64,000 nucleotides of DNA from Sphingosinicella humi (lineage in GTDB: Bacteria > Pseudomonadota > Alphaproteobacteria > Sphingomonadales > Sphingomonadaceae), in NCBI RefSeq assembly GCF_003129465.1, contig NZ_QFFF01000001.1:2279501-2343500 (forward strand), given 5' to 3'. The position numbers were made by a program, and so were the translations under genes. Shown one piece after another: positions 1 to 64,000 of the stretch (positions within the stretch are counted from its first letter, which is position 1; every line of letters begins with the position of its first letter). The notes under the pieces are model-generated. The model was not told where the DNA came from, searched no databases, and worked only from the letters and a program-made list of their open reading frames with translations.

Positions 1-1
1 G

Positions 2-196
2 CCGTTCGGTGTCCGTACCAGCGAGGAGGAGGGACATGAGGTTCAACCCGGCCACGCCGACAGCGCGCCGCATCAATTCAGCTTCTGGCGGCCGCTGCTG
101 CGCGCGGTGATCCTGTCGGTCATCCTCTTCGGCCTGTTCTACGCCAATTATGTCTATGGCTGGATCGGGATCGATGCCTTGGACTGGGCGCACTAA
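2..196 (+). CDS. C-terminal end of a small membrane protein (partial)
   Basis: An open frame enters at the window edge and stops at 194-196. The visible 64 residues start with an acidic, polar stretch, followed by one strongly hydrophobic helix (around LLRAVILSVILFGLFYANYV) and a short tail ending in DWAH. This is typical of a single-pass inner-membrane protein, or of the last helix of a larger one. The family is not recognised. The ATG at 36-38 after an AGGAGG-like stretch lies in another frame and leads to a short arginine-rich product, so I prefer the frame with the hydrophobic helix. Confidence 0.45.
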   Translation, partial: PFGVRTSEEEGHEVQPGHADSAPHQFSFWRPLLRAVILSVILFGLFYANYVYGWIGIDALDWAH

Positions 197-292
197 TTCT
201 CCTCCTCGGGGAGGGGCCGATGCCGAGCTTGGTGAGGGAATAGATCGCCGCGAGTTCCGCAGCGACCGACGTCGGAACAGCTGACGCCCCGT

Positions 293-409
293 CGTCATCC
301 CGGCGAAAGCCGGGATCCAAGAACACCGCTCTTTTCGGTGAAGGCGTAAATGCCGTCACCATTCCGACGATGATGGTGTTCGTGGGTCCCGGCTTTCGCC
401 GGGATGACG
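293..409. repeat. Dispersed palindromic repeat pair (inverted arms)
   Basis: Two 35-bp arms (293-327 and 375-409) are near-perfect inverted copies with about two mismatches. Each arm carries its own hairpin, CCCGGC-GAAA-GCCGGG, and they enclose about 47 bp of unique sequence. The same arm type recurs at 17594-17691. This fits the REP/MITE-like palindromes common in sphingomonad and related genomes. It sits in the gap between the partial gene at the left edge and the convergent end of the coiled-coil gene, where it could also act as an RNA hairpin. Positions 197-292 and 410-435 show nothing else. Confidence 0.7.
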
Positions 410-435
410 TGCTTACCTTATCTCCCCGGGAGGAC

Positions 436-2742
436 TTAGGTCCTGAAGCGCTCGATGGCCTGGGCGAGGGCGACGTAGAGCTTGCCCATGTCCGACGACA
501 GGATCGTCACGCTCAGCGCCGAGCCGTCGGGGTCGACCAGCAGGCGCCGCAGCATCGCTTCGAAGTCGTGGATGTAGCGGTTGACCTGGTCGCGGAACTC
601 GGGCTCGGCTTCATAATGCTGCGCGATCTCGCGCGCTTCGGTCGCGTCGAGCAGACGGACCGCCCGGCGGGTGAAGACACCGCGATCGCCCTTGAGATAG
701 GCGGCCCAGGCACTGTCGGTGACCTCGTTGGACAATATCTTGGTGACGTCGATCGCCGTGGAGTTCAGCGATTCGATCAGCAGCGACACGCGGCGGGAAA
801 GGGCCTCGCCCTCCTTCTCCTGCCGCTCGCGCCGAGCTTCGTCGATGCGGGCTTCGACCGCGGCGGCGCTCTCGCCGAGGGTCACCATCTGCCGCGTCAG
901 CCGTTCCGAAGCCTGGCGCGCCGTCTCGACCGCCCGTTCGGCGACTTCGCCCAATTCGCCCATCTGCCGGCCGACCTCGTCGCCGATGGCCTCGCCGACG
1001 GCCTGGCGACTGGCTTCACCCAGCGCGGCCGCGCTTTCGGGAATGACGGCACTGATCGCCTCGCGCGCCTTCTCCGCCGCCTGGTTGGCGGTGTCGCGGA
1101 CGCGGACCAGCGCGTCGACCAGCTCGCCGGTCGTCTCGCCGACGATCTTCGCGGCCGCCTCGTCAGCTTCGCCGACGGCCAAGGCGAGCGATTGTAGCCG
1201 CGCCTCGGCACTCGCGACGTCGTCATTGATGATGGCCAGCAGCGCCTCCAGCGCCTCGCGCTGCCGCGCGATGCTGTCCTCGGCATAGGTGAGCCTTGAG
1301 GCGGCATTGTCGGCCGTGGCCTCGATCGCGGCGATCTCCGGCACCATGGACGCCGCGGCATCGCGCGTGCGGCCGGCCTGGGCCTCGACCCGCGACAGGG
1401 CGGCGGGCAGCTGGCCGTCGAGCCGGTCGCCGATGGCCGCGAGCGAACGCGCCATTTCCTCGCTGCGATCGATCAGGGCGGCGGCGCGCTCGTGGCTGCC
1501 GCCCAACTCGGCGAACAGCTGCTGCACGCAGCTCCGCACCGTCTCGAACGACCCGGTCATCAGCGCGGCGCCGCTGCTGCCGGCTTCGGTCAGGCGAACG
1601 AAGCGCTGGTCGAGTTCGGTCAATTCCCGGGCGAGCGTGGTGACCAGCGTCTGGCTGGCCGCATCCTGGGCGGCGAGATGGCCGGCGAGCTCCTGCATCT
1701 TGTGGCCGATGCTGTCGAGCCGCTGCGCCACGCTGCGCGCCGCATCCTCGCCCGTCCGCTCGAACGCCGCGCGGCTCTGCTCGAGCAGCGCCAGCATCGC
1801 CTTGCCCTGCTCCTCGATGCCGGCTCGGGCTGCGTCCACGGATTCCGCGGCGCGCGCCATGGTGCCGTCGATCGCCGCCGCCATGCCGGCCGCCGCCTCG
1901 TCGATCCGCCCCGCCGCCGACGCGGTGTTGCTTTCGATCCGGGCGAGCTGGGCGGCGAGCCGCTGCGCCGATCCGCTCGCCACTTCGTCGGCCTCGCGTC
2001 CCCGCGCGATCAGGGCGGAGAGCTGGCTTTCGAGGCCGCCCGCCTGCTCCAGGGCGGCCATGCCGGTCGAGCGCATCGACTCGGCGAGGGATCGCGCCTG
2101 CTCCTCGGCGCGCGGCAGGTCCTGCAGCAGCACGCCGATATCGACTTTCGCCGCATTCGCCGCCGTCTCCAGCGCTTCGGCCTTGCGATCGAGGGTCGCG
2201 GTTTCCTTCGAGAGATAATGGGTCACCCGTCCCAACCGGTCCGACGCCTCGTCGCCCAGCTCCATCAGCTTTGCCGCCTCGCCGGCGAGCCGCGCCTGAT
2301 TCTCTTCGAGTCGCCTGGCGACGATCTCCAGCACGGTCTCCAGGGCTTCGCTTTCGCTCCGCATGCGCACGACGGCACTGGCAAAGCGCTCTGTCTCGCG
2401 CCGCGAGGTGCGTCCGAAGGCGATCCACAAGGCGCAGAGGAGGACGAGCGGCGCGCTGCTGACGGCGATCCACTGCACGACCTCAGTCAGCGGGTAAGGG
2501 GCGCCCGACTGGACGAGCGACCAGGCGGAAACGCCGATCCACGCCAGCGCGAGCAGGGTAAGGCCGATGGGGAAGAGCCGGCCGGGGGAAGGTGTCTCGC
2601 CCGCCGGCTCGACGGGCTCGCCCGCCCATTCCATGCTCTCGGTGGTTTCGCTTTCCGGCTGCGGGCCATTCCACTGGCCCGGGTCGGTGTCGATGATGCC
2701 GTGCTCCGGCCGCGCCTCGGCGCGTTGTGCCCCCGTCGTCAT
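436..2742 (-). CDS. TipN-like membrane-anchored coiled-coil protein
   Basis: This 768-residue protein has a polar N-terminus (about 1-52), two closely spaced transmembrane helices (about 55-75 and 88-110), and then more than 500 residues of Ala/Glu/Arg-rich heptad sequence predicted as coiled coil. The last ~120 residues form a compact, less repetitive domain beginning RVSLLIESLNSTAIDV. Two N-terminal helices plus a long cytoplasmic coiled coil is the architecture of Caulobacter TipN, the new-pole marker. The assignment rests on architecture and a remembered resemblance of the C-terminal block. A generic coiled-coil or methyl-accepting-like protein is the alternative. An AAGG ribosome site lies about 7 bases before the ATG. 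It diverges from the Hpt-like gene. Confidence 0.55.
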   Translation of the reverse strand: MTTGAQRAEARPEHGIIDTDPGQWNGPQPESETTESMEWAGEPVEPAGETPSPGRLFPIGLTLLALAWIGVSAWSLVQSGAPYPLTEVVQWIAVSSAPLVLLCALWIAFGRTSRRETERFASAVVRMRSESEALETVLEIVARRLEENQARLAGEAAKLMELGDEASDRLGRVTHYLSKETATLDRKAEALETAANAAKVDIGVLLQDLPRAEEQARSLAESMRSTGMAALEQAGGLESQLSALIARGREADEVASGSAQRLAAQLARIESNTASAAGRIDEAAAGMAAAIDGTMARAAESVDAARAGIEEQGKAMLALLEQSRAAFERTGEDAARSVAQRLDSIGHKMQELAGHLAAQDAASQTLVTTLARELTELDQRFVRLTEAGSSGAALMTGSFETVRSCVQQLFAELGGSHERAAALIDRSEEMARSLAAIGDRLDGQLPAALSRVEAQAGRTRDAAASMVPEIAAIEATADNAASRLTYAEDSIARQREALEALLAIINDDVASAEARLQSLALAVGEADEAAAKIVGETTGELVDALVRVRDTANQAAEKAREAISAVIPESAAALGEASRQAVGEAIGDEVGRQMGELGEVAERAVETARQASERLTRQMVTLGESAAAVEARIDEARRERQEKEGEALSRRVSLLIESLNSTAIDVTKILSNEVTDSAWAAYLKGDRGVFTRRAVRLLDATEAREIAQHYEAEPEFRDQVNRYIHDFEAMLRRLLVDPDGSALSVTILSSDMGKLYVALAQAIERFRT

Positions 2743-2816
2743 GGCAGGACCTTATCATGTTTGGGGCGATGCGGAAGGGTAACCATGCAACCGGGCGTTA
2801 ACGGCTGGCCGCTTAG

Positions 2817-3128
2817 ATGGGGCGGATGGTCTATGATCCCGGAGCCCTCGACGCCTCGCTCGCCGCCGCGGTCGGCAGCGACGGCCAATTGATGGGCGAA
2901 CTTCGCGCCGCCTTCGTCGAGAGTGCCGCCCGGCAGGTCGACCTCATGTGCCGCGCCCGCTGCGACGCCAATTGGGAGCTTGCCGCCTCGCGCCTGAAGA
3001 GCGTCGCCGCGAGCTTCGGCGCGCTGGGACTCATCGAACTGGCCGACGAAGCCCTGGCCGGGGCGCCCGGCGATCCGGTCGTCCTTCGAAAGCTCACGCA
3101 AGCCCTGGGCGATTTCAGCGCACCCTGA
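2817..3128 (+). CDS. Degenerate Hpt-like phosphotransfer protein
   Basis: This 103-residue soluble helical protein follows the Hpt pattern: LRAAFVESAARQ...NWELAASRLKSVAASFGALGL. In Hpt domains the fourth-helix motif is AHxLKGxxxxxGA, whose His carries the phosphate. Here the same place reads ASRLKS, so the His is Ser58. If the alignment is right, the protein cannot take phosphate and may act as an inhibitor, scaffold or ligand of a kinase or response regulator. A second ATG at 2826 is an equally possible start. It is divergent from the TipN-like gene, with a 74-bp gap that must hold both promoters. Confidence 0.55.
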   Translation: MGRMVYDPGALDASLAAAVGSDGQLMGELRAAFVESAARQVDLMCRARCDANWELAASRLKSVAASFGALGLIELADEALAGAPGDPVVLRKLTQALGDFSAP

Positions 3129-3203
3129 GCGGAAGCGCTTTGCAAGCGGCCGGGTGCCCGCTTATTCTTGTCCTTTCTTCATTCGGGGAGGGACTTCGGC
3201 CCT

Positions 3204-4397
3204 GTGACTCTGGCCGCTCTCATCTGCGCCTATCATGAAAGCAGCGAGCCCGGCGACGGGCTCCGCGCGACCTTGAAACTGGCCGGCCGCACCGTCGTCG
3301 AGCGCCAGGCGCGCCTCGCCGCGCTGGCGGGGGCGAAGCCGGTCGTGCTCGTCGTCGAGCGCCTGCCGCCGGAGCTCACCGCCGCCATCGACCGCATGCG
3401 CGTCGAGGGCATCGGAGTCGTCGTCGGCCGCAGCGCCTCCGAAGCGGCCGAAGCGATTCCGGCCGACGCCCGGCTGCTGCTGATGAGCGACGGGCTTGTC
3501 GTCGATGAAAGCCATATCGACCGCCTCCTCAAAGCCGAGGCCCCGGCGCTGCTGACCATGGCCGATCATCTCGGCGACGACCGTTTCGAACGGATCGACG
3601 CCGATTCTCGATGGGCGGGCCTGGCCTTGCTGGATGGAACCATATTCCGGCAGACGGCGGCGATGCTCCAGGATTGGGACCTGCAGTCGACCCTGCTCCG
3701 GCGGGCCGTGCAGGCGCACGCCCGGCAGATCGCCGTCAAGGAGACGGGCGAGGAGCATCTGCTGGTCGCCGAGCGCAATGCGGATCTCGAGGAAGCGGAA
3801 GCCCGGATCATCGAAAGCGTCGGCGCCGCGCGCGGAAGCTGGGCTTCGCGGCTCCTCGCGCCGATCGAGCGCGCTGCGACCGGCCTCCTCATGTCGGCGA
3901 CCATCACGCCGGGCGCGATCTACTTCCTCGGCGCCGCGATGACGGGGCTCGGCGCCTATCTGTTCGCGCGCGACTGGATCTGGGCCGGCGCGCTGCTCCT
4001 GCTGCTGGCGACGCCGCTCGACGGTATCGCCGATCGGCTCGCGGCGCTCCGCCTGCTGCCGAGGCCCGGCCGCGTCTGGTGGCGTTTTCTCCTGCCGGTG
4101 CTGTCCGGCGTGGCGCTCGGCACGCTCAGCCTGTCGCTCAGTGAGACACGAGGATGGGGGTGTCTGGCCCTCGCGGCCACCGCTCTCGCTTTCCTCGTCG
4201 CGCTCGACCGGGAGGCGCGGGGGCGCGAGCTGCCGGGCCAGTCGGCGCTCGCCGAACGCAAGGGCATGACCTGGTTGATGCTGCCCTTCGGTCTGGCCGG
4301 ATATTGGGCGATCGGCCTTGCCGCCCTGGCCGCCTATGCGGCCGGCTCCTTCTTCTGGGCGCAGCGGCACGTTCACGAGGCCGATCGGCAAGATTAG
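3204..4397 (+). CDS. Membrane protein with nucleotidyltransferase-like N-terminal half
   Basis: About 397 residues from a GTG start preceded by GGGGAGGG. The first ~210 residues look like a soluble alpha/beta domain. Near the start they carry a KLAGRTVVERQARLAALAGA segment that resembles the sugar/inositol-phosphate nucleotidyltransferase pattern. A later LLLMSDGLVVDES stretch could be its metal-binding strand. The C-terminal half (about 230-390) has five or six hydrophobic helices with a degenerate LDGIADRLAALR motif, weakly like the DGxxAR core of CDP-alcohol phosphatidyltransferases. The layout recalls fused IPCT-DIPPS enzymes, but key motifs are incomplete. I would annotate it as an uncharacterised membrane protein. 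It lies upstream of and collinear with the DUF2336-kinase pair. Confidence 0.5.
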   Translation: MTLAALICAYHESSEPGDGLRATLKLAGRTVVERQARLAALAGAKPVVLVVERLPPELTAAIDRMRVEGIGVVVGRSASEAAEAIPADARLLLMSDGLVVDESHIDRLLKAEAPALLTMADHLGDDRFERIDADSRWAGLALLDGTIFRQTAAMLQDWDLQSTLLRRAVQAHARQIAVKETGEEHLLVAERNADLEEAEARIIESVGAARGSWASRLLAPIERAATGLLMSATITPGAIYFLGAAMTGLGAYLFARDWIWAGALLLLLATPLDGIADRLAALRLLPRPGRVWWRFLLPVLSGVALGTLSLSLSETRGWGCLALAATALAFLVALDREARGRELPGQSALAERKGMTWLMLPFGLAGYWAIGLAALAAYAAGSFFWAQRHVHEADRQD

Positions 4398-4408
4398 CGA
4401 CAGTTTAA
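4394..4408 (+). promoter_or_regulatory. Possible CtrA-like box (TTAG-N7-TTAA)
   Basis: TTAG, seven bases, then TTAA lies 24 bp upstream of the DUF2336-kinase operon. It differs at one position from the TTAA-N7-TTAA consensus bound by the alphaproteobacterial cell-cycle regulator CtrA. The first half overlaps the stop codon of the preceding gene. One such near-match in 64 kb can arise by chance; the context of polarity and kinase-like genes is the only reason to list it. Confidence 0.25.
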
Positions 4409-4432
4409 CCTTGGCCGCGCTATGCGCAGGCG

Positions 4433-5539
4433 ATGGCGGAGAGACGGTCCCAAGGGCAGGGCGGAGATGGCGATGCCGCGCGGCTGCTGCTGGCAGCGGC
4501 GCGCGAGCGCTTCTCCGTGGCCGCAACCGATCTCCTGCTGCCGTCTGAAGCCCGCCTCACCGAATGGCAGCGCCTCACCGCCGCCGCGCTGCTGATCCGC
4601 CTCGTCCGCACCATCGAAGACGCGCTCCGCGCTCGCCTCGCCGAGCATTTCGCCGACCATGACGGGCTACACGCCGCCTTCTCCTCCGCGCATGTCGCCA
4701 TCGCCCAGCCCGTGCTGGAGCGAGCGCAGGTGCTGCGCGATGCGGAGCTCGGCACCGTTCTCGTCCGCCGCGTCGAGGAGCATCGCTTCTGGAAGGAGAA
4801 TGCGCGCAGCGACGATGGGTCGGAGGAATATCTGCTCGACCTTGTCCGCGACCACGATGCGGGCATCGCTTCGGACGCCATGGCCCTGATGATCGCGAGG
4901 AGCCGCCGCTTCGACCAGTTCAACGAACCGGTGATGGGCGAGACGGAGCTGCCGGCCGAGATCCAGCACCGCCTGGTCTGGATGATCGCCGCCGCGCTGC
5001 GCCAATATATGGTCCAGCAGCACGGGCTCGCGTCCGGGCGCGCCGACGCCGCCATCGCGGCCGTCGCGGGCGAGCTCATCGCTTCCTATGACGAGGGGGC
5101 GAGCCTGGAGGCTTGCTCGGTGCGCCTGGCACGGCGCCTCGCCCGCGCCGGTCGCCTCGACGATGCGGTGCTTCAGCTCATTCTGGAGGACGGTCTGCTG
5201 CCGCTCTTCATCGCCGCCATCGGCGTGCGCGCCGGTCTCGATTATCCCGCCGCCTGGGAGGTGTTGTCGGACCCGCGCGGCAGAGGGCCCGCCCTCCTGC
5301 TTCGGGCCGCCGAGGTGGAGCGCGATCAGGCCGCAGGGATATTGCTCGTCCTCAACAGCCGGGGGCGCATGTTCTCCGGCGCCGAAGGCAATGCCGCGGC
5401 CCGGCAGCTCGACCTGTTCGAAGCCACCGACGAGGCCGCCGCGCGCGACGTGCTTCGCCTCTGGCAGGTCGATCCCGGCTATCGCGCCGCCGTGGCGCGC
5501 CTCTCGACCCGTGCCCGTTCCGTCGCGGAGGCCGCATGA
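4433..5539 (+). CDS. DUF2336 domain protein
   Basis: This 368-residue, largely helical, Ala/Leu/Arg-rich soluble protein lacks a signal peptide. Blocks such as EEYLLDLVRDHDAGIAS and AEIQHRLVWMIAAALRQYM followed by repeated short helices match the pattern of DUF2336, a family found mainly in alphaproteobacteria and often coded near sensor kinases. No catalytic motif is visible, and HEAT-like helical repeats are likely. Its stop overlaps the start of the next gene (ATGA), so the two proteins are translationally coupled and probably work together. A CtrA-like site lies just upstream. Confidence 0.7.
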   Translation: MAERRSQGQGGDGDAARLLLAAARERFSVAATDLLLPSEARLTEWQRLTAAALLIRLVRTIEDALRARLAEHFADHDGLHAAFSSAHVAIAQPVLERAQVLRDAELGTVLVRRVEEHRFWKENARSDDGSEEYLLDLVRDHDAGIASDAMALMIARSRRFDQFNEPVMGETELPAEIQHRLVWMIAAALRQYMVQQHGLASGRADAAIAAVAGELIASYDEGASLEACSVRLARRLARAGRLDDAVLQLILEDGLLPLFIAAIGVRAGLDYPAAWEVLSDPRGRGPALLLRAAEVERDQAAGILLVLNSRGRMFSGAEGNAAARQLDLFEATDEAAARDVLRLWQVDPGYRAAVARLSTRARSVAEAA

Positions 5540-6930
5540 GCGCGCAGCATCGCCCGGAAATGCCGCTTGTCGTCGGACGGGTCGATCGCGAAGGGCGGCT
5601 GGTGGCGGCCGATCCCGCGCTCGCCGGCCTGCACGCGCGGGCTGGAGGACGGGAAGGGGGCGCCCTCGCCATCCCGCAGGTCGCCTCGCTCGCCCGCCTG
5701 TCGCGCCGGCTTGGCATCGTCATTTCCCGCGCCGTCATCGCCGCTGATGGGGACCGCGACCTCGATCTTTGGGTGCGGGCGGAGCCGATCGAAGACGGCG
5801 TGACGCTCGCCATAGGCGGATGGACCGAACGCCCGGCCCGTGCCCCCGCCGACGTCGGCGAAGGCGAGCGCGAGGCCGATTTCCTCCGCGCCACGGCCGA
5901 CTGGATGTGGGAGACCGACGAGGCGCTCCGCTTCACGAGCCTTACCGCGGCCGCCGCGGCGGCGATCGGCAAGACGCCCGCCGATCTCATCGGCAAGCAG
6001 CTTACCCGCCTGTTCCGTTTCCAGGAAGGCGAGGATGGCGCGCTTCCGATCCTTACCGCGCTTGCCGAAAAGCGCCGCTTCGACGACCAGTTTGCCGAGC
6101 TCCGCTCCGGCAGCCAGGCCCGATACCGGTTGAGCGGTGTGCCGTTGATCGACGGCGCCGGCCGTTTCGCGGGCTTTCGCGGCGCCGCGGCAAGCCTTCC
6201 CAAATGGCTGCCCTCGGCGCCCGCCAACGACGCCGCCCCGGCTCCGCCGCCGGTCAAGGAGTCTCCCGCTTTCGGGGAACGGCTCGACAAGGCGCTGCGC
6301 GACCCGCTCGACCATATCATCGCCGCCGCCGAGACGATCGGCGCGCAGCCCGATGGACCGCTCCGCCGCGACTATGCCGGCTATGCCGAAGACATTGCCG
6401 CCGCCGGGCGCCATCTTCTGGCGCTGGTCGACGATCTCGTGGATCTCCAGGCTATCGAAAGGCCGGATTTCGCGCCTGAAGCCGAACCCATCGACCTCGC
6501 CGATGTCGCTCGCCGGGCCGCGGGACTTCTCTCGGTCCGCGCCGGCGATTCAAACGTGACGATCGACCGACCGGCGGACGACGAGGCGCTGCCCGCCACC
6601 GGCGATTTCCGGCGCGCGCTCCAGATCGTCATGAACCTCCTCACCAACGCCCTTCGCTATTCGCCCGAAGGCGGGATGGTCTGGATACGCTGCGACCGCG
6701 AGGACGATCTCGCCGCCGTCGTCATCGCCGATCAGGGCAAGGGCATCGCCCCCGATGATCAGGCGCGCATCTTCGACAAGTTCGAGCGGGTCGACCCCAC
6801 CGAGCCGGGCGGCACCGGCCTCGGCCTCTACATCGCGCGGCGCCTCGCGCGCTCGATGGGCGGCGACATTTCCGTCGACAGCGCGCCGGGGCAGGGCGCG
6901 CGCTTCACCTTCACTCTGCCGCTGCGGTAG
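5536..6930 (+). CDS. PAS-sensor histidine-kinase-like protein without phospho-acceptor His
   Basis: 464 residues with no transmembrane segment. A PAS domain lies at about 115-220 (FLRATADWMWETDEALRFT). A dimerisation helix follows at about 245-310 and an HATPase domain at about 355-464. The HATPase looks intact: N box NLLTNALRYSPEGG, G1 box DQGKGIAPDD, F box IFDKF and G2 box GGTGLGLYIARRL. In the dimerisation helix the usual SHELRTPL reads DKALRDPL, placing Lys252 where the His should be. It should therefore bind ATP but not autophosphorylate in the normal way. Caulobacter DivL, with Tyr at this place, is a precedent for a pseudokinase-type regulator. It is coupled to the DUF2336 gene by a 4-bp overlap. 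Confidence 0.8.
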   Translation: MSAQHRPEMPLVVGRVDREGRLVAADPALAGLHARAGGREGGALAIPQVASLARLSRRLGIVISRAVIAADGDRDLDLWVRAEPIEDGVTLAIGGWTERPARAPADVGEGEREADFLRATADWMWETDEALRFTSLTAAAAAAIGKTPADLIGKQLTRLFRFQEGEDGALPILTALAEKRRFDDQFAELRSGSQARYRLSGVPLIDGAGRFAGFRGAAASLPKWLPSAPANDAAPAPPPVKESPAFGERLDKALRDPLDHIIAAAETIGAQPDGPLRRDYAGYAEDIAAAGRHLLALVDDLVDLQAIERPDFAPEAEPIDLADVARRAAGLLSVRAGDSNVTIDRPADDEALPATGDFRRALQIVMNLLTNALRYSPEGGMVWIRCDREDDLAAVVIADQGKGIAPDDQARIFDKFERVDPTEPGGTGLGLYIARRLARSMGGDISVDSAPGQGARFTFTLPLR

Positions 6931-6995
6931 GCGGAGGAACCTCGGCATCGGGCAAAGGTTACCCAGTCCATCCACGCGGCGGAGGAGAGGCCCGG

Positions 6996-7670
6996 ATGGA
7001 CATCAAGGAAAGGCGCGGTAACGGCGAGGGCGATGCGCTTCAGAGGGCACTGGTCGGCGCCACAGCGGTAGCCGCGGCGGCCGGCGCAGCCTTATTCATC
7101 GGCAGCAAATTGCGGTCGGGCCGCGGTGAGCCCTGGATCAGCGATGCCCCGCGCTCCACCCGACGCGGCCGCAATTCCCTGATCGGAAGAACGGTGACGA
7201 TCGCAAAGCCGGCCCAGGAGATCTACGACTTCTGGCGCGATTTCTCCAACCTCGCCCAGGTGATGGAGAATGTCGAGCGGATCGACGTGATCGATCAGCG
7301 CCAGTCGCACTGGGTGGTGAAGGCGCCGGGCGGCTCAACGGTCGAATGGGATTCGGTCGTGACCGAGGATGAGCCCAGCCGCCTCATCGCCTGGGAGTCG
7401 ACGAAAGGGTCAAACATTCGAAACTCCGGACGCGTCGAGTTTCTCGACGCGGCGCCGGGGCGCGGCACCATGGTGCGCCTCACCATGGTCTATGATCCGC
7501 CCGGCGGGACGGCAGGCCGGTTGGTCGCCAAGCTGCTCCAGCGCGAACCGGCCGAACAGGCGCGGCGGGATTTGCGGCGTCTGAAGCAGTTCCTCGAAAC
7601 CGGCGAGATCACCAGCTCCACCAGCCCCTCCGGGCGCCGATCGGAGTCGCCCGCCAAGCAGTATATCTAG
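6996..7670 (+). CDS. SRPBCC family protein with N-terminal membrane anchor
   Basis: 224 residues from an ATG with a GGAGGAG site. Residues 18-36 form a hydrophobic helix ([19 protein letters not shown]) that probably anchors the protein. Residues about 58-205 form an SRPBCC/START-like fold, seen from the pattern [19 protein letters not shown], a later VVKAPGG...[12 protein letters not shown] strand pair, and a C-terminal helix rich in Arg and Leu. Such COG5637-type proteins bind hydrophobic ligands or assist membrane stress responses; the substrate is unknown. It precedes the alcohol dehydrogenase by 11 bp, so the two are likely one operon. Confidence 0.75.
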
Positions 7671-7681
7671 GAGAGAGATCC

Positions 7682-8872
7682 ATGCGCGCGCTAACCTGGC
7701 AGGGCCGGCACGACGTCCGTGTCGAGACCGTCCCCGACCCTGAGATCGTCAATCCCCGCGACGCCATCATCAGGATCACCTCTACCGCCATCTGCGGCTC
7801 CGACCTTCATCTTTACGACGGCTATATCCCGACGATGCGGGCGGGCGACATTCTCGGCCACGAGAATATGGGCGAGGTGGTCGAAGTCGGCGCCAAGAGC
7901 CCGCTCAAGAAGGGCCAGCGCGTCGTCATCCCCTTCACCGTCTCCTGCGGCGACTGCTTCTTCTGCAAGAAGCAGCAATATTCCGCCTGCGACAACGCCA
8001 ATCCCGCGACCACGTCCGACATGTCGGAGACCCTCTACGGCTATCCGATGGGCGCGGCGCTCGGCTACGCGCACCTCACCGGCGGCTATGCCGGCGGCCA
8101 GGCCGAATATCTGCGCGTCCCCTATTCGGATGTCGGCCCGATCGTCATCCCGGACGGGCTCGAGGACGACAAGGTCCTCTTCCTCTCCGACATCCTTCCC
8201 ACCGGCTGGATGGCGGCGGAGAATGCCGAGATCGAGGAGGGCGATACAGTCGCCGTCTGGGGCTGCGGCCCGGTCGGCTTGTTCGCGATCCAGTCGGCGC
8301 TGATCATGGGCGCGCACAAGGTGATCGCCATCGATCATTACGCCGCGCGCCTGGATCTGGCGAAGCGGCTCGGCGCCGAGATACTCGACTATCGCGAAGT
8401 CGACGTCCGCGAAGCGCTGTTCGAGATGACCGGCGGCATCGGTCCGGACGCCTGCATCGACTGCGTCGGCATGGAAAGCCACGGTCTCGGCATCGACAAT
8501 CTCGTCGACACGGCCAAGGCGCACACCTTCCTCGGCACCGATCGTCCCGCCGCGCTTCGCCAGGCGATCCTCGCCTGTCGCAAGGGAGGGCGCGTGTCCG
8601 TCCCCGGGGTTTACGGCGGCATGGCCGACAAATTCCCGATCGGCGCCTTCATGGAAAAGGGCCTGACGCTGAAAACCGGCCAGACCCACGTCCAGAAATA
8701 TTCGCAAAAGCTGCTGGAGATGATCGGCGAGGACAAGATCGACACGACCTTCCTCATCTCCCACCACGCCAGCCTGGAGGAAGGGCCGTCGATGTACCGC
8801 CACTGGCACGACGATCAGGACGAATATACCAAGATCGTGCTGAAGCCTGGAATGGAGCGAGTGGCCGCCTGA
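7682..8872 (+). CDS. Zinc-dependent alcohol dehydrogenase (MDR family)
   Basis: 396 residues with an AGGAGAGAG site before the ATG. Medium-chain dehydrogenase features are complete. The catalytic zinc ligands are in [11 protein letters not shown] and [13 protein letters not shown] structural-zinc lobe is [16 protein letters not shown]. The Rossmann NAD-binding motif is [15 protein letters not shown], followed by an acidic residue in VIAIDHY, suggesting NAD+. The long lobe after the structural zinc and the overall length resemble glutathione-independent formaldehyde-dehydrogenase-like enzymes. The substrate cannot be read from the sequence; aldehyde or alcohol detoxification is a reasonable inference given the stress-related neighbours. 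Confidence 0.88.
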
Positions 8873-8996
8873 TGGCTATCGCGGCCGGTCCCCACTTTGG
8901 CACGAAACGAGGGTTGTCTGTCATTTCTGCCGGAGCCGCTCAGCATTAGATTCCTTCCATGGGCCGGACATCCAGCCGGCCGGAATGGAGGACCAG

Positions 8997-9137
8997 ATGT
9001 TGTATCGGACCGGATTTCAGCAGCTTGCCTCGGGCACCTTCGCCTTGCTGCTCGCCATCGTCTTCGTCGGGGCCGCCGTCGCGCCGGCGGAAAGCGTCGA
9101 GGCCGCGTCGATCAGCCGCACCTGCCTCCTCGCCTGA
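8997..9137 (+). CDS. Small membrane or exported protein (46 aa)
   Basis: A 46-codon frame starts at an ATG five bases after GGAGG. It encodes MLYRTGFQQLASGTFALLLA, more hydrophobic residues, then an AVAPAES stretch that could be a signal-peptidase site, and a short tail ending in TCLLA. It resembles short sphingomonad proteins that are mostly one hydrophobic helix. Its function is unknown. It lies alone between the alcohol dehydrogenase and the GlxA-type regulator. The good ribosome site and the hydrophobic helix argue for a real gene; the short length keeps confidence moderate. Confidence 0.5.
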   Translation: MLYRTGFQQLASGTFALLLAIVFVGAAVAPAESVEAASISRTCLLA

Positions 9138-9231
9138 GGGAGGTCGGCATGTCTTGTGAATGGCCGTTCCGCCGCTCGTCCGGCAGGGGTATGCTGGACG
9201 GGGGCGGGCGGCATCCGGATCGGAGGGTGCG

Positions 9232-10284
9232 ATGAATGGCGAAGTGAAACGGGTCGGTGTCGTCCTGTTCGACGACACCGATCTGCTCGATTCCGTCGGA
9301 CCGGTGCGCGTCTTCCACAGCGCGGCCTGCCAGCTTCAGCGGATCGGCGCGGCGAGCGAGCCGCTCTACGCGATCGATCTCCTGTCCCGCTTCGGCGGTA
9401 TCGTCAAGAGCTCGATCGGCTTCGGGCTCGAAACCAAGCCGCTGCGGGAGCTCGACGTGGGGGATTACGACACCCTCCTCGTCTCCGGCGGCGGCGTCGA
9501 TGACGCAAATTGCGACCCCGAGGTCGTCGCTTGGCTCCGGCGCAATCATGACAAGGTCAGGCGGCTGGGTTCCACCTGCACAGGCGCCTTCGTCCTCGCG
9601 GCTGCGGGGCTCCTCGACGGGCGACGCGCCGCCACCCACTGGGCCTATTGCGACCTGCTCCAGGCCAGCTTTCCCGAGATCGATGTCGATCGGGACTCCA
9701 TCTTCGTCGAGGATCGCGGCTTGTGGACCTCGGCTGGCGTCACGTCGGGCATGGATATGGCGTTGGCGATGATCGAGGAGGATCACGGCCGCGATCTCGC
9801 CCTGCTCGTTGCCCGGATGATGGTGATCTTCCTGAAGCGGCCCGGCGGCCAGTCGCAGTTCAGCACGCCGCTGAAGAGCCAGTCGGTCGAAGGCCCGATG
9901 GCGCCGCTGCTCCACTGGATCGCCGAAAATCCCGCCGCGGACCTTCGCACCGCGATACTGTCCGAGCGCGCTCATATGAGCCTGCGCAACTTCTACCGCT
10001 CGTTCGAGGAAGCGACGGGCACGTCGCCGGCCGAATGGGTCGAGGAGGTGCGTATGCAGGTCGCCAAGCGCCTGCTGGAGCACACCGTCTATCATATCGA
10101 TCAGATCGCCTTGAAGGCGGGCTTCATGACCTACGAGCGCATGCGCCGCGCTTTCGCCCGGCGCATGGGCGTCAGCCCCGCCGCCTATCGCGCCCGCTTC
10201 ACCCGTCCGTCCCGATCGGCCGATCTCGCGCTGCTCGCCGGCGCCATCGGGACAAGCGAGCCGATCCTGCCGACCATGCAATAG
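9232..10284 (+). CDS. GlxA-type transcriptional regulator (DJ-1/PfpI + AraC HTH)
   Basis: About 350 residues from the ATG at 9232, which follows GGAGGGT and gives a better N-terminus (MNGEVKRVGVVLFDD) than the in-frame start at 9160. The N-terminal ~200 residues are a DJ-1/PfpI-like class I amidotransferase fold with the nucleophile-elbow Cys116 in STCTGAFVLAAAGLL. The C-terminal ~130 residues hold two helix-turn-helix units of the AraC type (MSLRNFYRSFEEATGTSPAE and the second around IDQIALKAGF). Such regulators sense a small metabolite and activate nearby catabolic or stress genes. It reads toward the cysteine synthase and may control the sulfur/thiol genes downstream; this is inference. 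Confidence 0.88.
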   Translation: MNGEVKRVGVVLFDDTDLLDSVGPVRVFHSAACQLQRIGAASEPLYAIDLLSRFGGIVKSSIGFGLETKPLRELDVGDYDTLLVSGGGVDDANCDPEVVAWLRRNHDKVRRLGSTCTGAFVLAAAGLLDGRRAATHWAYCDLLQASFPEIDVDRDSIFVEDRGLWTSAGVTSGMDMALAMIEEDHGRDLALLVARMMVIFLKRPGGQSQFSTPLKSQSVEGPMAPLLHWIAENPAADLRTAILSERAHMSLRNFYRSFEEATGTSPAEWVEEVRMQVAKRLLEHTVYHIDQIALKAGFMTYERMRRAFARRMGVSPAAYRARFTRPSRSADLALLAGAIGTSEPILPTMQ

Positions 10285-10339
10285 CCGCCGGCCCCGCCGC
10301 TATGATATGGACGAGCGCCTTTAGAAGGAGGCGTGGGCG

Positions 10340-11371
10340 ATGGACATTCGTGACGGCGTGCTGGAGGCGATCGGGAACACGCCCCTTATCCGCCTGAAGC
10401 GTGCGTCCGAGGCGACCGGCTGCGACATTCTCGGCAAGGCGGAGTTCCTGAACCCGGGCCAGTCGGTGAAGGATCGCGCGGCTCTTTTCATCATCCAGGA
10501 CGCCCTGGCGCGCGGGGCGCTCAAGCCCGGCGGCGTGATCGTCGAAGGGACGGCGGGGAACACCGGCATCGGCCTCGCCATGGTGGCGAACGCGCTCGGC
10601 ATGCGCACCGTCATCGTCATTCCCGAGACGCAAAGCCAGGAAAAGAAGGATACGCTCCGCGCAATGGGCGCCGAGCTGGTCGAGGTGCCCGCGGTCCCCT
10701 ACGCCAACCCGAACAATTATGTGAAAGTGTCGGAGCGCATGGCCGCACGGATGGCGGAGACCGAACCGCAGGGCGCGGTCTGGGCCAACCAGTTCGACAA
10801 TGTCGCCAACCGCCAGGCCCATGTCGAGACGACGGGGCCGGAGATCTGGGAGCAGACCGGCGGCCGCGTCGACGGCTTCATCTGCGCGGTGGGGACGGGC
10901 GGCACCCTGGCGGGCGTGGCGCAGGCTCTGCGCGAGCGGCGGCCGGACATCGTCATCGGCCTCGCCGACCCGATGGGCGCGGCGCTGTACAGCTATTACG
11001 CGACCGGCGTCCTCGAAAGCAGCGGCAACTCCATCACGGAGGGGATCGGGCAGGGGCGGATTACCCGCAACCTTGAGGGCCTGTCGGTCGACGTGCCCTT
11101 CCAGATCCCGGACGAGGAGGCGATACCCGCAGTCTTCGACCTGCTGGAGCATGAAGGGCTTTGCCTCGGCCCGTCGTCGGGCGTGAACGTCGCCGGCGCC
11201 ATCCGGCTGGCGCGGCAGATGGGCCCGGGGCACACCATCGTCACCGTCCTTTGCGACTATGGCACGCGCTACCAGTCCCGGCTGTTCAACCCGGAGTTCC
11301 TGCGCTCCAAAGGGCTGCCCGTACCGCCCTGGATCGAGCGCGGACCCAGTGTCGAGCCGGCCTTCGTCTGA
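10340..11371 (+). CDS. cysK: Cysteine synthase A family enzyme
   Basis: 343 residues with an AGAAGGAGG site upstream. PLP-dependent fold type II: the Schiff-base lysine is K44 in NPGQSVKDRAA, the substrate loop is EGTAGNTGIGLA, and the PLP phosphate loop is GTGGTLAG. It condenses O-acetylserine with sulfide to give cysteine. It is longer than classical CysK (about 310-325) because of a C-terminal extension ending PPWIERGPSVEPAFV, so a cystathionine-beta-synthase-like or CysM-like specificity is possible. It is followed by a peroxiredoxin and a persulfide dioxygenase fusion on the same strand, giving a coherent sulfide/thiol theme. Confidence 0.88.
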   Translation: MDIRDGVLEAIGNTPLIRLKRASEATGCDILGKAEFLNPGQSVKDRAALFIIQDALARGALKPGGVIVEGTAGNTGIGLAMVANALGMRTVIVIPETQSQEKKDTLRAMGAELVEVPAVPYANPNNYVKVSERMAARMAETEPQGAVWANQFDNVANRQAHVETTGPEIWEQTGGRVDGFICAVGTGGTLAGVAQALRERRPDIVIGLADPMGAALYSYYATGVLESSGNSITEGIGQGRITRNLEGLSVDVPFQIPDEEAIPAVFDLLEHEGLCLGPSSGVNVAGAIRLARQMGPGHTIVTVLCDYGTRYQSRLFNPEFLRSKGLPVPPWIERGPSVEPAFV

Positions 11372-11469
11372 GGGTGTGGAGTGCCCGATTCCCGCGCCGG
11401 CTCGCCTGGCACGAATGGTTAACACATCGCGGATTTGCTATACGGGCGACTCCATCAAAGGAGGTCGAC

Positions 11470-12180
11470 ATGGCGCTTCGCATAGGTGATCCGGCTCCCG
11501 ATTTCGTCGCCGACAGCACGCAGGGAAGGATCAATTTCCATGAGTGGATCGGCGATTCATGGGCGATGCTCTTCTCGCATCCGAAGGACTTCACGCCCAT
11601 CTGCACGACCGAGCTTGGCTATCTCGCCAAGATGCAGCCGGAGTTCGAGCGGCGCAATTGCAAGATCATCGGCCTTTCGGTCGATCCCGTCGACGATCAC
11701 CATCGCTGGCTGGCCGACATCACCCAGGTCACGGGCGCAACCGTGAACTATCCGATCATTGCCGATCACGACCTCGAGGTCGCCAAGCGCTACGACATGC
11801 TCCCCGCCGAGACGCCCGGCAGTGCCGAAGGACGGACGGCGGCCACCAACCAGACCGTCCGCACCGTTTTCCTGATCGGGCCGGACAAGCTCATCAAGGC
11901 GATGCTCGTCTACCCGATGAGCAGCGGCCGGAACTTCTTCGAAGTGCTGCGGCTGCTCGATTCCTGCCAACTGACGGCGGACTACAAGGTCGCGACTCCG
12001 GTCAACTGGTCGCAGGGCGAGGATGTGATCATCGTGCCGTCTGTTTCGGACGAGGAGGCGAAGGCGCTCTTCCCCGGCGGCTGGAAGGCGCTCACGTCCT
12101 ATATGCGGCTTGTGCCGCAGCCGGGCGCATCGGACGTAACGCAGGAGGTGGAGCTTATAGAGAAGCCCGAGCGGGTATAA
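11470..12180 (+). CDS. 1-Cys (Prx6-type) peroxiredoxin
   Basis: 236 residues from an ATG after AAAGGAGGTCGAC. The peroxidatic cysteine is C45 in DFTPICTTELGYLAKM, and the C-terminal arm with PVNWSQGEDVIIVPSVSDEE is typical of the Prx6 subgroup. It reduces H2O2 and organic hydroperoxides in the cytoplasm. Upstream, ATGGTTAA at 11415-11422 matches the reverse complement of the TTAACCAT half-site reported for CtrA, but an 8-mer can occur by chance. The gene lies between cysteine synthase and the persulfide dioxygenase fusion, all on the plus strand. Confidence 0.92.
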   Translation: MALRIGDPAPDFVADSTQGRINFHEWIGDSWAMLFSHPKDFTPICTTELGYLAKMQPEFERRNCKIIGLSVDPVDDHHRWLADITQVTGATVNYPIIADHDLEVAKRYDMLPAETPGSAEGRTAATNQTVRTVFLIGPDKLIKAMLVYPMSSGRNFFEVLRLLDSCQLTADYKVATPVNWSQGEDVIIVPSVSDEEAKALFPGGWKALTSYMRLVPQPGASDVTQEVELIEKPERV

Positions 12181-12236
12181 GGCAAGCGGAGCGCCCGTGC
12201 GGCGAGCGCTCCCTTCCACCAGGAGGCAGTGAGGGC

Positions 12237-13307
12237 ATGATCTTCCACCAGATCGGAAATGGCGGTTGCCAGTCCTACCTGCTGGGCTGCCCCGACAAAT
12301 GCACGGCCATCCTGATCGACCCGTCGCTGGCCCAGCTCGACCGTTATCGCGGCCTGCTGGCGCGGGAAGGCCTCACCCTTCGCTATGTCGTCGACACCCA
12401 TACCCATGCCGATCATTTCTCGGCGGCGCGGCAGCTGAAGGAGGATTTCGGCGTCCCCGCCGTGATGCATCGGGAGAGCATGGCGCCCTACGCCGATCTC
12501 CGCCTCGACGACGGCGACATGCTGATCGTCGGCGACATCCGCCTGCAGGCGCTCCACACGCCCGGGCACACCAGCGATTCCCTGTGCCTGCTGGCCGGCG
12601 ACCGGGTGTTCACGGGCGATACGCTGCATGTCGGCGGCACCGGCCGCACGGACCTTCCCACCGGCGATCCCGACGCCCTCTACGACAGCCTCTTCAACCG
12701 TCTCCTCACCCTCGATGCCGAGATTCATGTCTATCCCGGCCACGACTATTCGGGGCGACAGTCGAGCACGATCGGCCGCGAGATGGCCGAGAATCCGCGC
12801 CTTCAGAAGCGGGAACGCCAGGCCTTCATCGAGATGATGGATCGGCTGAACCTGTCAGCCCCCCAGCATATGACTGAAGCGCTGCGGACCAACATGGGCG
12901 GCGGCAAGACGGTCGACCAGTTGCTGGCCGAAGCGTCGGCCAGGGTGCCCTTCATGTCTCTGTCGGAGCTTCGCGCGCGCCTCGGCGAGCGCCGCAACGA
13001 TTTCGTGATCCTCGACGTGCGGGAGCGCGCTTCCTACGACACCGCCCATATCCCCGGCGCCCGGAACCTGCCGCGTGGCCAATTGGAGCTCCGCGTCAAC
13101 CACGACCTTCCCGATCCGACACTGCGCATCGTCACGGTCTGCGAATATGGCAAGGTCTCCACCTTGGCCGCGGCCACCCTGCGAGAGCTCGGCTTCCGCC
13201 GCGCCACGGCGCTGGATGGCGGCATGAAGGCCTGGCGCGAGCTGGACTACCCGGTGGAGGAGGGACATGGCTCGGCCTGGGTCGGCGAGCTGTCTCCAGA
13301 GATTTAA
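12237..13307 (+). CDS. Persulfide dioxygenase-like MBL protein fused to rhodanese
   Basis: 356 residues with AGGAGG before the ATG. The N-terminal ~240 residues are a metallo-beta-lactamase fold with the metal motif THTHADH (H55, H57, D59, H60), a later HTPGHTSDS and YPGHDY, like ETHE1/Blh persulfide dioxygenases. Residues about 250-356 form a rhodanese domain (VILDVRERASYDTAHIPGA) with the sulfur-carrying Cys302 in VCEYGKVSTLAA. Such fusions oxidise glutathione persulfide to sulfite, with the rhodanese supplying or taking the sulfane sulfur. The position after cysteine synthase and peroxiredoxin supports a sulfide/persulfide homeostasis role. Its stop overlaps by four bases the stop of the convergent gene. 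Confidence 0.88.
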   Translation: MIFHQIGNGGCQSYLLGCPDKCTAILIDPSLAQLDRYRGLLAREGLTLRYVVDTHTHADHFSAARQLKEDFGVPAVMHRESMAPYADLRLDDGDMLIVGDIRLQALHTPGHTSDSLCLLAGDRVFTGDTLHVGGTGRTDLPTGDPDALYDSLFNRLLTLDAEIHVYPGHDYSGRQSSTIGREMAENPRLQKRERQAFIEMMDRLNLSAPQHMTEALRTNMGGGKTVDQLLAEASARVPFMSLSELRARLGERRNDFVILDVRERASYDTAHIPGARNLPRGQLELRVNHDLPDPTLRIVTVCEYGKVSTLAAATLRELGFRRATALDGGMKAWRELDYPVEEGHGSAWVGELSPEI

Positions 13308-14674
13308 GAGGGTTCCGCCTCGAGGCAGGGCGCCGCGGCATCCGCGATCCGGGCTGTCAAAAGGCTGATCTGCTCTCGAATATCGGGCACGGCGACAATC
13401 TCCCAGAATCGTCCCCGGGTGATCGGCCCGATCGCGAAAACATTGTCATGGGGCGTCCCGTCGCCATCGGTGACACGGGAAAACGGATCGACATCGAGGC
13501 CGAGCCGCAGCCTGTCCGGCCGCGCCATGCCGCTGTCGATCATCTGGCGGAGCAGCGGGTCGGTCGTCGCGCCAATATCGGCAGCGAGGCCGGTGCAGTT
13601 GATGAGCGCCTCCACGCGTCTGTCGACGGACCGCCCGTCGCCCCGGTGCGCGATGCTGACATCGAGCGACGAACCGTCGTCATGTATATGAGCGATGCGG
13701 CCGGCGACGATTTCGAGGCTTCCTTTGAGGCTAAGATCGTCCAGCATCCCCGCCACGGCCGGCGCGATCCTGTGACGGTGCACGTCCCAATAGGGCCTCA
13801 GGTGGCGCAGGAAACGGCGCTGCTCCTCAATCGAAAAGCCTTGCCACAAGGCAGCACTGTGCGGTCGAAGGGCGTCGACGGCGGCGCGCCAGCCATGACT
13901 TTCCGCCCGGTTCCTGGTCTGCCGAAGGAGATCGCTCAACCGGGGCGCGGGCGCAGCCGCCAGTGGCGCGGGCGTGAACGCCTGATGCGCGAGCGGGGCC
14001 AGGCCCCGGCGCGACGTGGCGATGATGCGGCCGGCAAAACCCCTGGTCCTGAGCGACAGGCACATGTCGACCATGGTGAGGCCCGTGCCGAGCAGCATGA
14101 CGTCGCCCTGCTTCTCGGCGATCTCTCGGAGCGCCTCTTGTCCATCTTCGCTCCAGGGATTTTCGACCAGGCGGCGGCTCTGGAGCGGAAAGGACGGGCG
14201 GTTGGTCGCGACGTTCCCGCTCGCCACTATTACGCAGTCGCAGTGAAGGTCGCTTCCGGAGGAAAGGGTGACCGTCAGTCCGCCGCTGTTCTTTTCGAGA
14301 GCGACGGCCTCATCGTGAAGGATCGTCAGCCGTTCGTCGGGCGACTGGGCCGCGAGCAGCTCGGCGAGGTAGCGGCCATATAGACGCCGCTCGGCATAGC
14401 TGTCCGCCGGCTGGCCCGTCGCACGCTCCAGCCAATCGGCGAAATGCGACGGTGCATCGGCGAAGGCGCTCATGTTCGCCGCCCGCACATTCAGAAGATG
14501 GGCGGGCTCCTGCGTCGAATAGGCGGCCCCGGCCGCAACCCGGTCGCGACGCTCGATCAGCGTCACACGGCAATGATTGTTTCGCAGCAGGTGAATCGCG
14601 GCCATCGTGCCGCTGAAGCCGCCGCCTATGACGGCGACGTGCACCAGGGATGGCAAGGGGCTACGCGGCCGCAT
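13304..14674 (-). CDS. FAD/NAD(P)-binding protein (NAD_binding_9 family)
   Basis: About 456 residues from the ATG at 14674; an in-frame TTG lies 30 bp upstream. The N-terminal dinucleotide motif is VAVIGGGFSGTMAAIHLLRN, followed by an acidic strand end (LIERRDRVAAGAAYST). Later segments HLLNVRAANMSAFAD and VIVASGNVATNRPSFP match the NAD_binding_9/HpnW-like proteins, flavoproteins of unknown substrate often found with peroxidase or sulfur genes. No transmembrane segment is seen. It is convergent with, and overlaps by 4 bp, the persulfide dioxygenase gene. Confidence 0.8.
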   Translation of the reverse strand: MRPRSPLPSLVHVAVIGGGFSGTMAAIHLLRNNHCRVTLIERRDRVAAGAAYSTQEPAHLLNVRAANMSAFADAPSHFADWLERATGQPADSYAERRLYGRYLAELLAAQSPDERLTILHDEAVALEKNSGGLTVTLSSGSDLHCDCVIVASGNVATNRPSFPLQSRRLVENPWSEDGQEALREIAEKQGDVMLLGTGLTMVDMCLSLRTRGFAGRIIATSRRGLAPLAHQAFTPAPLAAAPAPRLSDLLRQTRNRAESHGWRAAVDALRPHSAALWQGFSIEEQRRFLRHLRPYWDVHRHRIAPAVAGMLDDLSLKGSLEIVAGRIAHIHDDGSSLDVSIAHRGDGRSVDRRVEALINCTGLAADIGATTDPLLRQMIDSGMARPDRLRLGLDVDPFSRVTDGDGTPHDNVFAIGPITRGRFWEIVAVPDIREQISLLTARIADAAAPCLEAEPS

Positions 14675-14769
14675 CGCCTCAGGAAATAGGCGACGCAGTT
14701 CCAATGTCTACTAACAATGTAGATAAAGAAGCCGGCCGGGTCCGTTCCAACGCCCGGCCGATTTCGCGC

Positions 14770-16056
14770 TTACCGCCTGTCCACCGGCACATAATCCCGC
14801 TGGGTCGGGCCGGTGTAGAGCTGGCGGGGACGGCCGATCTTCTGGTCGGGATCGGAGATCATCTCGTTCCACTGCGCCACCCAGCCGACGGTGCGGGCGA
14901 GGGCGAAGAGGGCGGTGAACATCGAGGTCGGGAAGCCGATCGCCGAGAGGATCACGCCCGAATAGAAATCGACGTTCGGGTAGAGCTTCTTCTCGATGAA
15001 ATATTCGTCGTTGAGGGCGATCTGCTCGAGCTCGCGGGCGACGTCGAAAATGGGGTCGTTGACGCCCATTTCCTTCAGCACCGCCTCCGCCGTCTTCTGC
15101 ATCACCTTCGCGCGCGGATCGTAATTCTTGTAGACGCGATGGCCGAAGCCCATCAGGCGGAACGGATCGTCCTTGTCCTTGGCGCGGGCGATATATTCCG
15201 GGATCCGGTCGGGCGTGCCGATCTCGCGCAGCATGTTGAGCGCAGCCTCATTGGCGCCGCCATGGGCAGGGCCCCAGAGGCAGGCGATGCCGGCGGCGAT
15301 GCAGGCAAAGGGATTGGCCCCCGAGGATCCGGCGAGGCGCACCGTCGAGGTCGACGCATTCTGCTCGTGATCGGCGTGGAGGATGAAGATCGTCCGCATC
15401 GCCTGCTCGACGACCGGGTTGACCTCGAACGGCTCGGCCGGAACGCCGAAGGTCATGCGCAGGAAATTGCCCGAATAGCCGAGGCTGTTGTCGGGATACA
15501 TGAAGGGCTGGCCGACCGAATATTTATACGCCATCGCCGCGATGGTCGGCATCTTGGCGATCAGCCGGTGGCTCGCGATCATCCGCTGGTCGGGATCGGT
15601 GATGTCGGTGGAATCGTGATAGAAAGCCGACAGAGCCCCCACCACGCCGCACATGATCGCCATCGGATGGGCGTCGCGCCGAAAGCCGCGATAGAACTGG
15701 ATGAGCTGCTCGTGCAGCATGGTGTGGCGCGAAATGGTGTAGGTGAACTGGTCGAGCTCTTTCCGCTTCGGCAGCTCGCCGCGCAGGAGAAGATAGGCGA
15801 CCTCCATGAAGGTCGAATGCTCTGCCAGCTGGTCGATCGGATAGCCGCGATGGAGCAGGACGCCTTTGTCGCCGTCGATGTAGGTCAGCTTGGATTCGCA
15901 GCTGGCCGTCGAGGTGAAGCCGGGATCGAAGGTGAAGGCGCCGGTCTGGCCGTAGAGCTTGCGGATGTCGATGACGTCGGGACCTACCGACCCTGACAGC
16001 ACGTCATAGTCGTGGCTCTTGTCGTGGACGGTGAGGCTGGCCTTGCTGTCCGCCAT
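14770..16056 (-). CDS. gltA: Citrate synthase
   Basis: 428 residues from the ATG at 16056, nine bases after AAGGAG. An upstream extension of the frame runs into gltX and is rejected. Type II citrate synthase features include the N-terminal [19 protein letters not shown] block, active-site His in [27 protein letters not shown], and [10 protein letters not shown] containing the catalytic Asp. It condenses oxaloacetate and acetyl-CoA, the first step of the TCA cycle. It lies directly downstream of gltX on the same strand with a two-base gap, so co-transcription is likely. Confidence 0.97.
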
Positions 16057-16058
16057 GC

Positions 16059-17495
16059 TTATTGCTCCTTGTTCGTCATCTTGTCCGCTATGCGCGCCAG
16101 GCTTTCGTCTCGGCCCAGCAGCACCAGCACGTCGAAAATTCCCGGCGAGGTCGCCCGCCCGGTGAGCGCCGCGCGAAGCGGCTGCGCCACCTGACCAAGC
16201 TTCACGCCGGCCGCCTCGGATACTCCCCTCACGGCCCGCTCCGTCGCCTCGGCCGTCCAATCCGGAAGCGCGGCGAGGGCCGCATGGACGAGGGCGAGCA
16301 GGTCCGGTGCCTGTCCCTCTAGCAACGCCGCGGCGCGTTCGTCCACGTCCAGAGGAACGGTTTTGAAAAGAAAGGCAGCGCCGTCGGCCAATTCGTTGAG
16401 ATTCTTGGCGCGGGGCTTCAGCCCTTCCATCGCTTCGGCGAGGAGGGCCAGCTCGTCATCGCTGACCTCCCGCCCGAGCGCTTCCGCCAGTCTCGGCGCT
16501 GCCAGCCCCGCCAGGCGGCCATTCGCCGCTTCGCGGATATAGTGGCCGTTCAAATTCTCCAGCTTCTTCAAATCGAAGCGGGATGGGGAGCGGCCGACAT
16601 GGTCGAGATCGAACCATTTGATCGCGTCTTCGCGGGAGATGATCTCCTCGTCGCCATGCCCCCAGCCGAGGCGCAGCAGATAGTTGGACAGCGCCTCCGG
16701 GAGCATGCCGAGCTCGTCGCGGTAGCTCTCGACGCCGGTGGCGCCGTGCCGCTTCGACATCTTGGCGCCGTCCTGGCCGTGGATCAGCGGCACATGGGCA
16801 TAGATCGGCTCCGGCCAGCCCATGGCGCGGATGATGCCGAGCTGCCGGAAGGCGTTGTTCAAATGGTCGTCGCCGCGGATGACGTGGGTGACGCCCATGT
16901 CGTGATCGTCGACGACGACCGCGAGCATGTAGGTCGGCGTTCCATCCGAGCGGAGCAGGATGAAATCGTCGATCTCGCTGTTCTGCACGGCGACCCGGCC
17001 CTGCACCCGGTCCTCGATCACCGTCTCGCCCTCCCGCGGCGCCTTCAGGCGAATGACGAAGGGCGCATCCGGCGTCGGCGCATCGGCCGAACAATCGCGC
17101 CAGACGCTGTTCACCTTGAACGGCCGCCGCTCGGCCTGAGCTTTGGCCCGCTGGTCGGCAAGCTCTTCCTGGGTCATGTAGCAGCGATAGGCCTGCCCGC
17201 GCGCCAGCAGCTCCTGCGCCACTTCGGCGTGCCGGGCGGCGAATTGGGACTGGTAATATTCATGCCCGTGCCAATCGAGGCCGAGCCACTTCATGCCGTC
17301 GAGGATGGCGTCGATCGCCGCCTGGGTGGAGCGGGCCTGGTCGGTATCCTCGATCCTCAACAGGAACTTCCCGCCGTGATGGCGGGCGAATAGCCAGTTG
17401 AACAGGGCGGTGCGGGCGCCGCCGATATGCAGGAAGCCGGTCGGCGAAGGCGCGAAACGGGTTATGACCGGGCGGGATTCGGTGGTTGCGCTCAA
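16059..17495 (-). CDS. gltX: Glutamyl-tRNA synthetase
   Basis: About 478 residues from a TTG at 17495 placed nine bases after GGAG; this gives the usual short N-terminus before [24 protein letters not shown] at 17510 is the alternative. Class I signatures are both present: the HIGH-type motif FLHIGGAR and the KMSKS-type motif AKMSKRHGA. The C-terminal anticodon-binding helical domain is complete. It charges tRNA-Glu (and, in many alphaproteobacteria lacking GlnRS, tRNA-Gln for later amidation). It is followed by gltA. Confidence 0.96.
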
Positions 17496-17593
17496 GCGCC
17501 AATTCTCCAAGGATGCCGGCTATGCCGGCGGATGACAGGGGCGCCCGTAGCATAGCGGATGGGCCGCGACAAACGCGGCAATCCGTGCCCCTG

Positions 17594-17691
17594 CGTCATC
17601 CCGGCGAATGCCGGGACCCAAGACCATGAACGCCGAGGAAATAGGCGCTGAGGCCGGTGTTCCTGGATCCCGGATCAAGTTCGGGATGACG
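17594..17691. repeat. Dispersed palindromic repeat pair overlapping the comEC start
   Basis: The left arm (from 17594, CGTCATCCCGGCGAATGCCG then GGACCC) and the right arm (to 17691, GGATCCCGG...CGGGATGAC) are inverted relatives of each other and of the element at 293-409. The right arm carries the variant inner hairpin CCCGGATCAAGTTCGGG. In frame it would encode the VPGSRIKFGM peptide at the front of the downstream ComEC reading frame. It fills the gap between gltX and comEC. Confidence 0.65.
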
Positions 17692-19767
17692 GTGCTCTTC
17701 TCGCGTCTTTCCGGCCGGCTCGAAGCCCGTTTCGACGCCGAACGCGACCAGCTGCCGCTGTGGCTGCCGGTCGGCTTCGGTCTGGGCGTCGCGGCCTGGT
17801 TCGCGCTCTCCGACGCCTATGCCTGGACGGCGTTCCTGCTCGCGGCCGGAGCGCTCCTGTTCGGAGCCCTTGGCCGCGCCGGCACCCGCTGGGGCAAGGC
17901 GCTCGCCATTTTCGCCTTCGCCGCCGCGCTCGGATGCGGCCATATCTGGTGGAAGGCGGAACGGATCGCGGCGCCGGTGCTCGATCATCCCCGAATGGCG
18001 GAATTCACCGGAACGATCGAGCGCTTCCAGCGCCTGCCGGCTCGAGACTCGGTGCGGCTGGTCGTCCGGTCCGCCGACACCGGCCTGCCGCCCCGGCTGC
18101 GTGTCAATGTCGACGCGGAGGATGCGGTTCCGGCTCTCCAGCCGGGCGCCACCGTCCGCATCCGCGCCTGGATGATGCCGCCGCCGCCGATGGCCGTGCC
18201 GGGCGCCTATGACTTCGCGCGCTACGCCTGGTTCAGCCGCATCGGCGGCACCGGCCGCGCCAGCGAGGTCGAGGTGATCGCTCCCGCAGGAGAACCGGGC
18301 TGGCGCGCGATGATCGCCGGGTGGCGCCAGTCGCTGGCGGACCATGTCCAGTCGCGGCTGTCGGGCGGCGAGGGCGGCATCGCCACGGCGCTCGCCACCG
18401 GCGACCAGGGCGCCATCTCTGAGGTGGATGCCGAGGCGATGCGCCGCTCCGGCCTGGCCCACCTCCTGTCGGTGAGCGGGCTTCACCTGACGGCGGTGGT
18501 CGGCGCGGTGATGCTGCTGACGCTGAAGCTGCTGGCGCTGAGCCCCATGCTCGCCCTCCGCTTCCGCCTCACCGTCGTGGCGGCGGGCGCGGGAGCGCTG
18601 GCGGGCATCGCCTATACCATAGTCACCGGCGCCGAGGTGCCCACCGTCCGCGCCTGCGTCGCCGCGATCCTCGTGCTGATCGGCGTGGCGCTCGGGCGCG
18701 AGGCCATCACTCTGCGTCTGGTCGCGGTCGGCGCCCTCATCGTGCTTCTCTTCTGGCCCGAGTCCCTCGCCGGCGCGAGTTTCCAGCTGAGCTTCGCGGC
18801 CATCACCGCCATCGTCGCCCTGCACGAGCATCCCAGGATCAAGGCGCTGCTCACCCGCCGGGACGAAGGCCTGGCGCAGAAGGTCGGCCGCTTCCTCCTC
18901 GCCCTCATCCTCACCGGCCTCGCCGTCGAGATCGCACTGGCGCCCATCGCGCTCTATCATTTCCACAAGGCGGGCTTCTACGGCGCGCTCGCCAATGTCG
19001 TCGCCATTCCGCTCACCACTTTCATCATCATGCCGCTCGAGGCGTTGGCGCTGCTGTTCGACCTTGTCGCCCTCGGCGCGCCCTTCTGGTGGCTGACCGG
19101 CCAGACCCTTTCCCTGCTGCTCGGCCTCGCGCACGCCGTTGCCGAGACGCCGGGGGCGGTGGCGCTGCTCCCGACCATGCCGATGCCCGCCTTCGCGCTG
19201 ATGGTCGGGGGCGGGCTCTGGATCTGCCTCTGGAAGACGAAATGGCGCCGCTGGGGCCTCCTTCCCGTGGCGGCCGGAGCATTCTGGGCCCTCGGAACCC
19301 CCGCGCCCGACCTGGTCGTCACCGGCGACGGCCAACATCTCGCCCTCCGCACCGATCGCGGCGGCTTCGCCCTGCTCCGCACCCGCGCCGGGGATTATGT
19401 TCGCGACATGCTTTCAGAGACGTCGGGCTACGAGGGCGAACTTGCCGCCATCGAGGATTTGCCGACCGCCGCCTGCAGCGCCGACCTGTGCGCCGCCCAT
19501 TTCACGCGCGACGGTCGCACCTGGCGGCTGCTGGCGACCCGCAGCCGCCGCTATGTCGACTATGAGCCGCTGGAACGCGCCTGCGCCGCGGCCGATATCG
19601 TCGTCAGCGATCGCAGCTTGCCGCGCACCTGCCTCCCCCGCTGGCTCAAAGCCGACCGCACATTGCTGGAGCGCACCGGCGGCCTTGCCATCACGCTGGG
19701 CGACCGGCCTCGCGTCGTCACGGTCCGCGACCGGGTAGGGCGCCATCCCTGGATGCGCTTCGACTGA
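17608..19767 (+). CDS. comEC: ComEC/Rec2-family DNA-uptake channel protein
   Basis: Up to 719 residues; the open frame starts at 17608, but the first ~26 codons lie in the palindromic repeat, so the Met at 17686 (MTVLFSRLSGRLEARFDAER) may be the native start. The N-terminus has membrane helices and a DUF4131-type soluble part. The central ~220-530 region is the polytopic Competence domain (SGLAHLLSVSGLHLTAVVGA, the family hallmark). The C-terminal soluble part replaces the metallo-beta-lactamase domain, and I see no HxHxDH metal motif. It is expected in the inner membrane for single-strand DNA import. The gene stands alone, divergent from gltX. Confidence 0.85.
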   Translation: MPGPKTMNAEEIGAEAGVPGSRIKFGMTVLFSRLSGRLEARFDAERDQLPLWLPVGFGLGVAAWFALSDAYAWTAFLLAAGALLFGALGRAGTRWGKALAIFAFAAALGCGHIWWKAERIAAPVLDHPRMAEFTGTIERFQRLPARDSVRLVVRSADTGLPPRLRVNVDAEDAVPALQPGATVRIRAWMMPPPPMAVPGAYDFARYAWFSRIGGTGRASEVEVIAPAGEPGWRAMIAGWRQSLADHVQSRLSGGEGGIATALATGDQGAISEVDAEAMRRSGLAHLLSVSGLHLTAVVGAVMLLTLKLLALSPMLALRFRLTVVAAGAGALAGIAYTIVTGAEVPTVRACVAAILVLIGVALGREAITLRLVAVGALIVLLFWPESLAGASFQLSFAAITAIVALHEHPRIKALLTRRDEGLAQKVGRFLLALILTGLAVEIALAPIALYHFHKAGFYGALANVVAIPLTTFIIMPLEALALLFDLVALGAPFWWLTGQTLSLLLGLAHAVAETPGAVALLPTMPMPAFALMVGGGLWICLWKTKWRRWGLLPVAAGAFWALGTPAPDLVVTGDGQHLALRTDRGGFALLRTRAGDYVRDMLSETSGYEGELAAIEDLPTAACSADLCAAHFTRDGRTWRLLATRSRRYVDYEPLERACAAADIVVSDRSLPRTCLPRWLKADRTLLERTGGLAITLGDRPRVVTVRDRVGRHPWMRFD

Positions 19768-19803
19768 GCGGAACCGCGCCATGCAGGCCGACGTTCGCGC
19801 AGG

Positions 19804-21663
19804 ATGGCGGAGGACAAGCCGACATTCTGGACCGGCGGCCATGGTCGCCGGCGCATCGAGGATTACGGCCTCATCGGCGACAGCGAGACGGCGGCGCTGG
19901 TCAGCCGCACCGGCTCGATCGACTGGCTGTGCTGGCCGCGCTTCGACTCCGAAGCTTGCCTCGCCGCCTTGCTCGGCGACGAGGGCAACGGCTTCTGGCG
20001 CATTGCGCCCTGCGGCGAGATCCGCGGGACCCGCCGGCGCTATCGCGGCAACACGCTGATCCTTGAGACCTTGTTCGAGACGGATGAAGGCAAGGTCCTC
20101 CTGATCGACCTGATGCCCTTGAGAGGCCGCAATTCCGATATCGTTCGCGTGCTCGTCGGCCGGGAGGGGCGGGTGACGATCCGCTCGGTGCTCGACCTGC
20201 GCTTCGAATATGGCAAGCTCCGCCCGCTCATCCGGCGGGTCGAGGATGGCGAGATCTCAGCGATCGCCGGGCCGCACGGCATCGTCCTCAGGAGCGACCG
20301 GGAGCTCAGTGTCGAGGAAACCGCCATCGTCGGCGAATGCACGGTCGAGGAGGGCGATCGCGTCAATTTCGTGCTCACCTATTTCCCGTCGCACACCGAC
20401 GTGCCGGAGCCGGTCGATGTCGCCGCGGCCGTGAAGGAGACGGAGGCCTTCTGGCAGGATTGGGCCGGACGGTGCACCTATAAGGGCCCCTATCGCGACG
20501 CGGTCGTGCGCTCGCTCGTCACGCTCAAGGCCCTCACCTATCGTCCCACGGGAGGAACGGTCGCCGCCGCAACGGCCTCGCTCCCCGAGTCCATGGGCGG
20601 GGAACGCAACTGGGATTATCGCTATTGCTGGCTGCGCGACGCCGCCTTCATGCTGCTCGCCTTCGTCCACGGCGGTTACCGGGAGGAAGCCGCGGCGTGG
20701 CGCGACTGGCTGATTCGCGCAGGAGCGGGCGAACCCGGCGACGCCAAGCCGCTCTACGCCCTCGACGGCGATCAAGGCATTCTCGAACGGCCGGCCCCCT
20801 GGCTCAAGGGCTTCAACGGGTCGCAGCCGGTGCGGTTCGGCAACGCGGCGCACGACCAACTCCAGCTCGACGTCTTCGGGGAGGTGATCGACTCTCTTCA
20901 TCTAGCCCGCGGCCGCGGTCTTGAAGCCGATGGATATGAATGGGATCTCCAGCGCAAGCTTCTGGAGGCGCTTGAGAAATGCTGGCAAGGTCCGGACGCC
21001 GGAATCTGGGAAGTCCGCTCCAACCCACAGAATTTCATTCATTCGAAGGTGCTCGCCTGGGCGGCGTTCGACCGGGGCGTGCGGAGCTTCGAGGGGCATT
21101 GCGAGCACGGCGTGCTGGAACGCTGGGCCCGCGTGCGCGACGAAATACGCGACCAGGTGCTCGCCAGGGGCTTCGATAGGGAGAGGAACAGCTTCGTCCG
21201 CTCCTATGAATCGCGCGAACTGGACGCGAGCACGCTGCTGCTGCCGATCGTCGGCTTCATCGATGCCAACGATCCACGCGCGATCGGGACTACGCGCGCG
21301 ATCGAAACGGAGCTGATGAAGGACGGGCTCGTCCAGCGCTACGATACCAGTCGCTCACCGGATGGTTTGCCGCCCGGCGAGGGAAGCTTCCTGGCCTGCA
21401 GCTTCTGGCTGGTCGACAATTATCACCTGCAGGGCCGGCGCGATGACGCCCATGCGCTGTTCGAGAGATTGCTGGGCCTTGCGAACGATCTGGGGCTGCT
21501 CTCCGAGCAATATAATGCCGCCAAGGGTTTCATGCTCGGCAACTTCCCCCAAGCGTTGTCGCACCTCGCGCTGGTGAACAGCGCCTATAATCTTTCGGAA
21601 GCAAAGGGCCCTGCCGAGGAGCGGCTGAGCAAGGCTAGCCCTCGTCCCGCCGGGCCAGCATGA
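19804..21663 (+). CDS. Glycoside hydrolase family 15 protein (glucoamylase/trehalase-like)
   Basis: 619 residues without a signal peptide, so probably cytoplasmic. The N-terminal beta domain shows DYGLIGDSETAALVSRTGS and IDWLCWPRFDS. The (alpha/alpha)6 barrel has the GH15 marks GGERNWDYRYCWLRDAAFML and YNAAKGFMLGNFPQALSHLA. Bacterial homologues hydrolyse trehalose or alpha-glucans. Its 3' end overlaps the 3' end of the convergent SDR gene by 29 bp. It follows comEC by 36 bp. Confidence 0.9.
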   Translation: MAEDKPTFWTGGHGRRRIEDYGLIGDSETAALVSRTGSIDWLCWPRFDSEACLAALLGDEGNGFWRIAPCGEIRGTRRRYRGNTLILETLFETDEGKVLLIDLMPLRGRNSDIVRVLVGREGRVTIRSVLDLRFEYGKLRPLIRRVEDGEISAIAGPHGIVLRSDRELSVEETAIVGECTVEEGDRVNFVLTYFPSHTDVPEPVDVAAAVKETEAFWQDWAGRCTYKGPYRDAVVRSLVTLKALTYRPTGGTVAAATASLPESMGGERNWDYRYCWLRDAAFMLLAFVHGGYREEAAAWRDWLIRAGAGEPGDAKPLYALDGDQGILERPAPWLKGFNGSQPVRFGNAAHDQLQLDVFGEVIDSLHLARGRGLEADGYEWDLQRKLLEALEKCWQGPDAGIWEVRSNPQNFIHSKVLAWAAFDRGVRSFEGHCEHGVLERWARVRDEIRDQVLARGFDRERNSFVRSYESRELDASTLLLPIVGFIDANDPRAIGTTRAIETELMKDGLVQRYDTSRSPDGLPPGEGSFLACSFWLVDNYHLQGRRDDAHALFERLLGLANDLGLLSEQYNAAKGFMLGNFPQALSHLALVNSAYNLSEAKGPAEERLSKASPRPAGPA

Positions 21664-22648
21664 AGCCCAGCCCGGCGCCCGCCGCGACCGCCGCGACCGC
21701 CCCCGCGACCGCGCCGCGATTGCGGTTGAGCCACATCTGCGTGCTGGTCGCATGGGCGACGTCGTCGAACCGGCCATGGGCGGCGAAGTCGCCGGGCACC
21801 GGCTCGAAGAGATTGTCTTTCCGGCCGGGCGACACCGGCGCAGGGGCGGATTGCCCGTCCACGCCGGTTTCGGCCAGATACTCGTCGAGCAGGGCAGAGG
21901 CGGCTTCATCGCCGAGGATCGCCTCGAGCGTGGTCGATCCGACCCAGACTTCCTTGCGGTTGGCGTGGGCCGCGAAATGGATGGCGCGCGCGGCGACCTC
22001 GGGCTGATAGATCTTGCCGACCGGCCTCGGCTTCTTGCCCATATGGGTCCGCGCCCACTCGAATTGCGGCGTGTTGAGCGCCGGCAGCTGGACCATGCAC
22101 ATCCTGACCTGGCTGCCGCGGTAGTCGAGCTCCGGACGGACGGAATCGAGGAAGCCCTGAACGGCGTGTTTGGCGCCGCAATAGGCCGACTGGAGCGGAA
22201 TCCCGCGATAGGCGAGGGCGGAGCCGACCAGCACGATCATGCCGCTGTCGCGCGGCAGCATCCGTTTCAGCGCGGCCCGCGTGCCGTGGACCTGGCCCAT
22301 ATAGGTGACTTCGGTGACGCGCCGATATTCCTCCGGCGTCATCTCCATGAAGGGCGAGAAGATGCCGGCGAAAGCGTTGTTGATCCAGATATCGATCGGC
22401 CCCAGCTCGCGCTCGATCCGTTCCGCCGCCGCCTCCACGGCGTCGCAGTCGGTCACGTCGACCGAGATGCCGAGTGCCCGCCCGCCCATCGCCTCCACTT
22501 CGGCGCAGGCAGCATCGATCCGCTCTTTCCCTCGCGCCAGGACTACGACGTCAGCGCCGGCCTTGGCGAACTCGCGCACGGTCGCCCGCCCAACCCCGGC
22601 CGAGCCACCCGTCACCACCACTATTTCCCCCTGCTTATGCTCGGGCAT
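21635..22648 (-). CDS. SDR family oxidoreductase with C-terminal membrane helix
   Basis: 337 residues. The Rossmann motif is VVTGGSAGVGRATVREFAKA (TGxxxGxG), followed by VVLARGKERI, which suggests NADP(H). The catalytic Ser is in LVGSALAYRGIP, and the YxxxK motif is AYCGAKHAVQGF. This core is the usual 250-residue short-chain dehydrogenase. The extra ~80 C-terminal residues end in a Gly/Ala-rich hydrophobic helix (GAVAGAVAAVAAGAGLGFML), probably a membrane anchor. The substrate is unknown. It overlaps the end of the GH15 gene tail to tail. Confidence 0.88.
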   Translation of the reverse strand: MPEHKQGEIVVVTGGSAGVGRATVREFAKAGADVVVLARGKERIDAACAEVEAMGGRALGISVDVTDCDAVEAAAERIERELGPIDIWINNAFAGIFSPFMEMTPEEYRRVTEVTYMGQVHGTRAALKRMLPRDSGMIVLVGSALAYRGIPLQSAYCGAKHAVQGFLDSVRPELDYRGSQVRMCMVQLPALNTPQFEWARTHMGKKPRPVGKIYQPEVAARAIHFAAHANRKEVWVGSTTLEAILGDEAASALLDEYLAETGVDGQSAPAPVSPGRKDNLFEPVPGDFAAHGRFDDVAHATSTQMWLNRNRGAVAGAVAAVAAGAGLGFMLARRDEG

Positions 22649-22732
22649 GATGCTTTATCCCTGGTGCATGTCGTTGCACGAACGGGACGAGGGGCCAGCA
22701 AGTTCCGTGACGGCGGCTTACCTTGGCTCGCG

Positions 22733-23548
22733 TCAGGATGCCTGCCGCATCCCCTCACATGTTCGCCATCGCAATTGCTTCCCGGCCTCGCGGACATGAG
22801 TCCGTGGCCCGTGGCCGAATTCCAGATGCCAGTGCGGTCCCGTGCCCTGATAGCGGCCTCGGCCCGACTCCCAAATGAGCGACTGCACTTCGACCTGCGC
22901 CAGGCGTGCCGCCGCAAAGATCTGCTGCCGGGTCAGGCCGACGATGTCCCGAGCACGGTCGAGCACATGGGCGCTGTTGAGTACGCGGGTGACGCCTCTC
23001 CGAAAAAGCGCCCGCTGCAACGCCGCCGTGCGCCTGCCGCTCGTTATGCGACCTCCAAGCTGTTGAATGGCCCGGTCGATCGTGACGAGGCCCTTGCGCC
23101 GAACGGCAGCGCCGGAGCTCCTGGTGCCGACCTTGGAAGGGATAGAGAGACCGGCGGTGACCGGTATTTGGCTGCACAATTTCGTCGCTGTCGTATCGAA
23201 GACCGACTCAGATTGCAGCTCGCGATAGTTGTTCGGCGTGTCCGGCAAGCGGCCCGAACCCAGAAGAGAGCCTTCGCCATTATGCCGGCTCCATTCCAGT
23301 GCCGACATCTTCCAGGCAATACAGTCGAAGCGCACCCGAACTCTTTCCTCGTGCGCGGCGCCGCCGCCTTGTGGGAACCTCTGCCTCAGCCAAGCTACCG
23401 GCTGCCCGCGTTCGACTTTCAGACTGGCCGAATCGATATGCCAACCGTCGGCAGCACCGTCAGGCACGCACGCGTTCACCCAATTCGCGGCCCAGGCCGA
23501 ACTGGTCACACCGGCCACCAATAGGGAAAGCAAAGCGGCGCGAACCAC
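22733..23548 (-). CDS. Exported M15-like peptidase with N-terminal surface-adhesin-like domain
   Basis: 271 residues from a GTG five bases after GGAGG. Residues 1-20 (VRAALLSLLVAGVTSSAWA) form a Sec signal with an AWA-A cleavage site. The next ~110 residues resemble the Surface_adhesin protein E domain (WHIDSASL, RVRFDCIAWKMSALEW). The C-terminal half has the M15 metallopeptidase marks: SGRRTAALQRAL, then SAHVLDRARD, which fits SxHxxxxAxD, and finally HWHLEF. It therefore probably cleaves peptidoglycan peptides (D,D- or L,D-carboxypeptidase or endopeptidase) in the periplasm. The metal-binding residues look present. Confidence 0.6.
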   Translation of the reverse strand: MVRAALLSLLVAGVTSSAWAANWVNACVPDGAADGWHIDSASLKVERGQPVAWLRQRFPQGGGAAHEERVRVRFDCIAWKMSALEWSRHNGEGSLLGSGRLPDTPNNYRELQSESVFDTTATKLCSQIPVTAGLSIPSKVGTRSSGAAVRRKGLVTIDRAIQQLGGRITSGRRTAALQRALFRRGVTRVLNSAHVLDRARDIVGLTRQQIFAAARLAQVEVQSLIWESGRGRYQGTGPHWHLEFGHGPRTHVREAGKQLRWRTCEGMRQAS

Positions 23549-23999
23549 ATGATCCTCCCAAGTGCCCAGCCATCGTGGCCGTCGCAGAGCAAATCTTACC
23601 AGAGCTTAGTCCAGCTTGCATCATCTGCCTACGAGCGAAGAAGTTGCCGTCGCAAAAGGCGAGTACCTGGCCGCCTTTCTCGTAAGATTCGTTACGGCTA
23701 AAAGGAATCTGCGCGATGACGCAAAACAGTTTGTCAGCCCCTCATCTATACGGCACAGCCTTCCTGGCTCGGCAGGTCGAGAAAAGTCGTCGACTCACCG
23801 CACCACTGCGTGTTTTACGGTAAGACTCACGTCAGCCTGAGATTTAGTTGGAGAGCGGGCAAAAGTAGTACGGGCAGCGAAACAAATTCATCTTTTGACT
23901 CGCCGAGTCGCAATCGCACGCCCTTGCTGGCGCGGAGCCCTTCTGGCTTGAGCTCCCGCCGTTTCGCTGGTGAATCCGGCTTATTAGAATGTCAGGTCT
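23549..23999. other. Gene-free region upstream of the type I secretion operon
   Basis: These 451 bp separate the divergent peptidase and secretion genes and look richer in A+T than the flanks. Short frames here have no convincing start or composition. A small hairpin (AAAGGCG at 23655-23661 with CGCCTTT at 23672-23678, 10-base loop) and an 8-bp inverted repeat (AATCTTAC 23592, GTAAGATT 23682) are present. It must contain the promoters of both flanking genes, but I cannot assign -35/-10 boxes. Confidence 0.4.
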
Positions 24000-25748
24000 A
24001 TGAACAAATTGAATGAAGGCGCCTTGAAGCAGGCCATTGCTGCAACCAAGAGCCACTACAAATATGCGGCTGCGTTCAGCGCGTTGCTGAATATTCTTTT
24101 CATATTTCCTGTGCTGTACATGCTTCAGGTCTATGATCGGGTTGTTCCGACTCAAGGCACCTTGACGCTCGTCTTGTTGACGATCGTCCTGATGTTCGCC
24201 CTGATGACCCTGTCCTTGCTCGATTATTCCCGGTCGAGGCTGCTCGTTCGAGCCAGTGCACGGCTGGATCAGGTGCTGGCGCGTCCCATCCTGTCCATGG
24301 CGCTGGGATCGTCGGATCGATCGGATATCGGGCTGCGCCAGGCGATGCGTGAATTCGACACCCTGCGCCAGACGGTGAGCGGCACCAGCATTCTGGCGCT
24401 CCTCGATGCCCCCTGGACGCCGATCTACATCCTGATCTGTTTCCTCATCCATCCGCTGCTCGGGCTGCTGGCGTTCGGGGGAGCGGCAGGCCTGATCTTC
24501 ATCGCATGGCGCAATGAGCAGGCGACGCATCTGCCGCTCAAGGACGCGAATGATGCCGCCGCGCGCGCTTATGCCAGCCAGGACGCGAGCGCCGCATCGG
24601 CGGACACCATTCGCGCACTCGGCATGCGCGAGGCGATCGTGAACCGGCACCTGCGCGAGCGCGAGACGATGATGCGTCTGCAAACCGAGGCGAGCTTCAA
24701 GTCGAGCACGCATGTGGCGGCCTCGAAGTTCGTCCGGCTGGCGCTCCAATCCGGTGCGCTGGGCCTGGGAGCGCTGCTCGCGATCAATGACCAGATCTCT
24801 CCGGGCGCGATCTTCGCGGCGATGTTCCTGGTTGGCAGAGCCTTGGCCCCGATCGATCAGATGCTGGGCGCCTGGAGGAACATCGTCCAGATGAGAGACG
24901 CGCATCGCTCATTGTCGAAGCTCCTCCTCCTTCACGATTCAAAATCGGAACAGACGACGCTCCCCCCTCCCCAGGGCCGGATCGAAGTCGAGAATGTCAG
25001 CGTGTTCGGCAAATCCGAGGAACGGCCGATCCTGAGCGGCGTCCGCTTCGCGGTCGAACCGGGGGAAGTCGTCGGCATTGTCGGGCCCAGCGGGGCAGGC
25101 AAGTCGACCCTGGCGCGGGTCATCGCCGGCGCCCTCACTCCGGACCGCGGGACGGTGAGGTTTGGCGGCGCTGAACAGACGGACTGGGATCCGGAGATCC
25201 TGGCCCAGCATGTCGGCTATATGCCGCAGGAGCCGACGCTGTTCGCGGGCACGATCAAGGACAATATCGCGAGGTTCAGGTCCAATACCGCCTCTGGAGG
25301 TCGGTCGGTCGATGCCGCCGCCATTGAAGCGGCCAAGCTTACCGGGGCGCACGACGTCATTCTGCGCTTGTCCGGCGGCTATGACTATGAGCTCGATTGG
25401 GGCGGTCGCGGCTTGTCGACGGGCCAGGCGCAACGGATCGCCTTTGCGAGGGCGGTCTTCGGTTCGCCCGACTTCCTCGTGCTGGACGAGCCGAATTCCC
25501 ACTTGGATGCGGACGGCGACCTGCAACTCATCACCACGCTGGGAGAGCTCAAGGCCAACGGCGTCACGATCCTCATCGTTACGCACAAGCTCAGCATATT
25601 GCCGATCGTCGACAAGCTCGTCGTGATGCAGGACGGGCGGGTCGAGATGTACGGCCCTCGCGACGACGTGATGGGTCGAATCGCGCCGCCGGAACCGAAA
25701 CGGCCGGTGACGCACGTTCAGGCGGGCACCGAAGGAGACATCAGGTGA
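24000..25748 (+). CDS. Type I secretion ABC transporter ATPase/permease (AtrD/PrtD-like)
   Basis: 582 residues: an N-terminal membrane domain with about six helices (first at AAFSALLNILFIFPVLYML, with the family mark LQVYDRVVPTQGTLTL) and a C-terminal ATPase. Walker A is GPSGAGKST (about residue 360), the signature is LSTGQAQRIAFARA (about 471) and Walker B is FLVLDEPNSHLD. PrtD/HlyB-type permeases drive one-step export of proteins with C-terminal signals; no N-terminal C39-type peptidase domain is present. It is coupled to the HlyD gene by a GTGA overlap. Gellan/sphingan loci carry a similar pair (atrD, atrB), and rhizobial PrsDE exports polysaccharide-cleaving enzymes. The beta-helix protein at 39051-41960 is a candidate substrate. 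Confidence 0.93.
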   Translation: MNKLNEGALKQAIAATKSHYKYAAAFSALLNILFIFPVLYMLQVYDRVVPTQGTLTLVLLTIVLMFALMTLSLLDYSRSRLLVRASARLDQVLARPILSMALGSSDRSDIGLRQAMREFDTLRQTVSGTSILALLDAPWTPIYILICFLIHPLLGLLAFGGAAGLIFIAWRNEQATHLPLKDANDAAARAYASQDASAASADTIRALGMREAIVNRHLRERETMMRLQTEASFKSSTHVAASKFVRLALQSGALGLGALLAINDQISPGAIFAAMFLVGRALAPIDQMLGAWRNIVQMRDAHRSLSKLLLLHDSKSEQTTLPPPQGRIEVENVSVFGKSEERPILSGVRFAVEPGEVVGIVGPSGAGKSTLARVIAGALTPDRGTVRFGGAEQTDWDPEILAQHVGYMPQEPTLFAGTIKDNIARFRSNTASGGRSVDAAAIEAAKLTGAHDVILRLSGGYDYELDWGGRGLSTGQAQRIAFARAVFGSPDFLVLDEPNSHLDADGDLQLITTLGELKANGVTILIVTHKLSILPIVDKLVVMQDGRVEMYGPRDDVMGRIAPPEPKRPVTHVQAGTEGDIR

Positions 25749-27133
25749 GGCAGGATCTCGTGCTTTCGGGCAAGCGGGCCGTTGCGAATGTGGGCGGGTT
25801 CCCTGTTGTCGGCCCAGACTATGGCGCGACGGGTGACCCGTCCCGCGAAATTCGCTTCGGCCTGATCATCGCCGCGATCTTCTTTATCGGCTTCCTCGGA
25901 TGGGCGGCGATCGCGCCCATGGACGCCGCCGCTTATGCGGATGGCAAGCTGGTCGTGTCGGGACAGCGTCAAACGGTTCAGCATCGCGATGGCGGCATCG
26001 TCGGGGCACTCTACGTCACCGAGGGGCAGCAGGTCCGTCGCGGTCAGGTTCTGATGCAGCTCGCCGCCTCCGAGCTGCTCGCGCAGGAACGGTCCCTTAC
26101 GTCGCAGTTCATCGGCCTCTTGGCACAAAAGGCCAGGCTCCAGGCCGAGCAGGCGGGCCGAAATGTCATTCCGATGCCCGCGGGGCTTGCCGGATTGAGC
26201 GGCGAGGATGCTTCGATCGCGCAAGAAGCGTTGAGGCTGCAGCAAATGCAATTGCAGACGCGCTCGTCCCTTCTGGAGGCGCAGCGGGCGGCGTTCGGGC
26301 AGCGCACGGCGCAGATAGCGCACGAGGCGGACGGTTATCGAAGCCAGTTGGAATCCGCCGCGGAACAGGAACGCCTCCTCACCGAGGAGCTTCGTGGTCT
26401 CAAGGAACTGGCCGCCAAGGGTTTCGTATCCCGCAACCGCATTCGCGCCCTCGAGCGGGCCCGAGCGGAATTGCGCGGACAGCGCGGGCAGTATCGCGCC
26501 TCGATCGCCGGATCGGGCGAGGCGGTGGGCGAAGCCCGTGTCCGCATACTCGAGCTCGAGCGCGAGCATCAGGAGCGCGTCGCTGCCGAGTTGCGTGAGG
26601 TCGAAACGACGCTGCGCGACGTGCAGCCGAGGCTGACCTCCGCGCGCGACCAGTTGAGACGCACAGCGATCAAGGCCCCGGTCGGCGGTGCCGTTGTCGG
26701 ACTTAGCGTCTTTACCGTGGGCGGCGTGGTTGCGCCTGGCCAGAAGCTGTTGGATGTCGTGCCGAGGAACGCGCCGATGCTGGTCGAGGCCCGAGTGGCG
26801 CCGAAGGATGCGGACGACCTCGCACCCGGGCAAACTGGCCTCGTGCGCTTTCCCGGCCTTCACGAGCGGAACCTGCCCAATCTCGAAGGACGGATAACCC
26901 GTATCTCCGCGGACGCGCTCGTCGACGAGCGCACCGGCGAGAGCTATTTCACGGTCGACGTGGAGGTCCCGCTGGAGGAGCTGAAAGGCCTGCGGGGCGA
27001 AGGCGACGGTAAGCTGGCCTTGAGAGCCGGTATGCCCGCTCAGGTTCTCATCCCGCTGAGGAAGCGGACGGCGCTCCAATATGCGTTTGAACCGCTCTTC
27101 GCGGGCATGTGGAGGTCGCTCCGGGAGCAGTAA
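25745..27133 (+). CDS. HlyD-family type I secretion adaptor (AtrB/PrtE-like)
   Basis: 462 residues from a GTG that overlaps the stop of the ATPase gene. The order is a short cytoplasmic tail, one membrane helix (about 38-58, GLIIAAIFFIGFLGWAAIAP), a lipoyl-like strand pair (VQHRDGGIVGALYVTEGQQV), a long coiled-coil hairpin (about 110-300, many Glu/Arg/Ala heptads), a second half-lipoyl segment (IKAPVGGAVVGLSVFTVGG) and a C-terminal beta-barrel ending in a short tail. It links the ABC transporter to an outer-membrane TolC-like channel, which is not coded in the window. Confidence 0.92.
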   Translation: MRQDLVLSGKRAVANVGGFPVVGPDYGATGDPSREIRFGLIIAAIFFIGFLGWAAIAPMDAAAYADGKLVVSGQRQTVQHRDGGIVGALYVTEGQQVRRGQVLMQLAASELLAQERSLTSQFIGLLAQKARLQAEQAGRNVIPMPAGLAGLSGEDASIAQEALRLQQMQLQTRSSLLEAQRAAFGQRTAQIAHEADGYRSQLESAAEQERLLTEELRGLKELAAKGFVSRNRIRALERARAELRGQRGQYRASIAGSGEAVGEARVRILELEREHQERVAAELREVETTLRDVQPRLTSARDQLRRTAIKAPVGGAVVGLSVFTVGGVVAPGQKLLDVVPRNAPMLVEARVAPKDADDLAPGQTGLVRFPGLHERNLPNLEGRITRISADALVDERTGESYFTVDVEVPLEELKGLRGEGDGKLALRAGMPAQVLIPLRKRTALQYAFEPLFAGMWRSLREQ

Positions 27134-27151
27134 GGCAGCAGGGAGGCGACG

Positions 27152-27367
27152 GTGGTCTATCTATTCATGGGCATGTTGCTGCTCACCGTCGCCGCCATTG
27201 CCGGCGCCCATTTCGGGCTGATGTGGTTGTTCAGGGAAGACGGCGAAGCGAGCGACCGACCGGTACTCCGCCCAGCCTCACGTGACGCGGGAATCTGGCG
27301 TGCCTTCGTGCTGTGGCGGCGGGGTAAACCGCCCCTGATCGCCGACCGAGCCAACCCCAAGCGCTAG
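27152..27367 (+). CDS. Small single-pass membrane protein following the secretion genes
   Basis: 71 residues from a GTG five bases after GGGAGG; a later ATG at 27167 is possible. It has one hydrophobic helix (about 4-28, FMGMLLLTVAAIAGAHFGLM) and then a basic, proline-containing cytoplasmic-type tail ending NPKR. The family is not recognised. It begins 18 bp after the HlyD gene on the same strand, so it is likely the third gene of the secretion operon and could be an accessory subunit. It ends 16 bp before the convergent glycosyltransferase operon. Confidence 0.55.
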   Translation: MVYLFMGMLLLTVAAIAGAHFGLMWLFREDGEASDRPVLRPASRDAGIWRAFVLWRRGKPPLIADRANPKR

Positions 27368-27383
27368 GGAGCGGAAGAAAGGC

Positions 27384-28832
27384 TCAGTCGGGATAGGCGT
27401 GATCTGCAAGAGCGCCTTGACGCGGCTCTCGGGCGCTGGCGCGGTCGGCGGCCCTCATCATTCGGCGGTCTAGCCGTCTCCATTGGGCATATTGTTCCAT
27501 CCACATATCGGCAGGGCGCGGCGGGCCGTAATAGGCGCCGGCAGCCTCGATCGCCTTGACCAGCCTTGCCTGGCGGACCTGCCCCGACGGCAGGATCGCA
27601 CCGTCGGCGGCCATGGCGGCCAACAGCCGCGATCCCCAGCCTTCTGCCAGCAGACGACGAATATGATCCCCGCGGCATCGCTCCGAACCGGGCTCGTCGA
27701 GCATGATGCCGATCGGGCGATGGCCGTAACGAAAGCGGGCGCATCTCGGGCGAAGGGTGTCCAGCACCTCCGCGGCGGCGTCGACTCCCTCCCGCAGATC
27801 GATCGTGATCTCGCTCTTCACCCCCGGTGCGGCGAGGCCCTTGGTGAACTCGCGCCAGGCGGCGAACGAACCCAGCTCCTCCGCAACGCCTCGAAGATAC
27901 CAGTAACGGTTGAGCGCGGAGTAAAGCATCAGATAAGCAGACCTCAGGCCGCGCCGCTCAAGCGGGCCGAGGAGCCGGGCGATGAGCGTGGCCGGCCCGT
28001 CGCCACGGTGCTTAGCCATAAACAGGCCGCGGTCGGCCAGCCGCTGCAGACGGCGCGAGCGCATGCGGAACTGCCACGCTTTCAATCTGATCTTAATATG
28101 TGGATGTTTCCGCCCCATTCGTATGTCCGACCGGCCCTCCTCGAAGGCTCGCCGAAACGACCCTTCAAGCGACATGGTCAAATGCTCGTGATGATAACCA
28201 AGAGCGCCGGGCGCAAAGGCGAAGCGCACGCCTCTGCGCATCAGACGCACGCCGAGCTCATAATCCTCCCGCGCGTAGCGGAATTGCGCGTCCAGGCCCC
28301 CGATGCTGCGCCACAGCTCGGCGGATATTGAGAGATTGCCGGTCAGCAGGTCGCGATAGCTGAACCGGTGTCCAGGTCTTGCGATCTCCTCGAAATGCTT
28401 GGTCCACCAATGGCGAACGCGCAGTCGGAACAGGCTTTTCGAGGCGTAGGGATAGGGAGGGTAGGGCCCAATGACGACGTTCTCGGACTCGCCCTGATGG
28501 GCCTCTACATGAGCGGCCACAAACTCAGGCTCCGGCAGGACGTCGTCGTCGAGGAATATCAGCAATTGCCCCTGTGCCGCCGCGGCGCCGATGTTACGAC
28601 CCTCGGCGGGGCCGACGCCATCTGCCTCAAGCACCCTCAGGAGAAAGTCGGGACGATAGGAGGCCAGCATCTCCAACGTGTCGTCGACGCACCCGTCGGC
28701 GACTACGACGACTTCGAACGACTGCTGCGCGAAGTCCTGCCTGCCGAGCGCATCGAGCACACGCTGCAGCAGCGCGCAGCGATTATGGCTCGGGATGATG
28801 ATGCTGATCCCGGCAGTCGCGTCACTGGCCAT
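27384..28832 (-). CDS. Glycosyltransferase family 2 with C-terminal extension
   Basis: 482 residues. GT-A domain at about 8-240: SIIIPSHNRCALLQRVLDAL at the front, the metal-binding FLDDDVLPEPEF, and an acceptor-side YAREDYELGVRLMRRG. After a basic helical middle, a ~130-residue C-terminal tail of unknown fold follows. It is the last gene of the seven-gene operon that starts with the ABC permease, and overlaps the preceding gene by 11 bp. It transfers one sugar of the ABC-exported glycan; donor and acceptor cannot be predicted. No signal or membrane helix, so cytoplasmic or membrane-peripheral. Confidence 0.88.
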   Translation of the reverse strand: MASDATAGISIIIPSHNRCALLQRVLDALGRQDFAQQSFEVVVVADGCVDDTLEMLASYRPDFLLRVLEADGVGPAEGRNIGAAAAQGQLLIFLDDDVLPEPEFVAAHVEAHQGESENVVIGPYPPYPYASKSLFRLRVRHWWTKHFEEIARPGHRFSYRDLLTGNLSISAELWRSIGGLDAQFRYAREDYELGVRLMRRGVRFAFAPGALGYHHEHLTMSLEGSFRRAFEEGRSDIRMGRKHPHIKIRLKAWQFRMRSRRLQRLADRGLFMAKHRGDGPATLIARLLGPLERRGLRSAYLMLYSALNRYWYLRGVAEELGSFAAWREFTKGLAAPGVKSEITIDLREGVDAAAEVLDTLRPRCARFRYGHRPIGIMLDEPGSERCRGDHIRRLLAEGWGSRLLAAMAADGAILPSGQVRQARLVKAIEAAGAYYGPPRPADMWMEQYAQWRRLDRRMMRAADRASAREPRQGALADHAYPD

Positions 28833-29994
28833 GGGCCGCTCTCCGCCGGGCGCGCATGTACAATAGGGGGCCGGCTATCCCGCCACGAAGCTGGGCAAGC
28901 TGCATGCGCGCAGCCGTGGCGCCCGGCCGCCTCAGCAGCGAGCGCGCGAGGGCGCGAATCTGGCGGCGCGTCCATTTCGCGACATGCACTCCCGCCGCCC
29001 AGTTCCCTTCGAAGAGCATTGCCTTGGTGAGAATGGCGAAGGCCGCAGCTTCGTAACCGTAAACCTGCCGCTCGAGCTCGGTCATCGTGCGCCTGTGCCG
29101 GTGCCAGTTCAGCGCCTCCGGGTCGTAGGCAATGCGATAGCCGGCAGCGAGGATCCTCCGGAAAAGGTCGGAATCTCCGCCCGCCATAGTCGGCGTTCCC
29201 GCATCGAGTGCTTCGTCGAAGGGGCCGACCAGCTCGACGACCGACCTGCGGAGCGCCATGTTGACTCCGGCGCCCACATGCCAGGCGAGAAAAGGGTCCA
29301 GGCTCCCCGCATCGTGGGTGACGCGCTTGAAGCCGCGAACGAACCCGCCGAACCGTTGAAAGGTGATCTGGGCATCGGTCTCGAGTTCCAGGGCCATGGT
29401 GAGCCCCGTCGACGCCAGCACGAGCGGATCCGAGAAGTTCCTGAGAAGGTTGCGCAGCCAAAGCGGATCAGGGGCCGCATCATCATCGGTGAACGCGACG
29501 ATTTCGTGCTTCGCCTCCCGCAAGGCGCGATTCCTCGCCACATCCAGTCCGGGGCGGTCCTCGCGGACATAAGTGACGCGGCCGACCCGCTCGACAAGCT
29601 GACGGGTCGCGTCGCTGGTCGGAGCGTTGTCGATGACCAGTATCTCCTGGTCATCGTCCGGCATGTCGAGCAAGGCCGCGAGGCAGCGCTCCAGATCGTC
29701 GACCCGGTCACGGGTGCAGACCGCAACCGTGGCGGCGAGGCCGGTCGCAGCCGGCGGCGGAGGCTGAGACAGGCCCAATTCGCGTTGCAACCAGGCTTCC
29801 CAGAAGCCGGAATCGGCCGCCTCCAGCAAGCGTTCGCGAAGGTCGTCCGCTTCGAGCCCCCGCAGGGTCAGCAGCGCCTGACCGCACGGGCGGCCATCGA
29901 GTCGCAACAGGACGAGCGCCCCATCACAGGCGCCGTTTCCTTCCAACCCTTCCGGCAGCCTCGAAAAGTCCAGGTCCAGGACAGCGTGCGGCAT
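28822..29994 (-). CDS. Glycosyltransferase family 2
   Basis: 390 residues from the ATG at 29994, preceded by AGGAAGGGAAAC. An extra ~85-residue N-terminal domain (MPHAVLDLDFSRLPEGLEGN, then a segment on sugar-like acidic strands) comes before the GT-A domain. That domain opens with TVAVCTRDRVDDLERCLAAL and has FTDDDAAPDPLWL and GGDSDLFRRILAAGY. It resembles the GT2 proteins annotated as rhamnosyl- or galactosyltransferase-like, but no specificity can be assigned. It is in the ABC-export operon, between two other GT2 genes. Confidence 0.87.
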   Translation of the reverse strand: MPHAVLDLDFSRLPEGLEGNGACDGALVLLRLDGRPCGQALLTLRGLEADDLRERLLEAADSGFWEAWLQRELGLSQPPPPAATGLAATVAVCTRDRVDDLERCLAALLDMPDDDQEILVIDNAPTSDATRQLVERVGRVTYVREDRPGLDVARNRALREAKHEIVAFTDDDAAPDPLWLRNLLRNFSDPLVLASTGLTMALELETDAQITFQRFGGFVRGFKRVTHDAGSLDPFLAWHVGAGVNMALRRSVVELVGPFDEALDAGTPTMAGGDSDLFRRILAAGYRIAYDPEALNWHRHRRTMTELERQVYGYEAAAFAILTKAMLFEGNWAAGVHVAKWTRRQIRALARSLLRRPGATAARMQLAQLRGGIAGPLLYMRARRRAAHGQ

Positions 29995-30037
29995 TCGTTT
30001 CCCTTCCTGGCTTCGGCAGTTCCGCGTGACATGTGTT

Positions 30038-31042
30038 TCAGGTGGGGGCGCTCTCCCGCCGCCGGATCCAGCGTGCCAGCCGCCTGGTGCAAGCCTTGAC
30101 CATGAGCGATCCAAGGAATGGCGCGTGCCGCAGGACCTCAGAGCGGCTGCAGCGGCTCGCTTCCCGCAATTGAGCCAAGGCCGCCTGGAATTCATCCCTC
30201 CGCAGAAGCAGCGGAATGCGGTTCGTGATGGCATCCTCGGCCCAGAAACGGAGCGATTTCGCGCGCACGGGGCTCAGCTCGGGGGGCAGGTAGGTCTGGG
30301 TGATCTCCACCGCCCGGCGAGCGTCGCGCAGATTTTCGCCGGTCCTGATCCGGGTGGCTGTGCTGGAGGATTGATGGACGCGGTAAAGGGCGAGCGGTTC
30401 CACCTCGTGCCACATCCCGTAATGAGCGGCGATCCGGACCCACATTTCCCAATCCTCTGACCAAGACAGCCGGGGATCGAACGTGCCGATAGTCTCATAT
30501 ACTTTACGGCGAACCGCAATGGACGGCGTCTGGATCAGCTGACGCTCGGCGATGCGTTCCAACCAATGATCGAGGGGGCCGCTCTCCTGCCGTTCCGGCT
30601 CCGAAATCCAGACCTGCTGTCCCTTCTCGTCGATATAGATCTGCCGACAGAAAGCCGCGCCGATATCGTCGCCGGCTTCGAAGCCGCGCAGGAGCTTGTC
30701 GTAAAAGCCGGGACGTACGGCATCATCGCCGTGGAGAAGATGTATCAGGTGACCCCGTGAACGCTCGAGGCAGGTCCGGAAATTCGCGACATGGCCGCCA
30801 TTGGCCGGCCTTCGGTGGAAGGAGACGCGGCCCGCTCCGAACTCCCGGACCACCGCCTCCGGATTATCGCTGGTCGAGCAATCGTCCACGACCTCGATCT
30901 GCATGACGCCCGGACCCGGATCCTGGGCCAGCACGCTTGCAAGGGTGTCCTGCAGATATTGCGCGCAATTGTAGGTCGGGATCATCACCGACCAGAGCGG
31001 ACGGGGGCCGTCCGGCACCGACGGCAACAGGGGCCAACCCAT
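30038..31042 (-). CDS. Glycosyltransferase family 2 (paralogue of the next gene upstream)
   Basis: About 334 residues from the ATG at 31042. The GT-A domain starts WSVMIPTYNCAQYLQDTLAS, with LLHGDDAVRPGFYDKL as metal region and SEDWEMWVRIAAHYGMWHE toward the acceptor site. It is clearly paralogous to the neighbouring 31053-32057 product: both share WSVMIPxYN, VMQIEVVDD, and EDWEMWVRIAAHY. The longer frame to 31198 overlaps that neighbour and has an arginine-rich, non-protein-like N-terminus, so it was trimmed. It adds a sugar in the ABC-exported glycan. Confidence 0.87.
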   Translation of the reverse strand: MGWPLLPSVPDGPRPLWSVMIPTYNCAQYLQDTLASVLAQDPGPGVMQIEVVDDCSTSDNPEAVVREFGAGRVSFHRRPANGGHVANFRTCLERSRGHLIHLLHGDDAVRPGFYDKLLRGFEAGDDIGAAFCRQIYIDEKGQQVWISEPERQESGPLDHWLERIAERQLIQTPSIAVRRKVYETIGTFDPRLSWSEDWEMWVRIAAHYGMWHEVEPLALYRVHQSSSTATRIRTGENLRDARRAVEITQTYLPPELSPVRAKSLRFWAEDAITNRIPLLLRRDEFQAALAQLREASRCSRSEVLRHAPFLGSLMVKACTRRLARWIRRRESAPT

Positions 31043-31052
31043 GCTCGCAGCC

Positions 31053-32057
31053 TTAGCCAATGTTCGCCCAAGCCACGGCTCGTCCGGCGGCCCTTGCCGC
31101 CCCGAGCCGCACGATGCGTGCCACGGCGCGAAGGATCGTTGCCGAGCGGCTGCACATAAGCGCTTGCCAAAGCTGGACCCCGGCAGCCTTGTATTCACGA
31201 TGTTCGATCATTTGCCACGCCCAGTAGACGGCCCAATTGGCCCAGTTCTCCAAGGCACGGCGATTGGCCGCTAGCGCCGCCTCATCGTTCAAATAGGTTC
31301 GTGCCATGTGGGTGGCGGCGCGGACGTCGCGGATGTTCTGACCATTCTTGATGGATCGCTTCGTGAGCGATTCAGCATTGTCGGTGTAATAGGCGAGAAC
31401 CTCAGGCTCGTAGGCGACCGGATAATGTGCCGCGATCCGGACCCACATCTCCCAGTCCTCCCCGCAGCTGACCAACCGCGTGTCGAACCCGCCCAACCGT
31501 TCATAGACGGAGCGGCGCACCGCCATGGACGGTGGCTGCAGCCGCAATTCGGCCGCGATGCGGGGCAGCCATCGTTCGAGGATGCCGCTCTCCTCCCGCT
31601 CCAGGCTTGAGACCCGCAGCATATGGTCGTCCGGGTCGACGATCGCATGACGACAGAAGGCCGCCCCGATCTCGCTATAGGTGTCGAAGAGCCGAGCCAT
31701 CCTCACATAAAAAGCCTCGGCGACGCGATCGTCGGCGTGGAGGATGTGAACGACATGTCCCCGGGCGCGCTCGATGCATGTATTGAAGTTGCGACTGTGT
31801 CCCACATTGAATGGCTGACGGTAGAATTCGACGCGTCCGCGGCCGATCTCGGCGACGACCTCCTGCGGGTCGTCACTCGACCCGTCGTCCACCACCTCGA
31901 TCTGCATGACCTCCCGCCCCAGTCCGCACTCGAGGACGCTGGCGAGGCTCCTGCGAAGCTCGGCACGCGCATTGTAAACGGGGATCATCACCGACCAGTA
32001 GGGGCGCGGGAGGTCGGGATGCGGCTCTATCCGGCTTCTTCGGATCGGCGATTCCAT
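31053..32057 (-). CDS. Glycosyltransferase family 2 (paralogue of the next gene downstream)
   Basis: 334 residues. GT-A domain with YWSVMIPVYNARAELRRSLA, ILHADDRVAEAFYVRM and GEDWEMWVRIAAHYPVAYEP; the C-terminal ~80 residues are helical. Its ATG overlaps the stop of the GT4 gene (ATGA), so translation is coupled. Together with the 30038-31042 product it looks like an old tandem duplication, perhaps adding two similar residues or linkages to the same glycan. Confidence 0.87.
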   Translation of the reverse strand: MESPIRRSRIEPHPDLPRPYWSVMIPVYNARAELRRSLASVLECGLGREVMQIEVVDDGSSDDPQEVVAEIGRGRVEFYRQPFNVGHSRNFNTCIERARGHVVHILHADDRVAEAFYVRMARLFDTYSEIGAAFCRHAIVDPDDHMLRVSSLEREESGILERWLPRIAAELRLQPPSMAVRRSVYERLGGFDTRLVSCGEDWEMWVRIAAHYPVAYEPEVLAYYTDNAESLTKRSIKNGQNIRDVRAATHMARTYLNDEAALAANRRALENWANWAVYWAWQMIEHREYKAAGVQLWQALMCSRSATILRAVARIVRLGAARAAGRAVAWANIG

Positions 32058-33394
32058 CAGCGGCCGTCCCCGTTCAGCAGCGTCTCTCGCAACTGCCTGC
32101 CCACATGCTCCAGGGAAAATGCCTCCTCTGCGCGCATTCTGGCTGCGGCAGCGAGCCGTTTGCGTCGATCGCGATCGTCGATCAGGCTCCCGAGCAGAGC
32201 GGCAAAGGTAGGCGCGACTCCGGTAGGGGCGACCAATCCGCCATCCGACTCGCTCCGGAAGATGGCCGGGACGCCCGATGCCGCGGCGGCCACGACGGGA
32301 AGCCCGCAGGCCATGGCTTCGACCGGCGCGACGGCAAATCCCTCAAGCCGCGACGGAAAGGCATAAATGTCTCCGGCGGCCAGGAAGCGCCGTATAGCCT
32401 CCCTGTCCGTGACGTAATCCTTCCTCCACGAGATCGTCGGGTCCGATGCCTCGTCGATCATGCGTTGGAATTCGGATGCATCCTCGCCGGTGCCCATCAG
32501 CATCAGCCTAAGGTCCTGGTCCGGCCGGCTGCGCCGCACCTCCGCCCAGGCGGCCAACAAGATGTCGAGGCCCTTGTCGTGAATGGCGATCCTTCCATGC
32601 CAAACGACGAGGCACGTCTCAGGGCCGATCTCCAGCTCCGCGCGCAATTGCGTTCGGTCGCGGCCGTGCCACTGCCGCACGTCCACCGGGTTGAATATCT
32701 GAGTCACCCGGACGCCGCGGCCATAGCGCCGGCGCACGCGATCGATTTCCTCGCTGGCGGCGATGATGAGGCCGTCCGCCCGGCGCACGAGAGGCGCTTT
32801 CCAGGCGCGGCTGAGAAGGTTGGGTTCGGTGCTGCTTCCCTGGAACGTCGCGAAGACAGGAAGTCCAAGCCGTTTCCCCATCACGACGGTCGTGTCGAAA
32901 CGGAAATATTCATATTCCTGGCTGAGGAGTGCCCGGCATCGATGGAGTCTCAGCTCGTTCGCGAGACTGCGCCAGGGCGTGCTTGCGTGCGAAGCCGCCG
33001 ATCCGGCGAGCCTCGCCGGCACGCTCTTCAGTCCGCCTAAGCCCTGCATGCCCATCAGCTGCCGATAATCGGGGACGTAGGGCCGAAGCTTCAGATAGCG
33101 GGGCGGAGCCGGGAGCACGGCGATCACATTCCCGCTGGGGGCATGAAGGTAGCGGCGGGGGGAGGGGACCTGTCCCGAAAACAGGATCAAGACCGTCCTG
33201 ACCCCTTCGAGGGCGAGGGCGTCCATATAGCCGAGCATCCAACCGCCAGGACCCTCGTGGCAAAAGCGTTCGAGCGGAAGGTGGATCGTCGAAAGGAAGT
33301 CGTCCCACAATTCGCCCCCTGCCGCCAGGAGTGCGATGGAAGGCTCCGAAAGCTCCGCGAACGACTCCATGGCCAGAGCCGGTCGGAACTTCAT
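32057..33394 (-). CDS. Glycosyltransferase family 4
   Basis: About 445 residues from the ATG at 33394 (two bases after the Wzt stop; a Met eight codons later is an alternative). GT-B fold: an N-terminal acceptor domain with GGWMLGYMDALALEGVRTVL, and a C-terminal nucleotide-sugar domain with VVWHGRIAIHDKGLDILLAA and the retaining-GT4 E-x7-E motif in SRLEGFAVAPVEAMACGLPV. Donor unknown. It is the third gene of the ABC-export operon. Confidence 0.9.
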   Translation of the reverse strand: MKFRPALAMESFAELSEPSIALLAAGGELWDDFLSTIHLPLERFCHEGPGGWMLGYMDALALEGVRTVLILFSGQVPSPRRYLHAPSGNVIAVLPAPPRYLKLRPYVPDYRQLMGMQGLGGLKSVPARLAGSAASHASTPWRSLANELRLHRCRALLSQEYEYFRFDTTVVMGKRLGLPVFATFQGSSTEPNLLSRAWKAPLVRRADGLIIAASEEIDRVRRRYGRGVRVTQIFNPVDVRQWHGRDRTQLRAELEIGPETCLVVWHGRIAIHDKGLDILLAAWAEVRRSRPDQDLRLMLMGTGEDASEFQRMIDEASDPTISWRKDYVTDREAIRRFLAAGDIYAFPSRLEGFAVAPVEAMACGLPVVAAAASGVPAIFRSESDGGLVAPTGVAPTFAALLGSLIDDRDRRKRLAAAARMRAEEAFSLEHVGRQLRETLLNGDGR

Positions 33395-33395
33395 T

Positions 33396-34682
33396 TCAGC
33401 CAAGCCTGTCGCTGACCTGGCGCGGCTGGTCCCCGGCCGACCGAACGCTTTCCATCGCCCATTTGACGGGCGGATTGAGGAGGCCCTTCCCGGAGCTGGA
33501 ACCGATGACTCTGAGGGGATAGGCCTCCGCATGATAGTCATAGCTGTACTCCCACTCCGCGGCGTACAGGCCCACGGTGACGAGGTATTCGCCGCCGATG
33601 AGGTCCACTCGGTCGATCACCAGCCGAATGGTCGCAGCATCGCTCAACTCGCCCAGATCGAGGCCGCCTATCTGCGTGTTCGTGTCCAGGACGGGGGTAC
33701 CGTCGGACAGGAGGATGGCGACGCTGGCCAGCGCACCCCGAACCGGCCGCTTGGGTTCGATGCCGAGCTCGACGATCAGCGGGTTTCCGGCAAAAAGAGT
33801 GCTGGTCGTTCGGCCGTGCCCGTCGAAAAAGGTCACCGAGGTAATCTCCGCCTCGTAGGAGCCGAATCGATTGACGCCCATCCGGAGCGACCGGCCCTCG
33901 GCTATCGGGCGATCGGCAGTGTCCTCGACCGGCTCGCTCGGGTATCCGGACAGGGCGGACGTTTCGTACAGGGCCAGCGTCTCGTCGGGCGGCCCATGCG
34001 CTATCAGGCGCCCTTGCCGCAAATAGAGCACCTCGTCGCACAAGGCGCGGATCTGCGACGCTTCGTGGGAGACGAGGAAGATCGTGCAGCCCGAAGCCTT
34101 GATCTCGGCGATGCGCGCCAGGCACTTGCGCTGGAAGGCAAGGTCTCCGACAGCAAGGGCCTCGTCGACCAGCAGGATTTCCGGATCGACATGGACGGCG
34201 ACCGCAAAGGCCAAGCGCATCCGCATGCCGGTGCTGTAGGTGCGGATGGGATTGTCTATGAACGACTCGAGCTCGGCAAAGGTGACAATCGAGTCGAACC
34301 TGGCTTCCACCTCCGAGCGGAGCATGCCGGCGATCACGCCCGCAACGAATATATTCTCGCGTCCGGTAAGGTCGTCGGTGAGGCCCGTGCCGAGATCGAG
34401 CAGGGCGCCGACCCGGCCGCCCACCGTTACCTGACCCTCGTCGGGCTTGCCGACGCCGCCGATAAGGCGAAGGAGGGTCGATTTTCCGGCGCCGTTCTTG
34501 CCGACCACTCCGACACAACGCCCCCGATGGACGGTGAAGTTGATGTCCCTCAGGCCCCAGAACCGCTCGACCCGGGAGCTTCCCCATCCCCTGAGAACCG
34601 CTTCCTTGAGCGTCGTCGGCCGATCTCCGACGCGGCGGCGGAACTCCTTGCCGAGGCCCTGAACGATGATCGACCCGCGCAT
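33396..34682 (-). CDS. Polysaccharide ABC exporter ATPase with C-terminal Wzt-type domain
   Basis: 428 residues from the ATG at 34682, which overlaps the permease stop (ATGA). The nucleotide-binding domain (about 1-245) has Walker A GKNGAGKST at 61-69, signature region YSTGMRMRLAFAVAV, Walker B ILLVDEALAVGD and switch His in LVSHEAS. The C-terminal ~170 residues (starting near FGSYEAEITSVTFFDG) are the beta-sandwich Wzt_C domain, which binds the modified end of the glycan in O9a-type systems. This suggests the exported polymer carries a terminal mark. The partner permease is directly upstream. Confidence 0.93.
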   Translation of the reverse strand: MRGSIIVQGLGKEFRRRVGDRPTTLKEAVLRGWGSSRVERFWGLRDINFTVHRGRCVGVVGKNGAGKSTLLRLIGGVGKPDEGQVTVGGRVGALLDLGTGLTDDLTGRENIFVAGVIAGMLRSEVEARFDSIVTFAELESFIDNPIRTYSTGMRMRLAFAVAVHVDPEILLVDEALAVGDLAFQRKCLARIAEIKASGCTIFLVSHEASQIRALCDEVLYLRQGRLIAHGPPDETLALYETSALSGYPSEPVEDTADRPIAEGRSLRMGVNRFGSYEAEITSVTFFDGHGRTTSTLFAGNPLIVELGIEPKRPVRGALASVAILLSDGTPVLDTNTQIGGLDLGELSDAATIRLVIDRVDLIGGEYLVTVGLYAAEWEYSYDYHAEAYPLRVIGSSSGKGLLNPPVKWAMESVRSAGDQPRQVSDRLG

Positions 34683-35443
34683 CACAGCTCCTCGACGAAG
34701 CGTGCGCTCGAGCTGTTGAACACGCTCAGCCCCAGGACGAGCAGGACGGCCGACGTCGAGGACAGCAAAAACATCGATGTGGGATCCGGCCAGCGATGGT
34801 CGATCAGGATATCGCGATACGCGCCGAGCAACCATGCCATTGGGTTGGCATCATAAACCAGCTTGATCGTTTCCGGTATGTTGTCCGGACGATAGAAGAT
34901 CGGCGTGACATAGAATCCGAGCATCACCAGGATGCCGATCATGTGCTGGGTATCTCGAAACCGCACATGGGTGGCCGCGATAATGTAGGCCAGGCCGAGC
35001 GTCAGGAAGAATTGCAGGACGATCAGCAGCGGAAAGGCGAGGAGCGGCGAACCGGGAAAGCCCGTCTCGGCGAAGGTGAAGACGAACAGGATCGGCAGAG
35101 CCAGAAGAAAATGGATGCCGCTGCTGGTTACGGTCAGCATGGGCAAGGCGAGGACCGGGAAGCCCGGACGCCTGATGAGCTCCGCATTTCCGGTTACGGC
35201 GAGCGCCGCGCTTGTGAGCGCCCCGCTGAACCAGCTCCACACCAGCACACCCGTGAACAGGAAAGCCGTGTAATTGGGGATGTTGAGCGGAATGACCCGA
35301 TTGAAGAGAAACGAGAAGATCAGCAGCTGACTGATCGGTTTTACAAGTGACCACCCAATTCCAAGCCAGGACCTCTTATAGCGTATCTTGAGGTCTCGGC
35401 TCACGAGCTCCCGAACGAGGTCCCTGAAATGGGCTAGGCGCAA
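34682..35443 (-). CDS. Polysaccharide ABC exporter permease (Wzm-like)
   Basis: 253 residues with six hydrophobic helices and the ABC-2 exporter pattern: an N-terminal amphipathic helix (LVRELVSRDLKIRYKRSWLG), then QLLIFSFLFNRVIP, and a C-terminal GFYVTPIFYRPDNIP and NPMAWLLGAYRDILI. It forms the channel for undecaprenyl-linked polysaccharide flipping, powered by the adjacent ATPase. First gene of the leftward seven-gene operon. The 150-190 bp upstream gap, shared with the divergent epimerase-family gene, should hold its promoter. Confidence 0.93.
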   Translation of the reverse strand: MRLAHFRDLVRELVSRDLKIRYKRSWLGIGWSLVKPISQLLIFSFLFNRVIPLNIPNYTAFLFTGVLVWSWFSGALTSAALAVTGNAELIRRPGFPVLALPMLTVTSSGIHFLLALPILFVFTFAETGFPGSPLLAFPLLIVLQFFLTLGLAYIIAATHVRFRDTQHMIGILVMLGFYVTPIFYRPDNIPETIKLVYDANPMAWLLGAYRDILIDHRWPDPTSMFLLSSTSAVLLVLGLSVFNSSSARFVEEL

Positions 35444-35633
35444 AGGCGTTACCTCAATGAAGCTTTAGCCGAAACTAAAGAGCGGCTTCAGTTCGCCTTG
35501 TAATCTAACGGGCCGCCGTCCGGCAATCGTCTGAAGAATCGACGGACACTAATTCTTGTTATTCCCTTAAAGCTCATCTGAAGGCATAAAGGGCGTGCGC
35601 GAGCTGTGGGGCTCCCCTTCGGAAGGCAAGCAT

Positions 35634-36626
35634 GTGGGCAAGCGCATTTTGATGGCCGGCGGCGCCGGATTTCTAGGCTCTCACCTGGTTGACAGGTTGC
35701 TGAGGCGAAACGAACTTGAACTCCTCGTCGTCGTCGACGACTTCTGGACCGGCACTCGCGAAAATCTGAAGCACATCGACGACAGGCGCATGCACGTCGT
35801 GGACTGTTCGGTGCAGGAATTCGCAACCCACGAAACGTTCGACGAAATCATCCACTTCGCATCGCCGGCATCCCCGCCATGGTATATGAGCGATCCCGCC
35901 CGGACCATAAAGGCGAACGTCGGGGGCGCGCTCAACCTGATCAACCTGATCAGAAAGGGGGGGCGCATCAGCTTTGCTTCCACGTCGGAAGTCTATGGCG
36001 ACCCGATGATCACGCCGCAGCCGGAAAGCTATCGCGGCGTCGTCGACTGCACCGGGCCGCGCTCATCCTACGACGAGAGCAAGAGATGCACCGAATCCCT
36101 GTTGTTCGAGATGCGCAGGACGAGAGATTTGGACGTGCGCATCGTGCGACTGTTCAACGTCTACGGCCCGCGCACGAGAATCGACGACGGGCGCGCCGTC
36201 TCCAACTTCATCGGCCAGGCGCTCAGCGACGGAATACTGACCGTCTATGGCGACGGACGGCAAACCCGAAGTTGGGGCTATGTCGACGACATCATCGATG
36301 CGCTGGAGCGATATTTCTGGCTCGATGAGACGTCCTACTGCGGGCCGCTGAATATCGGCAATGACCGTGAGATCGCGGTCATCGACGTCGCCCACTTCAT
36401 CGCTTCCCTGGTGCCGGGGAGCCAGATCAAGTTTCTCCCACCTGTGCCTCAGGACCCGACCAATCGACGTCCGGACCTCACGCTCGCCCGCCAGGTCCTG
36501 CCCGGCTGGGCCGCCAAGGTCGAATATGAGGAGGGCGTCCGGCGGACCTTCGATTGGTTCAAATCGAAGATGACGTTGATGGAGCGCATCCCGGAGCCGC
36601 CGCCTCCGCTGCTCCTGCAGGAGTGA
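35634..36626 (+). CDS. UDP-glucuronate decarboxylase-like SDR (UXS family)
   Basis: About 330 residues from the GTG at 35634, which has GGAAGG seven bases upstream; a GTG at 35595 is possible. The NAD motif is MAGGAGFLGSHLVDRLLRR. The UXS mark HFASPASPPWYMSDP is followed by a substrate loop, the catalytic Ser is in STSEVYGDP, and the YxxxK motif is SSYDESKR. Such enzymes turn UDP-glucuronate to UDP-xylose; other extended SDRs that make modified nucleotide sugars cannot be excluded. It likely supplies a donor to one of the surrounding glycosyltransferases. It is divergent from the Wzm gene and ends two bases before the convergent GT2. Confidence 0.87.
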   Translation: MGKRILMAGGAGFLGSHLVDRLLRRNELELLVVVDDFWTGTRENLKHIDDRRMHVVDCSVQEFATHETFDEIIHFASPASPPWYMSDPARTIKANVGGALNLINLIRKGGRISFASTSEVYGDPMITPQPESYRGVVDCTGPRSSYDESKRCTESLLFEMRRTRDLDVRIVRLFNVYGPRTRIDDGRAVSNFIGQALSDGILTVYGDGRQTRSWGYVDDIIDALERYFWLDETSYCGPLNIGNDREIAVIDVAHFIASLVPGSQIKFLPPVPQDPTNRRPDLTLARQVLPGWAAKVEYEEGVRRTFDWFKSKMTLMERIPEPPPPLLLQE

Positions 36627-36628
36627 CG

Positions 36629-37702
36629 TCACACCCGGTGCGGGTCCATTCTGCGGCGCGCGTCGTCCAGCTCCTTCAGGCCGTTCAATCGGGCCAGGCG
36701 TCTCCTCGGGCGCCACAAGCCTTCGCATTCCATGGGATCGAGTTCGTCGAAACGCCGGCCCACCTCGGCGCGGCCGGACCCGCCGGCGCCGCGCCCTGCC
36801 GCCCGAATCTGGCGCAGGGCGGCCGGAACTTGACCGAAGGCCTGGCAGATCGTTGCGAGACCAGAATGACGCCAGGCCTCGCCGAGCGACCCGAGCGCCT
36901 CCGCCACATGCCCGCGTCGGAGCCGATTGCGGGCGAGATCCACGAACAGGGCAGCGGTTTTCTCGCACGCCAGTCGGCGGGCGTCACTATCCAGATCAGG
37001 CATGAGGATTTGATACATCTGGATATGCGATCGGATCATGCGGGCGACGCTGCTCGACATGGAGCTGTTGCTTCGTCGATAGCCGACGAGGAACCCTGGC
37101 GCGCAGCCAAACCGATGACGGCGAGCGATCTGCAGCTGCAGCAGATAATCCTCGCAGCCCTGATTGCCCGCGTCGCGGAGACGGCGATCGTAGCGGCACT
37201 CGCGCGCAATGTGGGTGCGAATGAGAGGGCTGCTCCCGTTCGAGATGAAATTCCAGTCCAGATGGCGGTGCAGCACCCAGCCTTCGATGACCGGGGAAGG
37301 GGAAGGCGCAACGACGACGTCATCCTCGTCAATTCGGCGATACCAGCTGTAGACGAGGCCGACATCGTCGCCCGCATTCGCGAAACAGCGGATCTGCCTC
37401 TCGAGCTTTTCCGGATGCCAGATGTCGTCGGCATCGAGTGGCGCGACGAAGTCTCCCTGTGCGGCCAGCACGCCGGCGTTCCGGGCGACAGCAACCCCGC
37501 CATTGGCCTGACTGATCACTCGAATCCGGTCATCTTCGCGAGCGGCCGCACGGGCGAGGTCGAGGCTCCCGTCGGTCGATCCATCGTCGACGATGATGAT
37601 CTCGATCCGTGAGTAACTTTGTCGGCGCGCCGAGGCCAACGTCTTGTGAAGGCCGGGGCCAGCGTTGAAAACGGGGATGATCACCGAGATCAATGGAGAC
37701 AT
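36629..37702 (-). CDS. Glycosyltransferase family 2
   Basis: 357 residues: a GT-A domain with LISVIIPVFNAGPGLHKTLA, VDDGSTDGSLDLAR, the metal motif PLDADDIWHPEKLERQ and NQGCEDYLLQLQIARR. The C-terminal ~120 residues are helical with Arg-rich stretches. The gene is convergent with the UXS-like gene and divergent from the GT4 at 37791. It is probably a single-gene unit of the same polysaccharide locus. Confidence 0.87.
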   Translation of the reverse strand: MSPLISVIIPVFNAGPGLHKTLASARRQSYSRIEIIIVDDGSTDGSLDLARAAAREDDRIRVISQANGGVAVARNAGVLAAQGDFVAPLDADDIWHPEKLERQIRCFANAGDDVGLVYSWYRRIDEDDVVVAPSPSPVIEGWVLHRHLDWNFISNGSSPLIRTHIARECRYDRRLRDAGNQGCEDYLLQLQIARRHRFGCAPGFLVGYRRSNSSMSSSVARMIRSHIQMYQILMPDLDSDARRLACEKTAALFVDLARNRLRRGHVAEALGSLGEAWRHSGLATICQAFGQVPAALRQIRAAGRGAGGSGRAEVGRRFDELDPMECEGLWRPRRRLARLNGLKELDDARRRMDPHRV

Positions 37703-37790
37703 ATCAGACGCCGCCTGCTACTCTGGGCCACACTAAGGCGGCGGTAGCGATGGGAAAAACTCCATCCCGCCAATCGGATGGGGCTCGCGC

Positions 37791-38945
37791 GTGAAGTCGA
37801 TCCGAGTAGCATATGTCGCCGTCAATTCGCCTTATAGGCTGTCGTCTTGGAGCGGCATACCTCACTTCGCGCTGAAGGAGTTGAGTCGGCGCTTCAGTGA
37901 CTTGCACGTCATAGACACGCCCTGGCTGGATGCTCGACTGGACCGCCTCTCGGCGGCGATCCGGATCGGAATCATGCCGATGCGCGAACCGCTTGTCACG
38001 CGACTGTTTGAACGGATCCTCAACTCCAGGCTTGCCGCCATCAAGCCCGACATCCTCGTGTCGATCGGGGCGGCACACAAGGTCTCCAGGATCAGCCCGA
38101 ACTTGCCCCTGATTCACGTCTCCGACGGCATGTTCTCCACCGTTATCGGCTATTATCCGAGATATTTGGGGCTGAGTTCCAGGAGCCGCGAGATCGGCCG
38201 GGATGTGCAGGCGGATGTCGTCCGGAGGGCTTCGGCGATTGCCGTTGCGTCGGACTGGGCGGCGCATTGCGCGAGCGAAGAATACCCATGTGCGGCCTCG
38301 AAGATTCACGTCGTGCCGCTCGGTGCCAACCTGGAGACGCCGCCTGCCGCCGCGCCTCCTCGCACGGTCGGCGGCCCCTTAAAGCTGCTGTTTGTCGGGT
38401 ACGACTGGAAGCGCAAGGGCGGAGACGTCGTCTTGTCGGTGTTCAAACGGCTACGCGCCCATCTGAAAGACGCGGAGTTGCATATTGTCGGATGCAGTCC
38501 GCGGGAGGCTCGCGGAGTCGCCGGGGTTGTGCAGCATGGTCAGTTGCGAAAGGATGTGCCGGAGCAGCAGCGAAAGCTTGTGCAGCTGTTCACCCAGGCG
38601 AACTTTCTCTTCGTCCCGAGCCGATACGAGACATACGGTCTCGTATTCTGTGAAGCCTCTGCCTTCGGCCTGCCTTCCATCACCGTCAGGACGGGGGGGA
38701 TTCCGACCATAATAAAGGACGGGGTGAACGGGCTGCTGTTTTCACCCGAGGCGTCGGTCGAGACCTACGTGGAGCGCATCCTTCGATGCTGGCGTGATGC
38801 GGACGGCTATGATCGACTCCAACGTGCCGCCCGCTCGGAATATGAAACCCGGCTCAACTGGAGGTCGTGGGGCGCATCGATCCAGGGTCTCATCGATCAA
38901 GCCGTCGAGGCCCCCCCCAGCGCCGGCGAGCGCGTCAAACCGTAG
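37791..38945 (+). CDS. Glycosyltransferase family 4
   Basis: 384 residues from a GTG. GT-B: the N-terminal half has SWSGIPHFALKELSRRFSDL. The C-terminal domain has LLFVGYDWKRKGGDVVLSVF and the E-x7-E motif region SRYETYGLVFCEASAFGLPS. Retaining enzyme; the donor is unknown. It is followed after 41 bp by a strong hairpin that probably ends transcription. Confidence 0.88.
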   Translation: MKSIRVAYVAVNSPYRLSSWSGIPHFALKELSRRFSDLHVIDTPWLDARLDRLSAAIRIGIMPMREPLVTRLFERILNSRLAAIKPDILVSIGAAHKVSRISPNLPLIHVSDGMFSTVIGYYPRYLGLSSRSREIGRDVQADVVRRASAIAVASDWAAHCASEEYPCAASKIHVVPLGANLETPPAAAPPRTVGGPLKLLFVGYDWKRKGGDVVLSVFKRLRAHLKDAELHIVGCSPREARGVAGVVQHGQLRKDVPEQQRKLVQLFTQANFLFVPSRYETYGLVFCEASAFGLPSITVRTGGIPTIIKDGVNGLLFSPEASVETYVERILRCWRDADGYDRLQRAARSEYETRLNWRSWGASIQGLIDQAVEAPPSAGERVKP

Positions 38946-38986
38946 TCGCTGAAGGCTCTGAAAGGCGCGTCGGCCCTATAACGAAC

Positions 38987-39020
38987 CGTGCCGGCGGGGC
39001 GCATTGGACCCGCCGGCACG
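38987..39020. terminator. Bidirectional hairpin terminator
   Basis: A perfect 12-bp inverted repeat (CGTGCCGGCGGG at 38987-38998 and CCCGCCGGCACG at 39009-39020) with a 10-base loop lies between the convergent ends of the GT4 gene and the duplicated beta-helix gene. No long U-tract follows on either strand, so efficiency is uncertain, but position and stem strength fit a terminator for both. Confidence 0.65.
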
Positions 39021-39050
39021 ATAGTTTGCACGAGGATGACTCCTAGTCGC

Positions 39051-41960
39051 TTAGACTAGGTGTGCATCATAGCCGAGCTTCCCCGACCCGAGGATGGTCA
39101 CCGACAGGTCGCCATATTGCCAATCCAGAACCGGACCTGCATCCGGGAGGCTGTACTGAGCTCCCGAAGGCCACTCGGATGGCTGAGACCAAATCGATTC
39201 GAACGAGGATTTCGACTGCGAAGTGATCGATGACGATCCGTCGAACGAACTCGCGACATCGACAAGGCCTGCAGAAGACAGCCAGCCCGGGAGGTCACCG
39301 GATGAACTGAGGGACCCGAAATCGATGCCGAAATCCGCATCCGCGTCCGCCTCGTCAGCGACCAGCTTGCCTTCCCGCTCCGCTATTTTCTTGTCATGGC
39401 CCTTACGCTTACCCGGCTTGGCCGGCTCCGGCGGGCTGACCGGCTCCGGCTCTGGTTCCGGCGACGGAACTGGAGTGGCATCGATTTCCGGCTCGGGCGA
39501 AGGCGTTGGGGCGGGATCGGGCTCCGGTTCCGGCGTCGATACCAGATCCGATCCCAAGGCCAGGGCAGAGTCCGAAGCATATCCGAAGAGGGAGGCGTGC
39601 AAACCCATAGCGTCGGAGTAGGACACGTCCGAGCCGACCAGATGGCCCGAGAAGTTTCCGGCGGACGAGTCGAAGCTCTGGATCACCCGGTTACCATAGG
39701 CATCATAGGTGACGGTGTCGGAAGCCGCGCCGCTGACCAGGTTGTCGGTGAAGGTCAAACCTGAGTCGTTGCCGACTACGATCATCTTCGGACCGCTCTT
39801 GGTATCGCCGCTCGACTGGATGAGGACGTTGGAGTCGATATTGCCCTCCTTCACATTCTCGAGCCTGATCCCCTGGTGGTTGCCATTGTGGATGAGGTTG
39901 TCCGAGATATCGACGCCGGTGAAGCCGCGGCCGTTATTGTTGTCGTCCAGATAGATGCCGAGAATGGCGGTGCCGTCGCCTTGAGCGAAGACGTTGCCCT
40001 TGATGGCGATGCCGTCACTCGGGCCCGTCTGGGCCGAGGTGGTCCAGAAATGGACGAAGTCGCCATGGTCGCCGCGTCCGCCATACTGCCACGGATTGAA
40101 GTCGTGGAAGTGATTGTCCTCGACGAGGACGTTGCTGACATTGCCTCCGTTCAACGGAATCGAGCGAAGATCGTGGATCTCGTTGCCGCGGACGACGATG
40201 CCGTCGGCCTGGCTGAGCACGACGCCCTTGTGGAAGGTCTCGATCTGGTTGCCCTCGATCGTGATGTCGCTCGACTTGGAGATGGTCACCGCGCGCCCGG
40301 CGGGGAGGCCGATGACGTTCCCAGTGGCGTCCAGACCACCAGCTTCCGTGCTCTGGGGAACACCGTTGACGGCCGGACCACCCTTGAGCTCGGAGTTCGT
40401 CAGCGAGATGCCGGAGGAACTGGTGATCTTGACGGCCGAGTTCCACGACATGGTGTCGCTGTCGGGCTTAAAGTCGACGCGAATGTTGTCGAAGGCGAGG
40501 CCGTGGACCGAAGTGAGGCTGAGCGTGTGGAAGACCGCCGGATTGTTGGGATCGGCGGACGTCACGGTGACGCCGGAGCTGAAGTTCAGACTCTTGAGCG
40601 AGACGTCGCCATAAGACCCGGAAGCGAGCGCGATAGTATCACCGGACTGCGCCTTGCGAAGGGCATCGGTGAGTTGAGCGGAAGTTGAGACTTTAAACGT
40701 CGCATCGACCTCTGGCGCCGGCGTCGGCACGGGATCCGGCTCCGGCGAAGGGGCTGGGGCGGGATCGGGCTCCGGCTCCGGCGTCGGCACCGGATCGGGC
40801 TCCGGGTTCGGGGCCGGAGCCGTGTCCGAAGCATATCCGAAGAGGGAGGCGTGCAAACCCATAGCGTCGGAGTAGGACACGTCCGAGCCGACCAGATGGC
40901 CCGAGAAGTTTCCGGCGGACGAGTCGAAGCTCTGGATCACCCGGTTACCATAGGCATCATAGGTGACGGTGTCGGAAGCCGCGCCGCTGACCAGGTTGTC
41001 GGTGAAGGTCAAACCTGAGTCGTTGCCGACTACGATCATCTTCGGACCGCTCTTGGTATCGCCGCTCGACTGGATGAGGACGTTGGAGTCGATATTGCCC
41101 TCCTTCACATTCTCGAGCCTGATCCCCTGGTGGTTGCCATTGTGGATGAGGTTGTCCGAGATATCGACGCCGGTGAAGCCGCGGCCGTTATTGTTGTCGT
41201 CCAGATAGATGCCGAGAATGGCGGTGCCGTCGCCTTGAGCGAAGACGTTGCCCTTGATGGCGATGCCGTCACTCGGGCCCGTCTGGGCCGAGGTGGTCCA
41301 GAAATGGACGAAGTCGCCGTGGTCGCCGCGTCCGCCATACTGCCACGGATTGAAGTCGTGGAAGTGATTGTCCTCGACGAGGACGTTGCTGACATTGCCT
41401 CCGTTCAACGGAATCGAGCGAAGATCGTGGATCTCGTTGCCGCGGACGACGATGCCGTCGGCCTGGCTGAGCACGACGCCCTTGTGGAAGGTCTCGATCT
41501 GGTTGCCCTCGATCGTGATGTCGCTCGACTTGGAGATGGTCACCGCGCGCCCGGCGGGGAGGCCGATGACGTTCCCAGTGGCGTCCAGACCACCAGCTTC
41601 CGTGCTCTGGGGAACACCGTTGACGGCCGGACCACCCTTGAGCTCGGAGTTCGTCAGCGAGATGCCGGAGGAACTGGTGATCTTGACGGCCGAGTTCCAC
41701 GACATGGTGTCGCTGTCGGGCTTAAAGTCGACGCGAATGTTGTCGAAGGCGAGGCCGTGGACCGAAGTGAGGCTGAGCGTGTGGAAGACCGCCGGATTGT
41801 TGGGATCGGCGGACGTCACGGTCACGCCGGAGCTGAAGTTCAGGCTCTTGAGCGAGACGTCGCCATAAGACCCGGAAGCGAGCGCGATAGTATCACCGGA
41901 CTGCGCCTTGCGAAGGGCATCGGTGAGTTGAGCGGAAGTTGAGACTTTAAACGTACTCAT
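39051..41960 (-). CDS. Duplicated right-handed beta-helix protein, candidate type I secreted polysaccharide-active enzyme
   Basis: About 969 residues from the ATG at 41960; a TTG at 41978 is possible. Two near-identical modules of about 377 residues begin (S/A)TFKVSTSAQLTDALRKA and are followed by Pro/Glu/Asp linkers of the PEPDPVPTP type. Each module starts like the alginate lyase/chondroitinase B group (AQLTDALRKAQSGDTIALAS) and continues with parallel-beta-helix coils (ISLTNSELKGGP, ITIEGNQIETFHKG, VLVEDNHFHDFNP, VDISDNLIHNGNH). The last ~150 residues are Ser/Asp/Gly-rich and end YDAHLV. There is no Sec signal and no RTX nonapeptide, so a C-terminal type I signal is plausible. A lyase or epimerase acting on the cell's own polysaccharide is inference. 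Confidence 0.8.
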   Translation of the reverse strand: MSTFKVSTSAQLTDALRKAQSGDTIALASGSYGDVSLKSLNFSSGVTVTSADPNNPAVFHTLSLTSVHGLAFDNIRVDFKPDSDTMSWNSAVKITSSSGISLTNSELKGGPAVNGVPQSTEAGGLDATGNVIGLPAGRAVTISKSSDITIEGNQIETFHKGVVLSQADGIVVRGNEIHDLRSIPLNGGNVSNVLVEDNHFHDFNPWQYGGRGDHGDFVHFWTTSAQTGPSDGIAIKGNVFAQGDGTAILGIYLDDNNNGRGFTGVDISDNLIHNGNHQGIRLENVKEGNIDSNVLIQSSGDTKSGPKMIVVGNDSGLTFTDNLVSGAASDTVTYDAYGNRVIQSFDSSAGNFSGHLVGSDVSYSDAMGLHASLFGYASDTAPAPNPEPDPVPTPEPEPDPAPAPSPEPDPVPTPAPEVDATFKVSTSAQLTDALRKAQSGDTIALASGSYGDVSLKSLNFSSGVTVTSADPNNPAVFHTLSLTSVHGLAFDNIRVDFKPDSDTMSWNSAVKITSSSGISLTNSELKGGPAVNGVPQSTEAGGLDATGNVIGLPAGRAVTISKSSDITIEGNQIETFHKGVVLSQADGIVVRGNEIHDLRSIPLNGGNVSNVLVEDNHFHDFNPWQYGGRGDHGDFVHFWTTSAQTGPSDGIAIKGNVFAQGDGTAILGIYLDDNNNGRGFTGVDISDNLIHNGNHQGIRLENVKEGNIDSNVLIQSSGDTKSGPKMIVVGNDSGLTFTDNLVSGAASDTVTYDAYGNRVIQSFDSSAGNFSGHLVGSDVSYSDAMGLHASLFGYASDSALALGSDLVSTPEPEPDPAPTPSPEPEIDATPVPSPEPEPEPVSPPEPAKPGKRKGHDKKIAEREGKLVADEADADADFGIDFGSLSSSGDLPGWLSSAGLVDVASSFDGSSSITSQSKSSFESIWSQPSEWPSGAQYSLPDAGPVLDWQYGDLSVTILGSGKLGYDAHLV
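39571..40700 (-). repeat. Direct repeat unit (promoter-distal copy)
   Basis: This 1130-bp unit recurs at 40825-41954 with a constant offset of 1254 bp. I compared the two by eye across their whole length and found three differences: 40065/41319, 40569/41823 and 40590/41844. All three fall in third codon positions and are synonymous, so the encoded modules are identical. Units are separated by 124 bp that encode the Pro/Glu-rich linker. Confidence 0.95.
40825..41954 (-). repeat. Direct repeat unit (promoter-proximal copy)
   Basis: This is the copy nearest the start codon of the duplicated beta-helix gene. It matches 39571-40700 at 1127 of 1130 positions by direct comparison. Six bases beyond its right end the start codon ATG is reached, so the copy encodes the very N-terminus of the protein. 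The other end runs into the Pro/Glu-rich linker, where the two copies stop matching abruptly. Confidence 0.95.
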
Positions 41961-42318
41961 CGTCAGTAATCCAATCAAAGAGTGTTGGTCGACTAAGGAA
42001 AGTTACTTAAGTGTTATGAAAAAGGTCAGCCTGCGCAAAACCGCAGGTTCGCGATAGCTTGAGTAGCTGTCTCCTGATTCGCTCTTTTAAAGGTGCCGCC
42101 CCCGCGGCTGACGGACGGAGACCAATCATGTTCCTTTCGCGCAATCAAACGCGACGAAGAAGGATTGCGGCAGGGCGATATTTTTTATCGCCGGAAGGAG
42201 GTCGACTCCAGACTGGCGGATGTCGACTCACAATCATTTAACATCGATCAGTAGCTCGGCGGGTCCGCTCTTGCCCTTTTTGAGGAGGACTCGACGATCT
42301 ATCCGCAATTAAGGCTGT
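41961..42318. other. Gene-free region between the two beta-helix genes
   Basis: About 358 bp, relatively A+T-rich, downstream of the 42319-44121 gene and upstream of the duplicated gene. No convincing open frame. A hairpin with arms GGCGATA (42174-42180) and TATCGCC (42186-42192) around a T5 loop could end the upstream transcript or sit in the leader of the duplicated gene. The promoter of the duplicated gene must lie here; I cannot assign its boxes. Confidence 0.4.
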
Positions 42319-44121
42319 TCACTCGCAAGCCAGCCGTGCGCCGATCCGTCCGCCTCGTCGATCATTCGCGACAGCGCCCGGGCGGTTGATGACATTGCAT
42401 ATGGCAGCAGGCGGCCGCCCGTTTCCAAGCGACGCGACCACAGCGCGCAGCGACTCCGCCTGCCAACCGCCGTCCACTTGCCGCTTTTGCTGATGACTCA
42501 ATCGCGTGAACGCGTTGCCATGCACCTCCCAGCCGCTGGAGGTCCCGCCGGTGGTGACCCAGCCGTCGATGATATTGGCCGAAATTTCCACGCCCACATC
42601 GTGCGATGACAGGCGCAACGCGTTGCGTCCGCCGAAGATGATATTTCGGCTCACCGTCAGGTTGCGGTTATTGCCCCAGCTCACGAGGACCCCGATCGCG
42701 CCGCTTGTGCCCGACAGGAAGTTGTTGGCGATCCGGATGTTTTCGCTCTTGCGAAGCGTTGCCGCCTGCTTCGCATTGGTTACGGTATTGAAAGCGAACT
42801 CGATGTTGCGGCTGTTCGAATAGGCGGAAAAGCCGTTTCCATGGACACCCCTGACATCCTCTATCACGTTCCCGGTGACGACCGCTCCGTCCGTCCCCAT
42901 CAGCATGATGCCGGTTCGGCCGATCTTCGACAAAGCGTTGTTAGTGACGCGAATATTTCCCGACCGCCCGGATATCCGTATTCCGGAGCCGAGGGATATG
43001 CCGTCAATCGCGTTGGCGTCGATCGCTACGTCCCGGGCGTTCATGAGGTCTATGACGCCCTGACCGAGCGGCATGACCATATTCGCGAAGCGATTCTTCT
43101 CTATCCTGATCCCTGAAGCCCCGAGATCCCGACTGCCAATGGCAATCCCGGATCTGACGCGGTGTCCGTCGTCGGCCATATTCTCGAAAGTCAGGTTGCG
43201 AATTACGATGTTGGAACTGCCGGACAGGTCGAAACCCTGGCGACCGGAAGCCGCCGAGATGCCGGTTGTTCCGCCGGGGAGCCATGCAACGGCCGTCCGG
43301 CGGTCGGGAAGGATCGCAAACTCCTTCGGCTGATCGATGAGATTGGGGTGGCCGCGCAAGGCTAGCCGCGAAGGCCGGTCGGTGTAGAACTGAAGCTTGG
43401 CCGGATCGAAGCGGGCGTGATTCCCCTCGAGCCGAGTGACGGGTCGGTAGACGACCCGGTTGGGTTTCACCCACAAGGCGAGCGTCGCGTTGCCGGCGCC
43501 GGATATGGCTTTGGCGGCCGCGTTCGGAAGTTCCGCGACACCCTCGCCCAGCCGGGTGCCGTCGGTCGTGAAGAAATTCTCCTCTTCGTCCCTGTAGAAG
43601 AAGTCGGCGGGATTGGGCCACTGTGCCGGGTAGAGCGGTCCCTGATTGGTGAAGAGGGCCGCGTTCTCGCCCAGAGGCTGACGGAATGTGATGCGGCTTA
43701 GCCGCTGCCACTGCGCGGCGTTTCCGCACTCGGAGCGGCTCCGGCAGCGCCGGACCTCCGCAGCAGGATCGCTCCCGTCCACCACGGCAGGCCTCCCCGC
43801 TTCTCCCGAAAAGACGATTGGCTCATCGGTCGTGCCATTTGCGCGCGGCGTGATGCTGCTCCGGTAGCGAACGCCGGCCGCGAAAATGACTTGGTCTCCG
43901 GGTCGGAGCGTCGTCTTTGCAGCCCTTCCCTGGGCGCGAGCGTCACCGGGCGCGTGCTTCCAGGCCGAGTCCCGGCTGCGACCGGAGTTGGCATCGTCTC
44001 CTTTGTCGTAATCGACGTAATAGGCCGGGGAAGAATTCCGACTGTTGAGGGCTGCAAGAAGCCCTGCTCCTGCGAAAAGGGCGAGTATCAGAGACGCGGC
44101 GAGGATGAAAAGCCGCCTCAC
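42319..44121 (-). CDS. Exported right-handed parallel beta-helix protein
   Basis: 600 residues. Residues 1-25 (MRRLFILAASLILALFAGAG) are a Sec signal or anchor. A YYVDYDKGDDANSGRSRDSAW segment follows, a common opening of secreted polysaccharide lyase-like beta-helix proteins. The C-terminal half has many coils (IVIRNLTFENMAD, IRIEKNRFANMV, IRVTNNALSKIGRTG, VVTGNVIEDVRG), the pattern of PbH1 repeats. No clear catalytic triad can be named. It probably works in the periplasm or at the surface, for instance cutting or epimerising the polysaccharide during assembly. It is not a copy of the neighbouring duplicated protein. Confidence 0.8.
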   Translation of the reverse strand: MRRLFILAASLILALFAGAGLLAALNSRNSSPAYYVDYDKGDDANSGRSRDSAWKHAPGDARAQGRAAKTTLRPGDQVIFAAGVRYRSSITPRANGTTDEPIVFSGEAGRPAVVDGSDPAAEVRRCRSRSECGNAAQWQRLSRITFRQPLGENAALFTNQGPLYPAQWPNPADFFYRDEEENFFTTDGTRLGEGVAELPNAAAKAISGAGNATLALWVKPNRVVYRPVTRLEGNHARFDPAKLQFYTDRPSRLALRGHPNLIDQPKEFAILPDRRTAVAWLPGGTTGISAASGRQGFDLSGSSNIVIRNLTFENMADDGHRVRSGIAIGSRDLGASGIRIEKNRFANMVMPLGQGVIDLMNARDVAIDANAIDGISLGSGIRISGRSGNIRVTNNALSKIGRTGIMLMGTDGAVVTGNVIEDVRGVHGNGFSAYSNSRNIEFAFNTVTNAKQAATLRKSENIRIANNFLSGTSGAIGVLVSWGNNRNLTVSRNIIFGGRNALRLSSHDVGVEISANIIDGWVTTGGTSSGWEVHGNAFTRLSHQQKRQVDGGWQAESLRAVVASLGNGRPPAAICNVINRPGAVANDRRGGRIGARLACE

Positions 44122-44417
44122 GGGTCACTCCTGTAGAAGTGGATCGGTCACTGGCCCTCTCATTTGAAATCGGCAGTAGACGATCGCGAGTCCGTACGGA
44201 CGCTACACGATAGATAACTCGGATGAGCCAGTCCTGACCAGCTTTGTCGGGAGCCGCAGCTGTGCCGTTGCCAGTGGGAAGACGTTGCTTGGTCCTTGGC
44301 CGGCTGCACGACATCAGTTAATTCAAGGAATAGGACGGTTGTGGCTGGCCCCTTTTTGCGTCGGACATCTTCGAGTCGGCTTCCGCTCAAGTCCCGCTGC
44401 CCGAAAGGCTGCCTGGT
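44122..44417. other. Divergent intergenic region
   Basis: About 296 bp between the beta-helix gene (leftward) and the asparagine-synthase-like gene (rightward). No gene is evident. Promoters for both directions are expected but no clear boxes or palindromes stand out. Confidence 0.35.
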
Positions 44418-45893
44418 ATGATCAAATATCCGACCTGCATCGATGGGCAGTTCGCCATCATCGCCCCTTCCCAAGGAGCGAACCATGAAAGCGGGGAGAA
44501 ATTCACGGCGGAGTTGGCGCTGGCGGGTGGCGTTCGCGTCCGGACGCACGGAGAGCTCGATGTCGTCAGAGTCCTTGATCCGCAGGGAGCGACGATCGGG
44601 CTTTTCCTGGGAGATGTCGTCGACAACTCCGTCGGAGCCGTCCTCGATCGTGACTTCGTGCAGGAGGGGCCGAACGACGTCTCCTCAATCGATCCGTGGA
44701 TCGAACGGAATGTCTATCGATATTCGGGGCGGCACATATTCGTCCTCAGTTGTGCCCACGGCAACCGCATTTACCTGGACGCCGGTGGGATGCTGCCGGT
44801 CGTCTACGACAGCTCGAAGCGAGCGGCCGGGTCCACGGCCGCCGCTATTCTCAGCCCCGATGAGTTCGAGGAGAGATTCGATCGGGATCTCTTCGAGACA
44901 TTGGGAATATTCAGGGATGGCTGGTTTCCGGCCGGACTGACGGCCCACCACGGACTGAATCGGCTGCTGCCCAACTTCTATCTGGATCTCGATACCTGGC
45001 TTCCTCACCGGCATTGGCCGCTGCGGCAGATCGAAGCGGATCCAGACCCGCATCGGGTCATCAGAGAGATCGGACAGGAGATACGGCGCAATGTTGCGCC
45101 TTATCTGGGAGCCGGAGACCTCTTTCTGGCCCTGACGGGCGGCTACGAAACCAGGCTCATTCTATCGGTTTGTCGGGACATCGCCGACCGAGTCAGGTTC
45201 GTATGCTTCTTCAAGACCGAGGGCGATCGTGACCTATTGCTGGCCCAGGCCTTGGCCAGGCGGTTGGGCGTCAAGCTGGATACCCATGAATTCGCCGTCG
45301 CATCGGATGATGAGGCGATGGAATGGGTGGCCCGGTCCGGATATTGCGCGGGGGAAGGCCGTTATTCGCATGCGACTTTGAAGAAGCTTTCCGCCGACGC
45401 CCATCTGGTGGGCGGAGTCGCCGGCGAGGTTGGCCGCGGCTTCTTCTGGAGGCCAAAGGATGATTCGACGCGCCGGCTCACGGCAGCCGATATCGTATCG
45501 AGGATGGCCCTCCCGCGGGCGACCGCCGTGGACACCGCCGTCAGTCAATGGCACCAGACCGTGGAAGACTTCGATCCGCTGCTGCAGTTGGATCTGGCCT
45601 ATCTGGAGTTGCGCGTCAGTTGCTGGGCCGCGGTCCAGGCCTATTCCACGCTGAAACCGCGCCGCGTCTATCCGCTCGTCTCCCGGAGGATCTTCACCGG
45701 GATGCTTATGCTCCCTCCCGACTGGCGGCGCGACGAGCGGTGGATCAGGGAGGCGATACGGGACTCCTGGCCGGAAGCCCTCGACGTCCCGTTCAACAGC
45801 CTTGGAGTCGTCAAGGACAATTTGCTCTTGATTCGGCGTGCTGCAAGTCGGCCGGGATTGATCGTGAGGCGGATTAAACGAAAGTTCCTTTAG
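44418..45893 (+). CDS. Asparagine-synthase-like protein lacking the glutaminase cysteine
   Basis: 491 residues. The C-terminal part has a PP-loop-like ATP pyrophosphatase motif, LALTGGYETRLILSVCRD (TGGYET at about 240-245 in place of SGGxDS), followed by a long helical tail. The N-terminal ~200 residues mimic the class II glutamine amidotransferase domain but begin MIKYPTCIDG, without the required Cys2. It should not hydrolyse glutamine. Proteins of this type occur in polysaccharide and peptide-modification loci, where they may form amide bonds from ammonia or another amine, for example on uronic acids. That role here is inference. It precedes the PssE/PssD-like genes, which are convergent. 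Confidence 0.65.
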   Translation: MIKYPTCIDGQFAIIAPSQGANHESGEKFTAELALAGGVRVRTHGELDVVRVLDPQGATIGLFLGDVVDNSVGAVLDRDFVQEGPNDVSSIDPWIERNVYRYSGRHIFVLSCAHGNRIYLDAGGMLPVVYDSSKRAAGSTAAAILSPDEFEERFDRDLFETLGIFRDGWFPAGLTAHHGLNRLLPNFYLDLDTWLPHRHWPLRQIEADPDPHRVIREIGQEIRRNVAPYLGAGDLFLALTGGYETRLILSVCRDIADRVRFVCFFKTEGDRDLLLAQALARRLGVKLDTHEFAVASDDEAMEWVARSGYCAGEGRYSHATLKKLSADAHLVGGVAGEVGRGFFWRPKDDSTRRLTAADIVSRMALPRATAVDTAVSQWHQTVEDFDPLLQLDLAYLELRVSCWAAVQAYSTLKPRRVYPLVSRRIFTGMLMLPPDWRRDERWIREAIRDSWPEALDVPFNSLGVVKDNLLLIRRAASRPGLIVRRIKRKFL

Positions 45894-45908
45894 TTCGGCG
45901 GTGACGCC

Positions 45909-46388
45909 TTACCGTTGTTCGTGGATGAACGACTTCAGTCGATCCACCAACTGGTCCCTTCGCTGGCACGTTTCGCTCATGCAGGCAGGGACCAGATCCG
46001 TTCGGACGAGGTAGTTTTCGAGCTCCTGGTCATCCATCGCCACATAGATGCCTTCAATCCCCGCAAGCGCGCGCGCGGTCGCCATTTGGTGATCGTTTCT
46101 GTGCTCGCCCAGCGCCGCCCGGCGAGGGTAGAGGATCACGGGTTTGGATCGGGTTTGCGCCGTGATGATGGTGCCGATCCCCGCATGCCCGACGATCACC
46201 GACGCCATAGTGGCGAGGTCGGCGAACTCGGCGGGAGCGAAGAAGGCCTGGTGACGGATATGCGGCGCCGAGCAGGAAGCGTCTGCCGTCTGCGCGACAA
46301 TATCGAGCCGATGCCTCTCGGCGGCTCTAGACAATGCATCGACGAGGCGGGGAAAGGGTAGCTGCGTCCCGACGGTCGCGAAGATCAC
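45909..46388 (-). CDS. PssE/Alg13-like glycosyltransferase catalytic subunit
   Basis: 159 residues from a GTG that overlaps the stop of the PssD-like gene (GTGA). It matches the C-terminal half of GT28 enzymes: IFATVGTQLPFPRLVDALSR at the front and ASVIVGHAGIGTIITAQTRSKPVILYPRR, the donor-binding loop, then EHRNDHQMATARAL. PssE needs PssD to work; in Rhizobium leguminosarum this pair adds glucuronic acid to the lipid-linked glucose. Same reaction is plausible for a sphingan-like polymer, but not proven. Confidence 0.85.
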   Translation of the reverse strand: MIFATVGTQLPFPRLVDALSRAAERHRLDIVAQTADASCSAPHIRHQAFFAPAEFADLATMASVIVGHAGIGTIITAQTRSKPVILYPRRAALGEHRNDHQMATARALAGIEGIYVAMDDQELENYLVRTDLVPACMSETCQRRDQLVDRLKSFIHEQR

Positions 46389-46846
46389 AAGACGGCGCCT
46401 GAATAGTCCGCTCCGGCCGCCCGAGCGACGTCCGGCCACTGCGAGAGCCAAAGGTCACTGTGCCGACCTGCCGTCTGCCCCGCGAGGGACATCTCTTCTG
46501 CGTTGGCGATGCTGTCGATCCAGACCGTCCGGATTCCGAACCTCCTGGCGATCATCAAGGCGAGAAGACCCGGAAGCGCGCCTGTGGTCACGACGATGTC
46601 GGGCCTTATCCTCATCAGCAGGCGGAACAGCGAAAAAGCCGAATAAAGTATCCGCAGCTTCTCATCACGATTGCAGTCCGGGATGAGATGGGCGTTCGAC
46701 AAGCGAGAATGGTCGGCCAGCCCTTCGAGCGTAGTCGCGTAATGAACGTCGCAGCCGCTGAACGCCGGCTGGAGTATCAAAAGCTGCTCCCAGTGTCCGC
46801 CTCCCGAGGCGATCGCAAGAATTCGCCGGGTGCGATACTCGCTCAC
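46385..46846 (-). CDS. PssD/Alg14-like glycosyltransferase membrane subunit
   Basis: 153 residues from a GTG after GGAGGAAAAAGG; the frame upstream of it is arginine-rich and was trimmed. RRILAIASGGGHWEQLLILQ, TTGALPGLLALMIARRFG and the SLAGQTAGRHSDLWLSQWPD tail are the Alg14/PssD signature. It forms the acceptor-binding, membrane-associated half of a split GT28 enzyme with the PssE-like product just downstream. The ATP-free order D-then-E with overlap is the usual arrangement. Confidence 0.85.
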   Translation of the reverse strand: MSEYRTRRILAIASGGGHWEQLLILQPAFSGCDVHYATTLEGLADHSRLSNAHLIPDCNRDEKLRILYSAFSLFRLLMRIRPDIVVTTGALPGLLALMIARRFGIRTVWIDSIANAEEMSLAGQTAGRHSDLWLSQWPDVARAAGADYSGAVL

Positions 46847-47082
46847 CCCTTTTTCCTCCCTGGCAATCACCTTTTTAATAGGTTGAATCGCACGAAAGGC
46901 ACAATTGCTCCCGCGGAGCTGTGCCGCTCCTGAACAAACGCGTGCGGAGCGTCTCCGACCGCTTTCTTCTTCATTGACACGCCCGGTGTGCGCTGCCACT
47001 TCCTTGAGAAGTAAACTCTTTTCTTGCTTAGTGATTTGCCGAGCTCGCAAGCCTCTTATGGCGACCGCCCAAGAGCGAGGCG

Positions 47083-47107
47083 CCGGTCGACAATAGTCGT
47101 CGACCGG
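47083..47107. promoter_or_regulatory. Perfect 9-bp inverted repeat, possible operator
   Basis: CCGGTCGAC (47083-47091) and GTCGACCGG (47099-47107) flank a 7-base AATAGTC loop in the 333-bp divergent gap (46847-47179) between the PssD-like and pyruvyltransferase genes. The neighbouring word TCGACAATAGT at 47087-47097 recurs at 47149-47159, 62 bp on and just before the pyruvyltransferase start. This could be an operator or leader hairpin. The rest of the gap shows no gene. Confidence 0.35.
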
Positions 47108-47179
47108 GGCAGGTCAGCTCTAACGGCCGCACGTGGATCTGGCGCCCTTCGACAATAGTTGCTGAACGGAGGACCAGAG

Positions 47180-48352
47180 TTGCCCCTTCCGCCTGTCAGG
47201 GTCGGCCTTCTCTGGCACTCTTTGCGGTCGGGAAATCTTGGCGTCGTCGCGCTTACCTTGGCCAATATGCAGATCGTCCGGGAGGTCGCGCAGGAACTCG
47301 GCTTCGAACCGCATTTCACATTGATCGGGATGCGCGATCCGGCCTCGCCGACGGAAGAGGCGAGCGACCTCCAGGTTTTCGACGTGACGTCCGGATCGTT
47401 GATCAATCCGCGTGGACTTTGGGCGTGCATCCGCGCTCAGGATTGCGTCATCGATATCGGGGCAGGAGACAGCTTCGCCGAAATATATGGCGCCAAGCGT
47501 TTCACCTATCTGTGCACCAGCAAGCTCATGACGGTGATGGCCGACAAGCCGCTCCTTCTGGCTCCGCAGACGATCGGGCCCTTTACGTCTCCGCTGTATA
47601 AAGGGCTGGCGCGGATCGCGCTCAATCGAGCCGTTTCGGTGCTGGCGCGCGACCGCCAATCCCTCTCGGCGGCGCAAAGCATCTGCCCGGGCGGGTGCAA
47701 CGGGCTTGCGACCGATGTCGCCTTCGCCCTGCCTTATGCGCCGTGGAGCGGGGCGGCGCGGGCGAGGCCGGCCATCGGCATCAACGTATCCGGCCTTCTC
47801 TATCGTGATGCCCAGGCCGGAGTGAACCGTTTCGGCCTCGATTACGACTATGTCGAACTGACCCAGTCGCTGATCCGAAAAATGCTCGACGACAAGGGCG
47901 CGGAAGTTCATTTGATTGCGCATGTCCGCTCTCCCGAAACTCCCGAGGATGACGACAGCACCGTCTGCGACGAGATCGCGCGGCAATATCCGGATACGAT
48001 CAAGGCGCCGCATTTCGCCGGCCCCTCCGAGGCGAAGTCCTATATGTCCGGGCTGGATCTTGTCGTGGGCGCGCGGATGCACGCCTGCATCGGCGCGTTT
48101 TCGGCCGGGGTTCCCGTTATTCCGATCGCCTACAGCCGCAAATTCGACGGACTGTTCGGCACACTCGGCTATGGGAGACTGGTTCGGGCGCAGGGCATGG
48201 GCACCGACGAAGCACTCGGCTACATTCTTGGTTCTTTCGACGCGCGGGCGGAGATCAAGCAGGAGATCGCCGACGCGGCCTCACGAGTCGACAGCTTCCT
48301 CTCCGTGTATCGTGCGGAGCTCAGGAAGCTGTTCGGAATGATCGGCGGATGA
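47180..48352 (+). CDS. Polysaccharide pyruvyl transferase family protein
   Basis: 390 residues from a TTG at 47180 with GGAGGA seven bases upstream. The family pattern is clear: GNLGVVALTLANMQIVREVA near the start, VIDIGAGDSFAEIYG, LLLAPQTIGPFTSPL in the middle, and MSGLDLVVGARMHACIGAFS at the C-terminal nucleotide-side site. These enzymes place ketal pyruvate from PEP on exopolysaccharides (CsaB/ExoV type), although some members act in other transfers. Its stop overlaps the start of the next gene, so the two are coupled. Confidence 0.88.
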   Translation: MPLPPVRVGLLWHSLRSGNLGVVALTLANMQIVREVAQELGFEPHFTLIGMRDPASPTEEASDLQVFDVTSGSLINPRGLWACIRAQDCVIDIGAGDSFAEIYGAKRFTYLCTSKLMTVMADKPLLLAPQTIGPFTSPLYKGLARIALNRAVSVLARDRQSLSAAQSICPGGCNGLATDVAFALPYAPWSGAARARPAIGINVSGLLYRDAQAGVNRFGLDYDYVELTQSLIRKMLDDKGAEVHLIAHVRSPETPEDDDSTVCDEIARQYPDTIKAPHFAGPSEAKSYMSGLDLVVGARMHACIGAFSAGVPVIPIAYSRKFDGLFGTLGYGRLVRAQGMGTDEALGYILGSFDARAEIKQEIADAASRVDSFLSVYRAELRKLFGMIGG

Positions 48353-49566
48353 TGCTGCGAGCGGGCTCCGACACCGCCGACCGCGTCGTGCGTGCCGGCC
48401 TGTGCAGCGGCTGCGGCCTCTGCGCCTCGCTCGCGGGCGGACAGATGGAGGTTGCCGAGTCGGGCTATAACCGCCCTGCACCCGCGCCCCCGGTCAGTCC
48501 GGCGACGGACAGGCTGATTGCCGCCGCCTGTCCCGGCTCTGTCGTCGCGCCGTGGCATGATGCGCCCATCGTCGACCCGCTATGGGGCCCCTGTCGCCAG
48601 GTCCTCACGGGTCACTCGGCCGACGAAGAACTCCGGCATCAGGCGTCGTCCGGTGGCGCCTTGAGCGCATTGCTCCTGTTGGCGCTCGACACAGGGCGCA
48701 TCGATCATGTCATCCAGGTTACGGCCGATCCTGACAGGCCGACGCGCAACATCATCAAGATATCACGCAGCAGGGAAGAGATCGTCGAGGCCTCGGGTTC
48801 TCGATACGCGGCCTCATCGCCGCTCGAGCGGATAATGGATTTGGCGCGCGGGGAAGGGCGGGCGGCGTTCGTCGGAAAACCCTGCGATGCCTCGGCGCTG
48901 AGACTGCTCTGCAATTCGGATAAGGACCTGCGCGAGCGGATACCCCTTGTGCTCTCCTTCTTCTGCGCCGGAATTCCGAGCGACTCGGGGGTGCGCGGGA
49001 TCCTGCGGGAGATGCAGATCGCCGAATCCGATCTGAAGGAATTTCGCTATCGTGGCTTGGGGTGGCCCGGTCAGGCGAGGGCCAGGACCCACGACGGGCG
49101 GATAGCTGAGATGAGCTATGAACGCAGTTGGGGCGAATATCTGGCGAGAGAAGTCCAATTCCGGTGCAAGATCTGTCCGGACGCCGTGGGTGGTGTTGCG
49201 GATGTCGCCTGTGGCGATGCATGGTATGGAAGTGAGAAGGGCTATCCGGTATTTAAGGAAGAGCAGGGCCGTAGTCTTGTAATAACCAGAACAGCCGTTG
49301 GAGACGAGTTGATCGATGCCGCGCTCAGATCTGGTTACCTCAACGCGTCTCAATTGCCGATCGAGGATCTCATTTTGATGCAGCCGTCGCAGGCGCGTCG
49401 AAAAAGTGTCGTGGGTGCGCGCATGGCTGCGCTTCGGGCCACTCGCCATCCTGCCCCCTTGGTTGATGGGCTGGAGGTGAAGGCGGCCGCGGAGCAGGCG
49501 TCACTCTGGCAGAGAGGCCGTAATTTCCTTGGAACGATCTGGAGAGTGACGCGCGGTAAAGTCTGA
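48349..49566 (+). CDS. FrhB-like iron-sulfur flavoprotein (F420 hydrogenase beta-subunit family)
   Basis: 405 residues. An N-terminal ferredoxin-type cluster is visible (CSGCGLCASLAGG; only part of a classic CxxCxxC set), then RHQASSGGALSALLLLALD and FVGKPCDASALR, and later RCKICPDAVGGVADVACGDAW with further Cys ligands and a bound flavin/F420 site. The family includes subunits that move electrons and enzymes that reduce sugars or coenzymes. In polysaccharide loci it very often pairs with a pyruvyl transferase, as here with a 4-bp overlap, but its reaction in this setting is not known. Confidence 0.85.
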   Translation: MMLRAGSDTADRVVRAGLCSGCGLCASLAGGQMEVAESGYNRPAPAPPVSPATDRLIAAACPGSVVAPWHDAPIVDPLWGPCRQVLTGHSADEELRHQASSGGALSALLLLALDTGRIDHVIQVTADPDRPTRNIIKISRSREEIVEASGSRYAASSPLERIMDLARGEGRAAFVGKPCDASALRLLCNSDKDLRERIPLVLSFFCAGIPSDSGVRGILREMQIAESDLKEFRYRGLGWPGQARARTHDGRIAEMSYERSWGEYLAREVQFRCKICPDAVGGVADVACGDAWYGSEKGYPVFKEEQGRSLVITRTAVGDELIDAALRSGYLNASQLPIEDLILMQPSQARRKSVVGARMAALRATRHPAPLVDGLEVKAAAEQASLWQRGRNFLGTIWRVTRGKV

Positions 49567-49591
49567 AGTCCGGGCGAGCCGCGTTTTGTGG

Positions 49592-50800
49592 ATGGGGGTG
49601 CTTGTGGCTCGATACGGCATATTGACCTGCGGCTTGCTCGGAATTGCTGGATCGCATGGCGCGGCCTTTGCCCAGACCGTGCCGCTGAACTATTCGGTCA
49701 ATCTAGACCTTCTCTACGACAGCAACATCGCGCGCGTCAGCGAGGAAGCCGCAGCCGCACGAGGCATCGAGCGCGAGGACCTGCGAATCACGCCGGCCTT
49801 GAGCATCACTCTCAACCTCCCCCGTGGACGCCACACGGCCTCTGCGAACGCGAACTTGGGTTACGACTTTTACCTCAGGAACCCACGACTGGATCGCGAG
49901 CGGCTCAGCGCTACGGCTGGGCTCAATTCCGACTGGGGAAGGTGCGATACCTCCGTGAACGCCGGCTTCGAACGCCGACAGACCGAGTTCGAGGACATCG
50001 TCGCGGGCCCGCTGGATAATACGATGACCAAATGGTCGGCGTCAGCTGGATTGAGTTGTCCTAGGCCGGCCGGATTCTACCCAGGGGTGAGGGCGTCGAT
50101 CGAGTCGGCCCGCAATGACCGGGAGGCGCGGCAGGATGCTGACTATGACTATGACCGTGTGGAGGGCTTTCTAGCCTATGCACGACCGTCTCTCGGAGAG
50201 GCGGTGGTGTTCGCCTCGCGTGGCTCGATCAACTTCCCGGAACGCGAAATCGATGTCGGGGGGCTTCCCGTTCAGGATGAGGTGCAGACGACGGAAGTCG
50301 GCGGCCGGTTCTCGCGCGAGCTGGGCTCCCTTGTCCGCGGCTCCGTGCAGGTATCCTACACCTGGGTGGATCGGAGCAATCCCATCATAGAGGATTTCAA
50401 CGGTCTCACACTGGCCGCGACATTGCGGATCCGGCCCGAGGGACGGCTCCGGGGAACCCTTTTTGCAGAACGGGCCGTCAGGCCGACGAGCCGGGTCGGC
50501 GTCAGCTATTCCGTGGCCGAGACCTATAGGGCCGACCTGCAGTACGACCTGACCTCGTCTACCGTCCTGACCAGCGGAACCTCGCTACGCCGGAGGGAGT
50601 TCGTCTTCGCCGGACCGAACTTCGCCGGGTCGCCGTCGACGGAAGACATCGTCAGCGCCTTTGCGAGCGTTCGGACGAACATTCGCAGCCGCATTTTCCT
50701 TGGGGTTGAAGTCCTGTGGGAGCGGCGCGACGCCGACTTGTCCCTTTTCGATTACACCAGCGTGAGATTTGGTATAACTTCTAAGTGGTTGTTCGGATGA
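49592..50800 (+). CDS. Outer-membrane beta-barrel protein of the export system
   Basis: About 402 residues from the ATG at 49592; GTG starts at 49598 and 49604 are also possible. Residues 1-26 form a Sec signal with an AFA-Q cleavage site (SHGAAFAQ). The remainder has alternating polar/hydrophobic strands, many ending in aromatic residues, as in VSYTWVDRSNPIIEDF and SVAETYRADLQYDL, and a C-terminal strand ending KWLFG. This is the BBP2/VpsM-like barrel found in EPS operons. It sits just upstream of the Wza-like gene and is predicted to form or line the outer-membrane pore. Confidence 0.75.
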   Translation: MGVLVARYGILTCGLLGIAGSHGAAFAQTVPLNYSVNLDLLYDSNIARVSEEAAAARGIEREDLRITPALSITLNLPRGRHTASANANLGYDFYLRNPRLDRERLSATAGLNSDWGRCDTSVNAGFERRQTEFEDIVAGPLDNTMTKWSASAGLSCPRPAGFYPGVRASIESARNDREARQDADYDYDRVEGFLAYARPSLGEAVVFASRGSINFPEREIDVGGLPVQDEVQTTEVGGRFSRELGSLVRGSVQVSYTWVDRSNPIIEDFNGLTLAATLRIRPEGRLRGTLFAERAVRPTSRVGVSYSVAETYRADLQYDLTSSTVLTSGTSLRRREFVFAGPNFAGSPSTEDIVSAFASVRTNIRSRIFLGVEVLWERRDADLSLFDYTSVRFGITSKWLFG

Positions 50801-50815
50801 ACCAGGAGTGGTCAC

Positions 50816-51613
50816 ATGAACAAGGCCTTGAAGTCGATTGGGGCGGCACTCACCTTCTTCTGCGGTAGCCTTGTCGGGTTCGTCCCGGCGCCCGCACAAC
50901 CCTCGGCAACGATCCAGGAATATATCCTCGGACCGGGAGATGTCGTCGAAGTAAAGGTCCTCGGCCGGGAAGACTTTAATACGCGAACCCGGGTGAGGGA
51001 GGATGGCGCCATTCTGCTCCCCCTTATCGGCGAGGTTGCTGCCACCGGCCAATCGCCGATCGGGCTGAGCGAACTCGTCGGCAACCGGCTGCGCAGCGAA
51101 GGCTACTTTCCCAATCCGGTCGTGAGCGTGGACGTCGTCTCCTATGCCAGCCGATACGTGACGGTTCTTGGCTCCGTCTCGCAACCCGGGCTGGTCCCCG
51201 TCGACCGGGCCTACAAGCTTTCTGAAATCCTCGCCCGCGTCGGCGGCGTCCGCGAGGGGAGCGCCGACTATATCATCGTGCGCCCGGAGAACGGACCGGA
51301 AGCGCGCTACGCCATCGAGACGCTCGCCATCGGCGATTCCGCTCAGGACCCGGTCGTATCGCCGGGTGACAAGCTCTACGTTCCCGAGGCCGAGGTGTTC
51401 TACATCTATGGGCAGGTGAACAGCCCAGGCGAATACCCGCTCATGTCCGAACCGAACCTGCGCAAGGCGCTGGCGCTCGGCGGCGGCCTCTCGCTCGCGG
51501 GGACCCACAAGCGGATCAGGATCGTCCGCGACGGCAAGGTCATGAACGTTAGCGATCTCAGGACGGAGATCCGCCCGGACGATATCATTTTCGTCAGAGA
51601 GCGGCTCTTCTAG
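50816..51613 (+). CDS. Polysaccharide export protein, Wza/GelD-like
   Basis: 265 residues with AGGAG eight bases before the ATG. A Sec signal (about 1-28) ends near PAPAQ; no lipobox cysteine follows, so it is not a typical lipoprotein. The Poly_export domain is YILGPGDVVEVKVLGREDFN, then SLBB-type domains with VLGSVSQPGLVPVDRAYKL and YIYGQVNSPGEYPLM. It lacks the long C-terminal helix of E. coli Wza, as the sphingan GelD-type proteins do. It links periplasmic and outer-membrane export with the barrel at 49592 and the co-polymerase at 51636. Confidence 0.92.
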   Translation: MNKALKSIGAALTFFCGSLVGFVPAPAQPSATIQEYILGPGDVVEVKVLGREDFNTRTRVREDGAILLPLIGEVAATGQSPIGLSELVGNRLRSEGYFPNPVVSVDVVSYASRYVTVLGSVSQPGLVPVDRAYKLSEILARVGGVREGSADYIIVRPENGPEARYAIETLAIGDSAQDPVVSPGDKLYVPEAEVFYIYGQVNSPGEYPLMSEPNLRKALALGGGLSLAGTHKRIRIVRDGKVMNVSDLRTEIRPDDIIFVRERLF

Positions 51614-51635
51614 TCCCGGCAAGGAGCGCAAGCAC

Positions 51636-52931
51636 ATGAGCCTCTTTCAATTCCTGGCGATCCTCTGGGCGCGGCGTCTGATGATCGTGCTCTGCACCGT
51701 TGCTGCAGTTGTTGCTGCGTTCATCGTCAGCCTCACGCTGACACCCCAGTATCAGGCAAGCTCCCGGCTCATGCTTTCGCCTTCCAATCCTGACCCGATA
51801 ACGGGCGAGATGATCCCGAGCGCGCAGACAAAGGGGTTCATGGGGACCCAAACCGAATTGGTCCGTGACTACCGCGTAGCCGGGCTGGCGGTGGAGAAGC
51901 TCGGCTGGCTCGACAATCCCAATCTTCAGCGTGAATATGCCAGCGAACCCCGCGCGACGGATTTTCGACGCTGGCTCGCTCAACGGGTCATCGACAGCAC
52001 GTCGGCTTTTGTCGTCGGCGGCAGCAACGTGCTCGAGATCGCCTATACCGATCCGTCGCCGCAAGTCGCCCGGGCCGGCGCCGACGCCGTTCGTGAAGCC
52101 TATGAGGAAGCGAGCGTCCTGCTCCGGCGCCAGCGGGCGCTTGCTGCCTCACAATGGTATCGGGAACAGGCCGAGCAGGCGCGCGTCGAGCTTGCGAACG
52201 CTGATCGGATAAAGACTCGGTTCGAGCGTGCAAACGGCCTCGTTTTCGAAGGCGGCGTCGACCTCGAAACGCTACGCCTACAGGTGATGGCGGGTCAGCC
52301 GCCGATGGTGACCGTCAGCAATCCCGCAGCGGTGGCTCCGAGCGCCGGGCAATTGGCCGAGGTGGACGCTGCCATTGCCTCCTCCTCGCGGACGCTTGGG
52401 CCCAATCACCCGGAGATGCAGGAACTCCAGATGCGCCGCGCCGCGCTGGCGCGACAGGTCGCGCTCGAGCAAGCGAATGCGGGAGGGGGTGGATCAATGA
52501 CGGCATCGCAGAACCGGTTGCTCGACCAGCAGCGCCAGCGGGTCATGGCCAACCGAGGCAATCTGGAACGTCTGAGGCAGCTTCAAACCCAGGTCGATGT
52601 GCGCCGTGAGCAATATGTCCGGGCCGCAACCCGGGCCGCGGAATTCAGAAGGGAGGCCGAGGTGACCGAAACGGGCGCCACCCGGCTGGGCGGGGCGGTT
52701 TTGCCCACCAAGCCGATCTCCCCCAACCGCCCCTTGATCATTCTTGGCGCTCTCGGGTTCGGTCTGGGGATGGGCGTGCTGCTGGCGCTGCTCACGGAGA
52801 TGCTGGGGCGTCGCGTCCGGACCGTCAAAGACCTCAACGACGCCGTCGAAGCCCCGCTGCTGGCGGTCGTGATCGGACCTGGCACCGGAGGTGGGCCTGG
52901 GCGCCCGCTCTTGCGGGCGCCGGAGCAATGA
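51636..52931 (+). CDS. Chain-length determinant/co-polymerase (Wzz, GelC-like)
   Basis: 431 residues with CAAGGAG before the ATG. N-terminal membrane helix (about 14-36, RRLMIVLCTVAAVVAAFIVS), a periplasmic region of coiled-coil helices, and a second helix (about 370-390, PLIILGALGFGLGMGVLLAL) after the typical PxxPxxPN-like VLPTKPISPNRP. The C-terminal tail is short with no kinase, so the kinase is the separate next gene, as in Gram-positive-type and GelC/GelE systems. It controls chain length and couples Wzy to the export channel. Confidence 0.9.
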   Translation: MSLFQFLAILWARRLMIVLCTVAAVVAAFIVSLTLTPQYQASSRLMLSPSNPDPITGEMIPSAQTKGFMGTQTELVRDYRVAGLAVEKLGWLDNPNLQREYASEPRATDFRRWLAQRVIDSTSAFVVGGSNVLEIAYTDPSPQVARAGADAVREAYEEASVLLRRQRALAASQWYREQAEQARVELANADRIKTRFERANGLVFEGGVDLETLRLQVMAGQPPMVTVSNPAAVAPSAGQLAEVDAAIASSSRTLGPNHPEMQELQMRRAALARQVALEQANAGGGGSMTASQNRLLDQQRQRVMANRGNLERLRQLQTQVDVRREQYVRAATRAAEFRREAEVTETGATRLGGAVLPTKPISPNRPLIILGALGFGLGMGVLLALLTEMLGRRVRTVKDLNDAVEAPLLAVVIGPGTGGGPGRPLLRAPEQ

Positions 52932-52983
52932 AACCCTGCATCGGCCAGCCGATGCTCGTCCACCGACGTGGTGAGGTGACGTA

Positions 52984-53655
52984 ATGCTACTCGACGATGT
53001 TCCGGCCGAAGCTACGGGATCCTTCAGCGCCATACCGGAGGTCATTGCGCTGCATGATCCCACGGGAGTGGAGGCCGAGTCGATACGAGCTCTTCGAACG
53101 AAGTTGATCTCCCAGGTCTCCCCGGACAACCCGCTGATGCTGGCCGTGTGCGGCCCGAACCGAGGGGCGGGGTCGACCTTCGTCGCGGTCAATCTGGCCG
53201 TAGCCACGGCTCAGGCGGGTATTAGGACTCTGCTGATCGATGCCGACATGCGGGAGCCGGGCGTCCAGGACATGATCATTCCGTCCGAGCCGCTGCCCGG
53301 CCTCCAGCAGTATCTCAGGTCGGAAGCCGATGCCCGGGCGGTGATCCAGGAAGACGTTCAGCCGGATCTCTCGATACTCTACGCCGGGGGAGCGGCGGAC
53401 CAGCCTCAGGAACTCCTGTCGAGCAACCGGTTCAAAGATTTGCTGAAGCTTGCCTATCGCGAGTACGACCTGACGATCGTGGATACGCCTCCGGCGAACA
53501 AGTCCGCCGACAGCCGCCTCATATCCGCTGTCACCATGGTCAGCCTGGTGGTGGCGCGCTGCCACCACACCTTCGTCGACGACGTTAAGACGCTTGCTGC
53601 GGAACTGGCGCAGAACGACGCCCGCATCGTGGGGACGATTCTCAACGACTATTGA
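52984..53655 (+). CDS. BY-kinase-like ATPase partner (GelE-like), altered Walker A
   Basis: 223 residues. It matches the CpsD/BY-kinase/ParA-like fold: TLLIDADMREPGVQDM (Walker A'), later TIVDTPPANKSADSRL (Walker B region). The Walker A loop reads GPNRGAGSTFVAVNLA, so the invariant GK(S/T) Lys appears as Ser64. No Tyr-rich tail is present (the protein ends ILNDY). It may therefore bind nucleotide weakly or act as a regulator of the co-polymerase rather than as a tyrosine kinase. It follows the Wzz-like gene by 52 bp, with GAGG before the ATG. Confidence 0.82.
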   Translation: MLLDDVPAEATGSFSAIPEVIALHDPTGVEAESIRALRTKLISQVSPDNPLMLAVCGPNRGAGSTFVAVNLAVATAQAGIRTLLIDADMREPGVQDMIIPSEPLPGLQQYLRSEADARAVIQEDVQPDLSILYAGGAADQPQELLSSNRFKDLLKLAYREYDLTIVDTPPANKSADSRLISAVTMVSLVVARCHHTFVDDVKTLAAELAQNDARIVGTILNDY

Positions 53656-53694
53656 GTGCCCTTATCGCGAGCAGGGCAGCGGTGGCCGACTGGA

Positions 53695-54597
53695 TCAGTC
53701 CGTCAGCTCGTAACCAAAGGCGCGCAGGTCGACGGGACAGAATTGCTGCAGGGCCCGGTTGGAGTCGGCGAAACGGCCCTTGAATGCCTTGTCGATGAAC
53801 GTCCAAAGCTTCTCTTCCTGGCGCCTGAAGAAGAGGCGCTGCCTGTGCCCCACGGCGACGATCGAGCGTGCGAGAAGCGGAGCCTCGAAGAGGCATCCCG
53901 AATCCAGCGAGCGTTGCCAGAAATGATTGGCAAGGCGGTAAAAGGGAGCGGCCGCAGCCGGCGGCGACTTGCCGATCCGGCGCGCCGGGATCGACAGATC
54001 GGGAACGGAGCTTCCGGACCCGGCCGCGTGCTTCCACAGCAGATCAAGGAATGCTCCCATGTCCGCTGCGAGAAGCTCCTGGGGAAGCACGAGCACGCTT
54101 TGGGCGGAAAAAAGCTCGGCATACAGCTCAGCCACCCGCGAATATTCGAGATGTTTGGCGTCGAAGCCGAAATAGCCGGGGATCGGCTCGGGGCGGTAGA
54201 ACTGCTCGAAATGCCGCGTCCCACCCGCCTTCAGATACTGCATGTACAAGGAGGCCAGCATCGATCGCTGGGCTCTCACGGTAAGAACTATCCTTGCTTC
54301 GCCGAAGATGAGCTTGAGCCGGTGGGCGATGGTGGCGCTGTCCCGGGCACCCAGAAGCGGATTGCCACTGAGGATCTCGGACGACAGGACGTCCAAGCGC
54401 CCCGACTGCGATTGATCGAGGAACTCGCTCGCCAGCTTCTGGGCCGGCCCGGCATCGAACTCGAGATCGTGGGGGCGAACGACCAGCTCATCGAGGGTTT
54501 CGTGCGCCCAGAGGCTGCGAAAATGCCGAGTGTCGCTGAAGACTGCCTTCTGCAGAAAGGTCGTGCCCGTCTTGTGGAAGCCAGGATGGATCAACAT
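53695..54597 (-). CDS. Sulfotransferase-family protein
   Basis: 300 residues from the ATG at 54597, inside the last codons of the flippase gene. The PAPS 5'-phosphosulfate loop motif is HPGFHKTGTTFLQKAVF (residues about 4-20), and the 3'-phosphate site is RIVLTVRAQRSMLASLYMQY with Arg and Ser in the usual places. No signal or membrane helix. It would transfer sulfate from PAPS to a hydroxyl of the lipid-linked repeat unit on the cytoplasmic side. The overlap with the flippase gene makes this role likely, but a non-sulfation member of the family is possible. Confidence 0.75.
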   Translation of the reverse strand: MLIHPGFHKTGTTFLQKAVFSDTRHFRSLWAHETLDELVVRPHDLEFDAGPAQKLASEFLDQSQSGRLDVLSSEILSGNPLLGARDSATIAHRLKLIFGEARIVLTVRAQRSMLASLYMQYLKAGGTRHFEQFYRPEPIPGYFGFDAKHLEYSRVAELYAELFSAQSVLVLPQELLAADMGAFLDLLWKHAAGSGSSVPDLSIPARRIGKSPPAAAAPFYRLANHFWQRSLDSGCLFEAPLLARSIVAVGHRQRLFFRRQEEKLWTFIDKAFKGRFADSNRALQQFCPVDLRAFGYELTD

Positions 54598-55949
54598 GCC
54601 GCACTGCCTTCGCTTGCTGCCGTCTCCGAGGCATCTTGCCGTGCGCTGCGTCCGATCAGGCGCACGCCGATCACCCGGCGCACGATGATCGCGGCGGCGA
54701 TACGGCGGACGAGGGCGGTCGCGGCCAAGGCGATGGCTGCTCCCTCCGCCCCCCAAACCGGCGTCAGGAGAACGCAAAGAACAGCGGCCAAGACGTTTGA
54801 TCCGAGATTATAGGCTAGGTTCAGTTTCTCATGGCGCGCCATGATGATGATCAGGCCGACCGGACCGAGCAGAAGGTTGAGGAACTGGCCGGCAGCCAGA
54901 ATACGCAAGGTCGACGCGCCGACCAGGAACTCGGCGCCGAAGAAGCTGAGGACGAGCTCCGGCCATATCATGACCAGAAACAGAAGCGGGAATCCCGACG
55001 CTCCCATTGCGAGCGACGATTTGCGCGCCAGCGTGGCAACTCTCCCGAAATTGCGCTCGTGCAGGTCCGCCGCAAAATGCGGACCCATGATCGACTGGAA
55101 CGCAAGGTTGATGAGGGTGAAAAGCCCCGCGATCTGGAAGGATATCCTGAATATGCCGGCGCCCGCGGGCCCATAATGGGCGGAGACGGTGAAGACGGCC
55201 AACCATTCCAGGAAATAGGTGCTCATGCCGGCGGCAAAGAGCAGAAGCCCGGATTTCAGCATCGGCTCGGGGACCGGCGAGCGTCCGACCGGCTTCAGCA
55301 TCCGAACGAGGGCATAGCCGCCGATCCCGGCGGCAAGAACCCACCCCATCGACTGATAGGCCGTGGCCCACACGGCCGTGCGAGCGCCGCCGGCGAATAC
55401 CGTCAGGGCAAGCGCAATGATCGCAGCGCTTGCCCCGACCGGGCCGATTATGAACTGGGAAAGCGGAACCCTGCCCAAGCCGCGCAGGGCTGCCGACGCG
55501 ATTCTGGCGATCGCAAGCGCCGGCACGGCAATCGCGGCGAGAGCGAAATAAGGGCCGGCTTCGTGGGAGTCCGCCACGATCGTCGAGAGCAGGTTGCGCG
55601 CGAGAAGGACCCCTAGCGCGAGAATGAGAGCAAGGGATCCCACCAGGACGAAGACGCGCTTGACCGCGGCTTTCGATCTGTCGAGGGATCCTTGTCGCTG
55701 ATGGATCGCCACGGCGCGGACCAGGACATTATCCAACCCGAGCACGGCAAACGACGCTACCATGACGGTCGTCGTCACCGCCGCCGCTACCAGCCCGGCC
55801 CCCGCGGCACCGTAATGACGGGCGATGAACCAGTTGAGCAGGAAGGCGACGGCCGCGCCGGCGATCTTGATGCTGAATGCCACCGCCAGCTCGAGTCGCA
55901 CGCCTGACAGCCGGAAAGCCCTCACGCGGTATGAATCGAACCTGTTCAT
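54591..55949 (-). CDS. Oligosaccharide flippase (Wzx, PST/MATE superfamily)
   Basis: 452 residues with about 12-14 hydrophobic helices, beginning LELAVAFSIKIAGAAVAFLLNWFIARHYGAAGAG-type sequence (residues about 17-50). A central FQIAGLFTLINLAFQSIMGP and late LRILAAGQFLNLLLGPVGLI match the polysaccharide transporter family. It moves the undecaprenyl-linked repeat unit across the inner membrane for the Wzy polymerase. It overlaps by 7 bp the downstream sulfotransferase gene on the same strand. Confidence 0.9.
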   Translation of the reverse strand: MNRFDSYRVRAFRLSGVRLELAVAFSIKIAGAAVAFLLNWFIARHYGAAGAGLVAAAVTTTVMVASFAVLGLDNVLVRAVAIHQRQGSLDRSKAAVKRVFVLVGSLALILALGVLLARNLLSTIVADSHEAGPYFALAAIAVPALAIARIASAALRGLGRVPLSQFIIGPVGASAAIIALALTVFAGGARTAVWATAYQSMGWVLAAGIGGYALVRMLKPVGRSPVPEPMLKSGLLLFAAGMSTYFLEWLAVFTVSAHYGPAGAGIFRISFQIAGLFTLINLAFQSIMGPHFAADLHERNFGRVATLARKSSLAMGASGFPLLFLVMIWPELVLSFFGAEFLVGASTLRILAAGQFLNLLLGPVGLIIIMARHEKLNLAYNLGSNVLAAVLCVLLTPVWGAEGAAIALAATALVRRIAAAIIVRRVIGVRLIGRSARQDASETAASEGSAAC

Positions 55950-56051
55950 GAGCGGCGGAGTCCAAAAGAACGGGCGGCTAGCGCCAATCGTCCGGTCACG
56001 CGATGAGTTCCGTCGGCCTGCGTTGTGGTTTGCGAGGAGGCGACACGCCCC

Positions 56052-57455
56052 CTACGCCTCGTGAGCTTGCACTGAACTGGTATCGGCACGTGCGACGCCT
56101 GGGCCCCGATAGGCGTCTCGAGCGGTGGCCAACCAGAGATAAAGCGGCACCGCAATGTCGAGGAACTGATAGGATTTGCCGAACCGGTCCTGCCTAGCTT
56201 CGAGGAGTATGCCCTCCGAAGCAAGCTGATCGATCGCGGCCGTGCCTGCGGCCGTCGTGCTTTCGGCCTCGGTCACCGCGGCCAGGTTGCGTGCGGTAAA
56301 TTCTCCTCCGCACACGATGTGAGTCATCGCCGCGGATGCGAGACTGCTGTCTCCGATCTTGGCCCGCGCATAGTCGATCTCGCGAATGGCCGTAGAGGGG
56401 AGGCGCCCCCCGACCTCCTCGGCTGCCTCGCCGATGGCGGTAACGACGTCCTCTTGCGATACGTCCAGGGTTCCCCGGCGGAGCGCCGCCAGGCCGGCAT
56501 GGTGCGAAATCAGGCTTGCCGCGTACGGCCAGCCCTGCGCCGTCGCCGTAATGAGGCTTGCGGCCTCGTCGGCGAATGTGAGGCCGATCTGCTGCCTGGC
56601 TATATCTAGCAACTCGTTCATTTCGCCAGCCGACATCGGAGGGATCTGCATGCCCAGTATGTTGCGCTGGATCGAAGGGATATGTTCGATCAGTTCGCTG
56701 AGGTTGCTTCCCACGCCCGCGATCAGCAGTTGGACACGGGCGGCCCGGTCCGAAAGGCTCTTGATGAGATCGGCCACGCTTTGGCGGAACTCGCCGGGAT
56801 CGCTGCGGTCGAACTCGTCAATGATGATGATGATCCGCGTGCCGGTCAGCTTGCTCAGCACATCGCTGACCTGGCGGGGGGTGAGATCGCCATCGGGCAG
56901 CGACTCGGCGAGGGAACGCACCCGCCCGCCTTCCGCCTGGCCTCCGGCAAAGTCCGTATGGAAGCGCAACGGTATGTCGCTCAGGATAGAGCGGAAGAGA
57001 TCGCCGAACTGCGTGCCGATCCCGCACGACCCGTAGAACACGTGATATCGCGCCTCGCGCGCCCGTTGGGAGATGACGTGGAGGAGCGAGGTCTTGCCCA
57101 TGCCCCGGCTGCCGTACAGGACGACGTGAAGACGCTGATCCTCGATCGCGCTGATGAGGCGCTCGAGTGTCTGCTTGCGGCCGGCGAAGGCCCGTAGATC
57201 GACGACGGGCTGGCTAGGCGTCAGAATGTCGCGGAGTCGCGCCCTCGCGCGGTCGAGTCCCGCCGTTCGTGCCGGGCGGATTTGGTCTCCCGCCGTCGCG
57301 CTGAAGCCCGGGCCTGCGGCCGCTTGCTTCTGGGGCTCAGGCGGGCGCGGAAGCGGAATCGCCTTGGCGGCCGGGCGTTCGGGCTGGCGAGGCCGTCCAA
57401 TGCCCATCCACCGCAGAAACTCTTCCCACCAGGTCACGATCAATGTCTTTTCCAT
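56052..57455 (-). CDS. AAA-type ATP-binding protein in the polysaccharide locus
   Basis: 467 residues from the ATG at 57455, preceded by GAGG. A short Trp-rich N-terminus (TLIVTWWEEFLRWMGIG) and a Pro-rich linker lead to the AAA domain. Walker A is GSRGMGKTSLL (about 115-125), Walker B is IIIIIDEFDR (about 205-215), and a sensor-like LLIAGVGSNLSELIE follows. The C-terminal ~130 residues are helical with a winged-helix look. It resembles Cdc6/Orc1- or AAA_16-like proteins; the N-terminal helix could associate with the membrane. Function in the locus is unknown; regulation or chaperoning of assembly is inference. It is divergent from the GT2 at 57624. Confidence 0.7.
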   Translation of the reverse strand: MEKTLIVTWWEEFLRWMGIGRPRQPERPAAKAIPLPRPPEPQKQAAAGPGFSATAGDQIRPARTAGLDRARARLRDILTPSQPVVDLRAFAGRKQTLERLISAIEDQRLHVVLYGSRGMGKTSLLHVISQRAREARYHVFYGSCGIGTQFGDLFRSILSDIPLRFHTDFAGGQAEGGRVRSLAESLPDGDLTPRQVSDVLSKLTGTRIIIIIDEFDRSDPGEFRQSVADLIKSLSDRAARVQLLIAGVGSNLSELIEHIPSIQRNILGMQIPPMSAGEMNELLDIARQQIGLTFADEAASLITATAQGWPYAASLISHHAGLAALRRGTLDVSQEDVVTAIGEAAEEVGGRLPSTAIREIDYARAKIGDSSLASAAMTHIVCGGEFTARNLAAVTEAESTTAAGTAAIDQLASEGILLEARQDRFGKSYQFLDIAVPLYLWLATARDAYRGPGVARADTSSVQAHEA

Positions 57456-57623
57456 GGCGGAACGATCCTCGATCGACAGCGCAATAGTCGGATCTATAAC
57501 ACGGCCCGGGACTACGTGTCTTTGCCGAGGCGAGATCTTGTCCTTAATGGCACATGTGTCGAAGAGGCGACGATCAACGCCCCTTGTCGCGGCAGCGTTA
57601 TTGCTGCTTAAGTTCCATTTGTC

Positions 57624-58490
57624 GTGCGTGTCACTGTCATCATTCCGCACTTTCAGGATCTGGCGGGCTTGGACCGCTGCCTCTCAGCGCTCAAGCAGCA
57701 GACCTACCCGTCAACCGACTTCGAGATCATCGTTGCCGACAACGGGTCTCCGGTCGGAGAAGCAGCGGTGGCCGAATGCATTGCCGGCCGGGCGAAACTG
57801 GTGATCGCAAGCGAGCGAGGCGCAGGCATGGCCCGGAATGCAGCGGCGGCGGCGGCGTCTGGCGAAATTCTCGCCTTCGTGGATTCCGACTGCGTGCCTG
57901 ATCCTGAATGGCTCGAGGCCGGCATGGCGGCCGTCGCGAATAGCGACATTGCGGGAGGGCAGGTGCGGGTGCTCGTGGACGACCCCTCGAGACCGACACC
58001 GACCGAGGCCTTCGAGAGCGTGTTCGCCTTCAACTTCGAGGACTATATCCTGAAAAAGGGATTCACCGGATCCGGCAACATGTTCGTATGGTCGACGATC
58101 TTCCGTGACGTAGGCGGATTTCGGAACGGCGTTTCGGAAGATGTCGAATGGTCGCACCGGGCAAGAGCGATGGGATACGGCATCGCTTACGCGCCGGCAG
58201 CCATCGTAGGACATCCCGCGCGCCGAAACTGGCTCGAGCTCAAACACAAATGGCGCCGTCTCGCCAGCGAACAATTCGAGCTGAAGCGCGCGCGGCCGGC
58301 AGGTTCGCTGCGCTGGCTCATACTCACCTGGGTCACGCCGCTCTCCGCCCTGGTCCATTTGCCGAAGGTGATGATGGATCCAAGGCTTCCCACCATCGGT
58401 TCGAGGCTGGGGGCTCTTGCGATCCTCTTCCGGATCCGCGCCTGGCGGTTTATCGAAGGAAACCGTCTGCTCTTGCGCCGGGAATCCTGA
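57624..58490 (+). CDS. Glycosyltransferase family 2
   Basis: 288 residues from a GTG without a strong ribosome site. GT-A: VTVIIPHFQDLAGLDRCLSA, ADNGSPVGEA, FVDSDCVPDPEWLEAG and SEDVEWSHRARAMGYGIAYA. The C-terminal part has hydrophobic segments (LRWLILTWVTPLSALVHLPK) that could attach it to the membrane. It is followed by another GT2 whose ATG overlaps its stop (TGATG). Sugar and linkage unknown. Confidence 0.87.
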   Translation: MRVTVIIPHFQDLAGLDRCLSALKQQTYPSTDFEIIVADNGSPVGEAAVAECIAGRAKLVIASERGAGMARNAAAAAASGEILAFVDSDCVPDPEWLEAGMAAVANSDIAGGQVRVLVDDPSRPTPTEAFESVFAFNFEDYILKKGFTGSGNMFVWSTIFRDVGGFRNGVSEDVEWSHRARAMGYGIAYAPAAIVGHPARRNWLELKHKWRRLASEQFELKRARPAGSLRWLILTWVTPLSALVHLPKVMMDPRLPTIGSRLGALAILFRIRAWRFIEGNRLLLRRES

Positions 58491-59407
58491 TGCACGTCTC
58501 CATCTGCATCGTCGGTTTTCGCAATGCGCCTGACCTTCGAGAATGCTTGGAAGCCCTGGCCGAGCTGGATTACCCTTCCTTTGAGGTCGTGATCTGCGAA
58601 AATGGCGGCCCGGAGGCGCACGCTGAACTCCAGCAGACGCTGCCCGGGGTCATGCCTGGCGGGCAGCCGGTGACGATCATCCTCGCCGATGGCAATCTCG
58701 GCTATGCCGGAGGGGTCAACGCCTGCATCCGCCGGAGTCGCACGGCGGATGCCTGGTGGATCCTAAACCCCGACACGCGACCGGACCGCGAGTCGCTTCG
58801 TTGCCTCGTCGATCGGTTCGAGGAGGGTGACAGCGACCTCGTCGGCGGCATTCTGCTCGATGAGCAGGGACGCGTGCGTTCGCTGGGCGGGCGATGGCGC
58901 ACATGGCTCGCTCGACCGGAGACGCTCGAACCGCGGCACGTTGCGGGGCTCGAGGATCACCGGCAAGTGGAGGCGCTTCTCTCCTATGTTTCCGGCGCTT
59001 CCATCCTCGTCGGCAGGCGTTTCGTGGACGAAGTCGGGATGATGCGGGAGGATTATTTCCTCTACTGCGAGGAGGTCGAATGGGCCCTGCGAGGCATCAA
59101 GCAGGGGATGCGCCTTGGTTTTGCGCCAGACGCGAGGGTCGTGCACAAGCAGGGAACCACGACCGGTGCCGCTGTTTCCGTGCGCCAAAGGCCGAAGTTG
59201 CCGATCTTTCTGGACGAGAGAAACAAAATGCTCCTGACGCGCGACCATTATCCGGGTCGTCTGCCGATCGTGGCCGTTGCGCTGTTCGCGCAAATATTGG
59301 CGCGGTTCGGCCGACGCGGAGCATGGGCGCAAATGGCCTACGCTCTCCAAGGCTGGTCGGCCGGCCTGATGAACCGCCGCGGACCGCCCGGATGGCTTCA
59401 GCCCTGA
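58490..59407 (+). CDS. Glycosyltransferase family 2, rhamnosyltransferase-like
   Basis: 305 residues. The pattern VSICIVGFRNAPDLRECLEA, NLGYAGGVNACIRRS, WWILNPDTRPDRESL, SGASILVGRRFVDEVGMM and YFLYCEEVEWALRG with a late HKQGTTTG is that of WbbL-like enzymes that use dTDP-L-rhamnose. The rml genes at the right end of the window supply that donor, which supports the assignment. It is coupled to the previous glycosyltransferase by an overlapping start. Confidence 0.87.
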   Translation: MHVSICIVGFRNAPDLRECLEALAELDYPSFEVVICENGGPEAHAELQQTLPGVMPGGQPVTIILADGNLGYAGGVNACIRRSRTADAWWILNPDTRPDRESLRCLVDRFEEGDSDLVGGILLDEQGRVRSLGGRWRTWLARPETLEPRHVAGLEDHRQVEALLSYVSGASILVGRRFVDEVGMMREDYFLYCEEVEWALRGIKQGMRLGFAPDARVVHKQGTTTGAAVSVRQRPKLPIFLDERNKMLLTRDHYPGRLPIVAVALFAQILARFGRRGAWAQMAYALQGWSAGLMNRRGPPGWLQP

Positions 59408-59408
59408 T

Positions 59409-61043
59409 TTACTGAGATCGGAAGCTCCCGAATAGCGGGCGCCGGTAGCGGGACGTTCCTTCTTGCGCCTTGGCTTTGGCGAACCTTCCCATCACCCCTT
59501 CTTCGCCGGGATTCGTGGCCCGATGCAGGACGACCACGAGCATGGCGAGTATCATGAACACCACCGGGTGGTTTTCCTCGAGGCTCAATATCGATTTGAT
59601 CACGACGAACACGCTCAACGCGATCGACAGCGGAACGGCGTAGCTCATCGTGAGATCCTGGCCACGATCCCTGAGGGAGACGGTCGCCCCCTTGTAGATG
59701 GCGATCAGGAACATCCCGTAATAAATGAAGAAACCCAGGACGCCATATTCCAGCGCGATCGACATGTAGTAGGTGTCGATGGTTACGACGCCCGCCGCAT
59801 TGTGGAAGTTAAGCGTAGACGCGCCTTGTCCGACGCCGTGACCGAAGGGATTTCTCGTCAGGATATCCATGCCCATGTTGTACTGCTCCACGCGGGCATC
59901 ATTGCTCGAACGGTGCTGGCCGCCGCCCCAAATCATGGTTCGAAGGCGGCCGAAGTGGAAGCTCGCGAAGATGAACATCGCCAATGCAACGGGATAGCCG
60001 ACCACGACTGCCGGTGCGATCAGCGTCTGGCGATCGCGTATCCATAACCGCCAGGCCCAGAAGAAGACGTAGAGCAAACCCGACATGAAGAATCCGACAG
60101 CACCGAGACGGGATTCGGTGAGCAGGATCATGTAGAAGGTGAAGACCAGCAGACCGGCCGATGCGATCCTGGCACCCAGCTTGAAGGGGCCCATCATGAA
60201 ATGGAGCAGGAATGGAACCGCGAGCGCCATATATTCGGCATAGGTGAGGCTGGTCGTGAAGGTGCTCTGGACGCGCTGCTCCTCGTCCCCCAGCCTCGAT
60301 TTTCCTCCAAGGATTCGCGCCACCGACTCGTCTTCGATGGCGAGGAACGACGGAATGTGGTTCGCCCATGGAACCTGGCCGCGCGAATACTCGATCAGCC
60401 CAGAGACGCCCAACGGGATGAGCATGGCGCATAAGAGCACGCACCAGAGGGTAATCCGGCCCGGCTTGCGGAAGACGTAGATCCCAGTGATGAAAATGGC
60501 GGTCCAATATAGCTGCGCTACGACGAATTTCTGGCTCGAGCTCACGATGTCTCGCGACAAGCCGAGGGAGATGAGCTGAAGCGCGACGAAGACAGCAAAG
60601 GGAATGGCGATCCATGGCGTCGCAGCCAGCGTTTCTTTCAGGGTCCGACGGAAATCCGGCGAAACCGACATGCAGATGAGCAGGAGCAGCATCAGCGGCG
60701 CCGCAATGATGCGGCCTAGGGTAATCCAGGGCAGGCCGGGCAAGGAAAAGGCCAAATAGTTCGGCCAGATGATGTAGCCCACGAAGAAGGCGAAGAAGGT
60801 CACCTCCAGTGCGCGCACCGGCGGATTTGCTGTGGTCGGAAGCGTCCAGATCACCAGCAGCGCCAGCGCGAGCAGCGGCAGCACTGTCAGCAGTAGCTGG
60901 TCCGGAAAGCTGAGTGCCCAGCCGGCCCCGTAGAGGCCGCCCGCCACGATCGTCAGAAGCCATGCAAAAGACGCAAAGGCGTGCGGCGCTCGGTCACCTG
61001 ACGGGTGATATGGCCGCAACGTGCTCAAGGAACCGGCTTCCAC
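59409..61043 (-). CDS. O-antigen/EPS polymerase family protein (Wzy/ligase-like)
   Basis: 544 residues with about 11-12 hydrophobic helices spread along the chain (for example HAFASFAWLLTIVAGGLYGA, RIIAAPLMLLLLICM and SIALSVFVVIKSILSL). The long soluble loop is about 215-260 (HIPSFLAIEDESVARILGG). A later NPFGHGVGQGASTLNFHN is typical of Wzy_C/O-antigen ligase proteins. It would polymerise repeat units in the periplasm with Wzz. It ends two bases from the convergent GT2 gene. Confidence 0.88.
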   Translation of the reverse strand: MEAGSLSTLRPYHPSGDRAPHAFASFAWLLTIVAGGLYGAGWALSFPDQLLLTVLPLLALALLVIWTLPTTANPPVRALEVTFFAFFVGYIIWPNYLAFSLPGLPWITLGRIIAAPLMLLLLICMSVSPDFRRTLKETLAATPWIAIPFAVFVALQLISLGLSRDIVSSSQKFVVAQLYWTAIFITGIYVFRKPGRITLWCVLLCAMLIPLGVSGLIEYSRGQVPWANHIPSFLAIEDESVARILGGKSRLGDEEQRVQSTFTTSLTYAEYMALAVPFLLHFMMGPFKLGARIASAGLLVFTFYMILLTESRLGAVGFFMSGLLYVFFWAWRLWIRDRQTLIAPAVVVGYPVALAMFIFASFHFGRLRTMIWGGGQHRSSNDARVEQYNMGMDILTRNPFGHGVGQGASTLNFHNAAGVVTIDTYYMSIALEYGVLGFFIYYGMFLIAIYKGATVSLRDRGQDLTMSYAVPLSIALSVFVVIKSILSLEENHPVVFMILAMLVVVLHRATNPGEEGVMGRFAKAKAQEGTSRYRRPLFGSFRSQ

Positions 61044-61425
61044 ACGTTCATCGCCGCTCCATCAGGGGCTCGATCCGACATGGAATATGCTCATATCGAG
61101 TCATAGGCCAGCCCGCTTCGTAAGCTGCGACACTCCCCCTTCCGTCCGACGGCGCGCGCGACTCGCATCGGCCGAGCTGCCTCCGACCACGGGCGACGCA
61201 CCCTCTAGGTGGACAGCGCCCTAAATCGGGACGGCTTCCGAGCGGGGGGGAACACGCCCGCCCTTGGTCCGTTACCGTTCAGTTCGGAGACAGTTCGGTC
61301 CCTGTATAAGTAATACCGAAGATGGGGCGCGTTGTTGACTATCTGACGCGCAAGAATCGGACTATAGTCCAACTCATATCCAAGTGGCGCCACTGCTGGT
61401 GGGATGGCAGAGTGGGAGAGCACGC
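61044..61425. other. Gene-free divergent region upstream of the priming transferase
   Basis: About 382 bp. It should contain promoters for the polymerase gene (leftward) and the priming transferase (rightward). A perfect 12-bp palindrome lies at 61359-61370. Sequence before it (GTTGTTGACT at 61331-61340) has a -35-like TTGACT, but no -10 box at a normal distance is clear. No gene is evident. Confidence 0.4.
61359..61370. promoter_or_regulatory. Perfect palindrome GGACTATAGTCC, possible operator
   Basis: Twelve bases, GGACTATAGTCC, are their own reverse complement and lie 55 bp before the GTG start of the priming transferase. It is too short to be a terminator stem and has no spacer, so a dimeric regulator site is the best guess. 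Chance occurrence is possible. Confidence 0.3.
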
Positions 61426-62871
61426 GTGACGGATCGTGTGAGCGCGGAAGTCTGTCAGGCCCGCTCCGAGACGACAGCACGCGTGCAGGCGATCCGATCA
61501 CACGGGCAGGTGCATGTGGTCCTTCCGGGGCCACTATTTCCCTCCAAGCAAATGTTGCGGCTGCGTTTCTATGCGACGGTCTACGCCGCGGACGGCATCA
61601 GCTTGATCGCTGGGTTCTTGCTGACCGGCTATCTGGCATTTGGCGATGTTGGGGATCCCTATGCAGTCGACCTCCTGCTGATCATGATCCCGCTTTATTC
61701 GCTACTTGCCTTCCAAACGAACGCTTACGGACTCGACATGATCCGGCGGCCAAGGCTCGGTATCTATCGCGCCCTTGTCAGCCTCGCGGCAACGGCCATG
61801 GTCATTTTGCTCGTCGCCTTCTTCCTCAAGGCTTCGGAAGATCTTTCTCGCATAGTGTTCGTCGGCGGCATCGTGCTCGCGGCCGGGTCCATCGCCGTGC
61901 TTCGCTTCGTCATGGCGAACCTTGGGTGGCGGACCTTGCATGCAAGCCCTGTCAACGAACTCGTCATCGTCGACGGCGCCTACTATCCGGAGACTCTGGT
62001 CTCCCAGGTCCTCAACGCCGCGGACCACGGCCTCACGCCTAATCCGCGCGATCCGTTCATGCTCGATCGACTTGGGCAAATGCTCGAGAATGTCGACCGC
62101 GTCGTGGTCGCCTGTGCTCCGCAACGGCGTGCCCAGTGGGCCCTGCTTCTCAAGGGCACGAACATTCAGGGGGAGTTGCTCTCGCTCGAATGCGAGCAGG
62201 TGGGGGCCATAGGGGTGGGAAAGCTCGGGGACAGGGCCACGCTGGCCGTCTCCTGCGGTCCGTTGGATCTGCGAAGCAGGGCGCTGAAACGCGCGCTGGA
62301 CCTGTCCGTGGCTGTCCCGTTGCTGGTCTTCCTTGCGCCGCTTTTCCTGCTCGTCGCGTTCCTGATCAAGATCGATAGCCCCGGACCGGTCTTCTTCCTG
62401 CAGAAGAGAGTGGGCCGGGGTAACCGCATGTTCTTGATGACGAAATTCAGGAGCATGCGAATCGATGCGTGCGACTCGGACGGGGCGAGATCGACGAGCG
62501 AGGACGATGACCGCGTGACTCGACTGGGCCATCTGCTCCGGAAAGCCAGCATCGACGAGCTGCCGCAACTGATCAATGTCGTCCGGGGCGAGATGAGCCT
62601 CGTGGGGCCGAGGCCGCACGCACTGCAATCATTGGCGGGAGACAAGCTGTTTTGGGAGGTCGACGATCGATACTGGCATCGCCATGCCTGCAAGCCCGGG
62701 ATCACCGGCCTAGCGCAAGTGCGCGGTTTCCGCGGCGCGACGCGGGAGAAGAGCGATCTCACCGACCGCTTGAAGGCCGATCTGGAATATCTGTCCGGCT
62801 GGTCGATATGGCGCGACATCATCATCCTGTTCAGGACTGTTCGCGTGCTCGTCCATCCGCGCGCCTTCTGA
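61426..62871 (+). CDS. Undecaprenyl-phosphate sugar-1-phosphate transferase (GelB/WbaP-like)
   Basis: 481 residues from a GTG with GGGAGAG at the right spacing; the earlier in-frame GTG at 61384 is less likely. Four or five N-terminal helices and a cytoplasmic middle are followed by the bacterial sugar-transferase core: an entry helix (AVPLLVFLAPLFLLVAFLIK) and the loop DSPGPVFFLQKRVGRGN with MTKFRSMR. After these come DELPQLINVVRGEMSLVGPR and the C-terminal KPGITGLAQVRGFRG. It starts the lipid-linked repeat by transferring glucose-1-P or galactose-1-P to undecaprenyl phosphate. The first sugar is not certain. Confidence 0.93.
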   Translation: MTDRVSAEVCQARSETTARVQAIRSHGQVHVVLPGPLFPSKQMLRLRFYATVYAADGISLIAGFLLTGYLAFGDVGDPYAVDLLLIMIPLYSLLAFQTNAYGLDMIRRPRLGIYRALVSLAATAMVILLVAFFLKASEDLSRIVFVGGIVLAAGSIAVLRFVMANLGWRTLHASPVNELVIVDGAYYPETLVSQVLNAADHGLTPNPRDPFMLDRLGQMLENVDRVVVACAPQRRAQWALLLKGTNIQGELLSLECEQVGAIGVGKLGDRATLAVSCGPLDLRSRALKRALDLSVAVPLLVFLAPLFLLVAFLIKIDSPGPVFFLQKRVGRGNRMFLMTKFRSMRIDACDSDGARSTSEDDDRVTRLGHLLRKASIDELPQLINVVRGEMSLVGPRPHALQSLAGDKLFWEVDDRYWHRHACKPGITGLAQVRGFRGATREKSDLTDRLKADLEYLSGWSIWRDIIILFRTVRVLVHPRAF

Positions 62872-63020
62872 CGTCGTCCGCCACCGATCATGGATCCTCG
62901 CGGAATGGGACCTCCCGCTAGGGTGCGCAAGGTGAGGCCCGGGCCGAGCGGCCGCCCTGTGTAACGAGGTTGGGAGCGAGATGTCGCGTCCGTAGGGATC
63001 TGAGCAATTAAGGGGCGAGC

Positions 63021-63908
63021 ATGAGCATGCGTAAGGGGATCATTCTCGCGGGCGGAGCGGGAACCCGCCTGCATCCCATCACCAAGACCGTCAGCAAGCA
63101 ATTGATGCCGGTCTATGACAAGCCGATGATCTACTATCCCTTGTCGGTCCTCATGTTGTCAGGAATCCGTCACATCCTCATCATCACGACGCCGGCCGAT
63201 CAGGATGCGTTTATCGGCCTGCTCGGCGACGGTTCGCAGTGGGGCCTGGAGATCGAATATGCCGTTCAACCGAGCCCCGGCGGGCTCGCCCAGGCTTTCC
63301 ACATCGGGGCGGAGTTCGTCACAGGCGGGCCGAGCGCGCTCATCCTGGGAGACAATATCTTCTACGGCCATGGATTGGCCAACCTGCTCCGACGAGCCAA
63401 TGGACGCAAAACGGGCGCGACCGTGTTCGGTTATCATGTGTCGGACCCGAACCGCTACGGCGTGGTCGACTTCGATGCCAATGGTCGGGCGCAGTCGATC
63501 GAGGAAAAGCCCGCTTCGCCCAAATCCAATTTCGCGGTGACGGGCCTCTATTTCTACGACGAGCGCGTCGTCGAATATGCCCATTCGATCGTCCCCTCGG
63601 CCCGGGGCGAGCTCGAGATCACGGATGTGAATCGACTGTACCTCGAGGCAGGAGAGCTCCAGGTCGAGGTGATGGGGGCCGGACTGGCCTGGCTCGATAC
63701 GGGCACGCACGCCTCCTTGCTGGACGCCTCCCTGTTCACGAAGATCATCGAGGACAGGCAGGGATTGAAGGTCTGCTGTCCGGAAGAAGTCGCGTGGCGA
63801 ATGGGCTTCATTTCGGACGAGCAACTGGTCAAACTGGCGGAGCCGCTCTGCAAGAGCGGCTATGGCAATTATCTGCTCTCGATGATGGAGAAGGGCGGCC
63901 GGAGATGA
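63021..63908 (+). CDS. rmlA: Glucose-1-phosphate thymidylyltransferase
   Basis: 295 residues with AAGGGG before the ATG. Nucleotidyltransferase features: [20 protein letters not shown] with the GxGTRLxP loop, then [30 protein letters not shown] with the metal Asp, [19 protein letters not shown] and the [13 protein letters not shown] segment. It makes dTDP-glucose from glucose-1-P and dTTP, the first step to dTDP-L-rhamnose. It overlaps the next gene (rmlC) by four bases, so the rml genes form an operon that continues to the right of the window. Confidence 0.97.
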
Positions 63909-64000
63909 AGCTGGTCGACACGGCACTCCCCGAGGTGAAGCTCGTCGAGCCAAAGGTCATCGGCGACTGCCGCGGCTTCTTTCTCGAGTCGTGGAACGCG
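63905..64000 (+). CDS. rmlC: dTDP-4-dehydrorhamnose 3,5-epimerase (partial, N-terminus)
   Basis: The frame starts at an ATG overlapping the rmlA stop and runs off the window after 32 codons. [20 protein letters not shown] is the classic N-terminal strand of RmlC, with the DxRGFFxE block. The enzyme epimerises C3 and C5 on the way to dTDP-L-rhamnose. rmlB and rmlD are expected just outside the window. Confidence 0.9.

Follow-up and report, generated by a model that had tools for sequence, protein, structure and literature searches.

A conserved sensor pseudokinase of sphingomonads, derived from a DUF2336-linked histidine kinase, that probably acts through protein contacts

To our knowledge, pseudokinases of the histidine kinase class are known mostly as single cases, namely DivL, NifL and CSK. 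In active HisKA kinases, the acidic residue that follows the phospho-acceptor His and the Thr or Asn at +4 serve catalysis and phosphatase activity, respectively. DivL, present in Caulobacter and in sphingomonads, is a HisKA protein without the phospho-His, in which T557 and Y562 (positions +7 and +12) are required for DivK binding (PMC4211667). NifL of Azotobacter vinelandii is kinase-like and binds ATP/ADP without phosphotransferase activity, and the complex that it forms with its partner protein is strengthened by ADP (PMC12998174, PMC3466315, PMC9866876). In plant CSK, the His is replaced by Tyr, Gln or Glu and ATP is still bound (PMC5054060).

We compared with these systems a gene from a window of 64,000 nucleotides of the Sphingosinicella humi genome, in which all positions below are given. 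The gene (5536..6930, + strand) encodes a His-less HisKA-type sensor pseudokinase of 464 amino acids with a PAS-PAS-DHp-CA architecture, as defined from the open reading frame, Pfam, alignment and a structure model, and its start codon overlaps the stop codon of an upstream DUF2336 gene by four bases (ATGA). Pfam detects PAS_4 at residues 122-213 and HATPase_c at residues 357-463 (E 1.2e-30); HisKA stays below threshold (18.2 bits vs a cut-off of 26.9), with a match starting at profile position 13, that is, without the start of the H box. In a HisKA scan of the whole genome, the protein is the last and weakest of 19 matches. The AlphaFold2 model has a mean pLDDT of 88, with an uncertain domain arrangement (pTM 0.49). 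It displays a PAS-like domain at residues 12-100 (5569..5835, +), predicted from the fold only (pLDDT ~95) with no Pfam match, a second PAS domain at residues 109-221 (5860..6198, +), found by both Pfam and the model, a DHp helical hairpin at residues 246-308 (6271..6459, +) and a CA domain at residues 317-463 (6484..6924, +). Foldseek with this model retrieves kinases and, as second-best match, the NifL-NifA complex (9qq6, E 2.4e-18). The N (364-377), G1 (399-404), F (412-418) and G2 (425-434) boxes of the CA domain are all conserved, as the first-pass annotation had stated from the sequence alone, and the key residues N367/N371, D399/G401/G403, F413/F416 and G428/G430 are in place.

The pseudokinase motif FGERLDKALRDPLDHII aligns without gaps with FLAAMSHELRTPLNAII of orthologues, and its helix FGERLDKALRDPLDHIIAAAE aligns likewise with FLAAMSHELRTPLNAIIGFAE of relatives. 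Lys252 (codon AAG, 6289..6291, +) thus stands at the site of the phospho-acceptor, with no shift in the alignment, which confirms both the colinearity and the missing phospho-His reported in the first pass. The accompanying catalytic residues are also replaced, by Ala253 at +1 and Asp256 at +4. In the first ~55 sphingomonad orthologues, drawn from two collections, His is absent from the acceptor site in all. We then enlarged the set to 133 distinct kinases; the derived, sphingomonad group accounts for 104 of them. His is replaced in 101 of these 104 by eleven different residues (R 24, P 21, K 16, Q 14, A 11, E 4, T 3, D 3, N 2, V 2 and S 1, with His in 3), and this recurrence in both sets shows that the missing His is not a sequencing artefact. 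Tyr is found at this position in no pseudokinase orthologue. Few positions of the helix vary as much as this one, which leaves no room for a functional “Lys variant”; on these counts, Lys itself is without significance. The proposal of a DUF2336-linked Lys-variant pseudokinase therefore holds for the pseudokinase and its DUF2336 linkage, whereas the special role of Lys falls, this residue being not fixed (16 of 104). Glu at +1 is missing from every derived sequence (84 have Ala), and position +4, Thr in the active orthologues, is taken by more than ten different residues. Leu254, Arg255, Pro257, Ile261 and Ala265 are retained in the derived group, consistent with a preserved helix and dimer core. 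The three sequences with His (L186, L192 and L193, genus g46) carry it in a degenerate context, IDHSFKP; a sister sequence reads IDRSFKP and the HELRTPL context is missing, which points to drift rather than to a kinase motif. Note that this His is a trap for automatic annotation.

By contrast with the pseudokinase, orthologues from other families of the order and from several basal genera of the same family carry MSHELRTPL in 29 of 29 cases. These DUF2336-linked PAS histidine kinases (e.g. L079-L097 and L126-L134) are orthologous by gene-pair position and by sequence, with DUF2336 directly upstream of the HELRTPL kinase in 27 of the 27 loci long enough to test, and should, judging from their motif, be active. 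His at this position in orthologues, which the first-pass annotation had regarded as counter-evidence, is therefore indeed found, but in distant orthologues of other families, and it indicates a derived loss, not a misreading. On a maximum-likelihood tree computed on helix 2 plus the CA domain, with helix 1 left out, the His state corresponds to a single change. A 73-row core of the His-less group has a support of 96; the branch splitting the His-less from the His-bearing rows has an SH-aLRT of 40, the low value being due to two long rows placed there, L135 (His) and L141 (Asp). Overall, the pseudokinase is real, conserved and derived and, as read from this tree, His was lost once, early in the sphingomonad family. 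A genome titled Microvirga sp. SRT01 (L059) lies inside Sphingomonas on the kinase tree, has the same gene cluster and is probably mislabelled.

The gene neighbourhood varies along the tree. Several His-bearing pairs come after flgL (L217 at 3343-9288, L216, L079 and L080), and in L216 and L217 apparently after flgK as well (names assigned by eye), pointing to an ancestral flagellar link. The intermediate genus g106 and L221 have, in their wider surroundings, inositol-phosphate-synthase-like and Wzi-like genes (by eye) and the NTP-transferase-like relative. The pair of the derived group stands mostly beside genes for coiled-coil, HPt-like and NTP-transferase-like proteins.

We next compared the positional variability of the two groups. 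Residues 247, 248, 252, 256, 259, 260, 263 and 264, together with 396, are invariant in the active orthologues and variable in the pseudokinases, and those from 247 to 264 line a single face of helix 1, the exposed face that is degenerate in the window protein. The mean entropy of the H box reaches 1.15 bits in the pseudokinases vs 0.08 in the active orthologues, although the mean pairwise identity is higher in the pseudokinase set (65% vs 58%). The relaxation is confined to helix 1: the conserved helix 2 (0.80 vs 0.92), the F box with the lid (0.89 vs 1.20) and G2 (0.30 vs 0.49) vary no more in the pseudokinases than in the active set, and the N box is about equal (0.76 vs 0.67). N371, D399, G401, G428 and G430 are invariant in the 100 derived sequences, out of 100, that cover them; G1 is altered in a few lineages, with G403 changed in 5 of 100. 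These counts suggest that selection acts on the ATP-site residues but not on the phosphotransfer chemistry.

The upstream gene (4433..5539, + strand) encodes a DUF2336 protein of 368 amino acids (Pfam, 98.8 bits vs a cut-off of 34.6), the only one in the genome. Its identity as SpbR was rejected, with 56.8 bits vs an NCBIfam equivalog cut-off of 400; the open-access literature yielded no paper naming DUF2336, nor one naming SpbR together with PopZ and Caulobacter. The structure model is confident and all-helical (pLDDT 90, pTM 0.88). It has no Foldseek match among solved structures at E <= 0.001, and a second structure comparison gave weak helical matches, with Z 5.6 at best. DUF2336 adjoins the pseudokinase in most derived loci. 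However, at least six scattered sequences keep the pseudokinase without it (L047, L049, L055, L172, L173 and L214); there, the NTP-transferase-like gene abuts the pseudokinase and leaves no room for DUF2336. An obligate pair is thus excluded by the several lineages that lost DUF2336, and another partner must exist; the DUF2336 protein remains the first candidate, though the pseudokinase can do without it. Note that the DUF2336 profile finds only 100 over 298 genomes, since it misses adjacent diverged copies, hence we did not take co-occurrence counts as evidence. In genus g6 (L261-L263), DUF2336 lies beside a short kinase-like frame of ~250-280 amino acids, too short for both PAS domains.

Three other genes complete the cluster. 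An HPt-like protein of 103 amino acids (2817..3128, +) is recognized by alignment and by a sub-threshold Pfam Hpt match (15.8 bits), such that its membership is not secure. It lacks the phospho-His and reads AASRLKS where AHxLKG is expected, with Ser at the His position; its orthologues have other residues there and His in none of the aligned rows (L043 being a poor match). Where the flank is long enough, most sphingomonad loci have this gene next to the pseudokinase cluster. That an HPt-like protein and a kinase, both conserved and both without His, are encoded so close together is worthy of note, as a lead only. The gene at 3168..4397 (+, tentative TTG start), also a conserved neighbour, encodes a protein with degenerate motifs, made up of an NTP-transferase-like N-terminal half and a hydrophobic C-terminal half that resembles, by eye, CDP-alcohol phosphotransferases. 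In L218 and L221, its relatives are found close to genes of the inositol-phosphate-synthase-like and nucleotidyltransferase types, which suggests an origin in inositol-lipid synthesis. A coiled-coil protein of 768 amino acids (436..2742, − strand) is a conserved divergent neighbour.

DivL, which the first-pass annotation had cited as precedent, belongs to the same broad class of HisKA proteins without His and is matched in the PDB both by profile (4q20, E 2.5e-29) and by fold. A DivL-like protein would sense a phosphorylated response regulator via the docking face of the DHp domain and modulate CckA, and CckA-like and ChpT-like genes are present in the genome, the CckA-like hybrid kinase (L112) being named by resemblance. 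However, DivL itself was found as a separate gene (G000:C1:2580860-2583214, 785 aa, SYELRTPL), and orthology with the pseudokinase is therefore excluded. In 30 DivL orthologues of the family, the Tyr, the Glu at +1 and T+7, G+11 and F/Y+12 are essentially invariant, whereas the pseudokinase has Lys at the acceptor position, has lost the Glu and varies at the positions of the docking face. With so variable a face, a DivL-type readout through helix 1 is unlikely on sequence grounds, and our search found no link of the pseudokinase to CckA or PleC. The precedent thus stands as to a HisKA domain without His and fails as to mechanism. Somewhat less improbable, if still rather unlikely, is a CA domain that has kept its kinase activity and acts in trans on another protein, phosphorylating either a hetero-partner kinase or a residue other than His. 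The ATP-site residues and the lid are conserved as in the active orthologues; nevertheless, the HPt-like protein, which would be the obvious candidate acceptor within the cluster, has no His either, and the conserved face of helix 1, on which the CA domain normally docks to phosphorylate, is lost.

An inactive remnant in the course of being lost would account for the absence of both genes from the small genomes G007 and G019 (same genus) and G028, and for the strong divergence or truncation seen in some lineages. We consider such decay very unlikely, since 253 of 298 genomes have a match at E <= 1e-40, mostly <= 1e-100 (with His, or paralogous, in a minority of cases), and since the frame is intact in most of the family with an invariant ATP site and a conserved helix 2. 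Hardly credible is an active kinase using another nearby His under a shifted alignment, the other point that the first pass had set against its own reading. H260 and H293 do lie nearby in the window protein, but the alignment is gapless, position 260 is His in only 12 of the 104 derived sequences and mostly Arg, and H293, in helix 2, is invariant in active kinases with a normal His too, and is thus not a replacement acceptor. These observations on H260 and H293 exclude an alternative His in place of the lost one.

The reading that we favour, and hold to be probable, is that of a signalling pseudokinase with predicted nucleotide binding that acts by protein contacts and whose output does not involve phosphotransfer. 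An ancestral DUF2336-linked PAS histidine kinase would have lost, once, its phospho-acceptor His along with the Glu for catalysis and the Thr for phosphatase activity. The PAS domains, together with an ATP/ADP pocket that was kept, may then set the conformation of a presumably dimeric, inactive DHp-CA core, the output of which would be the non-covalent binding of partners in the manner of NifL, most likely of the DUF2336 protein from the overlapping upstream gene and of at least one other. Given the likeness to NifL, this is the most economical mechanism, and the best reading places the pseudokinase nearer to NifL than to DivL. Both share the PAS-PAS-DHp-CA order (PAS1 of the pseudokinase coming from the model only), and each is encoded beside a presumed partner. 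The GHKL domain of NifL binds nucleotide without phosphotransfer, a property predicted for the pseudokinase, and PAS1 of NifL carries FAD. They differ in that the partner of NifL is the activator NifA, whereas the neighbour here is a DUF2336 protein and not a NifA, and in that the H domain of NifL is described as having a conserved His (PMC9866876), which the pseudokinase lacks. CSK, from plants and green algae, is likewise a descendant of active kinases in which the His gave way to several residues, but it belongs to an unrelated lineage with unrelated partners, and its CA boxes are modified, unlike those of the pseudokinase. A broader scheme, which we put forward as doubtful, is a silent phosphorelay in which the His-less kinase and the HPt-like protein, with the DUF2336 protein, the relative of inositol-lipid enzymes and the coiled-coil protein, would form a sphingomonad-specific, nucleotide-gated contact switch.

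In this family, a single loss can be located on a tree. Active orthologues encoded in the same gene pair fall to one side of it, and at least 100 inactive ones to the other. The comparison shows which surfaces are needed only for phosphotransfer, the face of helix 1, and which are needed for something else, the ATP site and helix 2. Why pseudokinases retain ATP binding can thereby be tested directly, by setting active orthologues against matched inactive ones.
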